A DNA stretch of 64,000 bases, from contig NZ_JAEC01000006.1 of assembly GCF_000518705.1 (NCBI RefSeq), positions 1-64,000 on the forward strand. Reading direction: 5' to 3'. Position 1 is the stretch's first letter; each line of letters starts with the position of its first letter. Below the pieces are notes generated by a model. It saw only the letters and a list, made by a program, of their open reading frames with translations. It was not told the origin of the DNA and did no database searches. Shown piece after piece: positions 1 through 64,000 of this stretch. Origin of the DNA: Shewanella colwelliana ATCC 39565 (GTDB taxonomy: Bacteria; Pseudomonadota; Gammaproteobacteria; Enterobacterales; Shewanellaceae). Made by a program: the position numbers and the translations under genes.

Positions 1-364
<364 letters not shown>

Positions 365-470
365 TATCATGTGTTATGGTTTTGTTGCATCCGAAAATCT
401 GTACCTACGATCAATCAAAAATAATTCTACGCGGATGCATTACAACAAATTAGGTAAGGGAGAGGTTTTT

Positions 471-3470
471 ATGTCTGGAAGTAATGCCCGCGGGCGCTTT
501 ACGCCACGGAAAACATTGGCGGCTATTGCTGTCGGTTCGGTGCTGCTAATGTCTGCCCCTGCAGCAATGGCTGTGGATGGAAGTAGTATCGTCAAGGGGC
601 AGGTTGCCTCTAGCACAGGAAGCAATATTGCGAATGCGACGATAACGCTTAAACATAAAACGAAAGGTCTAGTCTACACGGTTCAAACCAATGACAAGGG
701 TGAGTACATTCTGCGTAATGTTCCCGTTGGCAAGTACGACATTACGATTAGTAAAGACGGGTTTATTCAGTCTGAACAGAATGATGTTGAAGTGACTATC
801 GGCCAATCGATTATTCTTGATGGCCAACTCGCCACGCAAGGCGAGGACAATATTGAGCGCATTGCTGTTACCGGCAGTATGATTCGTCGCGTGGACATGG
901 CTTCATCTACATCTGGGGTGACCTTTACTCAAAGTGATTTACAGTCGATGCCAGTTAATACTGGTTTCGAAAGTATCGCATTACTTGCCCCTGGTACTTC
1001 TGCACCTGGAGGCTCAAATTTCAAAGGTGCTTCGAGTTTTGGTGGGGCGTCAGCGGCTGAAAATGGTTATTATTTTAACGGTATGAATGTAACGAGTATT
1101 CGTACTGGTCTTGGCTCTATACGCCTACCTTGGGAAGCTATTTCTCAAACACAAGTTCAGACTGGTGGGGTGAGCCCTGAGTTTGGTGGAGCGCTTGGTG
1201 GTATCGTTAACGCGGTTTCTAAATCTGGTGAGAATGAATTTAGTTTTGGTACTGAAGTTCGTTGGGATCCATCATCAACGCGTTCAAGCCATGATTCGCT
1301 CTTCAACAGCGAAGGCGTTATTCAAACTAACACCGCTCAAGATAGTTACGATTTTAAAGAACTTCAATTATGGGCTAGCGGTGCGATTGTAGAAGATAAG
1401 CTGTTCTTCTACGGTTTATTTGCGCCTCGTCGTGAAGATCAAGATTGGGCCGGCTCAACCGTAAAGACCAATAGAGAAAGAGAGGAAGACCGTTGGTTTG
1501 CCAAGGTCGATTGGTTTATTAATTCAGATCATTCATTTGGTTTGTCAGCGATGAACAACAAACGTACTTGGACCAACACTAACTATGCTTACGACTGGGA
1601 GACGAACATCGTCGGTGAGTAAGAAGGCGTTGCAGCGCCTGGTGAAGATGGCGGGCAAATGTATAGCTTGAACTATAACGGCTATTTTTCTGATGATTTC
1701 TCGGTCTCTGCGGTTGTTGGTAGAACATCTGAAAACGTTGAAAATGTGGTCGCGTCGACCAATCCAAGTGTTTATGACTACCGCAATGGTTCATATCTTA
1801 GTACTCATACCAACTCTTCGGTATCAGAAGAAGAATACATTCGCGACCAAGCCCGTATCGATTTTAACTGGGATTTAGAGTCTCATTCTATTCAGTTTGG
1901 TGTTGACTACACTAAGGTGACAGTAGATTTCAGCTCTGGTCAGAATGGTGTTGGCGATGCGGAAGGTTGGTGGTCAGTTAAAACTGCGGGCGTAGATGAT
2001 CGTTCTGGAGCGCCAGTGGGTACTGACTTTATCGAACGTCGTATTCGAACCCGTTACACCGATTCAGAAGTAACATCACTTGCTTTTTATGCGAATGACT
2101 CATGGCAGGTAACGGACCAGCTCGTGCTTAATCTAGGCCTACGTTATAGTGGTTTTGATAATACCGTATCCGATGGACGCGAATATGTGTCTATAGACAA
2201 TCAAATTGCCCCACGTTTACAGGCTATTTATGACGTGTTTGGTGACGGTAGCGCTAAGGTGTTTGCGACTTACGGACGTTATTTCCAACCTGTCTCCGCC
2301 AACATGAACATTACTCAAGGCTCATCATCTATTGAATGGTTTGAGTATTCAGAGCTAGATCAAGTTGACGCCAATGGCCAGCCAATATTGGAAGCTGATG
2401 GTTCGCCAAGTCGCGGTGCAATGTTACGCGATAGATATTGGCGCCAACGTGGTATCACAGAGCCTGGACTGATTGCGTCAGCGAATTTAAAACCAATGTA
2501 TTCAGATGAGTTTACAGTTGGTTACCAGCAAGAGTTGTTTGATACCATGAGTGGTGGTGTACGTTTTGTATATCGCGATTTAGGTCGTAGCGTAGAAGAT
2601 ACTGATGTGGGCCCTGTGTTAGCGAAGAAGTTACAAGAGTTAGGCATTGACGATAACGTGGGTCAAGGTTCTTATTATGTGCTGAATAACCCGGGTGAAG
2701 CGATTCAAATGTCTTATGACTTTGACGGTGATGGACAAGTTGACGATGTTACCCTGTCTGCCGAAGAGCTGATGTTGCCAAAGGCTGAGCGTAAGTACCT
2801 TGCTATGGAGTTCACATTAGATGGCAACGTGACTGATGATTTAACGATTAATAGTTCATACACATGGTCACACAGCTACGGTAACACTGAGGGATTGGTT
2901 AAGACTGATAACAATCAGGCAGATCCAGGCTGGACAACTTCTTATGACTATGGTGATCTGATGGATCATTCTAATGGTGACCTCCCTAACGACCATCGTC
3001 ATTCGATTAAGATCAGTGGTGCCTACAAGATTACTGATGATCTTATTTTCGGTCTAGTAGCCAGAACTACCTCGGGACGTCCGCAGAGTATGTTCTCTCA
3101 ACACCCTGATAGCGTAGATAGCTGTGCACCAGGTAATCCATGGGAAGATTGTATCAGTCGTTATTACGATCAAGCCTCGCACTATGATGAGAACGGAAAT
3201 CCCGCTCCTCGTGGTACCGCGGGTAATTTACCTTGGGTGACCAATGTAGATATGTCTTTGATGTATAAGACTGAGTTACTTGGTGGTGGGTTTAGTGTCA
3301 AAGGTACTGTTTACAATGTACTTAATTCTGATACTGCAACTAATATTAACGAAGAGCGCGCCAGATACGCTGATACCGCCAATGGTTTAGAGTTGAATCC
3401 CGATTACGGTATGACAACCGATCGTCAAACTGAGCGATATTTCTCGCTAGTTGCTCGCTACGAGTTTTAA
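471..3470 (+). pseudogene. Oar-like TonB-dependent receptor, interrupted by in-frame TAA
   Basis: An outer-membrane TonB-dependent receptor with an N-terminal carboxypeptidase-regulatory-like domain. The start at 471 is preceded by GGGAGAGG and opens a signal peptide ending ...APAAMA. The Ig-like domain (about residues 45-125) is followed by a TonB-box region (ERIAVTGS), the plug and a long beta barrel that ends in Phe (ARYEF). Codon 384 (1620-1622) is TAA in the middle of the reading frame. The frame continues without shift to 3470, so one substitution restores a 999-residue receptor. The second part (internal ATG at 1659) has no signal peptide and could not be exported alone. Probably a recent pseudogene; readthrough or a base-calling error are alternatives. 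Substrate unknown; Oar-type receptors are often linked to peptide uptake. Confidence 0.85.
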
Positions 3471-3487
3471 ACATTATGACATGAGAT

Positions 3488-3513
3488 AAAGGGGCCTTTT
3501 GGCCCCTTTTTTA
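3488..3513 (+). terminator. Rho-independent terminator after Oar-like receptor
   Basis: GGGGCC-TTTT-GGCCCC stem (3491-3506) followed by a run of T. It lies 20 bases after the receptor stop codon and shows the gene once formed a normal single transcription unit. Confidence 0.9.
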
Positions 3514-4066
3514 TTTAGAATTTAAACGCTTAATGATTGATGTAAATGGCGCAATAGCAAAACCTAATGCTTGCGAGTATTCTTATTAAGTCTTTAAAGC
3601 CAAGGTGCAGTCTGGATTTTTATGTATACATACGGTTAGTGTTTTATATTGTACATAGCAGACTTCATTGCTGGTCTAACGATTAAGAAGAGAAGAGCTA
3701 GCACCTTACTTATTGCGATACGCCATCCCTCTTTTTACGCCTAACTACCACCTTCTTTTACATTTACTCACTAAATTTACATTTTGACGTAAAACTTATC
3801 AAAATGACTTTTTATTCACCAGTCTTAGTCGCGTGACAGTATTTTCTATAATAATTAGCTGTTTAAATTATATTCATTTTCAAACCTCTTGATCACTGAC
3901 TTATTAATCGTTTTTTATGGTTTTACATTCTTTTACTCATCATTGGTATATTGCATACAAAATACAATATGTGATACAAGTGTTGCCGCCTCGTAATGTC
4001 GCTGTAAATAATTGCCGCGCCACTGAAGCAATAAACCTATAAAAAAAGATTTGGGAGAACGGAAGC
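3514..4066. other. AT-rich intergenic region upstream of second TonB receptor
   Basis: About 550 bases without a credible gene on either strand. The overlapping minus-strand ORF at 3940-4242 is a shadow of the receptor start. The last 120 bases are AT-rich and hold a weak dyad (TATTG...CAATA around 3951-3971) that could belong to the receptor promoter or an operator. I see no RNA gene or repeat. Confidence 0.5.
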
Positions 4067-6760
4067 ATGAAGTTTAATAAGATAGCTAAACTAGTGAGTT
4101 TGGCTTGTGGTGGTGTCGCTGCATTGTCTATGCCTGCGCATGCGGTTGAAGCTGATACAGACAAAAATGTTGAACGTATTGAAGTGACTGGCTCACGCCT
4201 AAAACGTGTCGATATGGAAGGTGCAAACCCTGTCACGACCATTACTGCAGACGATATGGCTACCGCTGGTTTTTCTACAGTAGGTGACGCACTACGCGCA
4301 TCGACATTGAACTCGTTTGGCTCTTACGGCGGCACATCGAACAACAGCTGGTCGTCTCAAGCGACGATTCAGCTAAAAGGCGCCGATGCTAGCCACACTC
4401 TCACCTTACTTAACGGTAAGCGTATGGCTAAGTCACCTGTTTTAGGTGGTGGTGCCACCAACATTAATACCATCCCTACAGCGGCTGTTGAACGCATCGA
4501 GATTCTATCCGATGGGGCATCAGCGATTTACGGTACCGATGCGATAGCCGGTGTGATCAACATTATCTTAAAGAAAGACTTTGAAGGTGTTGAAGTTAAA
4601 TTGCGTGCAGAGGAGCCAGATGCTGACGGTGGCGGAGATAATCATTCTGCTTCATTTACTGGTGGGTTGAGCTCTGATAAGGGCAACTTAATGTTCACGA
4701 TTGAGCATTTTAAAAAGTCAGGCATATTGTTTGCTGATCGCCCCTATACCGCAGCGCATGTCAAAGATGGTGAAGATCCGAGTGATTTCAGAAGCTGGAT
4801 TGGCTTAAGTCAAACTGGCCGTACTATCGATATGGGGCCCAATGGTGGTTGGGAGTACCAAACGCCATTTACCAATGCAGGTTTAGACTGTAAAGATGTC
4901 TATGGTGACAATTTTACTGGCCCACTCAATGACAGTAACTATGCTGGTGAAACATCTTGTGCGTACGACTATACAAAGGCTGCTTACAATGATGTTGATC
5001 AGGAGCGCACCTCAACCCTTATTAACTACAGTTATGAATTAAGTGATGATATCCAGTTAACAGCTCGCGCTTACTGGGCATCAAACAAGACTACTGATGT
5101 GTCAGCGCCTATCCCTGGCTACATAGTGTTTCCACAAGCTATGCCTGCCTATACCACTGCAGAGGGGTTAGATTTGCGTGCCGTACCAGAAGGTGGTGCT
5201 ATGTTGTACCGTTTCGACACGGCGGGTAATCGTGTGCGCGAAAGTACAGACAACATTTATGACTTTCTCGTCGGGCTTGACGGCACGACCGACAGTTTCG
5301 ATTGGAACGCCTCTGTGTCATATAACAAATATGACGTATTCAAATGGGGAACGGGTTACCAGTTGATCGGTGCAACAACCGATCTCGTTGGCGCATGGAA
5401 TGATGATACTAATGCGTTCGAGGGTTGGGACCCACGTGATCCTAATTCTGAAATGCCTGGTGGTGCAACGGCTAACTCTGATGCGCGGTTAACCAGCAGT
5501 GCTTTAGAGATTGATGGTGGTTTGAGCTTTGAACTATTTGAACTCGCTGGTGGCTCAACAGGTTTATATGTGGGCGCCTCTTACCGTGAAGAGGAGTTAG
5601 ACTCTCAAGTTGATGCGCTAGATGAAGCTGGTCTGATTGCAGGCGGCAGTGGTGGTGCTGGTGGTAGTGGTGATCGTGATGTGAAAGCTGTGTTTATGGA
5701 AATGACTTTCCCAATTCTTGACAACTTAGAGGTTAACCTTGCTGCACGTTACGATGATTACTCTGACTTTGGTGGTACTTTTAATCCGCAAGTCTCGGTA
5801 CGATACAATGTGTTAGAGCCCTTGTTATTAAGAGCTTCGTGGGGAACAGGCTTTAGAGCACCGACTTTAGAAGATCTTAATCAGTCGACAAGTGTTGGCT
5901 ATAACAATGTCACTAACTACCTTAAGTGCTATGAAGACGGTTTAGGTATTGATGGTTGTAGCATCGTTGATAACGTGCCTGTTTCTATTGAACGCAACGA
6001 GAACTTAGGTCCGGAAGAGTCTGAAAGCTATAACTTCGGCATGGTGTGGGATATTACTGACAACTTCAATATGACCATGGATTATTGGTCACTTGAAACA
6101 ACGGGATTAATTGGGTCGTTGAATAACAGCGAGATAACCCGAACTCAAGCCGAGTTGTGGAAGGCTGCTGATGATGCAGGTCAACCGCGTCAAGATGTGA
6201 GTGCCATTTATCCTGGGACATCAATATCGCAAAATGGTGCAGGTAAGTTAACTGCGATGACCAATGTATTACAAAACATTGGTTTGAGTGAGCGCCAAGG
6301 TATCGATACTAAGTTTGCAGCAACGTTTGATTCAGAAGTGGGAGAGTTTAAGTTAGGTCTTGCTTGGTCTCATTACCTAAAATATACCGACTCTAGTCCA
6401 GAAGCTGGTGTGCAGACGATTTCACGTAACTGGAGCGGTACTCAAGATTATCCAGATGACCGTGTTAACTTCACTGCAAACTACTTGCTAGGTGATCATA
6501 GTGTGTACTATCAAGCAGATTATGTGGATCATCAGTCAACTACCGATACTAATGATGACGGTTCTCGCTACGAGATTGATTCAGTCATCTATCATACCCT
6601 AAGCTATTCTTATGCGACGCCATGGCGTAGCACTGTTTCTGCAGGTATCAACAACCTTACTGATGAAGATCCAAGGTTTGATGCGTACGGTGGATACAAC
6701 GGAAGCATTTATGACATTATCGGTCGTTCATACTGGGTGTCATACACACAAACTTTCTAA
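4067..6760 (+). CDS. TonB-dependent receptor
   Basis: A complete 897-residue outer-membrane TonB-dependent receptor. The start follows GGGAG at about 4052-4056. The signal peptide ends at ...MPAHA, directly followed by the TonB-box region (NVERIEVTGSRLKRVD). The plug domain (about residues 50-170) contains LLNGKRM and the conserved GASAIYGTDAIAGVINIIL-type segment. The barrel has the receptor signature WGTGFRAPTLEDL near residue 590 and ends in aromatic TQTF. The domain order lacks the carboxypeptidase-like Ig domain of the preceding receptor, so this is a separate subfamily. The gene stands alone between its own upstream region and a terminator. Substrate cannot be told from the sequence; neighbours do not indicate siderophore or sugar uptake. 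Confidence 0.93.
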   Translation: MKFNKIAKLVSLACGGVAALSMPAHAVEADTDKNVERIEVTGSRLKRVDMEGANPVTTITADDMATAGFSTVGDALRASTLNSFGSYGGTSNNSWSSQATIQLKGADASHTLTLLNGKRMAKSPVLGGGATNINTIPTAAVERIEILSDGASAIYGTDAIAGVINIILKKDFEGVEVKLRAEEPDADGGGDNHSASFTGGLSSDKGNLMFTIEHFKKSGILFADRPYTAAHVKDGEDPSDFRSWIGLSQTGRTIDMGPNGGWEYQTPFTNAGLDCKDVYGDNFTGPLNDSNYAGETSCAYDYTKAAYNDVDQERTSTLINYSYELSDDIQLTARAYWASNKTTDVSAPIPGYIVFPQAMPAYTTAEGLDLRAVPEGGAMLYRFDTAGNRVRESTDNIYDFLVGLDGTTDSFDWNASVSYNKYDVFKWGTGYQLIGATTDLVGAWNDDTNAFEGWDPRDPNSEMPGGATANSDARLTSSALEIDGGLSFELFELAGGSTGLYVGASYREEELDSQVDALDEAGLIAGGSGGAGGSGDRDVKAVFMEMTFPILDNLEVNLAARYDDYSDFGGTFNPQVSVRYNVLEPLLLRASWGTGFRAPTLEDLNQSTSVGYNNVTNYLKCYEDGLGIDGCSIVDNVPVSIERNENLGPEESESYNFGMVWDITDNFNMTMDYWSLETTGLIGSLNNSEITRTQAELWKAADDAGQPRQDVSAIYPGTSISQNGAGKLTAMTNVLQNIGLSERQGIDTKFAATFDSEVGEFKLGLAWSHYLKYTDSSPEAGVQTISRNWSGTQDYPDDRVNFTANYLLGDHSVYYQADYVDHQSTTDTNDDGSRYEIDSVIYHTLSYSYATPWRSTVSAGINNLTDEDPRFDAYGGYNGSIYDIIGRSYWVSYTQTF

Positions 6761-6784
6761 GATTATTTAGCTGATTAGAAAACT

Positions 6785-6811
6785 AAAAAGGCCGCAGAAA
6801 CGGCCTTTTTT
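6785..6811. terminator. Bidirectional terminator between convergent genes
   Basis: AAAAAGGCCG-CAGAAA-CGGCCTTTTT forms a perfect stem with A-tract and T-tract flanks. It lies between the receptor stop (6760) and the end of the leftward thioredoxin gene (6834), so it can serve both. Confidence 0.9.
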
Positions 6812-6833
6812 ATGTGATAAATCTTGATACTGA

Positions 6834-7370
6834 TTAGTTTAAGATTTTAGCTAAGTCGATTTCTAGTGAAGTTTCCGGACGCTCAATAATACGGCCAACC
6901 TCTTCACCTTTTTGCATCACGATAAATGTTGGGATACGGGTGAATTCATATTGTGCGGCAAGCCCTTCAGGGTCTTGTTTCTTACGATCCACACCGATAT
7001 AGGTCACCTTGATATTAGGATTGTTGACCTCTTCCATAATGCGAATAAAGCGCGGGGTTTCACGGTGGCAATCAGGGCACCAGGTACCGATGATCACGAC
7101 AATCTCAGTAGGCTCTTTAATCCCTTTTAATGGGGTGATGGCTGCTGTATCGACTTGATACTCTTTATAGCCATGAGTGAACTCTTCAAGTTCAGTTACC
7201 AACGTTTGTGACGCGACTTGGCCTGTTAAAATCACTTCCTGTTTCTCCTCACTACAAGTGGCGATGAAGCCTTCTTGTTTTTCGTCAAAAGCACAACCGC
7301 TATTGGCAAGTGCCTGCGTGCTAAAAAAAAGCGCGGTGGTGGCAAGCAACGCTTTGATGTTGTTGGTCAT
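6834..7370 (-). CDS. Periplasmic thioredoxin-like protein
   Basis: A 178-residue exported thioredoxin-fold protein. The N-terminus is a signal peptide (cleavage probably after STQALA, near residue 22). A short extension with two cysteines (SGCAF and ATCSE) precedes the thioredoxin domain. The active site is GTWCPDCHRETPRF around residues 96-109, with the cis-proline region RIPTF near 147. The CPDC dipeptide is less common than CGPC and is found in several bacterial thioredoxin-like proteins. It probably reduces or exchanges disulfides in the periplasm, but partners are unknown. It stands alone, with a terminator shared with the convergent receptor gene. Confidence 0.85.
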   Translation of the reverse strand: MTNNIKALLATTALFFSTQALANSGCAFDEKQEGFIATCSEEKQEVILTGQVASQTLVTELEEFTHGYKEYQVDTAAITPLKGIKEPTEIVVIIGTWCPDCHRETPRFIRIMEEVNNPNIKVTYIGVDRKKQDPEGLAAQYEFTRIPTFIVMQKGEEVGRIIERPETSLEIDLAKILN

Positions 7371-7615
7371 GATAGTACCTCAGAGCAATAGAAAATGACT
7401 AGAGCAGTAATCTGCTTTATTACTCACTCCATTCAACCATCTTAAGTTAATGGGTAATAGAGGGGCTTTGAAGAGCTGTTAACTGGATCACTACCTAGGC
7501 AAGTAATCCCTTGGATTGATCACAGATGTCTGCAAGTTTGCAGCGTATATGGCGATATAGCTTACAAATTAACAGCAAATTAATAACTTCGCGATAGTAC
7601 TCAAGCGCTTGTCGA

Positions 7616-7643
7616 TAAAAAAAGCACCTGAAAAGGTGCTTAT
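7616..7643 (-). terminator. Terminator of the MazG-like gene
   Basis: Read leftward: AGCACCT-TTTC-AGGTGCT followed by seven T. It lies 26 bases past the stop of the gene ending at 7669. Confidence 0.85.
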
Positions 7644-7668
7644 TACTAAACATTATTCGGTTGGCTAC

Positions 7669-8247
7669 TTAAGCTTTAACTAACTTGTCTATATTGGCTG
7701 GTCGATAATATACCGATTTTAGTACTTTACCTTGGCGTACCACTTTACCTGCCATCTCAACATCTTTGGCGCATTTGGCAATAATGAAATCACCTTTTTG
7801 GCTACCCACAATCTCAACGCCTTGCTTAGCATAATGAGCGATGGTTTCTTCTAGTTCTTGTTCGTTGCGGCACACTTTGCTCATATTGCTCGAGTGAACC
7901 TCATCCCAGCAGCTAACAAAGTCGATATCACGGTTTTTTGCCACATGTAATAGCAGGTCGATAACATAGCTGATTTCTATGCGGTCGTTGACTCCTGTAG
8001 CGCCTAGGTGAACTAGGCGCCCCATCAATACATAAACAGAGTCCACAATGGCATCGGCTTGCTCAACACGGCTATCGGCTTCAGCCAATTCAGTAAGCTC
8101 TTCGATAGCGAGTGATGTGTGCAGCGTATCAGCTTTTTCATCCAGCGTAGTTTCGTCTTCAATTGGCAGGTCAAAGGTGGAGCGGAACTGGTGAATATCA
8201 CGATATAAATGGTCGTAAAGTGGCTGGTCGAGTGCGGTGAGCTTCAT
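7669..8247 (-). CDS. MazG/PRA-PH-superfamily nucleotide pyrophosphohydrolase
   Basis: A 192-residue protein of the all-alpha NTP pyrophosphohydrolase superfamily. The metal-binding signature is visible as AIEELTELAEAD (about residues 47-58) and the downstream DAIVDSVYVL (about 65-74), matching the EExxE...ExxD arrangement in spirit. Such enzymes split nucleoside triphosphates to monophosphate plus pyrophosphate, often to clear abnormal nucleotides. The C-terminal part (about 100-190) is not typical of MazG and resembles a family seen in marine gammaproteobacteria. It is a single gene with its own terminator. Exact substrate is unknown. Confidence 0.75.
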   Translation of the reverse strand: MKLTALDQPLYDHLYRDIHQFRSTFDLPIEDETTLDEKADTLHTSLAIEELTELAEADSRVEQADAIVDSVYVLMGRLVHLGATGVNDRIEISYVIDLLLHVAKNRDIDFVSCWDEVHSSNMSKVCRNEQELEETIAHYAKQGVEIVGSQKGDFIIAKCAKDVEMAGKVVRQGKVLKSVYYRPANIDKLVKA

Positions 8248-8626
8248 CTATTGTGGCCTTGGCAGCTAAAATAATAATAACCCGCAATTCTAATTTACTG
8301 GCCACGTAATTGAAAGGCGCAGCCCGTTAACACCGCTATTCTTCTAGCTTTGATGAATTATTTGATTTAATTTTTGTTTAGCGATTATTAAAAATTGCTG
8401 CATAAGTAGTTAGATTAAATCGGATTGAGTGCATTTTTAGTCCGATTGCAATGAGGAGGTCGTCCGCTTAGTCGCTATGGTTGTAGTCGATACCTAGACG
8501 GGGTTGTTAATTTTGTGTAAAGATGTCCGGCCGCAATGTGCCTGCGAGCGGGCGAGGAGTGATTGAACGAAGATTCAACAACTCGACCAGCATAGGAATA
8601 ATAAAAATTATAAAAAGGATGATCAC
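8248..8626. other. Intergenic region between divergent genes
   Basis: This 379-base stretch separates the leftward pyrophosphohydrolase gene from the rightward nhaC-like gene and must hold both promoters. An inverted repeat AATCGGA (8418-8424) / TCCGATT (8441-8447) with a 16-base spacer could be an operator. No convincing gene or RNA is seen. Confidence 0.45.
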
Positions 8627-10147
8627 ATGACCTCTCATCAGCAGCCACCAAATAGTGATGGCGCAGACACTAAACCGAGCTCGGCAGTGACCCACAAAAC
8701 CCCAACGCTATTAGATGCGCTGATCCCCATCATAGCCTTAGTCTGTATGTTGACGACGTCGGTGTACCTGTTTTCATCTGACAGCTCCTACGGCGCAAAC
8801 CAAATTGCGCTCATCATGGCGGCCTGTATTGCATTAGTGGTTGGGGTTAAAAACGGCTACAGCTGGAAGGAGATGGAGGCGGGTATTGTTAAGAGTGTAT
8901 CACTCTCAACTGGTGCCTTGTTGATTCTATTTTCTGTGGGCTCATTAATCGGCACCTGGATATTAGCAGGTACTGTGCCGACGATGATTTTTTACGGCAT
9001 GAAAATTTTAAACCCAGACTACTTCTATGCTGCAAGCTGTCTGCTTTGTGCGGTCGTGGCCTTGAGTATTGGTAGTTCTTGGACTGTCGCCGGGACATTA
9101 GGTATTGCCTTAATTGGTGTCGCCGCCGCGATGGGGCTGAGCACAGAGATCACGGCTGGAGCCATCATTAGTGGGGCTTATTTTGGTGACAAAATGTCTC
9201 CTATGTCTGACACCACTAACTTAGCTCCCGCTGTTGCGGGCAGTGAACTATTTGCTCATATTCGCCATATGGTATGGACCACTACGCCGAGCATTATTAT
9301 CGCCCTCATTGGCTTTTTAATTCTCGGGTTTAGTACCGAGTCCGGTGAAGGTGTGAGTAATTTGGCCACTACAATGGCGTTGATTGAACAGACCTATAAT
9401 CCTGGGTTGCACCTGTTGTTGCCGCTATTGGTCGTACTGGTACTTGCCTACAAAAAGCTGCCCGCTTTTCCTACGGTAATTTTAGGCACATTAGCGGGCG
9501 CTATTTGTGCAGTATTATTTCAATTTGATGGTGTCATTAAGTTCGTCAATGATGACAGTTTGCCAACGCTCGTTGCCCTAATTAAAGGGGTGTGGGTGGC
9601 GATGTTTGATGGTTACACTGCCAACACGGGTGACGAAGTGCTCGACAGCCTACTGAGCCGAGGCGGCATGAGCAGTATGGTCAATACTGTATGGTTAATT
9701 TTATGCGCCATGGCATTTGGTGGTGTGATGGAGAAAACCGGATTACTCAAACGTCTGCTGCAAGGTGTGCTAAAGCTCGTCACGTCAAGTGGCAGCCTTA
9801 TCATGACCACCTTGGTCAGTTGTATTGGTGCAAACTTGATCACTGGCGATCAGTTTATCGCGATTTTGTTACCTGGCCGAATGCTCAAAGTTGAGTATGA
9901 GAAACATGGGTTAGCACCTGTTAACCTCAGTCGCGCGCTTGAAGATTCGGCAACCATTACTAGCCCATTGGTACCATGGAATACCTGTGGCGCATATATG
10001 GCCAGTACACTGGGGGTAGCGACCATTGCTTACCTACCTTATGCCTTCTTCAATTTAGTGTGCCCATTGATCAGCGCGGCGTATGCGCGTTTTGATTTTA
10101 AGATTGAGCGCTTAGCACCAGCCCCTACCGAGGAAGCGTTGGCGTAA
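8627..10147 (+). CDS. nhaC: NhaC-family Na+/H+ antiporter
   Basis: A 506-residue inner-membrane transporter with about 11-12 hydrophobic segments after a polar 25-residue N-terminus. It fits the NhaC/ion-transporter superfamily: the half-conserved stretch GAYFGDKMSPMSDTTNLA (about residues 185-202) is characteristic, and a second one near the end (GANLITGDQFIAIL; ALEDSATITSPLVPWNTCGA) matches the repeat in the second half. NhaC proteins swap Na+ for H+ or move amino acid pairs such as malate/lactate; the exact substrate cannot be set from sequence. ATG 8627 follows AAGGATGA. The gene converges on the regulator that ends 18 bases downstream. Confidence 0.88.
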   Translation: MTSHQQPPNSDGADTKPSSAVTHKTPTLLDALIPIIALVCMLTTSVYLFSSDSSYGANQIALIMAACIALVVGVKNGYSWKEMEAGIVKSVSLSTGALLILFSVGSLIGTWILAGTVPTMIFYGMKILNPDYFYAASCLLCAVVALSIGSSWTVAGTLGIALIGVAAAMGLSTEITAGAIISGAYFGDKMSPMSDTTNLAPAVAGSELFAHIRHMVWTTTPSIIIALIGFLILGFSTESGEGVSNLATTMALIEQTYNPGLHLLLPLLVVLVLAYKKLPAFPTVILGTLAGAICAVLFQFDGVIKFVNDDSLPTLVALIKGVWVAMFDGYTANTGDEVLDSLLSRGGMSSMVNTVWLILCAMAFGGVMEKTGLLKRLLQGVLKLVTSSGSLIMTTLVSCIGANLITGDQFIAILLPGRMLKVEYEKHGLAPVNLSRALEDSATITSPLVPWNTCGAYMASTLGVATIAYLPYAFFNLVCPLISAAYARFDFKIERLAPAPTEEALA

Positions 10148-10165
10148 AACTTAAGCGGAGTGAGA

Positions 10166-11824
10166 TTAGCGCAACTGTTGTAACGTCAGTTGCGTTTCAA
10201 TTTCGCCAATCAGTTGCATCAAGCTTGCTTGCTGTTTTAGGGGAGCAAATATTGGATGTCGCTCAATCAGGGTGCTGGCCAGCCAACCCTGATTAATCGC
10301 TTGGATCAGATATCGATAAGCTTGCTCCTCTTTCCCCATCTTGCTGTAAATTAACGCCAGCGTGTAGCTATCACTCGGTCTATCTGAGCCCTTTGACAGG
10401 CGTTGTTGATAGAGCTGAATCAGCTGGCGGCTGTTGCTTAATTGGCTCTTGTTTAATTGAGAGGGATTCAAGCTGTTGTCGCTCGCGAGGTACTGCAATA
10501 ACAGCCCTTGCTCCTGCATGTTGCTATCATCGCTCGCGATTAACTGTGCGGCGATAGAGAGGGTTTGCGATCTCTTATCAAGGTATAACGCGCTTTGGGC
10601 TAAACGCTCTAGAAACATCAGTTGCTCTGGATATTGGTTATTAAGGGCCTGATAGTATTGCCACGCTTGGGTAAATTCCCCCTGATGCAGATACCAGTGG
10701 CCAAGAGCCTCTTTGGCGAGGAGTGAATCGGGCTGAAGTAATAGGGCTCTATCTAAGGTATTTCTGGCTTGTGAGTATTGACCTAATGCCGTTAAGGTTT
10801 GTGCTTTATGTACCATACTAACGCTGTTTTTTGGGTTGGCTTTTAATGCTTTATTGGCCCAATTTAGCGACTGTTTTAGCTGGCCAAGCTCACGATAAAT
10901 AAAGCTAAGGTTTGACATGGCCTCACTGTAATTGGGCGTCTTTTGCAGTGCTTTTAGATTGGCGTTTACTGCTTTTGTAAGCCAACCGCGGTTGTAATAG
11001 GCTAAACCTAATGACTTATACCCTTGGGCGAGGTTTGGCGCTAATGCGATCGACTTATATGCCGCGTCAATAGCCAGCTGTTGCCAGTGGCTCGGGGCAT
11101 TAAATTGAAATACCCCTTGGCTATAGGCGTCTGACAGCCCGGCATAGGCGCGCGCCATATTGGGGTCGCGTTCAATCGCGGCCAAAAATAGATCGATGGC
11201 AAGGCGATTATCCTCTTGTCGATATCGGTGATAATACTCAAGTCCTTTCTGATAAAGCTCATTATCTAAACTATTAGCCATCACATCGACTAAAGAATCT
11301 TGATTTGGCTGAGAGAGGTGGTGATTAGATGACACCAAAATGGCTATGCAGCTAAAAAGCAGTAGGCAGGTAAATAAAACCAGCGAAGTAAGCTTCCAAT
11401 AGGTGGGGTAGTTTTCTCCTTGTCTTAAAGGCAAATGGCCATCGGTTGCCAGATTAAGTGCTACTGATGGGTTACTGCTATGCAATGGTGTGACGTCTAC
11501 TGAGGGCAGAATTCGATAGCCGCGGCCTCGTATCGCTTCGATATAAGTTGGGGCACTAGCATTATCGTTGAGCGATTTTCTTAATAACTTGATACGCTGC
11601 TTTAAGGTTTCGTCGCCCACTACATTATTGGGCCACACTTTTTCAATTAGACTTTGCTGACTGACAATCGCAGGTGCCGCCTCACACAAGGTGCATAGTA
11701 GTTGATAACTCAAGTGGGGCAACTGTACCTCTTCCCCTTGAGTATTGATCACAGTGCCGAGTTGGGTATTTAGAGTTAAGTTGGCAAACTGATATTGGTA
11801 ATTGATGCTGTCATCCCTAAGCAT
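10166..11824 (-). CDS. Membrane-anchored winged-helix regulator with TPR domain
   Basis: A 552-residue CadC/ToxR-type regulator. Residues about 10-108 form an OmpR/PhoB-type winged helix (LIEKVWPNNVVGDETLKQRI; RGRGYRI at the wing). A single membrane segment lies at about 143-166, and the periplasmic part (about 190-540) is made of TPR repeats. Such proteins bind DNA directly from the membrane without a phosphorelay, using the outer domain to sense a signal or partner. It converges on nhaC, and its own 5' region faces the sir lyase genes, so neither neighbour clearly identifies its target. Confidence 0.85.
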   Translation of the reverse strand: MLRDDSINYQYQFANLTLNTQLGTVINTQGEEVQLPHLSYQLLCTLCEAAPAIVSQQSLIEKVWPNNVVGDETLKQRIKLLRKSLNDNASAPTYIEAIRGRGYRILPSVDVTPLHSSNPSVALNLATDGHLPLRQGENYPTYWKLTSLVLFTCLLLFSCIAILVSSNHHLSQPNQDSLVDVMANSLDNELYQKGLEYYHRYRQEDNRLAIDLFLAAIERDPNMARAYAGLSDAYSQGVFQFNAPSHWQQLAIDAAYKSIALAPNLAQGYKSLGLAYYNRGWLTKAVNANLKALQKTPNYSEAMSNLSFIYRELGQLKQSLNWANKALKANPKNSVSMVHKAQTLTALGQYSQARNTLDRALLLQPDSLLAKEALGHWYLHQGEFTQAWQYYQALNNQYPEQLMFLERLAQSALYLDKRSQTLSIAAQLIASDDSNMQEQGLLLQYLASDNSLNPSQLNKSQLSNSRQLIQLYQQRLSKGSDRPSDSYTLALIYSKMGKEEQAYRYLIQAINQGWLASTLIERHPIFAPLKQQASLMQLIGEIETQLTLQQLR

Positions 11825-11999
11825 TGTCTCTTATCGCTATTGTTGTAATACCCAAAGGTATCCTTTGTGTCCATAGGGTTTCACTTTACTGCTCTTTCAC
11901 CGTTTCGCAACAGCTTTCACCAAGCTTCACCAACTATTCAGGTAGCCTTCACTCAGAGGGTCATCGGCAGGGTACCGATAAATGGTCAACGCATTATTG

Positions 12000-12046
12000 A
12001 AAAAAGTCCGTCCGGCTAAAGAGGTGGCGCGCTGCCGGACGGGAGC
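12000..12046 (-). terminator. Terminator of the leftward sir haem-lyase operon
   Basis: CCGTCCGGC (12008-12016) pairs perfectly with GCCGGACGG (12034-12042) across a 17-base loop. Read leftward the stem is followed by a run of six T. It lies about 75 bases after the stop of the last lyase gene. Confidence 0.75.
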
Positions 12047-12120
12047 AATAAAAAGGGTAATGGTCATCGCTAGCCTTGGCTAATGAGGACGGGTTTGCAG
12101 GGTATTGCTTAAATTTGTTA

Positions 12121-12714
12121 TTAAAGATGCTGTGGTGTCGCGTACTTTTGAGTGAGTCCTTCTAGGTAGGCTTGGATCGCTATGTCGCCCCAATCTAAGT
12201 AGCCGCGAAGAAAGCCGACCAAGTTGCCCTCGCCGTCAAATACGTATGTGGCAGGTACCACATCGGCAGGTAGCATCTTCTCCACCTGCTGTTGTGGGTC
12301 GATAAGCGTTGGATAATTTGGCTGTTGATGACGCGCTAAAAATGCGGCGACTTTGTCATACTCTGCATCGATAGACAGCGGCAGCACCACCAGGTTTTTG
12401 TCTTGGTTGTCACGACGTATCTTATCCATCATAGGGATCTCTTTAATACAGGGCGCGCACCAAGTAGCCCACAAGTTAATGAGTACTAACTTTCCTCTGT
12501 AGTCACTAAGTTTTACAGTATCGCCTTGGAGGTTTTGAAAGGGGACCTCGGTGACTTTGCGGGCGTAACTCATCTCTACAAACCTAGACATGATCATCGG
12601 CTTGGCCAGACTATCGCCTGTGGCGTAGACCTTCTCATTTGGCATTGAGGCGAAGCTTTGCGCACTTAAAAGTAACAGTGATAGGCCAAAGAGCCTTGCA
12701 AAAGGTTTAATCAT
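12121..12714 (-). CDS. CcmG/TlpA-like thiol:disulfide oxidoreductase of sir locus
   Basis: A 197-residue exported thioredoxin-like protein of the TlpA/DsbE family. Signal peptide ends ...SFA; the active site WATWCAPCIKEIP sits near residues 85-97, with the cis-Pro segment VVPATYVF near 155. CcmG-type proteins keep apocytochrome cysteines reduced so haem can be attached. The start chosen is ATG 12714, which overlaps the CcmH-like gene by 8 bases; the longer frame upstream is a shadow of that gene. Last gene of the lyase operon ccmF-like, ccmH-like, ccmG-like. In S. oneidensis this trio corresponds to the sirEFG group; I do not assign individual letters. Confidence 0.88.
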   Translation of the reverse strand: MIKPFARLFGLSLLLLSAQSFASMPNEKVYATGDSLAKPMIMSRFVEMSYARKVTEVPFQNLQGDTVKLSDYRGKLVLINLWATWCAPCIKEIPMMDKIRRDNQDKNLVVLPLSIDAEYDKVAAFLARHQQPNYPTLIDPQQQVEKMLPADVVPATYVFDGEGNLVGFLRGYLDWGDIAIQAYLEGLTQKYATPQHL

Positions 12715-13150
12715 GATGTGTATCCAATGAAGGCGGTTGTTGGGTTTGCGTGTTGCTGCGCCGGAGCCATAAAGCCCACGCAGCAATCAACGCGACTAAG
12801 AATAAAGGAAACAAGAATAGCACCATTGTGCCGGGCGCTAAGTTGGGCATATAACGTATCTTTTCACCGTAACGTTGCACCATAAAGTCGATGATCTGTG
12901 CTTCGCTGCGTCCCTGTTCAAGCTGAAGAAATATCTCAGCTTTTAGTTCGTTAGCGATGGGGGCTTGGGAGTCGAGTAAATTTTGATTGGTCGACATAGG
13001 GCAGCGTAACGTTTTAGCTATCGATAAGCCTATGGTTTTAATCTCTGTCTGGGTGTAATGCATGACAGAGGACTCTGCCGCCCAAATTGACGTTGAAATC
13101 AGTGTTGCGCTAAGCAAGAGCAGCGCAAGGCGTAATGTTATTATCTTCAT
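12707..13150 (-). CDS. CcmH/NrfF-like haem-lyase subunit lacking second active-site Cys
   Basis: A 147-residue membrane protein of the CcmH/NrfF family: signal peptide (to ...SIWA), a three-helix periplasmic domain, and one C-terminal membrane segment (about residues 104-124). The family motif LRCxxCQNQ appears as LRCPMSTNQNL, so the first Cys is present but the second is Ser and the following Gln is Thr. The rest (ELKAEI, GRSEAQIIDFMVQRYGEKI) is typical. The start ATG 13150 overlaps the ccmF-like stop by 4 bases; the longer listed frame starts inside that gene. It should present reduced apocytochrome to the CcmF-like protein, here probably for SirA. Confidence 0.85.
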   Translation of the reverse strand: MKIITLRLALLLLSATLISTSIWAAESSVMHYTQTEIKTIGLSIAKTLRCPMSTNQNLLDSQAPIANELKAEIFLQLEQGRSEAQIIDFMVQRYGEKIRYMPNLAPGTMVLFLFPLFLVALIAAWALWLRRSNTQTQQPPSLDTHHD

Positions 13151-15123
13151 GGTTGGCCTCCCGTTGCACTGATAAATGAGTACGGCTGCCAATACTTGCC
13201 TGAGTGAACAACTAACCTGCGTTGCCATAACACCATCAATCCCGCAAACATCATGAGTAGTGCGCCAATCCAGATCCAGCTCACCATAGGTTTGTCGCTA
13301 ATGCGAACCAGATACTCCTGTTCACTGAGCTGGGTTCCCATAGAGATATAGATATCGCCAAATAGGCTACGATGGATCCCAGCTGCAGAGATCTCCATGG
13401 CGTTAGTGTTGAAAGTTTGGCGTTGAGGGTAAATGTAGGTGATCAGTCTATCTCGACTGTCTTTAACCGCTATTTTTGCCTGCAGTGCGCTATAGCTTGG
13501 ATATTCAACCGTTTCGGTTGCTTCATAAATAAAAGTATAACCCGCTAAGGTTTTGCCTTGGCCTGGTCCCATTCGCAGCAGCTCCTCCTGTTCTAAATAG
13601 GAGACAGTCGTGGCGCCGAAAATGGATAGGGCAACGCCCATGTGGGCGATAAACATACCAACAAAGCGAGTCTGATCATGATGCGCTGACTTAGCGCGAC
13701 GTTTTTGCCGCTCAGTGACACTTTTTATTAGGCATAGCGGCAGCCAAATGATGCAGAAAACCCCACTAATAAGGTACAAGTCTAGCTGTTGATAAAGTCC
13801 GATAGTGGTGACAATAGCCACAGCCAATACTCCTAAGGCGTAAATGGCCAACTTTTTTATCGCCTTGTGCGAACTGGTGTGCCAGCTAAGCAGCGGAGCC
13901 GCCCCCATTAGTAATACAATAAGTAACAGTAGCGGAATAAAGATACTATTGAAGTAAGGGGCACCAACAGAGATGGTTGCGCCAGTAAGCACCTCATAAA
14001 GTAAGGGATAGCAGGTACCGAGTAAAATAGATAACGCTGTGGCTAATAGTAAGAAATTGCCCAGCTGCAATGCGACGGTTTTACCCCCTAGCGTCACCTT
14101 GGCGGAACTTATTAATCCGGGTGCTCGATAAGCAAATAGCGCCAAACCACAACCGACAAATACCATCAACAGGATTAAAATCGACGTGCCACGGGTTGGG
14201 TCAGCCGCAAAGGCATGCACTGACTGAACCACCCCTGAGCGCACCAAAAATGTTCCTAAAAGGCAGAGTGCAAAGCCCAGCAGACAGATAAATAGGCTGG
14301 ATGCATGAAAAGCGTTGCGTTTCTCGCTCAAAATTAACGCATGCACCATAGCGGTTGCAACGAGCCAGGGAATAAATGAGGCGTTCTCAACAGGATCCCA
14401 AAACCACCACCCGCCCCAGCCTAATTCGTTATACGCCCACCATGAGCCGAAGGCATTACCACCTGTCAGTGCGATCCAAGCGATAATCGCCCAGGGTCTT
14501 AACTGCTTGCAGTGTTGTTGTATTTTGTCTCGACTCTCGAGCAAAGCAGCCATTGCTCCAGCAAAACAGACGCTTAGACCAACATAGCCGATGAATAGCG
14601 CTGGAGGATGCAGAATCAAACCAATGTCCTGCAGTATAGGATTGAGGTCGCGCCCTTCAACAGGGATTTCTGGTAGCAAACGCGCAAAAGGGTTAGAGGT
14701 AAACAGCAAAAACAGTAGAAACCCCAATATCAGCATGGCGAGTATGGCGCAGAGGTATTGATGAAAATTGTCACTCTTGCGGGTGTTTAATGTGATGCAG
14801 CTATTCCAAATAGCGATAGCGACAATCCAAAACAACATTGAGCCTTCATGGCCACCCCACACTGCGGCGATTTTGTAGAGTGTCGCTAGTTGGGTGTTGG
14901 AGTTGTTGGCCACGTATGCGACAGAGAAATCATTACCAACAAATAACACACCAAGAGTAATTATCGCCGCCAATAATGCAGTGGTATTAAGGTGAACAAA
15001 TAACGAAGTGTAACTTTTTAAATAACTGCTATTTTTTCTAACGGCAATAAAAGGTGTTATTGCAAGTAATAGAGATATTACGCTGGCAATAATAAGTAGT
15101 ATTAATCCAATCTCTGCAGCCAT
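13147..15123 (-). CDS. CcmF/NrfE-like haem lyase of sir locus
   Basis: A 658-residue polytopic membrane protein of the CcmF/NrfE family. It carries WGGHEGSMLFW (about residues 89-99) and the haem-handling WWD region GGWWFWDPVENASFIPW (about 235-251), plus the C-terminal periplasmic domain typical for CcmF. The protein ligates haem to apocytochrome c cysteines. Its location divergent from sirA, with ccmH- and ccmG-like partners translationally coupled downstream, matches the specialised lyase reported for S. oneidensis SirA, presumably for the CX15CH site. ATG 15123 is preceded by AGGT. Confidence 0.93.
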   Translation of the reverse strand: MAAEIGLILLIIASVISLLLAITPFIAVRKNSSYLKSYTSLFVHLNTTALLAAIITLGVLFVGNDFSVAYVANNSNTQLATLYKIAAVWGGHEGSMLFWIVAIAIWNSCITLNTRKSDNFHQYLCAILAMLILGFLLFLLFTSNPFARLLPEIPVEGRDLNPILQDIGLILHPPALFIGYVGLSVCFAGAMAALLESRDKIQQHCKQLRPWAIIAWIALTGGNAFGSWWAYNELGWGGWWFWDPVENASFIPWLVATAMVHALILSEKRNAFHASSLFICLLGFALCLLGTFLVRSGVVQSVHAFAADPTRGTSILILLMVFVGCGLALFAYRAPGLISSAKVTLGGKTVALQLGNFLLLATALSILLGTCYPLLYEVLTGATISVGAPYFNSIFIPLLLLIVLLMGAAPLLSWHTSSHKAIKKLAIYALGVLAVAIVTTIGLYQQLDLYLISGVFCIIWLPLCLIKSVTERQKRRAKSAHHDQTRFVGMFIAHMGVALSIFGATTVSYLEQEELLRMGPGQGKTLAGYTFIYEATETVEYPSYSALQAKIAVKDSRDRLITYIYPQRQTFNTNAMEISAAGIHRSLFGDIYISMGTQLSEQEYLVRISDKPMVSWIWIGALLMMFAGLMVLWQRRLVVHSGKYWQPYSFISATGGQP

Positions 15124-15242
15124 GGTTTCATTACCTAATGTTATGTCTACTTTAACACTCGAATATTATGATGACCTTTTCAGTCAAGTTAGCACCTGAG
15201 TATCTGTCTTGTTACGTGACAGTAAGCTATTGGTCAGCGCTA

Positions 15243-15264
15243 TTCTGTGAGCGACATCAGGTAA
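15243..15264. promoter_or_regulatory. Candidate CRP site near sir lyase operon
   Basis: TGTGA-N6-TCA core (TGTGAGCGACATCAGG at 15246-15261), 12 of 22 consensus positions by eye. It lies about 120 bases before the ccmF-like start. CRP controls much of anaerobic respiration in Shewanella, so the position is sensible, but the match is partial. Confidence 0.3.
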
Positions 15265-15437
15265 AAAATATCGATAGTTTTCTTTGTCAATTTTTAAAAA
15301 GTAAAACCAATCCATTAGCTTTTTTTAGATCTAAAAAATGCCAATTTAATTATTAAAACTTAAATATATAGCTCTGTAAGTTTATGTAATTGTTGGTACT
15401 TTTAATTTTTACCTTTGTTGAGATCTAATCCCTTTAG

Positions 15438-15459
15438 TGGTGTGCGCTAGGTCATGTTT
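15438..15459. promoter_or_regulatory. Candidate CRP site upstream of sirA
   Basis: TGTG-CGCTAG-GTCATGTTT aligns with the CRP consensus at about 14 of 22 positions by eye. It is about 155-175 bases upstream of the sirA start. No promoter hexamers could be set with confidence. Confidence 0.35.
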
Positions 15460-15614
15460 TTACTCGGTTTTATATGGAGAATACTGAACTTGCTCAGTTG
15501 TATCAGTCGTTCGGTTAACGATTAGGTTTACTAAATCCAATAGATGGCTGCGTAATGGATGAGCAGTTATTCATTGGTCAATAAATATAAAACCAAAATA
15601 ATATTTAGGAGTGA

Positions 15615-17657
15615 ATGATGAGACGATGGAAACACAAGGTAGCTCTAAGCGTGCTATTTTGTTTCGGTGCCATTGCTAATGTTAACGCTGCTGGTGGTAA
15701 ATATAACAGCGTACCAGAAATGGGCAAAACCGCTAAAGAAGCGATAGCCAACTACCAAGGAACAGAAAAAGTTAGTGGTGTAAAAACACTGCAAGATTAT
15801 ATTGTTCAAGAGGCTGAGTTATTCGATTTCTTATTCGAAAACCATCCAATGTTTAAGTATCAAGAAGCGGGAAACTTAGTGGGTGATTACCACATCAGTG
15901 ACCGTGGTGAAGAGTATTTAGATACTGGCCATAGCCCCGAGTACAGTAAAAATGCTGGCGCTCCAAGAGCGGTTCAGTATCGTTTAGGTGCTAAATCTAT
16001 TCTTGATTACCCCAATAATTTTGTTGGACCAGAAAAGTGTGCTGAGTGTCATGCGACGCAATATGAGAAGTGGAAACGCTCACGTCATGCAAAAACGATT
16101 CGCTTCCCTGGCGAACATCCAGAGGTCGATAACGACCTAGAAAAAACCATGTATAGCACTGAAGGTACCTCTATTTTACCAGATGGTATTACCCCTGATG
16201 CTATCTATGCAACGGTGGGGACACCCCGTACCAAGTATGGCTTTATCGATGCGTGGTTAGTGCGCGGCAGCTACCACATTGAAGGTGGTTTGCTCAAAGA
16301 TGGCACTGGTAAAATGGTCGCAGGTGCAAACCAGTTCTCCCGTGGTTGGGCCGAATGGTTAACCCCTGAAGTATCGAAAAAAATTAATGCCGTTATTCCT
16401 GAGTTTCCACTGACGTTAGAAGACTTTGGCGCGTCTGGTTCTCACCAACGCGGTATGAGTTCTTATGGTGCTAAGTATCGTAAAGAGATGTTGTTCCAAC
16501 CTGCCAGCTCTTACTGTGAAGTGTGCCATACATTCAAGTTTGATTTTAAGAACAAGCAAGAGTTTTTTGATGCGCTAGGTGATCCCAAGAAACTGCAAGA
16601 GCACACCATCAGCCGTGGTATCGCGTGTGAAGAGTGTCATGGCGCTGGTGGCCACTTAGATGGCGGTACAGGTGGCATGCAGTCAAATTGCGAACGTTGT
16701 CACCAACGTTTCCAATACGATCCTGTTATGGCTGAAACCGATGCAGCGAAAGAGAAACCTGAGCTTGCCTTTGGTGTGAAGATGAAGTCGTTATGCCCAT
16801 CTTGTGGTACCGAGGGCTCGCAAATGTATGGCTCTGCGCACTATGAAAAAGGGATGCGTTGTACCACTTGTCATGATCCTCATGAGGTGACTGATGGTTC
16901 ATGGATGACAGAGTTTACTAAGCCAAAGCTGAAGAAACAGTGTACTGACTGTCATGAAGCGCAAACCTTGATTGCGAGTAATACCGATACTCATAGCAAC
17001 CAAACTTGCCAAAGCTGTCACATGCCTAACATGGGTAGCTGTGAAAACTTCAAGGCGATGCAGTTCCCTGATCAAGCCGGTTTCGACGCTGTGCGTAAGT
17101 CGCACATGTGGAAAATTGATGTTGATCCGACCCGTAAAACCCTTAACCCACCAGAAGGTGAGCCGCGTACACAAGGGCCTAAGGCGGGTAAAGGTTGGAC
17201 GGTTGCTAAGAACGAAGAGGGTCGCACTTACCTTGATTTAATGTGGTCTTGTGCCCGTACCGCCATCTCGGATCACGATGTGGTTGACAATAAAGGTTGT
17301 CATAGCCAGTTCCAATCCGAGCTAGAAACCGGTCTTCACTACAAGGATCAGATGGAGATCTACGGTGAAGTGATGAAGTGGCAAAAGCCGATCAAACAGG
17401 TGTTTACTGAAGTTGAGCAAGCACTAGAGCGTATCGACCAGCTATTGGAAGTCACTAAGCTATCTACTGAAGACAAGACTCAAGTACTGATGCTTGCCGA
17501 GAAGGCACAGGAAACGGTGGATCTGATCAAGGCTGATGGTTCTTGGGGGGTTCATGGCTTCCGTTACAGCCAGAAACGTCTTGATGCCGCACTGACTTAT
17601 GTCACGCAGGCGCAAAAAATCTTAGATGGTAGCGGCTATACAGCTAAAGCTAACTAA
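15615..17657 (+). CDS. sirA: Octahaem cytochrome c sulfite reductase SirA (MccA type)
   Basis: Periplasmic terminal reductase converting sulfite to sulfide with six electrons. The 680-residue precursor has a signal peptide ending ...NVNA. Seven CXXCH haem sites start at Cys 142, 301, 338, 359, 416, 443 and 465; the eighth is the rare CX15CH, Cys546 to Cys562-His. Extra cysteines at 394/397 (CPSCG) and 476 (GSCEN) are candidates for the two thiolate ligands of the active-site Cu(I) known in Wolinella MccA. The C-terminal quarter is helical. AGGA precedes two ATGs; 15618 has better spacing than 15615. Neighbours encode a dedicated lyase, quinol dehydrogenase and copper module, as in the described S. 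oneidensis sir locus. Confidence 0.96.
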
Positions 17658-17728
17658 GTGGCGTAACCAATCTACCTCGGCACTTTTGTGTAACGAATAA
17701 AGGTGTCGGGGTATTCAGGAGAAATCCA

Positions 17729-18154
17729 ATGAAACAACTTGCTGCAATAACCTTGGCTGGCATGTTGGGCATCACTAGCTTCACTTGCCAAGCTGGTGGC
17801 GGCTCTGAAATGGCACCTGCCCACCAGTATGAGCATACGCTACAAACCATCAGCCTAACCCAAGGCGAGGCGTTGTTAGCGCAGCCCGGAGTGCTTTTTT
17901 TTGATGTGAATACCCTAGAACTATGGGCGGAGGGCTTTATACCCGGTGCAATTTTTTTCAACGTCAGTAACTGGAAAGAGCTACTTCCCGAGGCCAAAGA
18001 CACCGTCATGGTGTTCTATTGTGCTAATCGGCTTTGTAATGCCAGTGAAATAGCCGCCCATGAGGTGATAAAACTGGGATACACCAATGTCATGCAGATG
18101 CACGACGGTATCTATGGTTGGCGATTATCGGGCCGACCCACAGAAAAACCATAA
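17729..18154 (+). CDS. Periplasmic rhodanese-domain protein of sir locus
   Basis: A 141-residue exported protein: signal peptide ending ...TCQA, then one rhodanese domain. The family motifs LFFDVNTLELWAEGFIPGA and the active-site loop YCANRLCNAS with catalytic Cys (about residue 97) are present; a second Cys five residues on is unusual but seen in some homologues. Ends with the typical GIYGWRLSGRP. Rhodaneses carry sulfur as a Cys persulfide, which suits a sulfite/sulfide locus. It follows sirA by 71 bases, with AGGAGA before the start. Confidence 0.88.
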   Translation: MKQLAAITLAGMLGITSFTCQAGGGSEMAPAHQYEHTLQTISLTQGEALLAQPGVLFFDVNTLELWAEGFIPGAIFFNVSNWKELLPEAKDTVMVFYCANRLCNASEIAAHEVIKLGYTNVMQMHDGIYGWRLSGRPTEKP

Positions 18155-18211
18155 TAACAATATTGAGTGATTTATCTGTCATTTGAGCAATTAAATTTAG
18201 AGAGAAACTTT

Positions 18212-18997
18212 ATGAAAATGTTCGCTAAAACAGCATTATCGACAACAACTTTTGCGGTGTTATGTGGCCTATCTTTTGTGGTATCAGCCAGTGAAACACG
18301 TCAACAAGTGGATGATGCATCCTATGCCTTGGGCGCATCTGTGGGTCACTACATTTCTGGAAAAATTTACAGCCAGGTTGAGCTAGGCGCCGAGGTCAAC
18401 GTGGATATTGTGGTTGAGGGCGTTATCGATGCACTAAAAGGCAAAGGCAAGATGTCTGACGAAGAGATTTTAACTCACCTGAATGCACGTGTAGAGCTGC
18501 TTAATGCAGCCAAAGATGCGCGAATTGAGGCGATCTCGGTTAAGAACTTAGCTGAAGGTGCTGCTTACTTGGCAAACAATAAAACCAATTCGGCGGTAAC
18601 GGTAACCAGCACGGGATTGCAATATGAGGTGCTTGAGCTGGGAGAAGGGGTCAAGCCGCTTGAATCCAACGTGGTTACGGTTCATTACAAAGGTCAACTC
18701 GTCGACGGCACTGTGTTTGATGACTCTTATGAGCGAAATGAACCTAACCGTTTCGCCCTTATGTCGGTGATTGACGGTTGGAAAGAGGGGATCGCACTGA
18801 TGCCTGAAGGGTCAAAGTTTCGCTTAACTATCCCTGCTGAACTGGCTTACGGCAAAGAGCAGGTTGGCATTATTCCGCCAAGTTCCACCCTTATTTTTGA
18901 TGTAGAGCTGCTTAAAGTTGAAGAGCCTGGCGCTAATTCTCATGGTATGGGACTGAGCGGTATGGGGATGGGCGGCATGATGGGAATGGGTCACTAA
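18212..18997 (+). CDS. FKBP-type peptidyl-prolyl isomerase with Met-rich tail
   Basis: A 261-residue periplasmic FKBP/FkpA-like isomerase. Signal peptide ends ...VVSA; an N-terminal helical dimer domain (about residues 25-115) precedes the FKBP domain (about 135-240; VTVHYKGQLVDGTVFDDSY; AYGKEQVG.IPPSSTLIFDVELL). After residue 240 comes GMGLSGMGMGGMMGMGH, with six Met and a final His, resembling Cu(I)-binding tails. Wolinella mccB is also an isomerase in the equivalent locus, so it probably helps fold SirA and may carry copper. ATG 18212 (after AGAGA) is preferred over upstream ATG 18167. Confidence 0.9.
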   Translation: MKMFAKTALSTTTFAVLCGLSFVVSASETRQQVDDASYALGASVGHYISGKIYSQVELGAEVNVDIVVEGVIDALKGKGKMSDEEILTHLNARVELLNAAKDARIEAISVKNLAEGAAYLANNKTNSAVTVTSTGLQYEVLELGEGVKPLESNVVTVHYKGQLVDGTVFDDSYERNEPNRFALMSVIDGWKEGIALMPEGSKFRLTIPAELAYGKEQVGIIPPSSTLIFDVELLKVEEPGANSHGMGLSGMGMGGMMGMGH

Positions 18998-19025
18998 GTT
19001 TGGTCACCAGCAGTAGAGTATTGTT

Positions 19026-19727
19026 ATGAATAGTCTTGTCATTGCCATAGTCGTCATCCTATTGAGTTTCATCGCTCCTTTATGGTTACTTCATCTCCGT
19101 GCCGTAAACCCCAATGACACTAGTGTTGCAACACCATCACTGACCCCTGCTAAGTTGATGTGGTTAATACCAACGATGATAACGCTTACTCTGCTGCTGG
19201 TAACCCTTACTGTTTATGTTCAAATTGGTCGTTTCGCCGATTGGGATAAAGGTTATGTCGATGAAAACATCGACTACCTTATCGCCGCCGATATTAACAA
19301 AAATGCCAAGGCAGTCAGCGAAACACCCCATGACAAGATAGCGCTGCTTAAGCTTGCGCATGCCTACGCCGAAGGGGGCTTATATGCCCAATCGGTTGAA
19401 ACCTTAGATAAATTATTGGCGATAGAGTCCGACGCTGAAGTGCTTGGCATGAAGGCTAATGCACTCTATTACCGTGATGGTCGAGACATGAGCTTAGAGG
19501 TGTCAATCATCCTATCTCAAGCCCTTGCGATCGACCCAAATGAAATTCAATCTCTGCTGTTAATGGCGACCCATGCTTATCTGAATAAGGAATTTCAGCA
19601 AGCAATCGCTTATTGGCAGCAGTTGTTGGATAGCAACAACCCAAACGTAAACCGAGCATCAATAAACCGTGCGATTTTAAAAGCTGAGCAGAGCCAAGCT
19701 AACCGTACCGTGACTGCATCTGAGTAA
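19026..19727 (+). CDS. CcmI/NrfG-like TPR protein of sir locus
   Basis: A 233-residue inner-membrane protein with two N-terminal membrane segments (about residues 4-24 and 44-66) and a periplasmic TPR region (about 100-215; LKLAHAYAEGG, LGMKANALYY, ALAIDPNEI). This is the layout of CcmI/NrfG, which bind the C-terminus of apocytochromes and hand them to the lyase. It therefore completes the ccmF/H/G-like set encoded divergently. The gene sits between the isomerase and the FeS protein on the rightward operon. Confidence 0.85.
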   Translation: MNSLVIAIVVILLSFIAPLWLLHLRAVNPNDTSVATPSLTPAKLMWLIPTMITLTLLLVTLTVYVQIGRFADWDKGYVDENIDYLIAADINKNAKAVSETPHDKIALLKLAHAYAEGGLYAQSVETLDKLLAIESDAEVLGMKANALYYRDGRDMSLEVSIILSQALAIDPNEIQSLLLMATHAYLNKEFQQAIAYWQQLLDSNNPNVNRASINRAILKAEQSQANRTVTASE

Positions 19728-19790
19728 AAGAGTCACCAAAAATCGAAAAGCTTAAATAGGTCAGCCCTGTGCTGACAGATGGAGGATGCT

Positions 19791-20498
19791 GTGAGTGAAA
19801 ATATAGAGAGACGGAGGTTCCTTAAATGTTTGGGAGCCGGCTCTTTGATACTAGCGCCCTTAGGGTGCACTTCGGTCAAAGAGGAGACCACCGATAGCAA
19901 TAAACCGCGCTATGGGATGGTGTTTGATCAAAATAAATGTGTGGGTTGTGGTGAATGTAAAGAGGCCTGTAATAAGGCCAATAACCTACCCGAAGGTAAG
20001 TCTCGTATGCTACTTGAGCAGCAATCGGGTGGCGTTGAGGGGCAGGTTTGTCCGCATTGTGGCAAGAGCAGTTGTGATTGTCAGCGTAAGTATGTGCGTG
20101 TTTCTTGTCAGCAGTGTCAGAACGCACCATGTGTCACGGTTTGTCCAACGGGGGCGGCTCACCGCGACCCAGAGACAGGTATTGTGACCATGGATGCTAG
20201 CAAGTGCGCAGGGTGTAAATACTGCATAGCAGCTTGTCCTTATGATGCACGCTATATCAATAAGGAAACAGACGTTGCCGACAATTGCGACTTTTGCCTG
20301 CACAGTAAATTGGCAAAAGGCGAACTACCAGCCTGTGTCCAGCAGTGTCGTTATGATGCGCTGATCTTTGGTGATCTGAATGATCCCAATTCCTACGTGA
20401 GCCGTCTGCTGGCGGTTAAAGACGCCGTTCGCATAAAGGCTCATTTCGGCACCGAGCCAAGTTTACGCTACATTCCTGTAGTGAAGTTGGGGGTATAA
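19791..20498 (+). CDS. sirC: 4Fe-4S protein, NrfC/MccC type (SirC)
   Basis: A 235-residue iron-sulfur electron-transfer subunit. The N-terminus has a twin-arginine-like signal (ERRRFLK followed by a hydrophobic stretch ending LAPLGC), suggesting export by Tat and perhaps lipid anchoring at the Cys. Cysteine groups CVGCGECKEAC, CPHCGKSSCDC, CQQCQNAPCVTVCP, CAGCKYCIAACP and CDFC...CVQQC fit four 4Fe-4S clusters of the DmsB/NrfC family. It should carry electrons from the NrfD-like protein to SirA. GTG 19791 is chosen because GGAGG stands 5 bases upstream; ATG 19779 has no such site. Confidence 0.9.
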   Translation: MSENIERRRFLKCLGAGSLILAPLGCTSVKEETTDSNKPRYGMVFDQNKCVGCGECKEACNKANNLPEGKSRMLLEQQSGGVEGQVCPHCGKSSCDCQRKYVRVSCQQCQNAPCVTVCPTGAAHRDPETGIVTMDASKCAGCKYCIAACPYDARYINKETDVADNCDFCLHSKLAKGELPACVQQCRYDALIFGDLNDPNSYVSRLLAVKDAVRIKAHFGTEPSLRYIPVVKLGV

Positions 20499-20501
20499 GA
20501 G

Positions 20502-21449
20502 ATGGATGGAACACTTGAATTCTCCATGGGCCTGTCGGATGGCATCGCATGGCCTTGGCCGATTGCCGTTTATCTATTTTTTGCTGGGATCTCTGGTGGC
20601 GCGTTGTCGGTGGCACTGTTTATCCGTTTTTACAAAAAACAGACGGTTAATACGCCATTTCTTAAAGCTTCGGCATTGGTCTCATTTATCACTATTGCAC
20701 TAGGGATGTTGTGCTTGGTGCTGGATTTAACCAACCCGCTATTTTTCTGGCGAATATTGGTTTACTACAACCTTAACTCAGTGATGTCGGTTGGGGTAAT
20801 AGCACTGTCGGCTTACATTCCTTTGGTGGCGTTAATTGCACTATTTGCATTGGAAGATGAGATTAAGCGAATACCTCTGCTACATCCACTGCTGCCGATT
20901 ATCGATAAGCTGCGTGGTGTCCGTCGTCCCAGCGAGATGTTAGTGCTGGTATTGGCGCTGTCGGTGTGTGCCTATACCGGCTTTCTCATCTCTGCATTGA
21001 TCCGCTTTCCGATCATCAATACATCGGTATTGCCAGCTTTGTTTGTGGCATCAGGATTGTCGGCGGGGGCTGCGGCAGCCAAGATGCTTGCAGTTGGCAT
21101 GTTTAAGGAAGATCTACACAGCCAAGATATGAAGATCTTACATGGTGCAGAGTGGCCAATTATGCTCGCTGAGGCGCTATTCCTGTTCATGATCATTATG
21201 TCATTGATGACAGGTAATGCGGGGGCGCAAAGCGCCTTTGAAGCCTTTCATTCTGGCACTTGGTCTATGGTGTTTTGGCTGGGCGTTGTTGGTCTGGGTT
21301 TTGGTGGGCCACTGCTGCTCAACTTCGCTACGGGTAAACAGTTTAGCCATTCGGCAAAGGCATTTTACTTGTCAGGTCTTTGTGCCGTGAGCGGCATGAT
21401 GTGTTTGCGTATGTTTATCCTCTATGCAGGGCAAAACTTCGCGATTTAA
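20502..21449 (+). CDS. sirD: NrfD-like menaquinol dehydrogenase membrane subunit (SirD)
   Basis: A 315-residue polytopic membrane protein of the NrfD/PsrC family with eight or so hydrophobic segments. The N-terminal pattern GLSDGIAWPWPIAVYLFFAGISGGA is typical of the family. NrfD-like proteins oxidise menaquinol and pass electrons to their FeS partner, here encoded 3 bases upstream. This fits the report that sulfite reduction in S. oneidensis needs menaquinone but not CymA. Confidence 0.92.
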   Translation: MDGTLEFSMGLSDGIAWPWPIAVYLFFAGISGGALSVALFIRFYKKQTVNTPFLKASALVSFITIALGMLCLVLDLTNPLFFWRILVYYNLNSVMSVGVIALSAYIPLVALIALFALEDEIKRIPLLHPLLPIIDKLRGVRRPSEMLVLVLALSVCAYTGFLISALIRFPIINTSVLPALFVASGLSAGAAAAKMLAVGMFKEDLHSQDMKILHGAEWPIMLAEALFLFMIIMSLMTGNAGAQSAFEAFHSGTWSMVFWLGVVGLGFGGPLLLNFATGKQFSHSAKAFYLSGLCAVSGMMCLRMFILYAGQNFAI

Positions 21450-21512
21450 TCACTCTTATCCCCTCTCTTTAATATGTGATTGAGAGGGGATACTGCGACA
21501 TTTGGAGCTTTA

Positions 21513-22001
21513 ATGAGAACCTTAGTTTTAATACTTTCTGTTGTATTTTTGATGTCAGGCTGCGGTGCAGCAGAGCCTGAGGTGAATGAGATTCAAGCCG
21601 TTACCATTGGCGATCATGATCGCTGCCATATGTGTGGCATGATGGTCAAAAAATATCCCGGACCTAAGGGGGTTATTGCGCTCAACAGCAATAGCATTAG
21701 CCCAAGTTTTTGTTCAACTCGCGACATGTTTATGTTTGCGCTTCAGCCAGAAAACCAGCGTCAGGTGAAACACCTCTATGTTCATGACATGGGTAAGACA
21801 GATTGGGAACACCCTGAAGATGTGCACTTTATCGATGCCACCAAAGCTTGGTATGTCTATGGTACCAGCCGTAAAGCGGTAATGGGCAGTGCTGTGGCCC
21901 CCTTCTCAACCCGCAGTGACGCTGAGGCTTTTGCCAAGGAGTTTGGTGGGGCGGTACTCGACTATGATCAAATCACTTTGCCGCTGTTGTCTGGCGAGTA
22001 A
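21513..22001 (+). CDS. nosL: NosL-like copper-binding lipoprotein
   Basis: A 162-residue outer-face lipoprotein of the NosL family. The signal peptide ends in a lipobox (LMSGC), and the mature protein has HMCGMMV (about residues 39-45), the Cu(I)-binding Cys/Met cluster of NosL. The start is ATG 21513 after GGAG; a longer frame from 21480 has no ribosome site. NosL normally supplies copper to N2O reductase, but no nosZ or nosR is present here. In this operon it probably supplies Cu(I) for SirA. Confidence 0.9.
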   Translation: MRTLVLILSVVFLMSGCGAAEPEVNEIQAVTIGDHDRCHMCGMMVKKYPGPKGVIALNSNSISPSFCSTRDMFMFALQPENQRQVKHLYVHDMGKTDWEHPEDVHFIDATKAWYVYGTSRKAVMGSAVAPFSTRSDAEAFAKEFGGAVLDYDQITLPLLSGE

Positions 22002-22007
22002 AGTGCG

Positions 22008-23384
22008 ATGAAGCCGATGTCATGGTCAAGCAGCTTACCTCTTTTGGTGGTGTTATTACTGCTTTGCTGGCCAGGCTTGCAGGCCTATGGCGACGACCAA
22101 ACCTTAAGTCAGGATGTTAGTCGTGGCAGTCTCAATTCAATCGGCAACGACTTTCATGGCACTTACCATAGTGTGAGCAGTGCTAGTGAGTTGACTTTGC
22201 AGTTGGCTCAGGCAGAAGCTGGTAGCACCATTGAGCTACAAGCCGGGCTCTACTCTGGGCATTTTGTTATAGATAAACGGCTGCATTTAGCTGCGCAACC
22301 TGGCGCAGTGATCGATGCACAAGGGCAGGGTACAGCCGTTAAGATTATGGCTGCGGGTGTCGTGGTGAGTGGTTTAACTGTGCGTAATTGGGGCCCAGAC
22401 CTGTATCAGAAAGACGCGGCGTTTCTCTTAAGTGAGGCCAGCGACAGCGTGCGCTTACTCAATAATCACTTAACGGGACCTGGTTTTGGTATCTATACCT
22501 ATCAGCTAAAAGATCTGCTGGTGCGGGATAATTATATCCGTGGCGATGCGAGGCTCGGTAAGCTTGATAGGGGGGATGGTATCCATCTATTGCGAGTCGA
22601 TAAGCCGCTGATCAGCGATAACCAGATTCATCATGTGCGTGATGGGGTTTATTTAGAGTCGGGCAGCGGCAGCCAAGTCTACGGCAATACCTTTACCGAG
22701 CAGCAATATGGTATTCACTACATGTATACCCAAGACGATGAGGCGATGGATAATCGTGCTTCTCACCTTGATGGGGGGTACGCGCTGATGAATGCCGAGG
22801 CAATAAACTTAGGGTATAACCGAGTATCACAAGCGCGTGAGTTTGGAGTGCTGCTCAACATGACCAACAATGCACGAATTCATGGTAATCAAATTGAGTT
22901 GGTCAGTGCGCCCGATGCAGCACTTGGCGATCTCTTTGCCCAAGGTAAGGGGCTTTTCATCTATGGGGCTCGCGACAATCAAATCTATGGCAACTACATT
23001 GCCGCTAATGACATAGGTATCGCGATGGCGTTGGGTGGTGAAGGTAATCAGGTTTATCAAAACCAATTTATCGATAACAGCACTCAAGTGCGTTATGTCG
23101 GTGAGCAGCAGGTAGAGTGGAGCCTGCATCAGCATGGTAATTTCTGGAGTGACTATCGCGGCTGGGATCTTAATGGTGATGCAGTCGGAGACAGTATTTA
23201 CCTTCCTAATGACCGCTTAGACCGATTATTTTGGCTCTATCCCGAGGCGAGTTTCTTAATGGAAAGCCCGGTGGTGAAGTTACTTAAGTGGGTGGATAGT
23301 CGCTTACAACTCAATAATTTAACAGGGGTGATGGACAGTTATCCGTTGATGAATCGTCAATCATTTTTGGAGGCTTCACAATGA
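22008..23384 (+). CDS. nosD: NosD-like periplasmic copper-maturation protein
   Basis: A 458-residue exported protein: signal peptide ending near LQAYG, then a right-handed beta-helix made of NosD/CASH repeats (repeated RDNYIRGD, SDNQIHHV, YGNTFTEQ, HGNQIELV, YGNYIAAN patterns, about residues 80-370). NosD works with the NosFY ABC transporter to mature the copper centre of N2O reductase. It starts 6 bases after nosL and overlaps nosF by 4 bases, so the four genes form one translationally coupled block. Confidence 0.92.
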   Translation: MKPMSWSSSLPLLVVLLLLCWPGLQAYGDDQTLSQDVSRGSLNSIGNDFHGTYHSVSSASELTLQLAQAEAGSTIELQAGLYSGHFVIDKRLHLAAQPGAVIDAQGQGTAVKIMAAGVVVSGLTVRNWGPDLYQKDAAFLLSEASDSVRLLNNHLTGPGFGIYTYQLKDLLVRDNYIRGDARLGKLDRGDGIHLLRVDKPLISDNQIHHVRDGVYLESGSGSQVYGNTFTEQQYGIHYMYTQDDEAMDNRASHLDGGYALMNAEAINLGYNRVSQAREFGVLLNMTNNARIHGNQIELVSAPDAALGDLFAQGKGLFIYGARDNQIYGNYIAANDIGIAMALGGEGNQVYQNQFIDNSTQVRYVGEQQVEWSLHQHGNFWSDYRGWDLNGDAVGDSIYLPNDRLDRLFWLYPEASFLMESPVVKLLKWVDSRLQLNNLTGVMDSYPLMNRQSFLEASQ

Positions 23385-24346
23385 GCGAACTAGAGCCGGC
23401 GGTGCGACTAGCTGGGGTGAGCCATCATTTTGCCGAGCAGCGAGTGTTACATGATGTAGAGCTGGTATTAGCACGAGGCACAACACTCGCCTTGCTAGGC
23501 CATAATGGAGCGGGTAAGTCGACCCTGATGAAGATGATATTGGGCTTGATCTCTCCAGCGCAAGGCCAGGTTGAGGTGCTTGGGCAAAGGTTACAGTGCG
23601 GTGAACGACCCACCTCAATTGGCTACTTGCCAGAAAATATTAATTTTTACGATAAGCTCACGGGTCATGAAGTGCTCAGTTATTTTGCGGCACTCAAAGG
23701 CGAGCGTTCAACACGAGTGAGCCAATTGATTGAGGAGTTCGGCCTAGGTTATGCGCAGCATAAGCCCGTAAAAAGTTACTCGAAAGGGATGAAGCAGCGA
23801 TTGGGTTTTGCCCAAGCCATTATTGCCCAACCCAAACTGCTACTGCTCGACGAGCCGACCGTTGGTTTAGACCCGCAGGCATCGCAGTTTCTCTATAGCA
23901 AGGTAAATCAATTACGGGATCAAGGATGTGCGGTCATTATCTGCACCCACGAGCTGAATCTAGTGGAGCCCCATTTGGATGTTGCCATGATGCTCGGTCG
24001 TGGCAGGTGCTTAGCCTTTGGCTCACTCGCGCAGTTGCTAGCGCAGAGCGAGCTAGGTGTTCAGATAACATTTAACGCCATAGAGAGCGTGGTGTCCAAG
24101 CATGCTCCTTTAGCTGAGTTTTATCATCAAGGCGATTTACGCTGCTCTATCAGCCAGCGAGCATGGCTCATTCAATACCTTACTCGCGAATGTGGAATTT
24201 TTGACTTTGATATAAAAAATCCATGTTTGGCAGACATTTATAACGAAAAAATGACACAGATGCAGTCTTGTAATGAACAAGGCCTCAGTTTCACATCATC
24301 GATCTCATATTCATCCAATTGGAGTCTGAACAATGTTACCCCATGA
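23381..24346 (+). CDS. nosF: NosF-like ABC transporter ATP-binding protein
   Basis: A 321-residue ABC ATPase. Walker A is GHNGAGKST (about residues 40-48), the signature is YSKGMKQRLG (about 132-141) and Walker B LLLLDEP (about 153-159). The C-terminal extension past residue 210 is typical of NosF/CcmA-like proteins. It overlaps nosD by 4 bases and nosY by 14, so the three are co-translated. It should energise the NosY permease during copper-site assembly. Confidence 0.92.
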   Translation: MSELEPAVRLAGVSHHFAEQRVLHDVELVLARGTTLALLGHNGAGKSTLMKMILGLISPAQGQVEVLGQRLQCGERPTSIGYLPENINFYDKLTGHEVLSYFAALKGERSTRVSQLIEEFGLGYAQHKPVKSYSKGMKQRLGFAQAIIAQPKLLLLDEPTVGLDPQASQFLYSKVNQLRDQGCAVIICTHELNLVEPHLDVAMMLGRGRCLAFGSLAQLLAQSELGVQITFNAIESVVSKHAPLAEFYHQGDLRCSISQRAWLIQYLTRECGIFDFDIKNPCLADIYNEKMTQMQSCNEQGLSFTSSISYSSNWSLNNVTP

Positions 24347-25181
24347 GCTTACAGTATGGCGTGGCCCTGTAATGATTATTGCCGCTAAAGAGATCAAAGA
24401 CAGTTTACGTAATCGCTGGGTTACGGTTATCTTTGCCATTTTTATGTTATTAGCGCTCAGTGTCACCTTTGCAGGGAGCGCAGTATCAGGCACGTTATCG
24501 TTTCCTGCGCTAGCCAGTGTGATCACTAGCTTGTCGACAGTATCTGTATTCATTATTCCCCTTGCGGCAATTTTACTTAGCTATGATGCGTTTGTCGGGG
24601 AGGAGGAAGCGGGCACCATGCTACTGTTGCTGAGTTACCCATTGACTAAGCGACAGATTTTCATGGGTAAATTTGTTGCCCATAGTGCAATCATGGTCAC
24701 TGCTATTACCATCAGTTTCGGTCTTAGCGCCGCTATTTTATTAGGCTTTGGTGATGGCTATCTTTGGGGGAAGACCTTGAGTGCGTTCGGACAATTTATT
24801 TTAAGCAGTAGCTTGCTTGCCGTCACTTTTATTCTTATCAGTTATCTGGTTAGCGTAAGGTCGAGTGAGAAGGCTAAAGCGGTGGGCAGCCTGTTGTCGA
24901 TCTGGTTTAGTTTAGTGTTAATTTATGACCTGATTTTGCTGGCGCTGCTTGTTGCCGATCTGGGGAGCACGGCGCAAGTAATCGTTAATGCCATGATGTT
25001 GCTTAACCCTACCGATATTTACCGTGCCATTAACCTTTTTTCAACGGGCACACAGTTTGGCGGTGTGGCCTTGCTGACTAAATCGAGTTTGAGCAGTGGT
25101 CTGCTATATATGTTGTTATCGATTTGGGTCGTGTTGCTGGCATGGTTATCCCAACGTGCCTTTGCACGTAAAGCGATTTAG
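24333..25181 (+). CDS. nosY: NosY-like ABC transporter permease
   Basis: A 282-residue membrane protein of the ABC-2 type permease group with six hydrophobic segments. The segment IIAAKEIKDSLRNRWV at the N-terminus and YDAFVGEEEAGTMLLLLSYPLTKRQI are typical for NosY. ATG 24333 overlaps nosF by 14 bases; ATG 24372 would also fit the family start and cannot be excluded. It ends the rightward sir operon. A weak hairpin without T-run at 25198-25223 follows. Confidence 0.88.
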   Translation: MLPHELTVWRGPVMIIAAKEIKDSLRNRWVTVIFAIFMLLALSVTFAGSAVSGTLSFPALASVITSLSTVSVFIIPLAAILLSYDAFVGEEEAGTMLLLLSYPLTKRQIFMGKFVAHSAIMVTAITISFGLSAAILLGFGDGYLWGKTLSAFGQFILSSSLLAVTFILISYLVSVRSSEKAKAVGSLLSIWFSLVLIYDLILLALLVADLGSTAQVIVNAMMLLNPTDIYRAINLFSTGTQFGGVALLTKSSLSSGLLYMLLSIWVVLLAWLSQRAFARKAI

Positions 25182-25374
25182 TCAGTCCATCCCGCAGGCA
25201 GATCTTTTGTGTAACAAATCTGCGCTATGCCTCACACTCTCTGACTTTTCTCTGTTTGATGAGGAGCAAATTGAGTAAGTTATCACAGTAAGTTGTGCAG
25301 GTAATAACTAAAATCTTCAATGATAATAACAAGATATTTCTAATGTATGCATATAGAAATGACAGAGGTGTAAG

Positions 25375-26658
25375 GTGGTTAAAGTTACTCCATATCTGGA
25401 GTTCGATGATGAAGCGCAACAGCTTTTCGACCGTACCTGTAGTGAGACGGTTCATTTAACCTTTTCAGAATCGGCGATTTTGGCACATTTGTTGACCATG
25501 CCAGACGCTATTTGCGATAAAGACTTGTTATTACAGGTTGGATGGCCAGACCGCGTGGTGGCTGCAACGTCGCTAACACAGTGCATCAGTACGCTGCGTA
25601 GAAAGCTCGAACCCTACCCTGAAATTCAATTGAAGACTATTGCCAGACGCGGTTACCAGCTGCATGTGTCGGCAAAATCCCATGTGACCATGCTGGCGGT
25701 TAATGATGCTGAATCAATAAAAGATGCATTGATTGATGTGTCATTGATGGTCAAAATCGGCGGCATTTTAGTGTTGCTTGGTATCATAGCAACGCTTTGG
25801 TATGGTAGTGACTATCATCAAGTGATGAAGCAGACGGGACATTGGCAAGCGGATAAGAGTATCGACCTAAATATTGGTGGCACGACGCGGCCGTTGACGC
25901 TTATCTATCCTCGTGATGAGCAAAGTTTACATCCTTCTATGTGGCAAAAGCATATTGCTCCTGAGACAAACAAGATCGTCGGCATGGATGCATTCAATGG
26001 CTTTGCGCTGACTGATGGCAACCACTATTCGGTTGCCACTTGTCCACCAGATGCTGCAGGTAATTGTGTTGGTGAGCACATTATTAATCTTACCGCCACG
26101 GACCTCGCCCCGGCAGGGCTAGACATGCAACAATTTATGGCGTTGAGTGAGTTGATGGAAAATAGAATTCGTTTTAATCGAATACTTATCCCTGCTACTG
26201 CGTCAGACAGTGCCGACTTAGTCGAGCATCATTATCATGGCGATATCTACTTCCCCGTGGCTAATGAATTGCTGGTACGGGCAGATATGAGTATCTCTAT
26301 GGTGTATGAAAAACCGTTAAGCGGTAAGTTTTACTCTAGCGCCTGCATTACCGATCAAGACTGTATGACCACGCCAATCAAGTATCAGGTACGAGGTATA
26401 TTTGAGCAATACCGACAGCAGATTGGTGAACTTGACGTCGATGTATTCCATGTCAAAGTGCAACAAAAGGATTTGATAAAACCGGATGTTGTTAGCGACT
26501 CGGCGATGCATTTTTATCGAGAGATCCGTAAGCATAATATTCGTGATGAAGAGCTGTTTTATTACCGTATCTACACAGATAAGGAGACGGCTGTTTGGGT
26601 GGTGCCGTTACTTGGTAACCTGATCACTTGGACAAAGTATGAAAAAGTTGCGTTATAG
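25375..26658 (+). CDS. ToxR-like membrane-bound winged-helix regulator
   Basis: A 427-residue one-component regulator. An OmpR-type winged helix fills about residues 20-98 (LLLQVGWPDRVVAATSLTQCISTLRRKL; IARRGYQL), one membrane segment lies at about 124-143, and the rest is periplasmic. The outer domain has four cysteines, at about 223, 231, 324 and 330 (CPPDAAGNC and CITDQDC), which could form disulfides or bind metal. The start is GTG 25375. It follows nosY by 193 bases on the same strand and is bounded by a terminator, so it is a strong candidate regulator of the sir genes, though this is inferred from position only. Confidence 0.85.
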   Translation: MVKVTPYLEFDDEAQQLFDRTCSETVHLTFSESAILAHLLTMPDAICDKDLLLQVGWPDRVVAATSLTQCISTLRRKLEPYPEIQLKTIARRGYQLHVSAKSHVTMLAVNDAESIKDALIDVSLMVKIGGILVLLGIIATLWYGSDYHQVMKQTGHWQADKSIDLNIGGTTRPLTLIYPRDEQSLHPSMWQKHIAPETNKIVGMDAFNGFALTDGNHYSVATCPPDAAGNCVGEHIINLTATDLAPAGLDMQQFMALSELMENRIRFNRILIPATASDSADLVEHHYHGDIYFPVANELLVRADMSISMVYEKPLSGKFYSSACITDQDCMTTPIKYQVRGIFEQYRQQIGELDVDVFHVKVQQKDLIKPDVVSDSAMHFYREIRKHNIRDEELFYYRIYTDKETAVWVVPLLGNLITWTKYEKVAL

Positions 26659-26670
26659 CCGCAGACAGTA

Positions 26671-26702
26671 AAAAGCCCTAACCGCTGGCGGTTAGGGCTT
26701 TT
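26671..26702. terminator. Strong bidirectional terminator
   Basis: AAAAGCCCTAACCGC and GCGGTTAGGGCTTTT form a near-perfect 15-base stem. It lies between the ToxR-like gene and the convergent fre gene. Confidence 0.9.
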
Positions 26703-26719
26703 ATGAAGCTGGCATTGAG

Positions 26720-27418
26720 TTATTTTATGAAGGCGAAGGCATCACCATATAGATGTTGCTCTTCTACACCAATAGTGCGGAACACTTCTCGTGCAGCACC
26801 CACCATATCGAAACGGCCTGCAATGTATATGTCGTAGCCGTTAAGGCTCACGAAATCTTGCTTTATCTGAGTAAGTAGGTTGGCTTGTTTACCTTCCCAA
26901 TCAGCGGTTGCTTCTTCGACAACCGGGACGAAATGGAGCCATGGATGAGCTTGATGCCATTGACGGGCAATAGATTCATAATACATCGCATCTTGATTAC
27001 GGCAGCCCCAATATAGGGTTGTTTCTACTGTTTGCCCCAGGGCAATTTGCTGCTCAACAATACTCTTAATGTAAGAGAAACCGGTACCTCCGGCGATTAA
27101 CAGACGAGGCCTGCGGCTATCGCTGCGCAGGTAGGCGTCACCACCGGGTGCTTCGATATCGATATACTCACTGTTTTGTAGCTTTTCGACCACTTGCATT
27201 GGGTAGCTCTCGCTAACCGCTGCGCCAATGTGCAACTCAATTTTTTCGGCATTAGGTGCTGAAGCAATTGAGAAAGGACGTTTATCTTTTTCACCCATTA
27301 CGACGCAAAGATATTGACCTGCTTTATAGTCAAAGCCGGTCTCAGGGGCTAATGTTACCTGGTAAACGGCATCATTAAAGGCAGTAACATGTTCTACTTT
27401 ACAGCGAATGGTGTTCAT
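26720..27418 (-). CDS. fre: NAD(P)H-flavin reductase
   Basis: A 232-residue flavin reductase of the ferredoxin-reductase superfamily. The flavin-binding RPFSIASAP (about residues 47-55), the pyridine-nucleotide motif LLIAGGTGFSYIKSI (about 106-120) and the C-terminal GDAFAFIK agree with Fre/LuxG. It reduces free FMN, FAD or riboflavin with NAD(P)H. Placement just downstream of ubiD is common in this group. GAAGG before the start is a good ribosome site and a hairpin (27431-27450) sits just ahead of it. Confidence 0.95.
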   Translation of the reverse strand: MNTIRCKVEHVTAFNDAVYQVTLAPETGFDYKAGQYLCVVMGEKDKRPFSIASAPNAEKIELHIGAAVSESYPMQVVEKLQNSEYIDIEAPGGDAYLRSDSRRPRLLIAGGTGFSYIKSIVEQQIALGQTVETTLYWGCRNQDAMYYESIARQWHQAHPWLHFVPVVEEATADWEGKQANLLTQIKQDFVSLNGYDIYIAGRFDMVGAAREVFRTIGVEEQHLYGDAFAFIK

Positions 27419-27559
27419 TAATTTTCCTTCTAGACCCCTCTTTGGGGGCTTGCTTTTACGCTTAATACTTGACTAATTATATCGGTTATTATGTCGCTTG
27501 GCGCTACTAAAAATTCAATATGTTAATTATGCTAAATATTTCAGTTGATTAGCGCCTAA

Positions 27560-29041
27560 TTACAGTGTTGGTGCATCATCGATACCCAACTCATCCCATA
27601 TTTTGTCGACCTTTTGTTTAATGGCCTCGTCCATCACGATAGGGGTGCCCCATTCGCGATCGGTTTCACCAGGCCACTTATTGGTAGCATCCATACCCAT
27701 TTTGGAACCTAAGCCTGCTACTGGTGAGGCAAAATCAAGGTAATCGATAGGAGTGTTGTCTATCATCACAGTGTCGCGTTTAGGGTCCATACGGGTGGTA
27801 ATTGCCCAAATGACATCATTCCAATCACGGCAATTAACATCTTCATCGACCACAACAATAAACTTGGTATACATAAACTGACGCAAGAACGACCAAGCGC
27901 CCATCATCACCCGTTTAGCATGACCTGGGTATTGCTTACGAATGGAGATCACCGCCATGCGATAAGAGCAGCCTTCAGGCGGTAGATAAAAGTCGATAAT
28001 TTCTGGGTATTGCTTACGTAATATCGGCACAAATACTTCATTGAGCGCCACACCTAGCATGGCTGGCTCATCGGGTGGACGGCCTGTATAGGTGCTGTGG
28101 TAGATGGCATCTTTGCGATGGGTAATATGGGTTACGGTAAACACAGGGAACTCATCGGTTTCATTGTAATAACCTGTATGGTCACCATAAGGGCCCTCTT
28201 CTGCCATCTCATTTGGATCGATATAACCTTCTAAGATAATTTCGCTGGTGGCAGGGACTTCAAGGTCGCAGCTAAGCGCCTTACAAACTTCGGTGCGCTC
28301 ACCACGGAGTAACCCTGCAAAAGCGTACTCACTCATAGAGTCTGGTACGGGGGTCACAGCACCTAAAATCGTCACGGGGTCGCTGCCTAGGGCTACAACC
28401 ACAGGGTAACGCTCACCTGGGTGTTTCTCTTTAAAATCTTTAAAGTCGAGTGCGCCACCGCGATGGTCAAGCCAGCGCATGATCAGCTTATCTTTGCCTA
28501 ACAGCTGCTGACGATAGATACCTAAATTTTGTCGTTTTTGACGTGGCCCCTTGGTGATGGTGAGTCCCCAAGTGACCAGTGGCGCGACATCTCCAGGCCA
28601 GCAATGTTGAATTGGCAGTTGGGTTAAATCGACATCATCACCTGTTAACACCACCTCTTGGCAAGGCGCATTGCGTACCGTTTTAGGTGGCATGTTCAGT
28701 GCTTGCTTAAACATTGGGATTTTAGCAATCGCATCTTTAAAACCACGAGGAGGCTCTGGCTCTTTCAAAAAGGCCAATAGCTCGCCTACATCGCGCAGTG
28801 CCAGTGGGTCTTCTTTGCCTAAGGCCATGGCAACACGCTTAGGTGTGCCAAATAAGTTGGCCAGCACGGGCATGGTTTTGCCAACAGGATTTTCAAACAG
28901 TAATGCAGGGCCCTTGGCACGCAAGACACGGTCGGCGATCTCTGTCATCTCTAAATGTGGATCGACAGCATAGCTAATACGTTTAAGTTCACCATTGCTT
29001 TCAAGGTGATCAATGAAACTGCGTAAATCCTTAAAACTCAT
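27560..29041 (-). CDS. ubiD: 3-octaprenyl-4-hydroxybenzoate carboxy-lyase
   Basis: A 493-residue UbiD decarboxylase of ubiquinone synthesis, using prenylated FMN made by UbiX. The N-terminus [22 protein letters not shown] and internal blocks [30 protein letters not shown] and [20 protein letters not shown] are characteristic. The start at 29041 matches the length of known UbiD; the longer frame to 29110 would add 23 atypical residues. It is divergent from the small secreted protein at 29209. Confidence 0.95.
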
Positions 29042-29208
29042 ATGGAAATACTCGTGCTGAGAAAAATGTGATATGGCGCGCACTATACCATTTTTGAGCG
29101 CTATTCCCAAATGACTTCAGTGGTCAGTTAGTGACAGTAGAGCCTTGCTTTGACCCTTAGTGGAATCGGCGTAAACTGGCAGGAATATTCACGGCGGGAA
29201 TAGGTGAT

Positions 29209-29709
29209 ATGAATAAGATAAGACAAGCTAAAACGAGTGGGCTGTTTTTGCTGCTGAGTATCGGTTTTGGATTATGCTCAGTATCTATTAATGCGTCGGA
29301 ATTAGCGCGGCATCATGATCGCTTTCAGTGGACCAGTAATGTTTGGGTGCAACCAACATGGAGCTCAAGTTGGGGAGTCGGCTGGCACAATGGTTATGGT
29401 GATCCTTGGCGAGTCGGTATTGGGTTTAATACAGGTTATCCCTATTGGAATCATCATTACCGTCCTTACTGGAGAAACAGTTGGCGTTACCCTTATCGTT
29501 ATGAGCGGCGTGAATATGTAGAAGAACCTAAGCCGCGCGTGATCGCGCCATCGCAGAGCATCACCACTAGCGTACAGGTTAGCCATGGGATTAAGCGTTT
29601 ACCCGCCAATGCAAGAGTCAAGCAGAAGAACGGCCGTACTGTCTATGAGTGGCAAGGTATTGAGTACGTTTATGATTGGACAACTGAGCGTTACAAGGTA
29701 ATAGAGTAA
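29209..29709 (+). CDS. Secreted Trp/Tyr-rich protein of unknown function
   Basis: A 166-residue exported protein. The signal peptide ends near SINASE. The mature N-terminal part is very rich in Trp, Tyr, Gly and His (PYWNHHYRPYWRNSWRYPYR around residues 84-103), and the C-terminus (ARVKQKNGRTVYEWQGIEYVYDW) looks like a small beta domain. Proteins with this look are found in marine gammaproteobacteria, but I know no function. Monocistronic; ATG 29209 follows GGTGAT. Confidence 0.75.
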   Translation: MNKIRQAKTSGLFLLLSIGFGLCSVSINASELARHHDRFQWTSNVWVQPTWSSSWGVGWHNGYGDPWRVGIGFNTGYPYWNHHYRPYWRNSWRYPYRYERREYVEEPKPRVIAPSQSITTSVQVSHGIKRLPANARVKQKNGRTVYEWQGIEYVYDWTTERYKVIE

Positions 29710-29781
29710 GCTCGCTTGGTTTAGTGCTTACTATTAGAATGAGTTGTTTTTGATGGTTGAATTAAAAAGTTGGAGAGTTTG

Positions 29782-30459
29782 ATGAAGTACCAATGGATAT
29801 TGTTTGATGCCGACGAAACCCTGTTTCATTTCGATGCATTTAAGGGATTGCGTCTTATGTTCTCGCGTTTTGGCGTGGATTTTACTCGTGAGGACTTTGA
29901 TATTTATCAAACCGTTAATTTACCTCTTTGGGTTGACTATCAAGACGGAAAAATTAGTGCTGCGCATCTACAAGTCACACGTTTTCAGGCTTGGGCTGAA
30001 AAGCTGAAAGTCAGCGCGCAGCAATTGAATGATGCCTTTTTAACGGCAATGGCCGACATTTGTACTTTATTGCCTGGCGCTGAAGAGTTAGTTAATGCGC
30101 TACATGGCAAAGTCAACATGGGCATTATCACTAATGGATTCACCGCGCTACAAACCATACGTTTACAGCGCACCGGTTTATTACATGCTTTTTGTCCCGT
30201 AGTGATTTCAGAAGAAGTTGGTGTCGCGAAGCCCGATTTGGCTATTTTTGAACATGCACTCTCTCAGATGAATCATCCAGCCAGAGAACACGTGCTGATG
30301 GTGGGCGATAATCCTCATTCTGATATTCAAGGGGGACTCAATGCGGGTTTTGATACGTGTTGGCTAAATCATAGCAACCAGCTGACGCCTGAAGGGATCA
30401 TGCCTCACTATCAGGTGAGCTCTTTGGTGGAGCTACAGCAGTTACTATTTAAGCCATAA
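29782..30459 (+). CDS. yjjG: YjjG-like pyrimidine 5'-nucleotidase
   Basis: A 225-residue HAD-superfamily phosphatase. The N-terminus WILFDADETLFHFDAF holds the nucleophile Asp motif, followed by LWVDYQDGKI in the cap, NGFTALQTIRLQRTGL (motif II region), and MVGDNPHSDIQGG (motif IV). This matches E. coli YjjG, a house-cleaning nucleotidase for non-canonical pyrimidine monophosphates. ATG 29782 is chosen because GGAGAG lies 6 bases before; ATG 29770 has none. Confidence 0.9.
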   Translation: MKYQWILFDADETLFHFDAFKGLRLMFSRFGVDFTREDFDIYQTVNLPLWVDYQDGKISAAHLQVTRFQAWAEKLKVSAQQLNDAFLTAMADICTLLPGAEELVNALHGKVNMGIITNGFTALQTIRLQRTGLLHAFCPVVISEEVGVAKPDLAIFEHALSQMNHPAREHVLMVGDNPHSDIQGGLNAGFDTCWLNHSNQLTPEGIMPHYQVSSLVELQQLLFKP

Positions 30460-30472
30460 GTAGACTGGCTGT

Positions 30473-30979
30473 TCAGCAGCCCGTTACGACAATCTCGAAA
30501 CTCGGTGCCTGATTGCTGCTCTGAGCCTGCGTATATTTCAGGTAGCAGTTGTCCCCGCTCGATTTTTTACTTGGATGCATAAAACGGATAAAGGGTTCCG
30601 CTTTATTATTGTGGAAGTACCAGTCGGCAGGGTCATCGGCATTAAATATGGCATCGGCAAAAGTGGCCTGCAACAGCAGATCCCAAGCATTGGCTGAGTC
30701 TGCTGCAGGATATCCATAGGCGAGTTCGACCTGATCGCCATTGAGACTAATTTGAGTGCTGGGCTGGGTGGCTAAGTTTTCGATCACAGCCTTGGCGTGT
30801 ACTTGTGGCAGCGTGCCGCTCATTTCACCTTTCAAGCCTTGCAAGGCGGCAATCCTAGCGTCCGACTGGATATTGATGAATTTAGGCAGTGCGACTGTCG
30901 CCAATATCGCCAAGATAATGATGGTGACGACCAACTCTATCAGTGTAAATCCGTTTTGTTTTATTGCATTCAATACCAA
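30473..30979 (-). CDS. MshA-like type IV pilin, unlinked copy
   Basis: A 168-residue prepilin. A short leader ends in Gly before [32 protein letters not shown], the prepilin peptidase site and hydrophobic helix. That stretch closely resembles the two MshA pilins at 58958 and 59489. The C-terminus has two cysteines (DNCYLKY, VVTGC) that could form the usual D-loop. It lies alone, convergent with yjjG and 28 kb from the MSHA cluster, so it may be a minor pilin of that system or a separate pseudopilin. Confidence 0.85.
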   Translation of the reverse strand: MVLNAIKQNGFTLIELVVTIIILAILATVALPKFINIQSDARIAALQGLKGEMSGTLPQVHAKAVIENLATQPSTQISLNGDQVELAYGYPAADSANAWDLLLQATFADAIFNADDPADWYFHNNKAEPFIRFMHPSKKSSGDNCYLKYTQAQSSNQAPSFEIVVTGC

Positions 30980-31152
30980 GTTGTTTGCGTTTATTTTATA
31001 CCGCGAAACATGAATCGACAGCTGAATACGGATAAAAAGGTTGTTTTTAAGGCATTTGTCAGCAAAAAGCGCCTTAATGGATTATTTGTTGCTCAGTTAG
31101 TGAAATTTGGGCTTTACATTTAAAGTCCATTTCCTTACTATTCTCGGCGTTC

Positions 31153-31243
31153 GGAGAGATGGCAGAGTGGTCGAATGCACCGGTCTTGAAAACCGGCACG
31201 GGTTTATAGCCCGTCTAGGGTTCAAATCCCTATCTCTCCGCCA
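31153..31243 (+). tRNA. tRNA-Ser (anticodon UGA)
   Basis: A 91-base class II tRNA. GGAGAGA pairs with TCTCTCC in the acceptor stem, with discriminator G and encoded CCA. Anticodon loop CTTGAAA gives UGA. The long variable arm and the GGTTCAAATCC T-loop are typical for serine tRNA. Confidence 0.95.
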
Positions 31244-31250
31244 CATTAAG

Positions 31251-31282
31251 AAAAAAGGCTTCCAGTAATGGAAGCCTTTTTT
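31251..31282 (+). terminator. Terminator after tRNA-Ser
   Basis: AAAAAAGGCTTCCA-GTAA-TGGAAGCCTTTTTT, a perfect stem, 8 bases after the tRNA. Confidence 0.9.
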
Positions 31283-31591
31283 CGTTTAATTTAATGTCTT
31301 TTATAAAAGGCTTACCAAAGCAGCTTTAACAGGGATTTCGATTGTTTAAAGCCAGCTATCTCAGTGCCACAATAAGAAAGTCCATTATCGAAAGATAACG
31401 GGCTTTCTGCTATTTGTACTGTTTTAACTGAATCACTTGAACCTAGAGTTCTTTTTTCTCGTTTAGTTTGATGTCTCTTTAAAAAGGCTTATGAAAACGG
31501 TTTGAGCCCTGAGATTCTCGGTTTTTATAGTGATACCTTTCAGATAAGCGCAAGTTTCAAGCCTCAAACTTTCTCTCCGTTAGATAAACAT
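31283..31591. other. Intergenic region with hairpin and degenerate repeat
   Basis: No gene is seen here. It holds a strong stem-loop at 31375-31408 (AGAAAGTCCATTATC / GATAACGGGCTTTCT around a GAAA tetraloop, one mismatch). A decayed direct repeat of about 45 bases also appears twice: the T-run and CGTTTAATTTAATGTC segment after the tRNA terminator (31275-31320) recurs at about 31451-31498. This may be the remnant of an old duplication beside the tRNA. Confidence 0.5.
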
Positions 31592-32464
31592 CTAACTCAA
31601 CGCAAAATAGATATCCGTGACTAATTCGTGTTCTGCAACTTCGGGGAAGAAGTTGTGGTATTCAAAGTAGAGTGGAAAGTCTCTCAGTTCTTCGCCACTG
31701 TCTGGTAGCCACTCGCGATAGAACTGATAGATTTTCGCATCCATTTGGTCGTGTGAACCATGATGACGGATCACTGCGCAGCGCCCACCTGGAATGAGCT
31801 TGGTTATTACGCCAAAGTCATTGGCGGCAACATCCTGATTGACTGAGCCACAGATATCGAAGCGAAATGCGTCGGGCGTGACCGTATTTGGGTCATTTAA
31901 GGGAATGCCTAAGGTTTGACTGCTGGCCACAGGAGACTCGCCACTCTGTTTACGCCATGCGATGAATTGTTGAATCGATTGGTTGAGTGATGCAGGGCTG
32001 CCCTGATGCTCCAGCGCCGCCACCTTAATGTTGCCTGTCTGGCTGATATTAACTTGCACAGTTTCTCTCCTTGTGATGTTAACGTTGGCATATTGTGCGC
32101 TCCATGCTTCCCACTTAGGGGTTAACCTGAACTGAGACGGTGTTTGTTGGAACTGCGCTTTAAAAGCTCTCGAGAAGGATTCGCTGTTTTCGAATCCTGC
32201 ACTGAGGGCGATGTCGGTGATTTTCAGTTGTGGATGAAACACCAAGCGATAGGAGGCGCGCTTAAGGCGTAACATAGTGATGTATTTGCCTACATTGATG
32301 CCGGTATAGACCTGAAATTGACGATGGAAATGATATTTAGAAAAGTGCGCGACGGCGCTGAGCTGTTCGACACTGAGGGGCTGCTCCAGATGTTTGGCAA
32401 TATAGTCGCAAACCGCCTCGATACGAGTACTGTATAGGTGCTGAGCTTCTTTGTTCATATCCAT
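31592..32464 (-). CDS. AraC-family regulator with GyrI-like domain
   Basis: A 290-residue regulator in the Rob/RamA style. Two helix-turn-helix motifs fill about residues 10-112 (LSVEQLSAVAHFSKYHFHRQFQ; ITDIALSAGFENSESFSRAFKAQFQQTPSQFR). Residues about 130-290 form a GyrI-like (SOUL/small-molecule binding) domain. Such proteins sense hydrophobic ligands and activate efflux or stress genes. No efflux operon lies next to it, so targets are unknown. Confidence 0.92.
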   Translation of the reverse strand: MDMNKEAQHLYSTRIEAVCDYIAKHLEQPLSVEQLSAVAHFSKYHFHRQFQVYTGINVGKYITMLRLKRASYRLVFHPQLKITDIALSAGFENSESFSRAFKAQFQQTPSQFRLTPKWEAWSAQYANVNITRRETVQVNISQTGNIKVAALEHQGSPASLNQSIQQFIAWRKQSGESPVASSQTLGIPLNDPNTVTPDAFRFDICGSVNQDVAANDFGVITKLIPGGRCAVIRHHGSHDQMDAKIYQFYREWLPDSGEELRDFPLYFEYHNFFPEVAEHELVTDIYFALS

Positions 32465-32537
32465 CTCGTTTTCAAGTGAGAGGTTATTGTGCGTTGATGG
32501 GACAGTTTATACCTGACCGAAATTGCTCAATAGTGCT

Positions 32538-32972
32538 TTAAAAGCCTCTGTGTTTCCAAAAGGCGGAGATCTGGCTATCTTCGTCGTTCAAATGCACATT
32601 AAAGGTTTTCTCCGCGACAACTTTGCCTTTTAGTTCTAGCGTCATACGCCATTTGCCGACTTTATTGTATTCGGGTGCCCAGATGGTGTCACCGAGGTAA
32701 AACTTCCAGTCATTGGATTCGACATATACCTCGCCATCAAATGGTGGGCGGACATCACCGTTATCATCAGGAATGCTGGGATGATAAATGCAATATCTTA
32801 GTTTTTGGTTCTTGGCTTTTTTGATGTTGGCGATAAAGCCAAATTCGACATCAATCTCGGCGGGAACATGCACCGTTGCTTTAGTGAGCTTAGGTAACGC
32901 TGCGCTCTCGGCATCCCATTGGGTAAATATACCTGTATGTATGATGGTGACATCGGCTTTTAACTTGGACAC
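32538..32972 (-). CDS. DUF3859-like protein
   Basis: A 144-residue cytoplasmic protein with no signal peptide or membrane segment. The sequence (GIFTQWDAESA; VEFGFIANIKKAKNQKLRY; DDNGDVRPPFDGEVY; GKWRMTLELKGKVVAEKTFNV) looks like an all-beta single domain and recalls the DUF3859 family, an assignment from memory. Function unknown. The leftward neighbour is the AraC-type regulator, 73 bases on. Confidence 0.7.
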   Translation of the reverse strand: MSKLKADVTIIHTGIFTQWDAESAALPKLTKATVHVPAEIDVEFGFIANIKKAKNQKLRYCIYHPSIPDDNGDVRPPFDGEVYVESNDWKFYLGDTIWAPEYNKVGKWRMTLELKGKVVAEKTFNVHLNDEDSQISAFWKHRGF

Positions 32973-33046
32973 AAAAGCACTCAGTGGTGGTGAAAACCAC
33001 TAGTTTAGCAATCTGTCGTGCGGCTTACTAGGGGGTTAAATAGCAA

Positions 33047-33069
33047 AGGGGTTGCTGTGGCAACCCCTG
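33047..33069 (-). terminator. Terminator-like hairpin after DUF971 gene
   Basis: AGGGGTTGC-TGTG-GCAACCCCT perfect stem. Read leftward it ends with a short T-run (TTTGCT). About 50 bases after the stop of the gene ending at 33118. Confidence 0.65.
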
Positions 33070-33117
33070 CTAATCATGTAAATCGTAGAGACTCTTTACC
33101 TTGTCGAAGGCACGGAT

Positions 33118-33513
33118 CTATTGGTGATATTTCACCGCCATATCAATAAGTGGCTCACGACTGGCTTTTTCTGCACGCAGTCTGGCTAGATAGTTCTCCC
33201 AGCACTCGACCTGATTTACCGCGAGATCATGCAGCACTTTCCAAGAGTAAAGTCCGGTATCATGGCCATCGTCGAATACGATTTTTACCGCGTAGTTACC
33301 CACTGGTGTAATGGCGGTGATATTGACGTTTTTTTTGTGGGTGACCAATACAGGATTACCATGGCCATGTACTTCTGCAGGGGGCGAATAAACTCGTAGT
33401 AGCTCACAGCTAAGTGAGTAAGTTTTCTCATCGGCAAAGGTGACCTCTAACAGGCGTGATTTACGCTTGAGTTTGAGACCGGTAACAAGAGGGTCTTTTG
33501 CTTGAGCTGTCAT
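33118..33513 (-). CDS. DUF971-domain protein
   Basis: A 131-residue protein of the DUF971 (GBBH-like N-terminal) family. The block FDDGHDTGLYSWKVLHDL (about residues 81-98) is the hallmark and resembles the zinc/Fe-binding fold of gamma-butyrobetaine hydroxylase N-termini. Members often sit near iron-sulfur or proteostasis genes; here it follows hslU. Function unknown, though FeS-related roles have been suggested for the family. Confidence 0.85.
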   Translation of the reverse strand: MTAQAKDPLVTGLKLKRKSRLLEVTFADEKTYSLSCELLRVYSPPAEVHGHGNPVLVTHKKNVNITAITPVGNYAVKIVFDDGHDTGLYSWKVLHDLAVNQVECWENYLARLRAEKASREPLIDMAVKYHQ

Positions 33514-33530
33514 TGGGTGGCCTTTTATGA

Positions 33531-33552
33531 AAATAGGGCCTTAGGCCCTATT
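33531..33552 (-). terminator. Terminator after hslU
   Basis: AATAGGGCC-TTA-GGCCCTATT perfect stem 33532-33552, with TTTT following when read leftward. Just past the hslU stop. Confidence 0.65.
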
Positions 33553-33556
33553 GATA

Positions 33557-34882
33557 TTACAAAATGAAGCGACTGAGATCTTCATCTTGGACTAAGTTAT
33601 CCAGATGCGCATTCACATAGTCGGCATCAATCACTGTGCTACTACCTGATTTGTCTGATGCCTCGAAGGAAAGATCTTCCATTAGGCGCTCCATAACGGT
33701 GTGTAGACGACGGGCACCAATGTTTTCAGTGCGCTCGTTCACTTGCCATGCAGCTTCAGCAATACGATCGATACCAGTTTCACTAAACTCAACCTTAACG
33801 CCTTCAGTTCCCATTAGCGCCACATACTGTTCAGTCAGTGAAGCATGAGGTTCAGTTAAAATACGTTTGAAGTCATTTGCAGTTAACGCTTGTAATTCAA
33901 CACGAATAGGCAATCGACCCTGAAGCTCTGGAATTAAATCAGATGGCTTGGACATTTGAAATGCGCCCGATGCAATAAACAGAATATGGTCAGTTTTAAC
34001 CATGCCATGTTTAGTGGTCACGGTGCAGCCTTCTACGAGCGGCAGTAGATCACGCTGTACCCCTTCACGAGAAACGTCTGGACCAGATGACTCGCCGCGT
34101 TTACAGATCTTATCTATCTCATCGAGGAACACGATACCGTGTTGCTCTACCAGCTCAATAGCTTGCTCTTTAAGGTCATCTTGATTAACTAATTTGGCCG
34201 CTTCCTCTTCTATGAGCAGCTTATAGGCCTCTTTGATTGGCATCTTACGACGCTTGCTGGCTCCTGGCCCCATATTTTGGAACATGCTCTGCAATTGATT
34301 GGTCATCTCTTCCATGCCTGGTGGAGACATGATCTCAATGCCTACTTGTGGCGCAGAGATATCGATTTCAATCTCTTTGTCGTTCAGTTGACCTTCGCGC
34401 AGCTTTTTGCGAAATACCTGACGAGTGGCTGAATTGTCTTGATTTTCGCTATCCCAATCCTCTTTTGGCTTAGGCAGCAAAGCATCAAGAATACGCTCTT
34501 CGGCGGCTTCTTCGGCTCTAAATTTACACTTAGCCATCTGCTCTTCACGGGTAAGCTTAATGGCGGCATCGGTGAGATCGCGAATGATCTGCTCGACTTC
34601 TTTGCCCACATAACCCACCTCGGTGAATTTGGTGGCTTCAACCTTGATAAATGGGGCTTTAGCGAGTTTGGCTAGACGACGGGCAATTTCAGTTTTACCG
34701 ACACCCGTTGGGCCGATCATCAAGATGTTTTTAGGGGTGACTTCTTGGCGCAGATCCGCTTCGAGCTGCATTCGGCGCCAGCGGTTACGCAGGGCGATAG
34801 CAACAGAACGTTTGGCGGCTTGTTGGCCAATGATGTGACTATCCAGCTCGTGAACAATCTCTCTCGGCGTCATCTCAGACAT
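33557..34882 (-). CDS. hslU: ATP-dependent protease ATPase subunit HslU
   Basis: A 441-residue AAA+ unfoldase of the HslUV protease. [17 protein letters not shown] opens the protein; Walker A is GPTGVGKTE (about residues 54-62), the pore motif GYVGKEV follows (about 88-94) and Walker [11 protein letters not shown] lies near 250. The C-terminus DLSRFIL inserts into HslV. It follows hslV by 53 bases under a heat-shock promoter. The start is at 34882. Confidence 0.98.
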
Positions 34883-34935
34883 AGTTTTCCCTTAATGCAG
34901 ATGCATAGGTTATTGATTTCGAGCTTAACTCAAAA

Positions 34936-35460
34936 TCAGTAATTGAGTTCTTCAATCGTTTTAAACTGGTTGGTGAACACGCAGATATCACCAGCAATAG
35001 TTAACGACTTTTCAGCGATCTCTTTGGCACTTAGCTCGGTATTCTCTAATAGCGCCGTTGCAGAGGCTTGAGCGAAATTACCACCAGAGCCGATAGCAAT
35101 CAGATCGTTCTCGGGTTGTACTACGTCACCATTACCCGTAATGATCAATGAGCATTCACTGTCGGCGACAGCCAGCAGCGCCTCAAGTTTACGTAGCACT
35201 TTATCTGAACGCCAATCTTTGGCCATCTCGACAGCGGCGCGCATTAAATGACCTTGGTGCATCTCTAATTTGGCTTCAAAGCGCTCGAAGAGCGTGAATG
35301 CGTCAGCGGTACCGCCTGCAAAGCCTGCTAATACTTTGTTGTGATAAAGGCGTCGAACCTTTTTTGCGTTTCCTTTCATCACTGTATTACCCAGTGATAC
35401 TTGGCCGTCACCGGCTATGACAACTTGATTGTTGCGACGTACTGAAACGATTGTGGTCAC
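34936..35460 (-). CDS. hslV: ATP-dependent protease proteolytic subunit HslV
   Basis: A 174-residue threonine protease of the proteasome beta family. After Met, [20 protein letters not shown] places the catalytic Thr at the processed N-terminus; the Lys-containing [25 protein letters not shown] block is also conserved. It forms the double hexameric core degraded protein chamber with HslU. Translated first in the hslVU operon. Confidence 0.98.
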
Positions 35461-35517
35461 GATATTTCCTCTTCTCTAGCCGAAGGGTAGGAAACCCGTC
35501 GGTGGACAATGTTTAAG

Positions 35518-35548
35518 ATATGGGGGATGGGGTTTGGAAATTCAAGGG
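35518..35548 (-). promoter_or_regulatory. Sigma-32 heat-shock promoter of hslVU
   Basis: Read leftward: CCCTTGAA (-35, 35541-35548), a 15-base spacer, then CCCCATAT (-10, 35518-35525). This matches the sigma-32 consensus almost fully and lies about 58 bases before the hslV start. Confidence 0.85.
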
Positions 35549-36046
35549 ATGAAAGTCGTCGTTGATTAACTATCCCTCTATTTTAAGACTTAGGTGAGTG
35601 TAAGTGGCCAGAATGTCGATGTTTACTGCATTGTTCTGCGTAAAAAGTACTACATAATCGCTAATACTTTAGTGGGGGTTGGTGTGAGTAAAACTAGTCT
35701 ATTGGTGTCTTTTGTTTAATACCTTAGCTGGATGATGAAAAGGTGTTCAAGCAGCATACTTTTGCCTGTTAGCGCTAGCTAACGGTTTTTCTCGGAGATC
35801 GAGAATCAAGAAATAGGTCGCTGTGCATATTGTCAGCTAGCTGAAGTGCATGGTGAAGGTTGTTTGGGGACGTTGACTCATTGAGTTCATCGGGTTGCGC
35901 TCCAGTATCTAGTAATCGCAAGTTTCTAGCGCGGTGTTCAAAGCGCATATGAATATTGCTCAGGACAACATCATTGTTCGTCGATGGTGATTTGGTTGGC
36001 CAACGAAATGGCTAATCTAACTCTTATTTTGTAAAGGATATTACAG
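35549..36046. other. Long leader region of the curlin-repeat gene
   Basis: No gene is seen in this stretch of about 500 bases. It holds three dyads close together: GTTAGC-GCTA-GCTAAC followed by GGTTTTT (35768-35788), TTCTCG-GAGAT-CGAGAA (35789-35805) and the 12-base palindrome TCAGCTAGCTGA (35833-35844). They begin about 280 bases before the downstream start and could form an attenuator, a small RNA end or regulator sites. Confidence 0.5.
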
Positions 36047-37738
36047 ATGACAAAGCTACTTCCACTGGCCGCTGCTATCGCAATGGCATTCGGTACTGCT
36101 CACGCTGCAGAGAGTACTGCGACTACGTCTCAAAATGGTTCAGGTAATACAGCAACAACGATGCAAACGGGTACCAATCACAATGCGACAATCGTAACGT
36201 CTTTGGGTAATAGCAGCTCTGCTGCTGTCACCCAATCTGGTGATGCTCAGCTAGCGAATATTACTCAGGCTGGCGGCGTTGATAGCTCAAGCGCAATCAT
36301 TAATCAGACAGTGCAATCAAACACTGCCAGTATTAATCAGGTACACATGTTTAATACCCAAGCCTTGGTTAACCAAAATGGTACTGGTAACAATGCAGGC
36401 GTTGATCAACAGCACGTAGATGACACCTCTGCAACCGTACAGCAAGATGGTGAAAGTAACGTCGCAGATGTTAGACAGTATGGCTTCGGTATCCACAACC
36501 CAGCTGGCTCAAGCATTACCCAAACAGGTAATCGTAATAATGCGACTTCAGATCAAGATACATCGACTGATGCGCTATCGACGATTACTCAAACGGGTAA
36601 TGGTAATACAGCAAATGTTGATCAATTGAATGGTGCTGAGCGCTCAGAGGTTTTAGTGACGCAAACAACCAATAACTCAACGGCTGCAGCGACGCAAAAC
36701 AATTCAGCTGACTCTAGAGTGACGATTACTCAGAATAGCAGTGTTGCTTCAGCGACAGTGACGCAGTCTAACGGTGGATTCAACACCGCTTCTGTGACGC
36801 AAACTGACTTCAGTGACACAGCGTCGGCAACAGTGACACAAAATGGCAATAACAATGACGTGACGACTTACCAAGAGCATGTAATCAACACCACGTTAAA
36901 TGTTTCTCAAAATGGTGATCAGAACACCGCATCTGTCAATCAAGAACATGTTAATAACAGCACAGCGTCAGTTGATGTGACGGGCAGTAGTAATACGTCA
37001 ACGGTACGTCAATATGGCTTTGGCGCTCATGAGCCTGCATCTGCGACTGTGGTAACTGCTGGTAATTTAAACAATGTTAATATCAATCAAGATGACTCTT
37101 TCCAAGCGGTAGCAAGTGTTAATCAAGTGGGTGATAGTAACGTTGCTCTAGTGGCTCAATTAAATGAGTCAGACAACTCTAAGGTTTCTATTTCTCAAAT
37201 TGATGCGAGTCAAAGCGGTAACGTTAATGTGGTACAGGATCAAGCCGAAAATTCGTTTGTAACAGTACAGCAGTCAGCGGTATCTGGTTCAGTGGTGGTT
37301 GTGACTCAAGGCCCAGGTTCTGCGTTGACCGCTAATGTAACACAGACAGGTTCTGTTGGTGGCAGCGCAACTGTAGACCAAGATGGCTCAACGCAAAATG
37401 CGACCGTTAACCAAGGTGGTCTAGATAATATTGCTAACGTCTATCAAACTGCATCATTAAATATGGCGAATGTTAGCCAGTTTGGTGAGTTTGGAACGGC
37501 TGATATTGACCAAACTGGTGCAGACAACGAAGGTTGGGTAAACCAGTCTGGTGGCGCTTATAACGACGCAGTATTGCTGCAAGATGGTTCTGAAAACTAC
37601 GCTAGCATTACGCAATCAGGTGTAGGTTTTGATGGTTCGCAAAACCTAGCGACGATTAATCAGCATGGCACAACAGATTGGGCTTCAATTACCCAAACTG
37701 GCGGTGCAGGTAATACAGCGACTATTACTCAAAACTAA
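36047..37738 (+). CDS. Large orphan curlin-repeat amyloid-like protein
   Basis: A 563-residue exported protein made almost wholly of curlin-like repeats. Signal peptide ends ...TAHAAES. From residue 28 onward short units of the form T-Q-x-G-x-x-N-x-A-x-V-x-Q recur some 20 times. Residues about 98-275 and 276-450 form a larger duplication with 178-residue spacing (RQYGFGIHNPA at 143 and RQYGFGAHEPA at 321). CsgA is only about 150 residues, so this is several times longer. No csgB, E, F or G gene lies nearby, so the export route is not encoded here. It is likely a surface fibre or matrix protein. Terminator follows. Confidence 0.85.
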   Translation: MTKLLPLAAAIAMAFGTAHAAESTATTSQNGSGNTATTMQTGTNHNATIVTSLGNSSSAAVTQSGDAQLANITQAGGVDSSSAIINQTVQSNTASINQVHMFNTQALVNQNGTGNNAGVDQQHVDDTSATVQQDGESNVADVRQYGFGIHNPAGSSITQTGNRNNATSDQDTSTDALSTITQTGNGNTANVDQLNGAERSEVLVTQTTNNSTAAATQNNSADSRVTITQNSSVASATVTQSNGGFNTASVTQTDFSDTASATVTQNGNNNDVTTYQEHVINTTLNVSQNGDQNTASVNQEHVNNSTASVDVTGSSNTSTVRQYGFGAHEPASATVVTAGNLNNVNINQDDSFQAVASVNQVGDSNVALVAQLNESDNSKVSISQIDASQSGNVNVVQDQAENSFVTVQQSAVSGSVVVVTQGPGSALTANVTQTGSVGGSATVDQDGSTQNATVNQGGLDNIANVYQTASLNMANVSQFGEFGTADIDQTGADNEGWVNQSGGAYNDAVLLQDGSENYASITQSGVGFDGSQNLATINQHGTTDWASITQTGGAGNTATITQN

Positions 37739-37762
37739 TAGGGTTTAGGGTAGTAAAATGTA

Positions 37763-37792
37763 AAAAAAAGCCAGCTTTTGCTGGCTTTTTTA
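37763..37792. terminator. Bidirectional terminator after curlin-repeat gene
   Basis: AAAAAAGCCAGC-TTTT-GCTGGCTTTTTT perfect stem with A- and T-tracts, serving both the curlin-repeat gene and the convergent ftsN gene. Confidence 0.92.
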
Positions 37793-37832
37793 TTATCTAT
37801 TGGGCACTCAGGTTGTTGAGTGTAGACTGGCA

Positions 37833-38417
37833 TTAACTGCCTTCCCAAAACCAAATTTGGCAACCATTTAAACCGCCACGTTGCAATATATGACGATGTT
37901 TCTCTGCAGCACGTTTGCGATCATAAGGGCCTAAAACAACCTTATACCAAATACCACTGCTCCCTTCGACTTTACGCACTTGTGCTTCAAGCCCTTGGAA
38001 AGCGATCATGGCTTTCATTTGGTCTGCTTGAGATTGCTTTCTAAAGGAGCCACACTGCATCTGATAAGGGCGAGTCGGCGCGGTATTTTCTGGAATATCC
38101 ACCTCAACTTGCTTGTTTTCTAACTCCTGCTGATAGGTCCACTCTTCCTTTGGTTTTGGCGGTAGCGCATTAGGATCTTTCTTCTGCACCTGCGGCTTAG
38201 CAGGTTGAACAACCACAGGTTCAGGTGTTGTGTCCGTTGCGCTGTCGTTAATGCTCCAAAGAAAATAGCCGAAGCCACCCACTAAACTGACAGTAACTAA
38301 AGATAGCAGCAGTGGGAAACGCTTTGGCGCAGGCTGGGCAGACTTGCGTCTGCCCCCTTTAGCCTTGGTTCGTCCTTTGGACGCTGGCTTTCTATTTGCG
38401 TAATCGCGATTGCTCAT
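37833..38417 (-). CDS. ftsN: Cell division protein FtsN (SPOR domain)
   Basis: A 194-residue bitopic inner-membrane protein: basic cytoplasmic tail (about residues 1-34), a membrane segment (about 35-53), a Pro-rich linker, and a C-terminal SPOR domain (about 115-190; YQMQCGSFRKQSQADQMKA; WYKVVLGPYDRKRAAEKH). SPOR domains bind denuded septal peptidoglycan; FtsN triggers septal wall synthesis. Placement next to argS and priA is the usual gammaproteobacterial order. Confidence 0.92.
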   Translation of the reverse strand: MSNRDYANRKPASKGRTKAKGGRRKSAQPAPKRFPLLLSLVTVSLVGGFGYFLWSINDSATDTTPEPVVVQPAKPQVQKKDPNALPPKPKEEWTYQQELENKQVEVDIPENTAPTRPYQMQCGSFRKQSQADQMKAMIAFQGLEAQVRKVEGSSGIWYKVVLGPYDRKRAAEKHRHILQRGGLNGCQIWFWEGS

Positions 38418-38431
38418 CTTACCGCCTTACT

Positions 38432-40177
38432 TTACATGCGCTCTAAGGTTTCGATGCCAAGTAGATCTAAACCTTGCTTTAATGTTTTAGCAGTAAGTTG
38501 TGACAGCAGTAAGCGACTCTTCTTCTCTGCTTCTGAATCAGCAGCCAGTACCGGGCACGCTTCATAGAAGCTAGAGAATGCGCCAGCAAGCTCAAATAGG
38601 TAACCACATAGTGCATGTGGCTGACCTTTAGCGACCATACGGTTTAGCACTTCGCCAAATTGCGCCAGTTTGCTGCCGAGTTCTTTCTCTTTATCGTGCT
38701 CAAGCTTAATACTTGCATCACTGAGATCGATATCTGCAGCACGTTTGAAAATACCCGCGACGCGAGTATAGGCGTAAAGTAGGTAGGGGGCTGTGTTGCC
38801 TTCAAAGCTCAGCATCTGCTCAAAGCTAAAGATATAATCGCTGGCACGGTTTTTAGATAGGTCAGCATATTTTACTGAACTAATGCCGACAACTTTAGCA
38901 ATCTGTTCTAGCTCTTGCTGGTCCATATCTGGATTTTTACTACGCACTAACTCTAAGGCTCGAGTTTCCGCTTCGCTCAGCAGATCAACTAATTTAACTA
39001 CGCCACCAGAACGAGTTTTGAATGGGCGACCATCTTCTCCGTTCATGGTGCCAAAGCCCATGTGTTCAAGGCTCATTTCTGGCTTGACGAACTTGGCCTT
39101 ACGCGCCAGGTTAAACACTTGTTGGAAGTGCAGGCCTTGGCGTAAATCAACAAAATAAAGTGCGCGATCGGCGTTAAGCACATTTGAACGGTAGCGCATA
39201 GCAGCCATATCGCTGGTCGCATACAGATAACCACCATCGGCCTTTTGGATGATCACTGGGAGTGGTTCACCCTCTTTGGTTTTAAATTCCTCTTGGAATA
39301 CCACTTTGGCGCCATTGCTTTCAGCGAGTAAGCCTTGGGTGTCCAAATCGAGCACGACTTGCGCTAAGTCGTCGTTGTAGGCACTTTCACCGCGAACATC
39401 GGCGCGAGTTAGGCTGACACCTAAGCGGGCATAGACATCGTGGCAGTGACTCAATGAGATGTCGTTAAACTCTTGCCATAGTTTGTTGCAGTAGGCGTCG
39501 CCTGACTGAAGTTCAACCACGAGCTTACGGGCACGGGTGGCAAACTCTTCTGACTCATCGAAACGTACTTTTGCTGCGCGATAGAAGCTTTCTAAATCTG
39601 ACAGCTCCATTTGAGCCTGTTCGCCATTTTTGGCGCGCAGCTCTTCCATGTAGGCCAGTAGCATACCAAATTGGGTACCCCAATCGCCTACGTGGTTTTG
39701 ACGGATCACCTTATGGCCTTGAAACTCCAGTGCACGTACCACACTGTCACCAATGATGGTTGAACGTAGGTGGCCTACATGCATCTCTTTGGCGAGGTTG
39801 GGGGACGAGTAATCAACGACCACGGTTTGTGGTGTCGGTAATACCACGCCTAAGTGCTCATCTTTGAGTGCAGCCATCAATTGATTAGCTAAGGCGCTTT
39901 CATCGATAAAGAAGTTGATGAAACCTGGGCCTGCGATCTCTACTTTTGAGACTTGGCTATCTTGAGGCAGGCTATCGATAATTAGCTGGGCTAATTCACG
40001 CGGATTTTTACGCGCCACTTTGGTTAACATCATGGCTAAGTTGGTGGCAAAATCACCGTGAGTTTTGTCTTTAGTTCGGTCTACCTGAATACGCGCTTCA
40101 AAATCGGCAGGAATGATCGCCTGCTGTTTTAGGGTATTGATGGCTTGTTCGAGCAAAGATTGAATATGTGATTTCAT
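38432..40177 (-). CDS. argS: Arginyl-tRNA synthetase
   Basis: A 581-residue class I synthetase. N-terminal additional domain (about residues 1-110) is followed by the HIGH-type motif [18 protein letters not shown] (about 123-140). The second signature is degenerate, as usual in ArgRS ([11 protein letters not shown]). The C-terminal anticodon domain ends [12 protein letters not shown]. It charges tRNA-Arg and needs the tRNA for amino acid activation. Fourteen bases separate its stop from ftsN. Confidence 0.97.
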
Positions 40178-40301
40178 TGGCGTTTAATCGACAGTTACTT
40201 AAGATAAAAAGATTCAGGGATAACCGCGTATTTTAGCCGCTACTGGTGGCTAATTGCTATCCTCTAAGGCGAAATAACCCATCTATTTTGCATATTTTTA
40301 A

Positions 40302-42497
40302 TTACAAAAGATCTTGTGGGTCACGATCTAGGCTCCAGCGACACTTTTTTGCCAAGGGGAGGGCTTCGATTTGTGGCAGCGCGACCTCGAACGAATGCTG
40401 CAGTTGACTACGTTCTTTTGTTTGAAACATGAGTTGACGACGGAATTTACCCGCTTTCTTATCCATCGGCGCTGGCATAGGGCCAATCACTTCGCAGTTA
40501 TCATTTTGCGGCAAGATGGCGGCCACTTGATTAAGAAACTCATCGGCATCTTCTGGTCGATGTGCTTCGGCACGCAGCAGTAGCATGTGCCAAGCTGGTG
40601 GCAGCAGGGCTTGTTTACGCTCTTCCAGTTGACCGCGCGCAAACTCGCCGTAACCTTTGTGCATGAGCTCTCGTAGTATTGGATTGTCGCACTGATGAGT
40701 TTGCAGTAATACTGTTCCAGCTTTACGCGCGCGGCCTGCACGGCCTGAGACTTGTGTGTAGAGCTGCCCAAATCGCTCAGGTGCTCTAAAGTCGGCGCTA
40801 AATAGTGCACCATCGACATCAAGAAGGCCGACTAAGGTAACATCGGGAAAGTGATGTCCCTTTGCAAGCATCTGTGTGCCAACTAGGATTTTATATTCCC
40901 CTTTATGAATAGCGTTAAGGTGGCCTTCTAGCGCGCCTTTTCGGCTGGTGGTATCTCTGTCGATACGCACTACTGGGTATTTAGGAAACTCCTTGGTTAA
41001 CGCTTCGGCAAGTTGCTCGGTGCCGACACCTTGCCCCATCAGCATTGTACTGCCACATTGATGACATTGGCGCGGAATCGCATAGTGATTACCGCAATGG
41101 TGGCAGCGGATCTCGCCTAAGGACTGATGCACGGTAAAGAAGGCATCACAACGGTCACATTCATGGAGGTGACCGCACTCATGGCACAACAACGCTGGTG
41201 AAAAGCCGCGACGATTGAGAAATAGTAATACTTGATTGCCTGCATCTAGATGAATACGCATTTCGTTAAGCAATGCGTGAGACAGGCCATTTTTTAGCGG
41301 TTGGTTACGTATGTCGACAATGCCTTGGCGGACTTTTTCTGCGGCGCCTGCACGCTGGCCTAAGCTTAAGTGGTGATAGCGTCCACTTAATGCATTTTGT
41401 AGAGTCTCCAGCGATGGCGTTGCACTGCCTAGCAGCACAGGGATCTTCTCTAAATGGCCACGCATAACGGCTAAGTCGCGGGCGTGATAACCGACACCTT
41501 CTTGCTGTTTGAAGCTGCTGTCATGTTCTTCGTCTAAGATTATCAGTCCTGGGTAGGGCATTGGTGTGAAGAGCGCCGAACGAGTACCGATAATAATCGC
41601 CGCTTCACCGCTTCGGGCCTGTCGCCAAGCGTTTAACCTTTGATTGTCGGTAAGGCCTGAATGGATCACCGCAACCTGTACATTAAATCTATGTTTAAAC
41701 CTACTAATGGTTTGTGGTGTCAGGCCGATCTCAGGCACCAAAATAAGTGCCTGTAAGCCTTTTTTTAGCACACTCTCTAGCAGTGCTAGATACACCTCTG
41801 TTTTCCCTGAGCCTGTAATACCCTCTAGTAGTGTGCAGTGATACCCGCTTTGCTGATTAAGCGTGGCAACGGCGATAGCTTGTTCTGGGTTGAGTTGGTG
41901 AGGGTCTTCGCCAAGCGTCAATTCCTCTCGCCATGATAGGTCAAGCGCTTTGGCGCGAACCTCTTTAGCTATCCAACCTCGCTCAAGCAACGCTTTTAAC
42001 GCAGCCTTACTCAGCTCAAGAGCATTGACTTCCTCTTGGGTTAAAGCGCGCTCAAGAAATAGAGTCATCACTTTTCTTTGTGCCGGAGCTCTTTTTAAGG
42101 TGTCTAAGTCAGCTGACTTTCCGTCGGGTGTTGCCAGAAAAAAGGTAGTGCTATTTGCGGTGACTTCGGCCCCTTTTCTCAGTGCAACGGGGAGGGCTTG
42201 CGAGAGCATCTGTCCAACACTGCAAAAATAGTAGCGGGCCGCCCAATGGGTCAATTTGTATAGTGAGTCAGGTAGTAGTGGTGCATCATCGAGAAATTCA
42301 ATGACAGACTTTATCTGCTGAGGCGTGAGTGAGCAGGTGTTGCTTATGTCTGTGACTAAGCCAATTAGTTGCTGCCTGCCGAAGGGAACTTTTACCCTAA
42401 TACCTTTATGTACGCGATGTTCATCTGCAGCGTTCACTTGATAACTGAAAGATTGACGCATAGGAACAGGCAGGGCAACTTCGACGAACACGGGCAT
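40302..42497 (-). CDS. priA: Primosomal replication restart helicase PriA
   Basis: A 731-residue superfamily 2 helicase. The 3' DNA-binding domain occupies about residues 1-105, Walker A is GITGSGKTEVYL (about 228-239), and the DEAH-type box is ILDEEHDSSF (about 322-331). Eight cysteines that bind two zinc ions follow (CHECGHLHECDRC; CHHCG; CHQCG; about 436-480). PriA reloads the replisome at stalled forks. Confidence 0.97.
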   Translation of the reverse strand: MPVFVEVALPVPMRQSFSYQVNAADEHRVHKGIRVKVPFGRQQLIGLVTDISNTCSLTPQQIKSVIEFLDDAPLLPDSLYKLTHWAARYYFCSVGQMLSQALPVALRKGAEVTANSTTFFLATPDGKSADLDTLKRAPAQRKVMTLFLERALTQEEVNALELSKAALKALLERGWIAKEVRAKALDLSWREELTLGEDPHQLNPEQAIAVATLNQQSGYHCTLLEGITGSGKTEVYLALLESVLKKGLQALILVPEIGLTPQTISRFKHRFNVQVAVIHSGLTDNQRLNAWRQARSGEAAIIIGTRSALFTPMPYPGLIILDEEHDSSFKQQEGVGYHARDLAVMRGHLEKIPVLLGSATPSLETLQNALSGRYHHLSLGQRAGAAEKVRQGIVDIRNQPLKNGLSHALLNEMRIHLDAGNQVLLFLNRRGFSPALLCHECGHLHECDRCDAFFTVHQSLGEIRCHHCGNHYAIPRQCHQCGSTMLMGQGVGTEQLAEALTKEFPKYPVVRIDRDTTSRKGALEGHLNAIHKGEYKILVGTQMLAKGHHFPDVTLVGLLDVDGALFSADFRAPERFGQLYTQVSGRAGRARKAGTVLLQTHQCDNPILRELMHKGYGEFARGQLEERKQALLPPAWHMLLLRAEAHRPEDADEFLNQVAAILPQNDNCEVIGPMPAPMDKKAGKFRRQLMFQTKERSQLQHSFEVALPQIEALPLAKKCRWSLDRDPQDLL

Positions 42498-42679
42498 AGT
42501 TTATCTAAAAATCGGTTGAGAGATGATTGAAGTGTAACGACCCAATAAAGGCAGGGCTACAACTATCTGTTTCTTTGGTAAATGAGTCACCGTCTCGATG
42601 GGATTAATGTGACAAATATGTTGAATGATTTTGGCTATTTGTGCTTAATAGAGGGATAGGTTTTGCATAAGACGACACC

Positions 42680-43387
42680 ATGAAAACGACTCTATACATT
42701 TCGATACTTGCCGCATTATTGCTTTGTCCATTGGCCTGGGGAAAGGTCTCTCACGTCAGTATTAATCAGCAACAATTTAATTTAGGCGCCAGCCCTCGGC
42801 TCAAGGTCAATATTGTTACCGACACTAAGTTTGACAAATTACAGTTTGTGGTGGAACAGCGCGCTGGTAACGAGCGCTTGATGGTCAATCCAATCAATAG
42901 TTTTATGTTATTGCTATCGGGCGTAGAGGATGTCAGTGATCCTGATGCGCAATTAGTGATTAAAGAGTACCGAGTCAATCGTTGGTATGATGTCAAACGG
43001 TTAGCGCTGTTTAGTGGTAAAACTATTGCAGTCGCGCCTTCTGAACAGAACCTTAAGGCGCCCGTTCAGGCTCAATCGAATCCTGCCGCAACGGGAGGTG
43101 CAGAGTTAAAGCCTAATCTGGCATCAGAGGCGATGGTGGATACTGGTTGCATGCTAGATTATTCCGGTAAGCAAACACTGTGGCGCCTCGGTTCCCATTA
43201 TGGCGGGATTTGGCAACTCAATACCTATGGCGCTATTTTGGCTATTTTTGATGCTAATCCTAAGGCGTTTAGTGGTGGGGATATTAATCGACTAAGAGCT
43301 GACGCTAAGCTGGCTTGTCCATCAGAAGCACTTAAACAAGGTTATCGCGACGCAAAATTGGCTCGACAGATCTTTGAGTCAAAGTGA
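42680..43387 (+). CDS. FimV-like secreted protein
   Basis: A 235-residue exported protein. Signal peptide ends ...LAWG. The middle is not recognised; the C-terminal part (about residues 155-215; TLWRLGSHYG...YGAILAIFDANPKAFSGGDINRLRADA) resembles the FimV/HubP LysM-type region. FimV-type proteins organise type IV pili and polar structures, but this protein lacks the long acidic repeats and TPR end, so it may only share the domain. Divergent from priA, 3' to it lies rpmE. Confidence 0.75.
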   Translation: MKTTLYISILAALLLCPLAWGKVSHVSINQQQFNLGASPRLKVNIVTDTKFDKLQFVVEQRAGNERLMVNPINSFMLLLSGVEDVSDPDAQLVIKEYRVNRWYDVKRLALFSGKTIAVAPSEQNLKAPVQAQSNPAATGGAELKPNLASEAMVDTGCMLDYSGKQTLWRLGSHYGGIWQLNTYGAILAIFDANPKAFSGGDINRLRADAKLACPSEALKQGYRDAKLARQIFESK

Positions 43388-43587
43388 TCGTCTTTATTAT
43401 TACAAGATTTTGTTTTAATTGGTAAACAATGCCTTTGCCTGTTGTTGGTTACTTAATTAATAGTGTGGGTGCTTGTATCTATTGTTGCTATCCTGTAGTA
43501 TCTCGCGCCTGAATATTCTATTAATTACATGTGGTGCCTGACTTCGGGTTGGGAGTGCGACGTGGCCTTAAACTTGAGGTAATCCAA

Positions 43588-43800
43588 ATGAAACCAGGCA
43601 TTCATCCTGATTATGCTGAAATCACAGCAACTTGTACTTGTGGTAACGTTATTAAAGTAAACTCAACTGCAGGTAAGCCACTGCACTTGGACGTATGTGG
43701 TGCATGTCACCCATTCTACACTGGTACCCAGAAAGTTATGGATACCGGCGGACGTATCGACAAGTTCAACAAGCGTTTCGGTATGCTTGGCAAGAAGTAA
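43588..43800 (+). CDS. rpmE: 50S ribosomal protein L31
   Basis: A 70-residue L31 protein ([20 protein letters not shown]...). The four cysteines (CTCG and CGACH) show the zinc-binding C+ form, so this is the primary copy rather than the zinc-free stand-in. ATG 43588 follows TTGAGG; the longer frame from 43531 lacks support. Terminator follows at 43821. Confidence 0.96.
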
Positions 43801-43820
43801 TTGTTACTTCTGCGTTGAAC

Positions 43821-43849
43821 AAAAAAGGTGCCTATATGGCACCTTTTTT
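43821..43849 (+). terminator. Terminator after rpmE
   Basis: AAAAAAGGTGCC-TATAT-GGCACCTTTTTT perfect stem. Confidence 0.92.
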
Positions 43850-43927
43850 GTTATTTGCGTTTTACGTTTTCGATTGTGCTATAACTAGGGCAGTTGTTCG
43901 CCACTTGATCGAGGGATTTGATAAGCG

Positions 43928-44698
43928 ATGAAGACAATTTTCGTGATGCTGATACTCCTGTTGTCGTTTACTGCCATCGCAGGTAATAGCGTTTGCGTAC
44001 CAACGCAGTATGATGAAACCGTTAAGCTGAAATATGTAAATGATGGCGACACTATTACGCTTAGTGATGATCGTCTTGTCCATTTGATTGGTGTCGATTC
44101 ACCTGAAATTGATCATCAGTACCCCGAATTATCTGAACCATTTGCCAACCAAGCTCGGCAATTCATGCAGCAGCACCTTACTCAAGGTCAAACTCTTCAC
44201 CTCGCATTTGATCGGCGCAAGCTCGATCCTCACGGTAGGACGCTTGCTTATGTATACACTCAATCGGGTCAGCATCTACAAGAGTTGTTACTTAGCAATG
44301 GGTATGCAAAAGCAAGGGTCTATCAAAATGACTACTTTTGGCAGTGTTTGGCTAATATTGAACGTCAAGCTCGTGTTCAAAAAGTGGGGTTATGGGGACA
44401 TCCAAGTTATCAAGCCAAGCGTGTTGATGAGTTAACCCGAGATGATCGTAATCGTTGGAGAGAGGTCAGAGGAGTCGTAACGGGTTTTGAAAGAAAAGGT
44501 CAGCATTTATGGTTAATTATTGATAATAAGTTTTATGTGGGCATACCTAGAGAGGAATCTGGTAAATTTAGCAACATTTTGACCCTAAACTTGCTTGAAA
44601 GCCCCGTAATTGTCCGTGGAGAGTTGTATTATTCCTACAAAAAGTGGCAGTTAATCAGTTACCATCCATCGCAGATAAGTCTACAAAATAAGCCTTAG
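43928..44698 (+). CDS. Secreted staphylococcal-nuclease-like protein
   Basis: A 256-residue exported protein. Signal peptide ends ...AIAG; the SNase domain covers about residues 30-160: VNDGDTITL, VHLIGVDSPEI, DPHGRTLAYVY and LLSNGYAKAR, with the catalytic Asp/Arg residues in place. The C-terminal 90 residues (about 165-250) form an extra beta domain with the look of an OB-fold. Probably a periplasmic or secreted endonuclease. Single gene. Confidence 0.85.
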   Translation: MKTIFVMLILLLSFTAIAGNSVCVPTQYDETVKLKYVNDGDTITLSDDRLVHLIGVDSPEIDHQYPELSEPFANQARQFMQQHLTQGQTLHLAFDRRKLDPHGRTLAYVYTQSGQHLQELLLSNGYAKARVYQNDYFWQCLANIERQARVQKVGLWGHPSYQAKRVDELTRDDRNRWREVRGVVTGFERKGQHLWLIIDNKFYVGIPREESGKFSNILTLNLLESPVIVRGELYYSYKKWQLISYHPSQISLQNKP

Positions 44699-44793
44699 AC
44701 CATTTGGCTTCATAATAAACTGAAATTTTCTAATATCTTGTTTAAAAAGTGGCTTTATTCGAGTATCTTAGCGACTTAACAGCTCACAGTGTT

Positions 44794-44811
44794 AACAGTT
44801 GTAAAACTGTT
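44794..44811. promoter_or_regulatory. Inverted repeat upstream of malic enzyme gene
   Basis: AACAGTT-GTAA-AACTGTT, 7-base arms, about 65 bases before the start. Could be an operator or a leader hairpin; no regulator is indicated. Confidence 0.35.
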
Positions 44812-44876
44812 GGCAGTGATAGAGATGTAAGACCTCACTCGAAATATCATTTGTCGCATTTTGCAGGATTATAAAA

Positions 44877-46124
44877 ATGGCCGATTTCCGTCAACAAGCC
44901 CTAGATTACCATGAGTTCCCCGTCCCAGGTAAAACCGCTGTTAGCCTGACCAAGCCCGCTGCCACCAGTATGGATCTGGCGCTGGCCTATAGTCCTGGTG
45001 TTGCAGAGCCTGTGCGTGAGATAGCCGCCAATCCTGACGATGCTTATCGTTATACTGCCAAAGGCAATACGGTCGCAGTGATCTCAAATGGCACCGCTAT
45101 TTTGGGACTAGGTAACTTAGGTCCGTTGGCTTCTAAGCCGGTGATGGAAGGCAAAGCCTTACTGTTTAAGCATTTTGCCAACATAGATGCGACAGATATT
45201 GAAGTTAAACATCGCACCACAGAAGAGTTTATTAATACCGTAGAAGCGATTGCGGATACCTTTGGTGGAATTAACCTTGAAGATATCAAGGCTCCAGAGT
45301 GTTTTGAAATTGAAAAGGCCCTCATTGAGCGTTGTAATGTCCCTGTATTTCATGATGATCAACATGGTACGGCTATCGTAACCGCTGCAGGGATGATCAA
45401 CGCGTTAGAGATCCAAGGTAAGAGATTGGAAGATGCGGTCTTTGTCTGTATGGGAGCGGGTGCAGCGGCTATCGCGTGTATGACCATGCTGGTTAAGTGT
45501 GGTGTTCAGCGTGAGAACGTTTACATGCTTGACCGTAAAGGGGTTATCCATACTCGTCGTGAAGATATTAATGAGTATAAAGCCCTGTTTGCTAACAATA
45601 CCGATAAACGTACCTTGCAGGATGTGATCAAGGGCGCTGATGCATTTCTTGGACTTTCAGGCCCTGATGTTTTGGCTGCTGAAGATGTGGCGTTAATGGC
45701 CGATAAGCCGGTTATTTTTGCTTGTTCTAATCCTGACCCTGAAATAAAGCCAGAACTTGCCCATGACGTGCGTAAAGATCTGATTATGGGAACTGGCCGC
45801 AGTGATTACCCTAACCAAGTTAATAACGTGTTGTGCTTTCCATTCATCTTCCGCGGTGCTTTAGATGTCCGTGCGGCGCAGATTAATGATGAGATGAAGA
45901 TTGCTGCCGTGCAGGCTATTGCGGCGTTGGCGAAAGAGCCAGTACCGGCTGAAGTGCTGGCTGCTTACCCTGATGTCTCTGAACTGAAATTTGGTCCAGA
46001 TTATGTCATTCCAAAGCCGATGGATACTCGCCTATTATCAAACGTAGCTAAAGCAGTAGCGCAAGCTGCCATCGACTCAGGTGTGGCGGCAGTAGAAAGC
46101 TTGCCTGAAAACTATATGGCTTAA
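44877..46124 (+). CDS. maeB: NAD(P)-dependent malic enzyme
   Basis: A 415-residue malic enzyme, converting malate to pyruvate and CO2 while reducing NAD(P)+. It has the catalytic blocks AYSPGVAEPVREI (about residues 37-49), KHFANIDATDIEV, CNVPVFHDDQHGTAIVTAAG (about 151-170) and the dinucleotide-binding VCMGAGAAAIACM (about 190-202). The C-terminal phosphotransacetylase-like domain of E. coli MaeB is missing, so it is the short form common in Shewanella and Gram-positives. The cofactor cannot be fixed from sequence alone. Confidence 0.93.
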   Translation: MADFRQQALDYHEFPVPGKTAVSLTKPAATSMDLALAYSPGVAEPVREIAANPDDAYRYTAKGNTVAVISNGTAILGLGNLGPLASKPVMEGKALLFKHFANIDATDIEVKHRTTEEFINTVEAIADTFGGINLEDIKAPECFEIEKALIERCNVPVFHDDQHGTAIVTAAGMINALEIQGKRLEDAVFVCMGAGAAAIACMTMLVKCGVQRENVYMLDRKGVIHTRREDINEYKALFANNTDKRTLQDVIKGADAFLGLSGPDVLAAEDVALMADKPVIFACSNPDPEIKPELAHDVRKDLIMGTGRSDYPNQVNNVLCFPFIFRGALDVRAAQINDEMKIAAVQAIAALAKEPVPAEVLAAYPDVSELKFGPDYVIPKPMDTRLLSNVAKAVAQAAIDSGVAAVESLPENYMA

Positions 46125-46143
46125 TGCTGTACTCAGTGTTGAT

Positions 46144-46168
46144 AAAGGGCCTACGGGCCCTTTTTTAT
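46144..46168 (+). terminator. Terminator after malic enzyme gene
   Basis: AAAGGGCC-TAC-GGGCCCTTTTTT stem and T-run. Confidence 0.9.
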
Positions 46169-46318
46169 TGTGTAAAAGGGGGTTTGTTTGTATGGTGATT
46201 CATAGTCACTATTTTCCCAACTAGGCTTTATCGAGTGAAAAAAGAGTGAGGCGTTGTCCTCGGGTGACAGAAGATCTTTTTTTAGAAAATAAAAATAATA
46301 ATCCTGCAGGAAGCGGAA

Positions 46319-48229
46319 ATGAAATTGACTCAAATTTTGACTAAAAAGCTAACAGGATTCTGGCTACTCTCTTTAGCCGCTGTGGCATTTATTTTTTTAC
46401 TTACCGCTTTGGTGAGTTTTGTGCAGTTAACCTTTAAATTTCAGCAACAACAGGTTTCAGAACTAGGCCGAATGTTAGCGAAACACCAGGTTGAACATCA
46501 GTTACAGCATCTCGATATTTGGTTACCACAAATTTTAGCGGCTTATGATACCCAGGCCTTCGTATTGATGCATAAAGACGAAGTCCTATTTAGGTATGAT
46601 CATGAGGAGTTAAAGTCAGGGGTTGTTAGCTATGAGCGAATCATCGACACCAGCAACCCGTTAGCCTTTCAAATCACTTTGCCGCAACCCTTTCTGTTGA
46701 AAAACATCAGTTGGCATGGGTTGTTAGTGTTGTTATTCGGTGTCGCAGCTATCGCACTATTTGTACGTTGGGGCTATCGGTGGCTCGCGCAGCAACTGGA
46801 AGGTATAGAGGACTTGGCTAAGCGCAGTCATCTTATCTTATCTGGCGACTACGACCGCGCTCTTGCAGAAAGTGGGCATGGCCGGCCGCGTTTAATTAAT
46901 CGCGCGTTAACGCAGATGTTGCTAGAGCTTGATGATGCTCAAAAACAGCGAGCCCGATTCGATCAATTTATTCGCTCTAATACCTTCCTTGACCCTGAAA
47001 CGGGTATCGGCAACCGTTTGTTTCTTAAAAATCGTCTCGACGCGTTGAGTAACGTCGATGGAATGATGGCTCCTGGTGTGTTGTTTCTGCTTGAGATGGA
47101 AGATCTGGATCTGCTGCAACAGCAGCTTGATGAATTTGCGATTCAAGATATGTTGGCGCAAACCATCAGCGGCATTAGCCAAGTGTTGGACTCTCAAGCA
47201 AATAGTATTTTCTCCCGCCGCTCATATAATCAATTTGCGATTGTCGTGCCGCAAATCTCACTGGCAGATGCTGAAAAAATCGCTGCCAAGCTACTCAAAA
47301 TCTGTTTGGCACAGCCGCTCACTGCAATTGAAAAAGCTGACGATTTTTTCCATATCGGCGTGGCCTATTTTAAGGTGGGTGAAAGCAAGGAACAGCTGTT
47401 AGAAGAGGCTGAAATGGCATTGAGAGCAGCGCAATTTCAGGGCTGCAGTGGCTGGTTCATGTACGATAAAGGATCTGTCGATGAGGAGTTTGCTAAGGGC
47501 TCTGTACGTTGGCGTAGCTTTTTAGAATATGCACTGGTAAATAAGCGTGTGGTGGCTTTCTCGCAAGCGGTTTTAGACAGTGATGGTATTGAGCATCATA
47601 ATGAAGTTTCATGTCGTTTACGCGATAACAGTGGCAATTTAGTCCGCGCAACGCTGTTTTTACCCATGGCGATTAAGTGTGGTCTGACACCACAGATAGA
47701 GCGACAGGTGATTGAAATCGTGCTGTTCGATCTGCTGGTGTCTCCTGAGAATCGACAGCGGCAATACAGTATTAACTTGAGCTTAGATACATTAACGAGT
47801 CGAGCGTTTATCCGTTGGCTCAAAACGACCCTGTTGGAATATCGTCACTTGACGCCCCAACTCATTTTTGAAGTCAATGAAGATATTGTCGTTAATCACC
47901 TAGATCGTCTAAAGGTGCCACTGGATATGATCAGTAAAATGGGCGCCAAACTGTGTGTTGATAGAGTTGGCCAGCAGGTGGTCAGTATGCAATACATTCA
48001 GGCCTGTCACTTTGACATTATTAAGTTGCATCGTTCCATTGTAAGGCAGATCCACTTACGTCAAGAAAATCAATTGTTTGTTAGGAGCCTGATCGGAGGA
48101 CTGTACCGCACTGAAGTACAGGTATTTGCCGAGGGCGTGGAGTCATTCGAAGAGTGGCAAACATTGAAAATCTTAGGTGTTAGCGCAGCTCAGGGCAGCT
48201 TATTTAGCGACCCCATAGAAGAGTTGTAG
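46319..48229 (+). CDS. csrD: CsrD/MshH-type RNase E specificity factor
   Basis: A 636-residue membrane protein with two membrane segments (about residues 15-37 and 136-156), a HAMP-like linker, then degenerate GGDEF (about 220-370; the active-site loop reads RRSYNQF) and degenerate EAL domains (about 385-630). Lack of catalytic motifs fits CsrD, which targets CsrB/C RNAs for decay rather than making c-di-GMP. In Vibrio and Shewanella the gene heads the MSHA locus and is called mshH. A terminator lies upstream at 46144 and a 269-base gap follows before mshI. Confidence 0.92.
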   Translation: MKLTQILTKKLTGFWLLSLAAVAFIFLLTALVSFVQLTFKFQQQQVSELGRMLAKHQVEHQLQHLDIWLPQILAAYDTQAFVLMHKDEVLFRYDHEELKSGVVSYERIIDTSNPLAFQITLPQPFLLKNISWHGLLVLLFGVAAIALFVRWGYRWLAQQLEGIEDLAKRSHLILSGDYDRALAESGHGRPRLINRALTQMLLELDDAQKQRARFDQFIRSNTFLDPETGIGNRLFLKNRLDALSNVDGMMAPGVLFLLEMEDLDLLQQQLDEFAIQDMLAQTISGISQVLDSQANSIFSRRSYNQFAIVVPQISLADAEKIAAKLLKICLAQPLTAIEKADDFFHIGVAYFKVGESKEQLLEEAEMALRAAQFQGCSGWFMYDKGSVDEEFAKGSVRWRSFLEYALVNKRVVAFSQAVLDSDGIEHHNEVSCRLRDNSGNLVRATLFLPMAIKCGLTPQIERQVIEIVLFDLLVSPENRQRQYSINLSLDTLTSRAFIRWLKTTLLEYRHLTPQLIFEVNEDIVVNHLDRLKVPLDMISKMGAKLCVDRVGQQVVSMQYIQACHFDIIKLHRSIVRQIHLRQENQLFVRSLIGGLYRTEVQVFAEGVESFEEWQTLKILGVSAAQGSLFSDPIEEL

Positions 48230-48403
48230 TTTGGGTTGCCTGATTGTTGTTTGTGTGTACGGCTTGTAGCTTGATAGTTGCTGTTCTATGTTTAATCGAG
48301 GCTATCTAATTGATGTTATATTTTATCTATAAAATTAGATGATTACTCGCTACAATAACGATAATAATTTGACGCTTTTGTGCATGCTTGAACGCAGCTA
48401 ATA

Positions 48404-48444
48404 AACACTGATTAACGGATAACACTGATTAACGGATAACACTG
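48404..48444. repeat. 17-bp tandem repeat upstream of mshI
   Basis: AACACTGATTAACGGAT occurs at 48404-48420 and 48421-48437, followed by a partial AACACTG. It lies 55-95 bases before the mshI start, where promoter elements would be expected. Confidence 0.85.
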
Positions 48445-48498
48445 GTCAGTGATACAAGTTCACCTCACTTTGGGTACCGCATTTATGGATATTCGGTA

Positions 48499-49383
48499 AT
48501 GGAAAATAGTCTTTGGAACAAAATTGCTTTTTGGCAAAAGACACAAAGTAAAGTTGATTTGGGTGTCTACTTGTCTGCTGACGAGCTCACTGTATTTGAG
48601 CCGTCGGCGCAGCCATCTCATATGAAAATTGCTTTTGAGCAACATGATTGGCATAGCGCGTTTAGCCAATTATCTCGAGAACTCTCTGGTGCGAACCTTC
48701 AGATAGTGCTTAGCGCTGACTACTATCAACTGCTTGTTGTCGATAAGCCTGCCGTTGAAGAGGCCGAGATGACTCAAGCCTTGCAGTGGGCCATTAAAGA
48801 TATGGTTTCTGTGCCTGTGACAGAGCTGCATTTAGATTATTTCGAAACGCCCCAGTCTACAGCCAATAAGCTGACCGTTGTTGTGGTTGAACGAACCTTG
48901 TTAAGCAATATGGTCACTGTCGCAGAGCAGTTGGACGTCACTATTGCTGGCATTAGCATTGAAGAGATGGCCATTAGCAACCTATCTAAAGATGCGCATC
49001 AAGCTAAGTTGGTGCTGTGCCATAAACCGGGTAGCGAGTTGATGCTGACGGTCATCAAGCAGGGACAGTTGTTTATGCAGCGGAGTGTACGTGGCTTCAG
49101 CCAAATTGATACCGTGGCTGCCGCTGAGCTGAGTTTTGGTGTGGCAGATAACTTGAGCCTAGAGCTACAACGTTCGATGGATTACTTTGAGAGCCAATTG
49201 CGTCAAGCACCTGTTACCTCCATTGAATTATTGATGGGAGGAGCAAGGGAGGAGTTAGCCAAGCTACTATCGACTAATTTTAATCAACAGGTCAATGTGG
49301 TTGAGTGTCAAAGTGTTGCAGATAAATTGAGTGAGCTAGCCTATCTTGAGTTCTCCCTTTCTGTGCAAGAGGAGGCTGCTTAG
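48499..49383 (+). CDS. mshI: MSHA biogenesis protein MshI (PilM-like)
   Basis: A 294-residue cytoplasmic protein with an actin-like PilM fold: it has DLGVYLSADELTVFEP in the first beta-hairpin and an ordered mix of helices and strands. It should form the inner-membrane alignment subcomplex with the PilN- and PilO-like proteins that follow. It starts the MSHA operon; the stop TAG directly abuts the next ATG. Confidence 0.88.
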   Translation: MENSLWNKIAFWQKTQSKVDLGVYLSADELTVFEPSAQPSHMKIAFEQHDWHSAFSQLSRELSGANLQIVLSADYYQLLVVDKPAVEEAEMTQALQWAIKDMVSVPVTELHLDYFETPQSTANKLTVVVVERTLLSNMVTVAEQLDVTIAGISIEEMAISNLSKDAHQAKLVLCHKPGSELMLTVIKQGQLFMQRSVRGFSQIDTVAAAELSFGVADNLSLELQRSMDYFESQLRQAPVTSIELLMGGAREELAKLLSTNFNQQVNVVECQSVADKLSELAYLEFSLSVQEEAA

Positions 49384-49989
49384 ATGAGCTTAAAATTGCG
49401 CGTTAACCTTTACAATGCATCGCTATTGCCGCCTAAGCTACGTCTCTCTTTTTCTCGTTTATTACGTGTATCAGTCGCACTGTTATCGCTGCTATTACTG
49501 GCTAATATTTTTGCCTACTTTAGTGTGTCATCGCTAGAGCAAGAGAAGCGCGACCTAGTACAGATAAAGAACCAGTTATCGTCTGAGAAGCAGGTGTTGG
49601 AAGCTGAAATCGCAACCCGAACGCCATCACTGGCGTTAGTGAAACAGGTTGAGTTATTGGCCCAACAAATAGAGTTAAAACGACTACTACTTGGCGAGCT
49701 AGGGACATTAAAAGCGATCACGAGTAAAGGGTATTCCGCATTGCTGACCGATCTGGCAAGTGTGGCAGACAGCTCAATTTGGCTGAGTCGTATTCAAGTG
49801 ATTGAAGAACGTATGCGATTCGAAGGCTATACCAGTGCGCCACAACATGTGCCGCGATGGGTGGAAAAATTACAACAAGTCGACACTTTGAAGGGCCAGG
49901 CGTTCAGTACCTTGACCATGAGTCGTGGTGAGGATAAGCCGTTGTCTTTTGTGTTACGTAGCCAAGATACTGAGGAGAAAAGCCAATGA
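49384..49989 (+). CDS. PilN-like MSHA biogenesis protein
   Basis: A 201-residue bitopic protein: membrane segment about residues 25-47, then a coiled-coil (about 50-110) and a small alpha/beta domain (about 125-195). This is the PilN layout; some annotations call it a second MshI. The start abuts mshI and the end overlaps mshJ by 4 bases, so the three are translationally coupled. Confidence 0.85.
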   Translation: MSLKLRVNLYNASLLPPKLRLSFSRLLRVSVALLSLLLLANIFAYFSVSSLEQEKRDLVQIKNQLSSEKQVLEAEIATRTPSLALVKQVELLAQQIELKRLLLGELGTLKAITSKGYSALLTDLASVADSSIWLSRIQVIEERMRFEGYTSAPQHVPRWVEKLQQVDTLKGQAFSTLTMSRGEDKPLSFVLRSQDTEEKSQ

Positions 49990-50642
49990 AACAGGCATTG
50001 AATCAGTGGGCTGAAAAATTTGATGCACTGTCGCAACGTGAGCGAGTCATGGTGGCGGCTGCGGTAATTGTTGTCGTGGGAATGACACTCTATATGCCGC
50101 TTGAGTCTTTGTTGCTAAAACGAGACGCGCTGCAACGAGAGTCGAAAGCGCTTGTCGCAGAAAATAACATTTCTGAACAACAGATAGCGCTTTACCAACA
50201 GAAATTGGCACAAGACCCAGATGAAGAGTATCGCGCCCGTTTGACAATATTGACGCAGCAGATGGCTGATATTGATAGCCAGTTGACTGAGCAGATGGTT
50301 GACATGGTGCCCGCGGAGCGAATGCCGGCCATGTTAAGTGAGCTGTTAGTGAGGATTAAAGGCGTTAAGCTACAATCTTTTGACTCCATTGCTCCAACGC
50401 CGTTATTAGCGGTAGGCGAGGAGAATAAGCTCAACCTCTATAGTCATGGCATTAAATTAGTGTTGGAAGGTGACTACTTCTCCACCGTTAAGTTTATCGA
50501 AGCGGTTGAAGCCATGCCGAATAAGCTCTATTGGAAGCAATTGGACTACAGCGTAGATCAATATCCGAAGGCGAATATTGTACTTGAGCTATACACATTA
50601 AGTATTAATGAGGACTTCATCAGTGTTGCAGACCAAGGCTAA
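49986..50642 (+). CDS. mshJ: MSHA biogenesis protein MshJ (PilO-like)
   Basis: A 218-residue bitopic protein with a membrane segment at about residues 19-37, a coiled coil (about 45-100) and a ferredoxin-like C-terminal domain, as in PilO/GspM. Pairs with the PilN-like protein in the inner membrane. Start overlaps the preceding gene by 4 bases (ATGA). Confidence 0.88.
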   Translation: MKQALNQWAEKFDALSQRERVMVAAAVIVVVGMTLYMPLESLLLKRDALQRESKALVAENNISEQQIALYQQKLAQDPDEEYRARLTILTQQMADIDSQLTEQMVDMVPAERMPAMLSELLVRIKGVKLQSFDSIAPTPLLAVGEENKLNLYSHGIKLVLEGDYFSTVKFIEAVEAMPNKLYWKQLDYSVDQYPKANIVLELYTLSINEDFISVADQG

Positions 50643-50949
50643 GTTACTGTTAGCGGTGCTATTGTTCACCGGAGTGGTACAAGCGCAATCGTTACGCGAT
50701 CCTACCCGACCTGGCGTTGGGGCTGTGACGAGTGCATCAAACAACAGTGCAATGACTACTCAACTCATTTTAAACAGTGTTGTGATATCTGGTAACAGTG
50801 CAACGGCTGTTTTTAATAATAAAATGTTCACCATAGGTGACAGTGTGCAAGGCGTTAAGATAGTGCGCATTAATGCCAAAGGTGTTTGGCTTGCCGACGG
50901 CCGCCAATTCACCATGTACCAAGCGGTAACAGGGACTAAGGGACAATAA
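50608..50949 (+). CDS. mshK: MSHA biogenesis protein MshK
   Basis: A 113-residue exported protein similar in size and layout to PilP/GspC-type partners: signal peptide (about residues 8-27, ending VVQA), then RDPTRP and a short beta domain (TAVFNNKMFTIGDSVQGVKIVRINAKGVWL). It should link the PilN/PilO complex to the MshL secretin. The start overlaps mshJ by 35 bases; GTG 50623 after GAGGA is an alternative that keeps the signal peptide. Confidence 0.85.
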   Translation: MRTSSVLQTKAKLLLAVLLFTGVVQAQSLRDPTRPGVGAVTSASNNSAMTTQLILNSVVISGNSATAVFNNKMFTIGDSVQGVKIVRINAKGVWLADGRQFTMYQAVTGTKGQ

Positions 50950-52620
50950 ATGAAAGTAATAACCACAGTGACGCCTCTGCTTGCGCTTGTATTGGTGGCG
51001 TGTCAGACAACGGATAGACCACTGCCAGTTGAGTCTAAGTCGGCACTGGATTCTTCAATGGTACAGCAAACTGAAAAACTGGCGACGCCGCCAGCTGCTG
51101 TCATGCCCGATTCGGTACAACGAGAACTGTCCGCTTCATCATTGCTGGCGGGTGTTTCACCAAACATGCCTTCAGAGCGTCGTTTTGATGTGTCGGCAAG
51201 TGATGTTGATGCTAAAGTCTTTTTCCCAAGTTTAGTGCAAGGCACACCACTGAGCGTTGCCGTTCACCCCGATGTCTCCGGGACTGTTTCACTGTCGCTC
51301 AAAGGGGTGACATTGAGTGAAGCATTACAAGTTGTTGAAGATATTTACGGTTATGAAGTGAGCCGTGAAGGACGTATTTTACGTGTTTTTCCTGCTGGCA
51401 TGCGTACCGAAACGTTCCCGTTAAATTACCTTTACATGGAACGTCATGGTCTATCGTTGACGTCGGTAAACTCGGGGCGTATTTCAGACAGCAATAACTC
51501 AAATAACAACAATAACAGCGATAACAACAGTAGTAACAACTCGTCTAATAATGATAGCAGTAGCAATAACAGTAATGAGACGACCAATGGCACCTTTATT
51601 CGCTCTAAAACCAAAACCGACTTTTGGGGCGAGTTAAAAGAAACCTTGGTATCTATCGTCGGTGATACGGGCGGCGGACGCCAAGTAGTGGTGACGCCAC
51701 AGGCAGGCTTGGTGACCATTCGTGCTTATCCTAATGAACTTAGACAAGTGCGTACCTTCCTGCAAACCGCGGAAAGTCATCTGCAACGCCAAGTGATTTT
51801 AGAAGCCAAAGTGCTCGAAGTGACGTTATCAGATGCATATCAGCAAGGGATACATTGGGAGAGTGTATTAGGGCATGTTGGCAGCACTAATATTGAGTTC
51901 GGTACTTCGAAACCAACGAGTGGTTCTGTTGGCGACCTGATCACAAATGCGATTGGCGGTGTAACATCGCTGCAAATTAAGGGTTCAGATTTCAACACCA
52001 TGATCAGCTTGCTTGATACGCAAGGAGATGTTGATGTGTTATCGAGTCCACGAGTAACGGCATCGAATAACCAAAAAGCGGTGATTAAAGTTGGTCGTGA
52101 TGAGTATTTTGTCACTGATGTCTCATCAACGACAGTCGCCGGTACCACGCCAGTGACATCACCAGAAGTCGAGCTCACGCCATTTTTCTCGGGTATCGCA
52201 TTAGATGTGACGCCACAAATCGATTCAGAAGGGAACGTGTTATTACATATTCATCCTTCGGTTATTGATATTAAAGAGCAAACCAAATCGATAAAAATAT
52301 CAGAAAGCACGCTAGAGTTGCCATTGGCGCAAAGCGAAATCCGTGAGTCGGATACCGTGATTAGAGCGAGCACAGGTGATGTTGTTGTGATTGGTGGTCT
52401 AATGAAGAGTCAAAATATTGAAGTGGTATCAAAAGTCCCCTTGCTTGGTGATATTCCATTCTTAGGTGAGGCTTTTACCAACCGTTCAAAATCACTTAAG
52501 AAAACCGAACTGGTGATTTTGCTCAAGCCAACGGTTGTGGGCGCTGATACCTGGAAAAACGAGTTGAAGCGCTCGAAAGCCTTGTTAGATCGTTGGTATC
52601 CAGAGGCTGAGAAGGAGTAA
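50950..52620 (+). CDS. mshL: MSHA outer-membrane secretin MshL
   Basis: A 556-residue secretin lipoprotein. The signal peptide ends in LVAC. An N-terminal region carries a secretin-associated domain (about 85-165), then a striking Asn/Ser-rich run (about residues 179-213), then the N1 region and the C-terminal secretin barrel (about 290-545; VPLLGDIPFLGEAFTNRSK). It forms the outer-membrane pore for the pilus. It starts directly after the mshK stop. Confidence 0.93.
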   Translation: MKVITTVTPLLALVLVACQTTDRPLPVESKSALDSSMVQQTEKLATPPAAVMPDSVQRELSASSLLAGVSPNMPSERRFDVSASDVDAKVFFPSLVQGTPLSVAVHPDVSGTVSLSLKGVTLSEALQVVEDIYGYEVSREGRILRVFPAGMRTETFPLNYLYMERHGLSLTSVNSGRISDSNNSNNNNNSDNNSSNNSSNNDSSSNNSNETTNGTFIRSKTKTDFWGELKETLVSIVGDTGGGRQVVVTPQAGLVTIRAYPNELRQVRTFLQTAESHLQRQVILEAKVLEVTLSDAYQQGIHWESVLGHVGSTNIEFGTSKPTSGSVGDLITNAIGGVTSLQIKGSDFNTMISLLDTQGDVDVLSSPRVTASNNQKAVIKVGRDEYFVTDVSSTTVAGTTPVTSPEVELTPFFSGIALDVTPQIDSEGNVLLHIHPSVIDIKEQTKSIKISESTLELPLAQSEIRESDTVIRASTGDVVVIGGLMKSQNIEVVSKVPLLGDIPFLGEAFTNRSKSLKKTELVILLKPTVVGADTWKNELKRSKALLDRWYPEAEKE

Positions 52621-52626
52621 TCGCCC

Positions 52627-53538
52627 TTGTACCTGCAGCACTTTGGCTTGGGTGAAGCCCCATTTTCCTTAACACCTAATACCGGATTTTTTTTCGGTTT
52701 GGCTCCCCATGTTGAGGCGCTGCAGGTGCTGCAAACCGCGTTGCAAACTGGCGAAGGTTTCATCAAAGTTACTGGTGAGGTAGGCACGGGAAAGACGCTC
52801 ATCTGCCGTAAGCTGCTTAATGAGATCCCTTCAAGGTTTCATTGCGCTTATCTGCCTAATCCCTATTTAACACCTGATGAATTGCGTTGGGCGGTGGCAT
52901 TAGAGTTAGGACTTAAGTATTCAACTAATATCGATCAGCAACAACTAACGACTCTTATCCAGCAACAGTTGATTGCGTTGTCAGCCCATGGACATTCGAT
53001 TGTGTTGGTATTAGATGAAGCACAAGCACTGCCTGATGAAAGCTTAGAGGCATTACGGTTATTTACTAATTTAGAAACCGAGAGTCGAAAACTACTGCAG
53101 GTGGTGTTGTTTGCCCAGCCAGAGCTCGACGAACGACTCGCATTAAAACAGTTCCGCCAACTGCGTCAACGCATCACTTTTAGTTATCCATTACGTCCGT
53201 TAACACGCGGTGAAACCTCTGCGTACCTTGCTCACCGCTTGCAAATAGCGGGTTATCAAGGGCCGGAACTGTTTTCGCAAAATAACTGTATGCGACTTGC
53301 TAAGGCGTCGCGAGGGATCCCAAGATTGATCAATATTTTGGCGCATAAAGCATTGTTGTTGGCTTTTGGTGAAGGGGCGCAGTGTGTATCTCACCAGCAT
53401 ATTAAAGCAGCCATTAATGACACCGATGATGCAAAAGGTTCGGCCATGCTAACGCGTGGATGGTTTGCTGCACTTGGTGCTGCTGCGATTGTCGTTGTCT
53501 CGGCCACGGTGCATTGGTTTTTAGGGGCTGCAGCATGA
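52627..53538 (+). CDS. mshM: MSHA biogenesis ATPase MshM (ExeA-like)
   Basis: A 303-residue AAA-type ATPase. It begins YLQHFGLGEAPFSLTPNTGFFF, the usual ExeA/MshM opening; Walker A is GEVGTGKTL (about residues 47-55) and Walker B VLVLDEAQALP (about 122-132). A single C-terminal membrane segment (about 278-298) is present. ExeA-like proteins help assemble secretins. The start is TTG 52627 with AGGAG nine bases upstream; the start overlap with mshN is 4 bases. Confidence 0.9.
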   Translation: MYLQHFGLGEAPFSLTPNTGFFFGLAPHVEALQVLQTALQTGEGFIKVTGEVGTGKTLICRKLLNEIPSRFHCAYLPNPYLTPDELRWAVALELGLKYSTNIDQQQLTTLIQQQLIALSAHGHSIVLVLDEAQALPDESLEALRLFTNLETESRKLLQVVLFAQPELDERLALKQFRQLRQRITFSYPLRPLTRGETSAYLAHRLQIAGYQGPELFSQNNCMRLAKASRGIPRLINILAHKALLLAFGEGAQCVSHQHIKAAINDTDDAKGSAMLTRGWFAALGAAAIVVVSATVHWFLGAAA

Positions 53539-54707
53539 GTGTGATTAATACCATGCTAAAAGATCTCGATAAGCGTCAGCAGAGTCATGATTTAGATGAA
53601 CTGCCTGTGCCTCCGTTACAGTATCAAGGTCGGCAACCGCACCGACTCCCTTGGGTGCTGCTGGTTGTTTTCGCTAGCCTTCTTCTCATTGGTGGAGGTT
53701 TGGGTTGGACGCAATTATCTCAGCTTCGCCATGACAACGCTTTATTAAGCCAGCAGGTGGAAGACGCACATACTGATAAGGCGACCGATACCCCTATCTC
53801 GGTTCAAACAGATAGGAGTTCAGTTGAGCCAGCAAGGGGAGGTGCCAAGTCTGCACAAATGACGACGAAGTTGGCTGGGGATAAAACGATTGAGCAAAAC
53901 CGCTCACAGCCGCGTCAACAGTCGAATGTGCAATCTGATAATGTTCAAGATAAGCCCAAGAACCCAGCTACACCTGATGAAGTGCCTGTGCAGATTACTG
54001 CTGAAACAGTGACAGTAACGCAAAAGCCTCCAGTCACTGCGGTAAAGCAAGCGCCTAAAAAGGTCGACAGAACAACCCAAAGCACACCATTAAGCGGGAA
54101 AATGGCGGTGACCGAAGTTAGATTGACTCCGAAACAGCTTGCAGAAAAACGTTTTGCTTTAGGGATGGCGGCACAGAATGAGGGCCGTCAGAGCGAGGCT
54201 CTGGGGTATTTCTCCGAAGCATTAAGATTAAGTCCACAGATGCATAAAGCCCGGCAACATTTGGCCGCACTTTACTATGGGCAGGGAATGTTTATCGAGG
54301 CGCAATCGATACTCGAACAGGGTTTGAGCCTGTATCCATTGGAACTCGATTATGCCTTGCTATTGGCAAGGGTGCGTGAGGCTGGGGGCGATAAGGCCTC
54401 TGCATTAACAGCCTTAGCCTTGATCCCTGATAGCCATCTTTTGGCTAAAGATAAGTGGACAATGCAAAGCCAGCTTGCTCAGCAGTTGGGGCAATATGAG
54501 TTAGCCGAGGCAAGCTATCGTCAGTTAGCGAGGCTTGAGCCGAGTCAGGGCCGCTGGTGGATGGGGCTGGGCTACGCCCTCGACTCACAACAGAAATATG
54601 CGATGGCTAATCAGGCCTACAAGCAAGCTTTAAAGCAGAGTGGTTTATCTAATGAAGCGATTAGCTACGTGGAAAGTCGCTTAGCGCAGTTAGGAGAGTT
54701 CGAGTGA
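53535..54707 (+). CDS. mshN: MSHA biogenesis protein MshN (TPR)
   Basis: A 390-residue bitopic protein. It opens MSVINTMLKDLDKR, the family's usual start, then has a membrane segment (about residues 36-56), a Pro/Thr/Gln-rich linker, and TPR repeats (about 210-385; ALGYFSEALRLSPQMHKARQ). ATG 53535 overlaps mshM by 4 bases; the longer frame to 53460 is not supported. It overlaps mshE by 4 bases. Confidence 0.9.
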   Translation: MSVINTMLKDLDKRQQSHDLDELPVPPLQYQGRQPHRLPWVLLVVFASLLLIGGGLGWTQLSQLRHDNALLSQQVEDAHTDKATDTPISVQTDRSSVEPARGGAKSAQMTTKLAGDKTIEQNRSQPRQQSNVQSDNVQDKPKNPATPDEVPVQITAETVTVTQKPPVTAVKQAPKKVDRTTQSTPLSGKMAVTEVRLTPKQLAEKRFALGMAAQNEGRQSEALGYFSEALRLSPQMHKARQHLAALYYGQGMFIEAQSILEQGLSLYPLELDYALLLARVREAGGDKASALTALALIPDSHLLAKDKWTMQSQLAQQLGQYELAEASYRQLARLEPSQGRWWMGLGYALDSQQKYAMANQAYKQALKQSGLSNEAISYVESRLAQLGEFE

Positions 54708-56452
54708 AACCAAAGTTAAAGATGCGTTTAGGCGACCTACTCGTTCAAGAACAAATTATCAGCGAAGCACAGTTGATGCAGGCACTGGCCGAGCAAAAAA
54801 ACAGTGGTAAGAAGCTAGGGCGTACCTTGATTGATCTCTCATCAATCACAGAAGATCAACTGCTGAAATTCCTGTCGCAGCAGCTTAATATTCCTTTCTT
54901 GGATATCAGTCGTCGAGCGATAGCGCCTCAAGTGGTTAATTTGCTGCCAGAGGTTCAAGCGCGCCGCTATCGTGCTTTGGCCGTCGAAGATGACGGTGAA
55001 AGTGTCTTGGTAGCAATGAGCGATCCAGCTGACTTACAAGCGCTCGATAATATTGAAGTGATGTTAGCTCCGAAGCGATTAACGCTTGCTGTGGTTACTG
55101 AGACACAGCTGCTTGATGCCTTTGACAATCTGTATCGCCGTACGGGCGAGATTGCACAAATTGCGGGTAAGCTTGAAGAAGAGTATGCCGCTGACGACCA
55201 GTTTGACCTTGCCAGTTTAACCGACGCCGATAGCGATAACGAAACCACGGTTGTTAAGTTACTTCAGTCAATTTTTGAAGATGCGGTACAGATGCGAGCG
55301 TCGGATATTCATATTGAGCCGGGTGAAAAAGTGCTCCGTATCCGTCAGCGTATTGATGGCCAATTGCAGGAGAATATCTTACAAGAGGTTAATATTGCCG
55401 CCGCATTAGTGTTGCGTTTAAAGCTGATGGCCGGACTCGATATTTCTGAAAAGCGCCTGCCGCAAGATGGGCGTTTTCACATGGAAATAAAAGGCCATAA
55501 AATCGACGTACGTATGTCGACGATGCCTATCTATCATGGTGAGTCGGTGGTGATGCGTTTACTCGATCAATCGGCAGGGTTACTGACGTTAAATGAAACG
55601 GGTATGCCGCCCGAGATGTTGGCGAGAGTGCGTAAACAGATTAAGCGCCCTCACGGAATGTTGTTGGTAACAGGTCCAACGGGTAGCGGTAAAACCACCA
55701 CACTCTATGGCGTACTAAGCGAGCTTAATACCGCCGATAGAAAGATTATTACTGTTGAAGACCCAGTTGAATATCAATTACCACGGATTAACCAGGTGCA
55801 AGTCAATCACAAGATTGGCTTAGACTTCTCCAACGTACTACGTACGACTTTGCGTCAAGACCCCGATATTATCATGGTGGGTGAGATGCGTGACCAAGAA
55901 ACGGTAGAGATTGGTCTGCGAGGCGCTTTAACGGGTCACTTTGTCCTGTCGACCTTGCATACTAATGATGCGGTAACCAGTGCACTGCGTCTATTAGATA
56001 TGGGCGCGGCCAGTTATCTCGTTGCTAGTGCTCTTAGGGTGATAATTGCCCAGCGTCTAGTTCGTCGAGTGTGCCATAACTGTGCGCAAGCCTATGAGAT
56101 GGGGCCACAAGATCAGGCTTGGCTAAAATCGGTAACTAAACAAGATTTTTCACAAGCCACATTTAAAATGGGTGCCGGATGCCAGAGCTGTAACGGCAGC
56201 GGTTATCGTGGTCGAATTGGTGTATTTGAGATTCTTGAGTTAGATGAATCTATGATTGAAGCAATGCGCACGGGTAACCCACAGGACTTTGCGGCCGCGG
56301 CTTATGCAAGCCCCAATTTTACGCCGTTAGCCGAGTCAGCGTTGACCTACTTAGCACAAGGACTTACCACGCTCGAAGAGGTCGCTAAGTTAGTTGAAGA
56401 TGCATCGGATGCGCAGATCCCCTTGATGCTCCATCAAGGGGTTGAGGAGTAA
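54704..56452 (+). CDS. mshE: MSHA pilus extension ATPase MshE
   Basis: A 582-residue GspE-family ATPase. The N-terminal MshEN domain (about residues 1-145) has the c-di-GMP binding motifs RLGDLL...LMQALAEQ and KLGRTL...LLKFLSQQ, so pilus extension is probably controlled by c-di-GMP. The motor part has Walker A GPTGSGKTTT (about 325-334), the Asp box and the four-Cys zinc site (CHNC...CQSC, about 466-493). Start GTG 54704. Confidence 0.95.
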   Translation: MKPKLKMRLGDLLVQEQIISEAQLMQALAEQKNSGKKLGRTLIDLSSITEDQLLKFLSQQLNIPFLDISRRAIAPQVVNLLPEVQARRYRALAVEDDGESVLVAMSDPADLQALDNIEVMLAPKRLTLAVVTETQLLDAFDNLYRRTGEIAQIAGKLEEEYAADDQFDLASLTDADSDNETTVVKLLQSIFEDAVQMRASDIHIEPGEKVLRIRQRIDGQLQENILQEVNIAAALVLRLKLMAGLDISEKRLPQDGRFHMEIKGHKIDVRMSTMPIYHGESVVMRLLDQSAGLLTLNETGMPPEMLARVRKQIKRPHGMLLVTGPTGSGKTTTLYGVLSELNTADRKIITVEDPVEYQLPRINQVQVNHKIGLDFSNVLRTTLRQDPDIIMVGEMRDQETVEIGLRGALTGHFVLSTLHTNDAVTSALRLLDMGAASYLVASALRVIIAQRLVRRVCHNCAQAYEMGPQDQAWLKSVTKQDFSQATFKMGAGCQSCNGSGYRGRIGVFEILELDESMIEAMRTGNPQDFAAAAYASPNFTPLAESALTYLAQGLTTLEEVAKLVEDASDAQIPLMLHQGVEE

Positions 56453-56454
56453 CT

Positions 56455-57675
56455 ATGCCGGTATATCAGTACAGAGGGCGAGACGCACAGGGGAAATCTG
56501 TCACTGGACAGCTTGATGCTGCGACTGAAAGTGCTACTGCTGATCAGCTTATGTCTCGTGCTGTGATCCCGTTGGAACTCAATGAAACTAAGCCCAAACG
56601 TGATTTTGACCTAGGGACCTTGTTTAAGCCGAAAGTAGGTCTCGATGAGCTGCAAATTTTCACTCGGCAGATGTATTCACTGAGTCGTTCGGGGATCCCA
56701 ATACTGCGTGCTATTGCAGGCCTGTCGGAAAGTACCCATTCTCGACGCATGAAAGATGCACTCAATGATATTTCTGAGCAGTTAACCTCGGGCCGCCCCT
56801 TATCCTCGGCAATGAATCATCATCCTGATGTATTTGATGCGCTATTTGTCTCAATGATCCACGTTGGCGAGAACACGGGTAAGCTGGAAGATGCCTTTAT
56901 TCAGCTATCAGGATACATAGAACGCGAACAAGAAACTCGCCGACGCATTAAAGCGGCGATGCGTTACCCGATATTTGTATTGATTGCCGTGGCATTGGCT
57001 TTAGTCGTGCTTAATATCATGGTGATACCCAAATTTGCTGATATGTTTTCCCGTTTTGGCGCCGATCTCCCCTGGGCAACAAAGTTACTGATTGGTACCT
57101 CAAACTTTTTCGTTAATTATTGGTATCTGTTGCTGGCGGGTATCGCCGCGCTATTTGTGGGTATTCGTTATTGGCATAACAGCGAAAAAGGTGAGCGGCA
57201 ATGGGATCAGTGGAAACTCAAAATACCCGCGGTTGGCAGTATCATTGAGCGCTCGACCTTATCACGCTATTGCCGCAGTTTTGCCATGATGCTCAGTGCG
57301 GGCGTGCCGATGACACAGGCGCTGAGTTTGGTCGCCGATGCAGTAGATAATGCCTATATGCATGACCGCATCGTAGGCATGCGACGTGGCATTGAATCCG
57401 GTGATTCTATGCTGCGAGTTCATAACGCAAGCCAACTGTTTACGCCGTTAGTATTGCAGATGGTGGCAGTGGGTGAAGAGACTGGTCAGATCGATCAATT
57501 GCTTAATGATGCGGCAGATTTTTATGAAGGTGAGGTCGATTATGACTTAAAAAACCTGACAGCTAAGTTGGAGCCTATATTGATAGGAATCGTTGCGGTA
57601 ATTGTATTGATCCTTGCGCTTGGTATCTACCTGCCAATGTGGGATATGCTCAATGTGGTCAAGGGTGGGCAGTAA
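56455..57675 (+). CDS. mshG: MSHA inner-membrane platform protein MshG
   Basis: A 406-residue GspF/PilC-family protein with two repeated GspF domains and three membrane segments (about residues 170-195, 220-240 and 375-398). Motifs FTRQMYSLSRSGIPIL and FAMMLSAGVPMTQAL mark the two halves. It couples MshE to pilin extraction. It begins 2 bases after mshE. Confidence 0.94.
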   Translation: MPVYQYRGRDAQGKSVTGQLDAATESATADQLMSRAVIPLELNETKPKRDFDLGTLFKPKVGLDELQIFTRQMYSLSRSGIPILRAIAGLSESTHSRRMKDALNDISEQLTSGRPLSSAMNHHPDVFDALFVSMIHVGENTGKLEDAFIQLSGYIEREQETRRRIKAAMRYPIFVLIAVALALVVLNIMVIPKFADMFSRFGADLPWATKLLIGTSNFFVNYWYLLLAGIAALFVGIRYWHNSEKGERQWDQWKLKIPAVGSIIERSTLSRYCRSFAMMLSAGVPMTQALSLVADAVDNAYMHDRIVGMRRGIESGDSMLRVHNASQLFTPLVLQMVAVGEETGQIDQLLNDAADFYEGEVDYDLKNLTAKLEPILIGIVAVIVLILALGIYLPMWDMLNVVKGGQ

Positions 57676-57717
57676 AATGGCACTTTGCAGTCACTTTAGT
57701 GTTAGTAGGCTTTGCTG

Positions 57718-58209
57718 ATGGAGCGGCAACAGCAAGCAGACAGCGAACTCATGCAGGTTTATGGCAAGATTATTGCTATAGTTTTAATGTTACTTATTTT
57801 GGCGATTTTAGGGTTTAAGTTTTTTGCTAGCGTAGAAAAAGTTTCCGCCAATGGGCTTAAAGTTGAGCATTCTCGGTTACTCAATGTGTTGGCTATGGTG
57901 CGTTCACAGTGGCTGACACAAGGTCGTCCGCCGCAACTGAGGTTGGATTGGTCTACGTCGTTACTCAGTGATAATGATCATCAGGGGGTCATTACAATGA
58001 GCCAAGAGGGTTGGCCAATTGTTGTTGGCGCTGATATTGTGGGCTGTAAAGAACTTTGGTGGCAGTTGTTAGGTTCAAGAGTCGAAGCCGCACAAATTAC
58101 CACAGAAATAAGCCGTGAGCGAAACGTTTGTAGCTACATTGCTAAAAATGGTGATCGATTAAGTTATCAGCTCACATCGGGCCGTGTAATTTTTTTGACG
58201 AAAGAGTAA
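57718..58209 (+). CDS. mshF: MSHA biogenesis protein MshF
   Basis: A 163-residue protein with one N-terminal membrane segment (about residues 16-37) and a periplasmic domain with cysteines (GCKELWW, VCSYI). Size and position agree with MshF of Vibrio and Shewanella. Its role in pilus assembly is not well defined. ATG 57718 is chosen; TTG 57712 in the same frame is possible. Confidence 0.8.
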   Translation: MERQQQADSELMQVYGKIIAIVLMLLILAILGFKFFASVEKVSANGLKVEHSRLLNVLAMVRSQWLTQGRPPQLRLDWSTSLLSDNDHQGVITMSQEGWPIVVGADIVGCKELWWQLLGSRVEAAQITTEISRERNVCSYIAKNGDRLSYQLTSGRVIFLTKE

Positions 58210-58282
58210 ATTTAGTAATATCAAAGGTTTCTAAAAATATCGAAACTGATAGAATTGTGACAATTGTTGAAGGGAGTTAGGT

Positions 58283-58900
58283 ATGCAGAGCAAGTATTTA
58301 AATGGGAAGCAACAGGGCTTCTCCCTGATTGAACTCGTGATTGTCATTGTGATTTTGGGGATTTTGGCCGCCACCGCGATTCCGCGATTTTTGAATGTGA
58401 CCGATGATGCCGAGGACGCCAGCGTTGATGGTGTATCTGGTGGTTTAGCTACTGCGGTTAGCTTTGTGCGCTCTCAGTGGGAAGTGGATGGTCGTAATAA
58501 CACGAGTGTTGTCCTCGACGGCACCGCAATTTCTCTAGACACCCGCTTTGGTTTTCCTACAGGCCTAAGCGTAATTAGTGCCACAGAGATGACTGATGCA
58601 TCTTGCCAAGAGGTGTTCCAGAATATTTTGCAAAGCGCGCCGCGTAATGTGTTGTTCAACCAAGACGCGCGTAATCAACGTTTTACTGCTCGAGTATTGG
58701 ATGGTTCCGGCGGCACCGCCACCACGATTAATGGTGTTGTGGTGAATAACTTAGATTTGTGTGTGTATCACCAAGTTTCGTCATTAGCGTTAAATCAAGG
58801 AACGGGTATCCCTGATCCAGCGCCAGATTTAAGAACAACGGGTGCAAAAGGGATCACTTACAATCCAGGTACAGGCCAAGTATTGAGTTTTACTAATTAA
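58283..58900 (+). CDS. mshB: MSHA minor pilin MshB
   Basis: A 205-residue prepilin with leader ending Gly before FSLIELVIVIVILGILAATAIPRFL. The body is longer than MshA and ends without the terminal Cys of MshA; it has cysteines near 113 and 154. GAAGGGAG precedes the start. In Vibrio it primes pilus assembly. Confidence 0.88.
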   Translation: MQSKYLNGKQQGFSLIELVIVIVILGILAATAIPRFLNVTDDAEDASVDGVSGGLATAVSFVRSQWEVDGRNNTSVVLDGTAISLDTRFGFPTGLSVISATEMTDASCQEVFQNILQSAPRNVLFNQDARNQRFTARVLDGSGGTATTINGVVVNNLDLCVYHQVSSLALNQGTGIPDPAPDLRTTGAKGITYNPGTGQVLSFTN

Positions 58901-58957
58901 ATACCATCGCTTTTTAACTAAAAAGCGTGATTGAATTTTCTATTGAGGATGTTAACG

Positions 58958-59470
58958 ATGAATAAGCAAAAAGGTTTTACGCTTATTGAGCTAGTGGTAG
59001 TGATCATTATTTTAGGTATTTTGGCGGTCACCGCAGCACCTAAGTTTATTAATTTACAGTCAGATGCGCGCTTGTCTGCACTTTCAGGAATGAAAGCTTC
59101 TGTTCAGGGGGCGAACTCTTTAATTTATTCCAAGGCTGCAATAGCGGGTAAAGAGAAAGGTGGTACAGGTGGGACTGAAACGTTAGACATTGGCCTAGGT
59201 ACTGGGAATGAAATAAATATCGTATACGGTTATATGAAAGCGACTGAAGACGACTTCGAGAAAGGGCTTGATGTGAAGTTTGCTGCAGGGGCCGATGGTA
59301 AACCTACTGATTCTACCGATACAGAAGAGTGGATTATTCAAGAAGGCACATCAAAGGTGACTATTTGGCAAAAAGGTGCGCCAGCAGCTTGTAAACTTGA
59401 GTATACCCAGGCGACAGGAACCTCTTCAGGGCCGACTTTCGCTGCAATGCCATTATCAACAGCTTGTTAG
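58958..59470 (+). CDS. mshA: Major MSHA pilin, copy 1
   Basis: A 170-residue prepilin. The short leader MNKQKG precedes [18 protein letters not shown], the prepilin peptidase site and assembly helix. The first 38 residues are identical to copy 2, but 12 of the 38 codons differ silently, and the bodies share little, so the duplication is old. Two cysteines (AACKLEY, STAC) fit the D-loop. ATG 58958 follows GAGG; the frame from 58931 is too long. Confidence 0.9.
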
Positions 59471-59488
59471 AAATAAGAGATTTTTAGT

Positions 59489-60004
59489 ATGAATAAGCAA
59501 AAAGGTTTTACCCTGATCGAGTTAGTGGTTGTGATTATTATTTTAGGTATTTTGGCTGTTACCGCTGCACCTAAGTTTATTAACTTGCAGTCAGATGCGC
59601 GTGCTTCCACAATCTCAGGATTGGAAGCGGCCATAAAGGGTGCAGATAGTTTAGTGCATTCAAAATCACTCATCGCAGGTAATGAGAAACTTGCGGCAGC
59701 CGCTACTGGCGGGCCAAGCGTCACAGTTGCTACTGGAAAAACCGTTAGTTTGAATTATGGGCACGCAACGGCGGTGTGGGCTGACAATTTAGCTAATATT
59801 TTGGACATCAGTGCAGCAACGACAGGAACAACTGCAGAGTGGCTGTATAAGGAAGATAGTACGACGAAAAGTATCTATTTTTATCCACAAGGGCAAAAAG
59901 ATCCTACTGCTGCTACGGACGCAGGTACTTGCTATGTTCAGTATGTAAATGCGCTTACCGCATATGGTCCTATTAGCGTCAATAAAAAGGTTGATGGTTG
60001 CTAA
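59489..60004 (+). CDS. mshA: Major MSHA pilin, copy 2
   Basis: A 171-residue prepilin that begins exactly as copy 1 for 38 residues, then diverges (body rich in Ala, Thr and Gly). Cysteines GTCYVQY and KVDGC form the likely D-loop. It starts 18 bases after copy 1 and is followed by a strong terminator, ending the cluster. Which copy is the main fibre subunit cannot be told. Confidence 0.9.
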
Positions 60005-60018
60005 TATCTGCTAACTTG

Positions 60019-60046
60019 AAAAGGCCTGCAATGCAGGCCTTTTTTG
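60019..60046 (+). terminator. Terminator closing the MSHA operon
   Basis: AAAAGGCCTGC-AAT-GCAGGCCTTTTTT perfect stem. It follows the second mshA by 15 bases. Confidence 0.92.
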
Positions 60047-60243
60047 TCAGTACAGTTCACACTTTATATGTGATTACTGCTGGTAAGCGTTTATGTTGTT
60101 GTTTTAACTGTATTTTTCTTGGCTCCGTCAGATGGCTATAAATCGGGTAATTGTTATTTGTCCAAGCTAACTGCTTTAGAAAACGATGATAGACTGCTTG
60201 TTAATAAGTTGGCGGACATAATTAAGGTTATAAGGGGGCTTAT

Positions 60244-60699
60244 TTGCAGTGGCACAATCTAACATTTGCAGAGTTAACCACAGCGCAGCTATATGAGCTA
60301 CTGCGTGTCAGGGTTGATGTGTTTGTCGTGGAGCAAAATTGCCCCTATCCTGAGCTAGATGGCAAAGACACATTGGCAGAGACACGGCACCTGTTCGCCA
60401 CAGATACCCAAGCTAACATCGTGGCCTATGCAAGGATATTGGCTCCCGGTGTGAGTTACAGTGAGTCGAGTATAGGCAGGGTGCTTGTGGCTGAAAGCGC
60501 CCGGGGTAGTGGCGTTGCCCAGCAGTTAGTGCAGCAAGCCGTGGAAACGGCTAAACATTACTGGCCTAGGGTGAACATTCAGATAGGCGCGCAAGCGCAT
60601 CTTTTGAACTTTTACCAGCGTCAAGGATTTGAGCCAGTATCTGAGACCTACTTAGAAGATGGTATTCCCCATCGCGATATGCTTTTGAAACATAGTTAA
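60244..60699 (+). CDS. elaA: ElaA-like GNAT acetyltransferase
   Basis: A 151-residue GNAT-family acetyltransferase of the ElaA type. It has FTFAELTTAQLY-like opening residues, RVDVFVVEQNCPYPELDGKD (about residues 22-41) and the acetyl-CoA loop GRVLVAESARGSGVAQQL (about 79-96). The start is TTG 60244 with AAGGGGG six bases upstream. Substrate unknown. It stands where mshCDOPQ would be expected in a typical cluster. Confidence 0.88.
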   Translation: MQWHNLTFAELTTAQLYELLRVRVDVFVVEQNCPYPELDGKDTLAETRHLFATDTQANIVAYARILAPGVSYSESSIGRVLVAESARGSGVAQQLVQQAVETAKHYWPRVNIQIGAQAHLLNFYQRQGFEPVSETYLEDGIPHRDMLLKHS

Positions 60700-60710
60700 A
60701 AAGTTTATAA

Positions 60711-60737
60711 AAAAAGAGCACATTGAGTGCTCTTTTA
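60711..60737 (+). terminator. Terminator after elaA-like gene
   Basis: AAAAAGAGCAC-ATTGA-GTGCTCTTTT stem. Confidence 0.85.
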
Positions 60738-60780
60738 TGTTTGGGAAAGTAGACTGTGCAATAATCTTAAGCGTGCTAGA

Positions 60781-61029
60781 TTATTGATCCCGTAAGCGGA
60801 TCCTTGGATTATGGTTAACGTTACCATGGCTATCTATGGTTGATAGCTGGTTTTGCTGGGCAATAATCGCTAACGGACCCGAAGGCAAATGGCGAACAAA
60901 CAACAGCCGATAGCCAAACCGGTGCAGGTTGTAGAGGGCCATTTTTTGCTCTGCGCTCATAGAGTTCCAATGCTCATCATGATGCAGGCTAGTCCCTCGC
61001 CTGTCTTGCAGTTGTTGTGCTACTTGCAT
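60781..61029 (-). CDS. Small conserved-looking protein of unknown function
   Basis: An 82-residue protein without signal peptide or membrane segment. Its middle (EQKMALYNLHRFGYRLLFVRH) and the run ATID-like STIDSHGNVNHNP look like a compact alpha/beta domain seen in small gammaproteobacterial hypothetical proteins. The ribosome site is weak (AAAGATAA). I know no function. Confidence 0.6.
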   Translation of the reverse strand: MQVAQQLQDRRGTSLHHDEHWNSMSAEQKMALYNLHRFGYRLLFVRHLPSGPLAIIAQQNQLSTIDSHGNVNHNPRIRLRDQ

Positions 61030-61248
61030 GTTATTATCTTTGCGTATGTAGGCCTATGCAGCCAGTTTTCTATTATCACAAGCCAAATTGACTTATGAGA
61101 GCATTAACTTAATTAGTTAAGCTGCACTATTGTATCGGCAATTATCTGAACAATAATTGCACGAGATCAAATTCTATCGGCGAATCGTTAACGGCTATTA
61201 AGATTTATGAAAGCGCTCACATTTTGATAAGTATTAGGAAACTTTACA

Positions 61249-62127
61249 TTGATTAATTATATCGAACCTGTTTTCCGTCCTCCCTCAGAGTGGAAGTCTC
61301 TCATCCTTCAAGTGACCAATGGTTGCAGCTGGAACCGCTGCAGTTTTTGCGATATGTATACCGCGCCACAAAAGCAATTTCGTGCACAAAAATTGGATAA
61401 TGTTGCCGCTGATATCCTCAAGGTTAAGCAAAGTGGCGTGCCAATTTATCGAGTATTTCTTGCCGACGGTGACGCCATGAGCTTGCCGTTTAAACGGCTT
61501 GAAGCTATCTGCTTGCTGATACGGGAGCACTTGCCTCAGGTGACGCGCATTAGCAGCTATTGCCTACCCCGTAACTTAACCAATAAGACACCCGAGCAGC
61601 TGTCTCGACTACGTGAGCTGGGCCTATCTTTACTCTATGTTGGCTGCGAGAGTGGCGACGATGAAGTGCTAAGCTGCATCGATAAGGGCGAGACTTATGC
61701 TTCCTCTTTGGCGGCATTAGAGAAAATCCGTGCCGCAGGCATGAAATCTTCAGTCATGATACTTAATGGCTTAGGGGGCGAGCGCTTCTCTGAACAACAC
61801 GCCGTCAACTCGGCAAAGCTCATGAATGCAGCGCAGCCCGACTATCTGTCTACCTTAGTGGTGACACTGCCGCTAGGGACCGAGCGAATGGACACAGCGT
61901 TTGGCGGTAAATTCATATTGCCAAATCAAGGTGGGCTGCTTAATGAGATGCAGATGCTACTTAGTCATCTTGAGCTGAATAAAACCATATTTCGCTCTGA
62001 CCATGCTTCAAACTATTTAGTGTTAAAGGGGGTACTGGGCAAGGATAAACCCAGCTTGTTGGCTCAGGTTGAGCAAGCCATTGCAGGACTAGTTCCGCTG
62101 CGTCAAGAGTGGCAGCGAGGATTGTGA
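61249..62127 (+). CDS. Radical SAM protein
   Basis: A 292-residue radical SAM enzyme. The cluster motif is CSWNRCSFC (about residues 26-34), that is CX4CX2C rather than CX3CX2C. ADGDAMSLP and VGCESGDDEVL are typical for the YgiQ-like/anaerobic-magnesium-protoporphyrin-like group. No auxiliary cysteine cluster is seen. Substrate unknown. Start TTG 61249 after AGGAA. Convergent with mscS. Confidence 0.88.
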   Translation: MINYIEPVFRPPSEWKSLILQVTNGCSWNRCSFCDMYTAPQKQFRAQKLDNVAADILKVKQSGVPIYRVFLADGDAMSLPFKRLEAICLLIREHLPQVTRISSYCLPRNLTNKTPEQLSRLRELGLSLLYVGCESGDDEVLSCIDKGETYASSLAALEKIRAAGMKSSVMILNGLGGERFSEQHAVNSAKLMNAAQPDYLSTLVVTLPLGTERMDTAFGGKFILPNQGGLLNEMQMLLSHLELNKTIFRSDHASNYLVLKGVLGKDKPSLLAQVEQAIAGLVPLRQEWQRGL

Positions 62128-62167
62128 GCCAAGATTTGCTCTTGGCTCCTGGAAAGTCTCATTACGG

Positions 62168-63004
62168 CTACTTTTCGATATGAATCTCACGTACAGGGCA
62201 GGGGATGGTGATTCCGGCCTGCTGCAGCGCATTCATTAAATCGAGATTGATCTGATATTTGTTTTGATAAAAGGTTGGCGTAGGTACCCAATATCGTAAA
62301 CCAATCTCTAGCCCAATACTGTTGAAGCCATTAATGCCCACCTGAGGAGGACGTTGCTGGTTGACCTGTTGGTTGCCACTGAGCACTTGGTTGACGATGG
62401 CTAACACCTGATTGACGTCACTGCTATAGCTAACATTGAAATGGGTACTAACCAATTTGTGCTCAAATGAGTTGTGGAGGATCTCGCCGACAATGTGTTT
62501 GTTCGGTATGCTTATTACCTCTCCCTCCTCGTTGGTGAGCAGCGTCAGGCCAAGATGAATGCTTTTAACAACACCACTGACCCCTTTAATTTCTATGGTA
62601 TTACCGACAACAAATGGGCGAGTGACAATAATGGTCACACCGGCGGCATAATTAGCTAGCATGCCTTGTAAAGCGAGGCCAGCACCTAGCGAGGCTGCAC
62701 CAATGGCGGCAACCATAGGGGTAATACTTATACCAAGTTTTCCTAATGCGATGATCCCAACCATCACCACAATCAATATTCTGACAAGATTAGAGACGAA
62801 GTTGCTTAAGGTGATATCGATATCGTGTTTTTCAAATTGCTTGGCGACCAAGTTGGACACTTTGTTGGCGACCCAAAGCCCCAACAGGAAAATGAGTGCT
62901 GCGCCCACTAACTGAAAACTATACTTCACGAGAAATTCAGTGAGTAAGTTATAGACGTTCTGTAGTTGCGCTAGCTCCTGCTCTAAGCCATTTTCGTTCA
63001 TCAC
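62168..63004 (-). CDS. mscS: Small-conductance mechanosensitive channel MscS
   Basis: A 278-residue MscS channel with three membrane segments in the N-terminal third. The pore helix AAIGAASLGAGLALQGMLANYAAG (about residues 94-117) carries the Gly/Ala packing of MscS TM3. The beta and C-terminal alpha/beta domains follow. It opens on hypo-osmotic shock. It may belong to the short, standard MscS length (286 in E. coli). Confidence 0.94.
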   Translation of the reverse strand: MMNENGLEQELAQLQNVYNLLTEFLVKYSFQLVGAALIFLLGLWVANKVSNLVAKQFEKHDIDITLSNFVSNLVRILIVVMVGIIALGKLGISITPMVAAIGAASLGAGLALQGMLANYAAGVTIIVTRPFVVGNTIEIKGVSGVVKSIHLGLTLLTNEEGEVISIPNKHIVGEILHNSFEHKLVSTHFNVSYSSDVNQVLAIVNQVLSGNQQVNQQRPPQVGINGFNSIGLEIGLRYWVPTPTFYQNKYQINLDLMNALQQAGITIPCPVREIHIEK

Positions 63005-63219
63005 ACTGTCCCTACTTAGTCTGGGTGGAAACCACTGTTCGTTGGCGTTATGTTACTTAATTTTCAATACCTTGATAACAAGAATCTGCATGATTTTGTT
63101 TATGAGCATTATAGCGTGAGGTGGCTCAAGCTATTGTCATCCGTTTGCAGGTGGGCTTACTGACTTAAGTTATAGTTTACTTCTACTCATTTCGTTCAAC
63201 AGGCTTATTAAGGAGCTTT

Positions 63220-63678
63220 ATGAAAGCGCTAGTATTTGTATTGAGTTTATTGGTTTTTTCCAGCGCGCAGGCGACCACAATTACTGTGGGAGATAGTCTT
63301 CAAGTGGTTGATTTTAAAGATCAGCATGAGCAGTCGATAGGTGTGTCAGCAGATACCAAGGTGCTGTTGTTTAGTCGAGGAATGAAGGGGGGAGATATAA
63401 TTAAAGAAGCACTTGAGACCCTACCTCAAACGGAGCAGCCTGCACATTTGGTCTATATTGCCGACATCAGCGGTATGCCATCATTGATTGCAAAATTTGT
63501 CGCTGTACCCCAAATGAAAGATCTGCCTTTTAGCATTGGCCTCGACCGTGAAGGTGAGCAGACTCAGTTATGGCCTGGTGATAAAGAGACTGCAACAGTG
63601 ATCAAACTAGAGCAGCTAAAGGTGATGTCTGTGACTCAAGCAGCAACAGCGAGCGAGTTAGTGGACGTTATCAAGTAA
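63220..63678 (+). CDS. Secreted thioredoxin-fold-like protein without active-site Cys
   Basis: A 152-residue exported protein; signal peptide ends ...SSAQA. The remainder shows a strand-helix alternation (VLLFSRGMKGGDII; LVYIADISGMP; FSIGLDREGEQTQLWP) that looks like a thioredoxin/YtfJ-like fold but contains no cysteine. Function unknown. AAGGAG lies before the start. Single gene. Confidence 0.75.
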   Translation: MKALVFVLSLLVFSSAQATTITVGDSLQVVDFKDQHEQSIGVSADTKVLLFSRGMKGGDIIKEALETLPQTEQPAHLVYIADISGMPSLIAKFVAVPQMKDLPFSIGLDREGEQTQLWPGDKETATVIKLEQLKVMSVTQAATASELVDVIK

Positions 63679-63846
63679 TTTCTATTTGGTGGCTGAGCTC
63701 TGCGGTTTAGTCACCATATCCGCACTAATTTGCTGATTTGTCATCTGATTAACTTTCAATGTTTAGCCCTAAACTCACCTAGCATAAAAATTTAACTTTT
63801 TAGCATAAAAACTCATTGCAAAATCGTTAGAAACGTTGTCTACTGC

Positions 63847-63865
63847 GCGTGATTTTTTATCACGC
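63847..63865. promoter_or_regulatory. Hairpin in leader of decarboxylase gene
   Basis: GCGTGAT-TTTTT-ATCACGC, perfect 7-base stem, ending 24 bases before the start codon. It may be a leader hairpin or an operator. Confidence 0.4.
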
Positions 63866-63888
63866 TTAACTTAGGAGACAAGGGCCCG

Positions 63889-64000
63889 ATGAGCCAATTT
63901 CAAGCGATTGATGTAGCAGAATATTACGATTCAAATACCTTTGAACGTATCAAATCGTTTGCGCAAGATAGACCCACCCCGTTTGTCGTCATTGATACCC
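63889..64000 (+). CDS. PLP-dependent (ornithine/lysine/DAP-type) decarboxylase, N-terminal fragment
   Basis: Only the first 37 residues are in the window. The opening (VAEYYDSNTFERIKSFAQDRPTPFVVIDT) resembles fold type III amino acid decarboxylases of the ornithine/lysine/diaminopimelate group. ATG 63889 follows TTAGGAGA. The active-site Lys and substrate residues lie outside, so the substrate cannot be named. Confidence 0.6.
   Translation, partial: MSQFQAIDVAEYYDSNTFERIKSFAQDRPTPFVVIDT

Follow-up and report, generated by a model that had tools for sequence, protein, structure and literature searches.

The closest described systems are the sir locus of Shewanella oneidensis and the cytochrome MccA of Wolinella succinogenes. 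According to the available passages of PMC6976685, S. oneidensis mutants in sirA, sirEF or sirR lose sulfite reduction, sirH, sirG and ccmI help sulfite reduction, SirR is required for sirA expression as well as for sulfite reduction, and CRP acts through SirR, with the CRP half-sites TGAGT-N6-TCACA located before sirR. The tags named in the available passages of PMC6976685 and PMC5955497 are SO0476-SO0485, SO0488 and SO0490, with SO0486, SO0487 and SO0489 not named there; PMC5955497 gives SO0481 as the isomerase gene sirI, SO0485 as nosL and SO0488 as nosY, and one of its tables lists SO0480 as the sulfurtransferase sirB.

The sir locus of Shewanella colwelliana

We analyzed a window of 64,000 nucleotides (the whole stretch of DNA under study) from S. 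colwelliana ATCC 39565, a member of the genus Shewanella with a genome of 4.58 Mb. The window harbors a complete sir locus, in which sirHFE is divergent from sirA-sirB-sirI-sirG-sirC-sirD-nosLDFY, followed by sirR; the sirE-sirA intergenic gap is 491 bp, and sirA starts at 15615. The genes are as follows.

sirH, 12121..12714, minus strand: TlpA/DsbE-type thioredoxin of the periplasm; the start was moved from TTG 12786 to the internal ATG 12714
sirF, 12707..13150, minus strand: CcmH/NrfF-type protein; start refined to an internal ATG
sirE, 13147..15123, minus strand: CcmF/NrfE-type haem lyase, one of two of this type in the genome
sirA, 15615..17657, plus strand: octahaem sulfite reductase of 680 aa with seven CXXCH motifs and a single CX15CH; likely Cu ligands C397/C476, extra C394
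sirB, 17729..18154, plus strand: single-domain rhodanese; its N-terminus is signal-like and its loop reads CANRLC (C98, C103)
sirI, 18212..18997, plus strand: peptidyl-prolyl isomerase of the FKBP type; the start was moved from GTG 18167 to an internal ATG
sirG, 19026..19727, plus strand: CcmI/NrfG-like TPR apocytochrome chaperone
sirC, 19779..20498, plus strand: 4Fe-4S protein of the NrfC/DsrO kind
sirD, 20502..21449, plus strand: NrfD-like membrane protein, predicted quinol dehydrogenase
nosL-like, 21513..22001, plus strand: copper chaperone lipoprotein; start refined to an internal ATG
nosD-like, 22008..23384, plus strand: beta-helix protein (TIGR04247, 380.9 bits against a cut-off of 300)
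nosF-like, 23381..24346, plus strand: ABC ATPase
nosY-like, 24333..25181, plus strand: ABC permease
sirR, 25375..26658, plus strand: ToxR-family membrane activator; span at about 122-140, invariant C223, C231, C324 and C330

The genes named by the initial annotation all lie within 12121-25181, and sirR (25375-26658), outside that span, is a locus member as well. The CcmF/H/G-like lyase set, CcmI-like TPR protein, FKBP, FeS/NrfD pair and NosLDFY that it had reported are all present and matched the expected families. However, the rhodanese and the possible dedicated regulator, which it had presented as additions of this copy, belong to the system as already described: SirB corresponds to SO0480 in the table of PMC5955497, and SirR is the activator without which S. 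oneidensis does not reduce sulfite, according to the available part of PMC6976685. Among the loci of named genomes, a rhodanese follows sirA in 48 of 51, and in 45 of the 46 from Shewanella, the exceptions being L075, L081 and L074, the last of which lies in a Shewanella MAG on a contig of 3.5 kb. The matches to Rfam in the window are one tRNA and one L31 leader, and nothing else.

We hold it to be nearly certain that this is the sir locus known from S. oneidensis, and on the strength of its gene content it likely allows sulfite respiration in this Shewanella; the locus itself is ordinary, one more species for a published system. SirD would take electrons from menaquinol and hand them via the FeS protein SirC to periplasmic SirA, which would reduce sulfite to sulfide at the CX15CH haem, beside Cu(I) on C397 and C476. 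Maturation of SirA in S. oneidensis involves SirE, SirF and SirH along with SirG and the general Ccm system, and presumably the same is true here, while the NosLDFY-like proteins are predicted copper suppliers and SirI a predicted folding helper. As in S. oneidensis, where this has been shown, CRP would raise SirR, which would turn on the sirA operon. SirB is predicted to dock on SirA and either to handle sulfane sulfur or to guide the electron donor.

SirA and its likely copper site

SirA contains exactly seven CXXCH motifs (C142, 301, 338, 359, 416, 443 and 465) and one CX15CH (C546...C562-H563), the same haem count and cysteine positions as initially read, whereas 2000 shuffled versions of the protein had 0.02 CXXCH on average and one at most. 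Its 20 cysteines are all accounted for by C16, the 14 in the seven CXXCH, C546 and C562, and C394, C397 and C476, leaving no CXXCK haem site of the kind that marks NrfA. When searched against the PDB with phmmer at E <= 0.001, SirA matched one distinct sequence, MccA (4rkm/4rkn, E 2.4e-251), over its whole length, with 54% identity in the fold alignment. The predicted model (mean pLDDT 77.5) likewise had 4rkm/4rkn as its top Foldseek matches (TM 0.86-0.89), with OcwA-type cytochromes next after the MccA entries, at E 5e-6 or weaker, and the haem motifs and the two cysteines that likely bind Cu have aligned counterparts in MccA. By sequence and predicted fold, SirA is a member of the MccA family, and by sequence its one solved relative is the haem-copper sulfite reductase MccA. 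Its closest named homologs are from S. insulae and S. aquimarina (92-93%). Our genome holds a single SirA, and a class-wide genome sample yielded SirA in 1 of 369 genomes, namely our own.

It is very improbable that SirA mainly reduces another substrate, such as nitrite, hydroxylamine or a sulfur oxyanion, with sulfite a minor one. Multihaem reductases are promiscuous, as NrfA, which takes sulfite as well as nitrite in the available part of PMC8840924, illustrates, and NrfA is a possible minor sulfite reducer here. However, the relationship of SirA to the MccA family spans the entire protein, two NrfA-type cytochromes for nitrite are present in the genome, and in the available passages of PMC6976685 S. 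oneidensis without sirA loses sulfite reduction while sir maturation mutants retain nitrite reduction. The initial annotation had named another dissimilatory sulfite reductase as the finding that would speak against its reading; a search of the genome for NIR_SIR proteins returned a single 580-aa frame of CysI size, and no DsrAB pair or AsrC competitor was seen by this search.

The Cu(I) ligands of MccA are C399 and C495, which we take to correspond to residues 411 and 507 in the deposited chain. The cysteines at these two positions align with C397 and C476 of SirA, which are therefore its likely Cu ligands, although C476 is absent in P0067 (Parasutterella) and there is a gap at C397 in P0061 and P0062. 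In addition, SirA has a third cysteine, C394, three residues before C397, where Wolinella MccA has Gly. In a smaller alignment, 54 of 57 sequences have Cys at position 394; in a larger one of 175 sequences, which was built with the best 120 of 374 matches minus two shorter than 600 aa, leans towards SirA-like proteins and gives shares that are not family-wide, it is Cys in 140, Gly in 32, Ala in one, Asn in one and a gap in one. Among 96 SirA/MccA relatives from Campylobacterota, it is Cys in 39, Asn in two and Gly in 55. Given its location beside a likely ligand, C394 may be a third copper cysteine. The AlphaFold model was discarded as a guide to the Cu geometry, its confidence being below 50 at residues 395-401 and 474-477. 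According to the available part of PMC6703420, copper is present in the MccA active site and yet is not crucial for activity, which argues against a strict need for the Cu site.

Electron input and the rhodanese beside sirA

The proposed route from menaquinol through an NrfD-like protein and an FeS protein to SirA is the published model and fits the window, but it does not hold everywhere: in seven Shewanella loci (L062, L063, L066-L070), nosL comes after sirG without an intervening sirC or sirD, which makes the electron route less certain than the enzyme. In the three genomes of such loci that were searched (G002, G006 and G029), no close SirD was found elsewhere; they have two distant NrfD-like proteins (39-48%), of kinds also found in our own genome and in G014. 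NapC/NirT-type quinol dehydrogenases occur in all five genomes searched, one being of what we take to be the size of CymA, and a CymA route would suit the Shewanella lacking sirCD.

To place the rhodanese, we used a sample of 397 Campylobacterota genomes, including that of L075, in which 96 have a SirA/MccA relative, and scanned as much as 1.5 kb of DNA downstream of each of the 96 sirA genes with the SirB profile, after 14 short loci had been replaced by longer DNA of the same places. A SirB-like domain was found in 41 of them, 39 with Cys394 and two with Asn394, the haem spacer being CX17CH or CX18CH; it was found within 1.5 kb downstream (one locus having less than 600 bp) in none of the 55 of GPGC type, which have CX15CH. 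In the other set, consisting of 68 sirA copies in 67 loci with some genomes present twice from two collections, a rhodanese follows 65 of the 66 Cys394 copies and neither of the two GPGC copies; L079 was left out of this count, as its sirA is split into two pieces of fewer than 450 residues each. In a tree of 130 rows, from which duplicates had been removed and near-identical Shewanella loci thinned beforehand, the GPGC proteins form one clade (43 rows, support 100) that includes the Ala-bearing P0106 and the Asn-bearing P0111. Since they form one clade, the coincidence of Cys394 with a rhodanese beside sirA reflects, in these sequences, one old split rather than many separate events that are statistically associated; counting the agreement as many independent events was accordingly set aside as weak.

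In all 41 rhodanese-bearing loci from Campylobacterota, the rhodanese forms the N-terminal part of a longer frame, which contains exactly six CXXCH. Of these frames, 38 are complete (661-735 codons) and three are cut by the end of the retrieved DNA. Pfam on four of the 41, and NCBIfam on two, identified a rhodanese, multihaem families and a part like cytochrome b561 or the formate dehydrogenase gamma subunit; the cytochrome-b561 match is above the cut-off in two of the four, and all formate-dehydrogenase matches are below it. Four hydrophobic segments follow the haems in all four fusions examined. From this architecture we infer that the fused protein may move electrons from quinol to SirA, with the rhodanese domain as its contact with SirA. 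The cysteine equivalent to C98 of SirB is retained in 14 of the 41 fusions and lost in 27.

These results bear on two more modest readings. C394 could be a clade relic that takes no part in copper binding, to which we give an even chance. The Cys/Gly split lies on one long branch of the tree and so amounts to a single event, and the two Campylobacterota SirA with Asn at this position still have the rhodanese; nevertheless, C394 lies close to the likely Cu ligand C397, at a distance of three residues, and SirA-type proteins with as little as about 54% identity still have it. Similarly, SirB could be an ordinary sulfurtransferase, serving in sulfur detoxification or recycling and having no physical link to SirA, a reading that deserves somewhat less than even weight. 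It accords with the alignment of the SirB family, where 120 of 121 sequences retain the active-site Cys98 (the exception being the fused copy of Campylobacter aviculae), but the same domain is joined to a six-CXXCH frame adjoining sirA in every rhodanese-bearing Campylobacterota locus, and the loss of the active-site cysteine from most of these fusions suggests a binding role, at least there.

Regulation and comparison with the described systems

The aligned upstream regions of sirA contain three conserved blocks, and a further site lies before sirR.

Conserved palindrome TTTTTAGATCTAAAAA, 15322..15337, no strand: in the sirE-sirA gap
Conserved block TGTGCGCTAGGTCATGTTTTT, 15441..15461, plus strand: with a likeness to a degenerate CRP site, which it may represent
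39-bp block B1, 15491..15529, plus strand: upstream of sirA; predicted candidate SirR operator
CRP-like site TGAGTAAGTTATCACA (TGAGT AAGTTA TCACA), 25272..25287, plus strand: upstream of sirR; its half-sites are those printed for S. oneidensis in the available part of PMC6976685

Allowing up to eight mismatches, B1 occurs 30 times in 52 sequences (1.10 Mb), each time upstream of sirA, and in the same search the reversed pattern and five shuffled ones had no match. At this threshold B1 was not found in 22 of the 52 sequences, 17 of which are from Shewanella, including the diverged tandem copies L051-L058. In our own genome it occurs once at up to three mismatches. A conserved RNA hairpin was rejected as an explanation of B1, because the left arm CGTTC changes to CAATC in one group with the right arm unchanged. 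A simple view in which each copy of the tandem operons has its own operator is countered by L012, which groups with the diverged copies in the tree and yet has B1 with three mismatches.

SirR has both a winged helix-turn-helix domain and a membrane span, its most hydrophobic stretch being 122-140. C223, C231, C324 and C330, all after the span, are Cys in 51 of 51 sequences, which include tandem paralogues and one Ferrimonas; by analogy with the ToxR plan, they would be periplasmic. Sulfite opens disulfides by sulfitolysis, which makes these cysteines a candidate direct sensor, and the four could sense sulfite. The words disulfide, sense and signal are absent from the available part of PMC6976685.

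Taken together, these observations lead us to a speculative reading, rather unlikely to be right as a whole, in which there are two designs: MccA with a two-cysteine copper site and no rhodanese, and SirA with a three-cysteine site (C394, C397 and C476) and a rhodanese that clasps it. The Campylobacterota clasp would then be the front end of a one-piece donor from quinol to SirA, often without the sulfurtransferase cysteine, and the four periplasmic cysteines of SirR would sense sulfite by disulfide sulfitolysis. If so, the solved structure, that of MccA, is of the other design, and its copper site may not represent that of SirA. The comparison bears on three gaps, namely the role of SirB, the copper site of SirA relative to the solved one, and the perception of sulfite by SirR. 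A literature search, mainly at the level of abstracts, found no description of the third cysteine, the rhodanese split, the fusion, the SirR cysteines or the 39-bp block, although the 2015 MccA and 2011 SirA papers may have them.

The initial annotation had treated the S. oneidensis sir and Wolinella mcc loci as established, and it had proposed comparing the gene order with known sir/mcc loci: as far as the available passages of PMC6976685 and PMC5955497 go, the S. oneidensis locus (SO0476-SO0490) has the same named genes in the same order as the window, and the order is also that of Shewanella sp. ANA-3 (L060). S. oneidensis SirA has the same CX15CH, printed there as CX12NKGCH. The window has no gene between nosY and sirR, whereas the tags of S. 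oneidensis MR-1 leave room for SO_0489. W. succinogenes MccA (4rkm, 4rkn) shares the seven CXXCH, the CX15CH and both likely Cu-ligand cysteines, but differs from SirA of the window at position 394. In two GPGC-type loci, L075 (Sulfurospirillum) and L081 (Helicobacteraceae), the lyase is CcsBA-like (ResB + Cytochrom_C_asm) and sirA has no rhodanese next to it. The Campylobacterota CX17CH loci resemble the window in having Cys394 (39 of 41, with Asn in two) and a rhodanese domain immediately downstream of sirA, but differ from it in the haem spacer (CX17CH or CX18CH against CX15CH) and in the rhodanese, which is fused to six CXXCH and to segments like cytochrome b561 or formate dehydrogenase gamma, whereas SirB of the window is a single-domain protein.

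Duplicated and split sir genes

Two tandem sir operons, each with its own sirR (encoding the ToxR-family activator), are present in several Shewanella (genomes G010, G015, G031 and G338; loci L034, L035, L038, L044, L046 and L050). The diverged SirA, the octahaem sulfite reductase, of these tandem operons shares 77-79% identity with that of the window, and the haem lyase/maturation genes sirEFH were observed next to only one of the two copies. In Shewanella marina (G001), one sirA copy (locus L079, contig G001:C29) is split into two pieces in different frames, and a further copy lies on a separate contig. A genome that groups with Ferrimonas has sirA twice at G064:C1:60015-68271; the copies hardly differ in sequence and lie at a distance of 6 kb from each other.

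Variation in and around the locus

The interval between sirG and nosL lacks both sirC (4Fe-4S protein) and sirD (NrfD-like membrane protein) in Shewanella loci L062, L063 and L066-L070. Further features are as follows.

Window 10166-11824: second winged-helix protein, with TPR repeats, flanked by an antiporter gene and sirH
Window 43528-43580: L31-type ribosomal protein leader (Rfam RF03157)
G000:C4:271204-272457: second NrfA-type cytochrome of the window's genome
G000:C4:276527-277438: NrfD-like gene

Among the 51 loci of named genomes, the winged-helix/TPR protein was observed in L031, L054, L078 and L080. The NrfD-like gene is located about 4 kb from the second NrfA-type cytochrome on the same contig.
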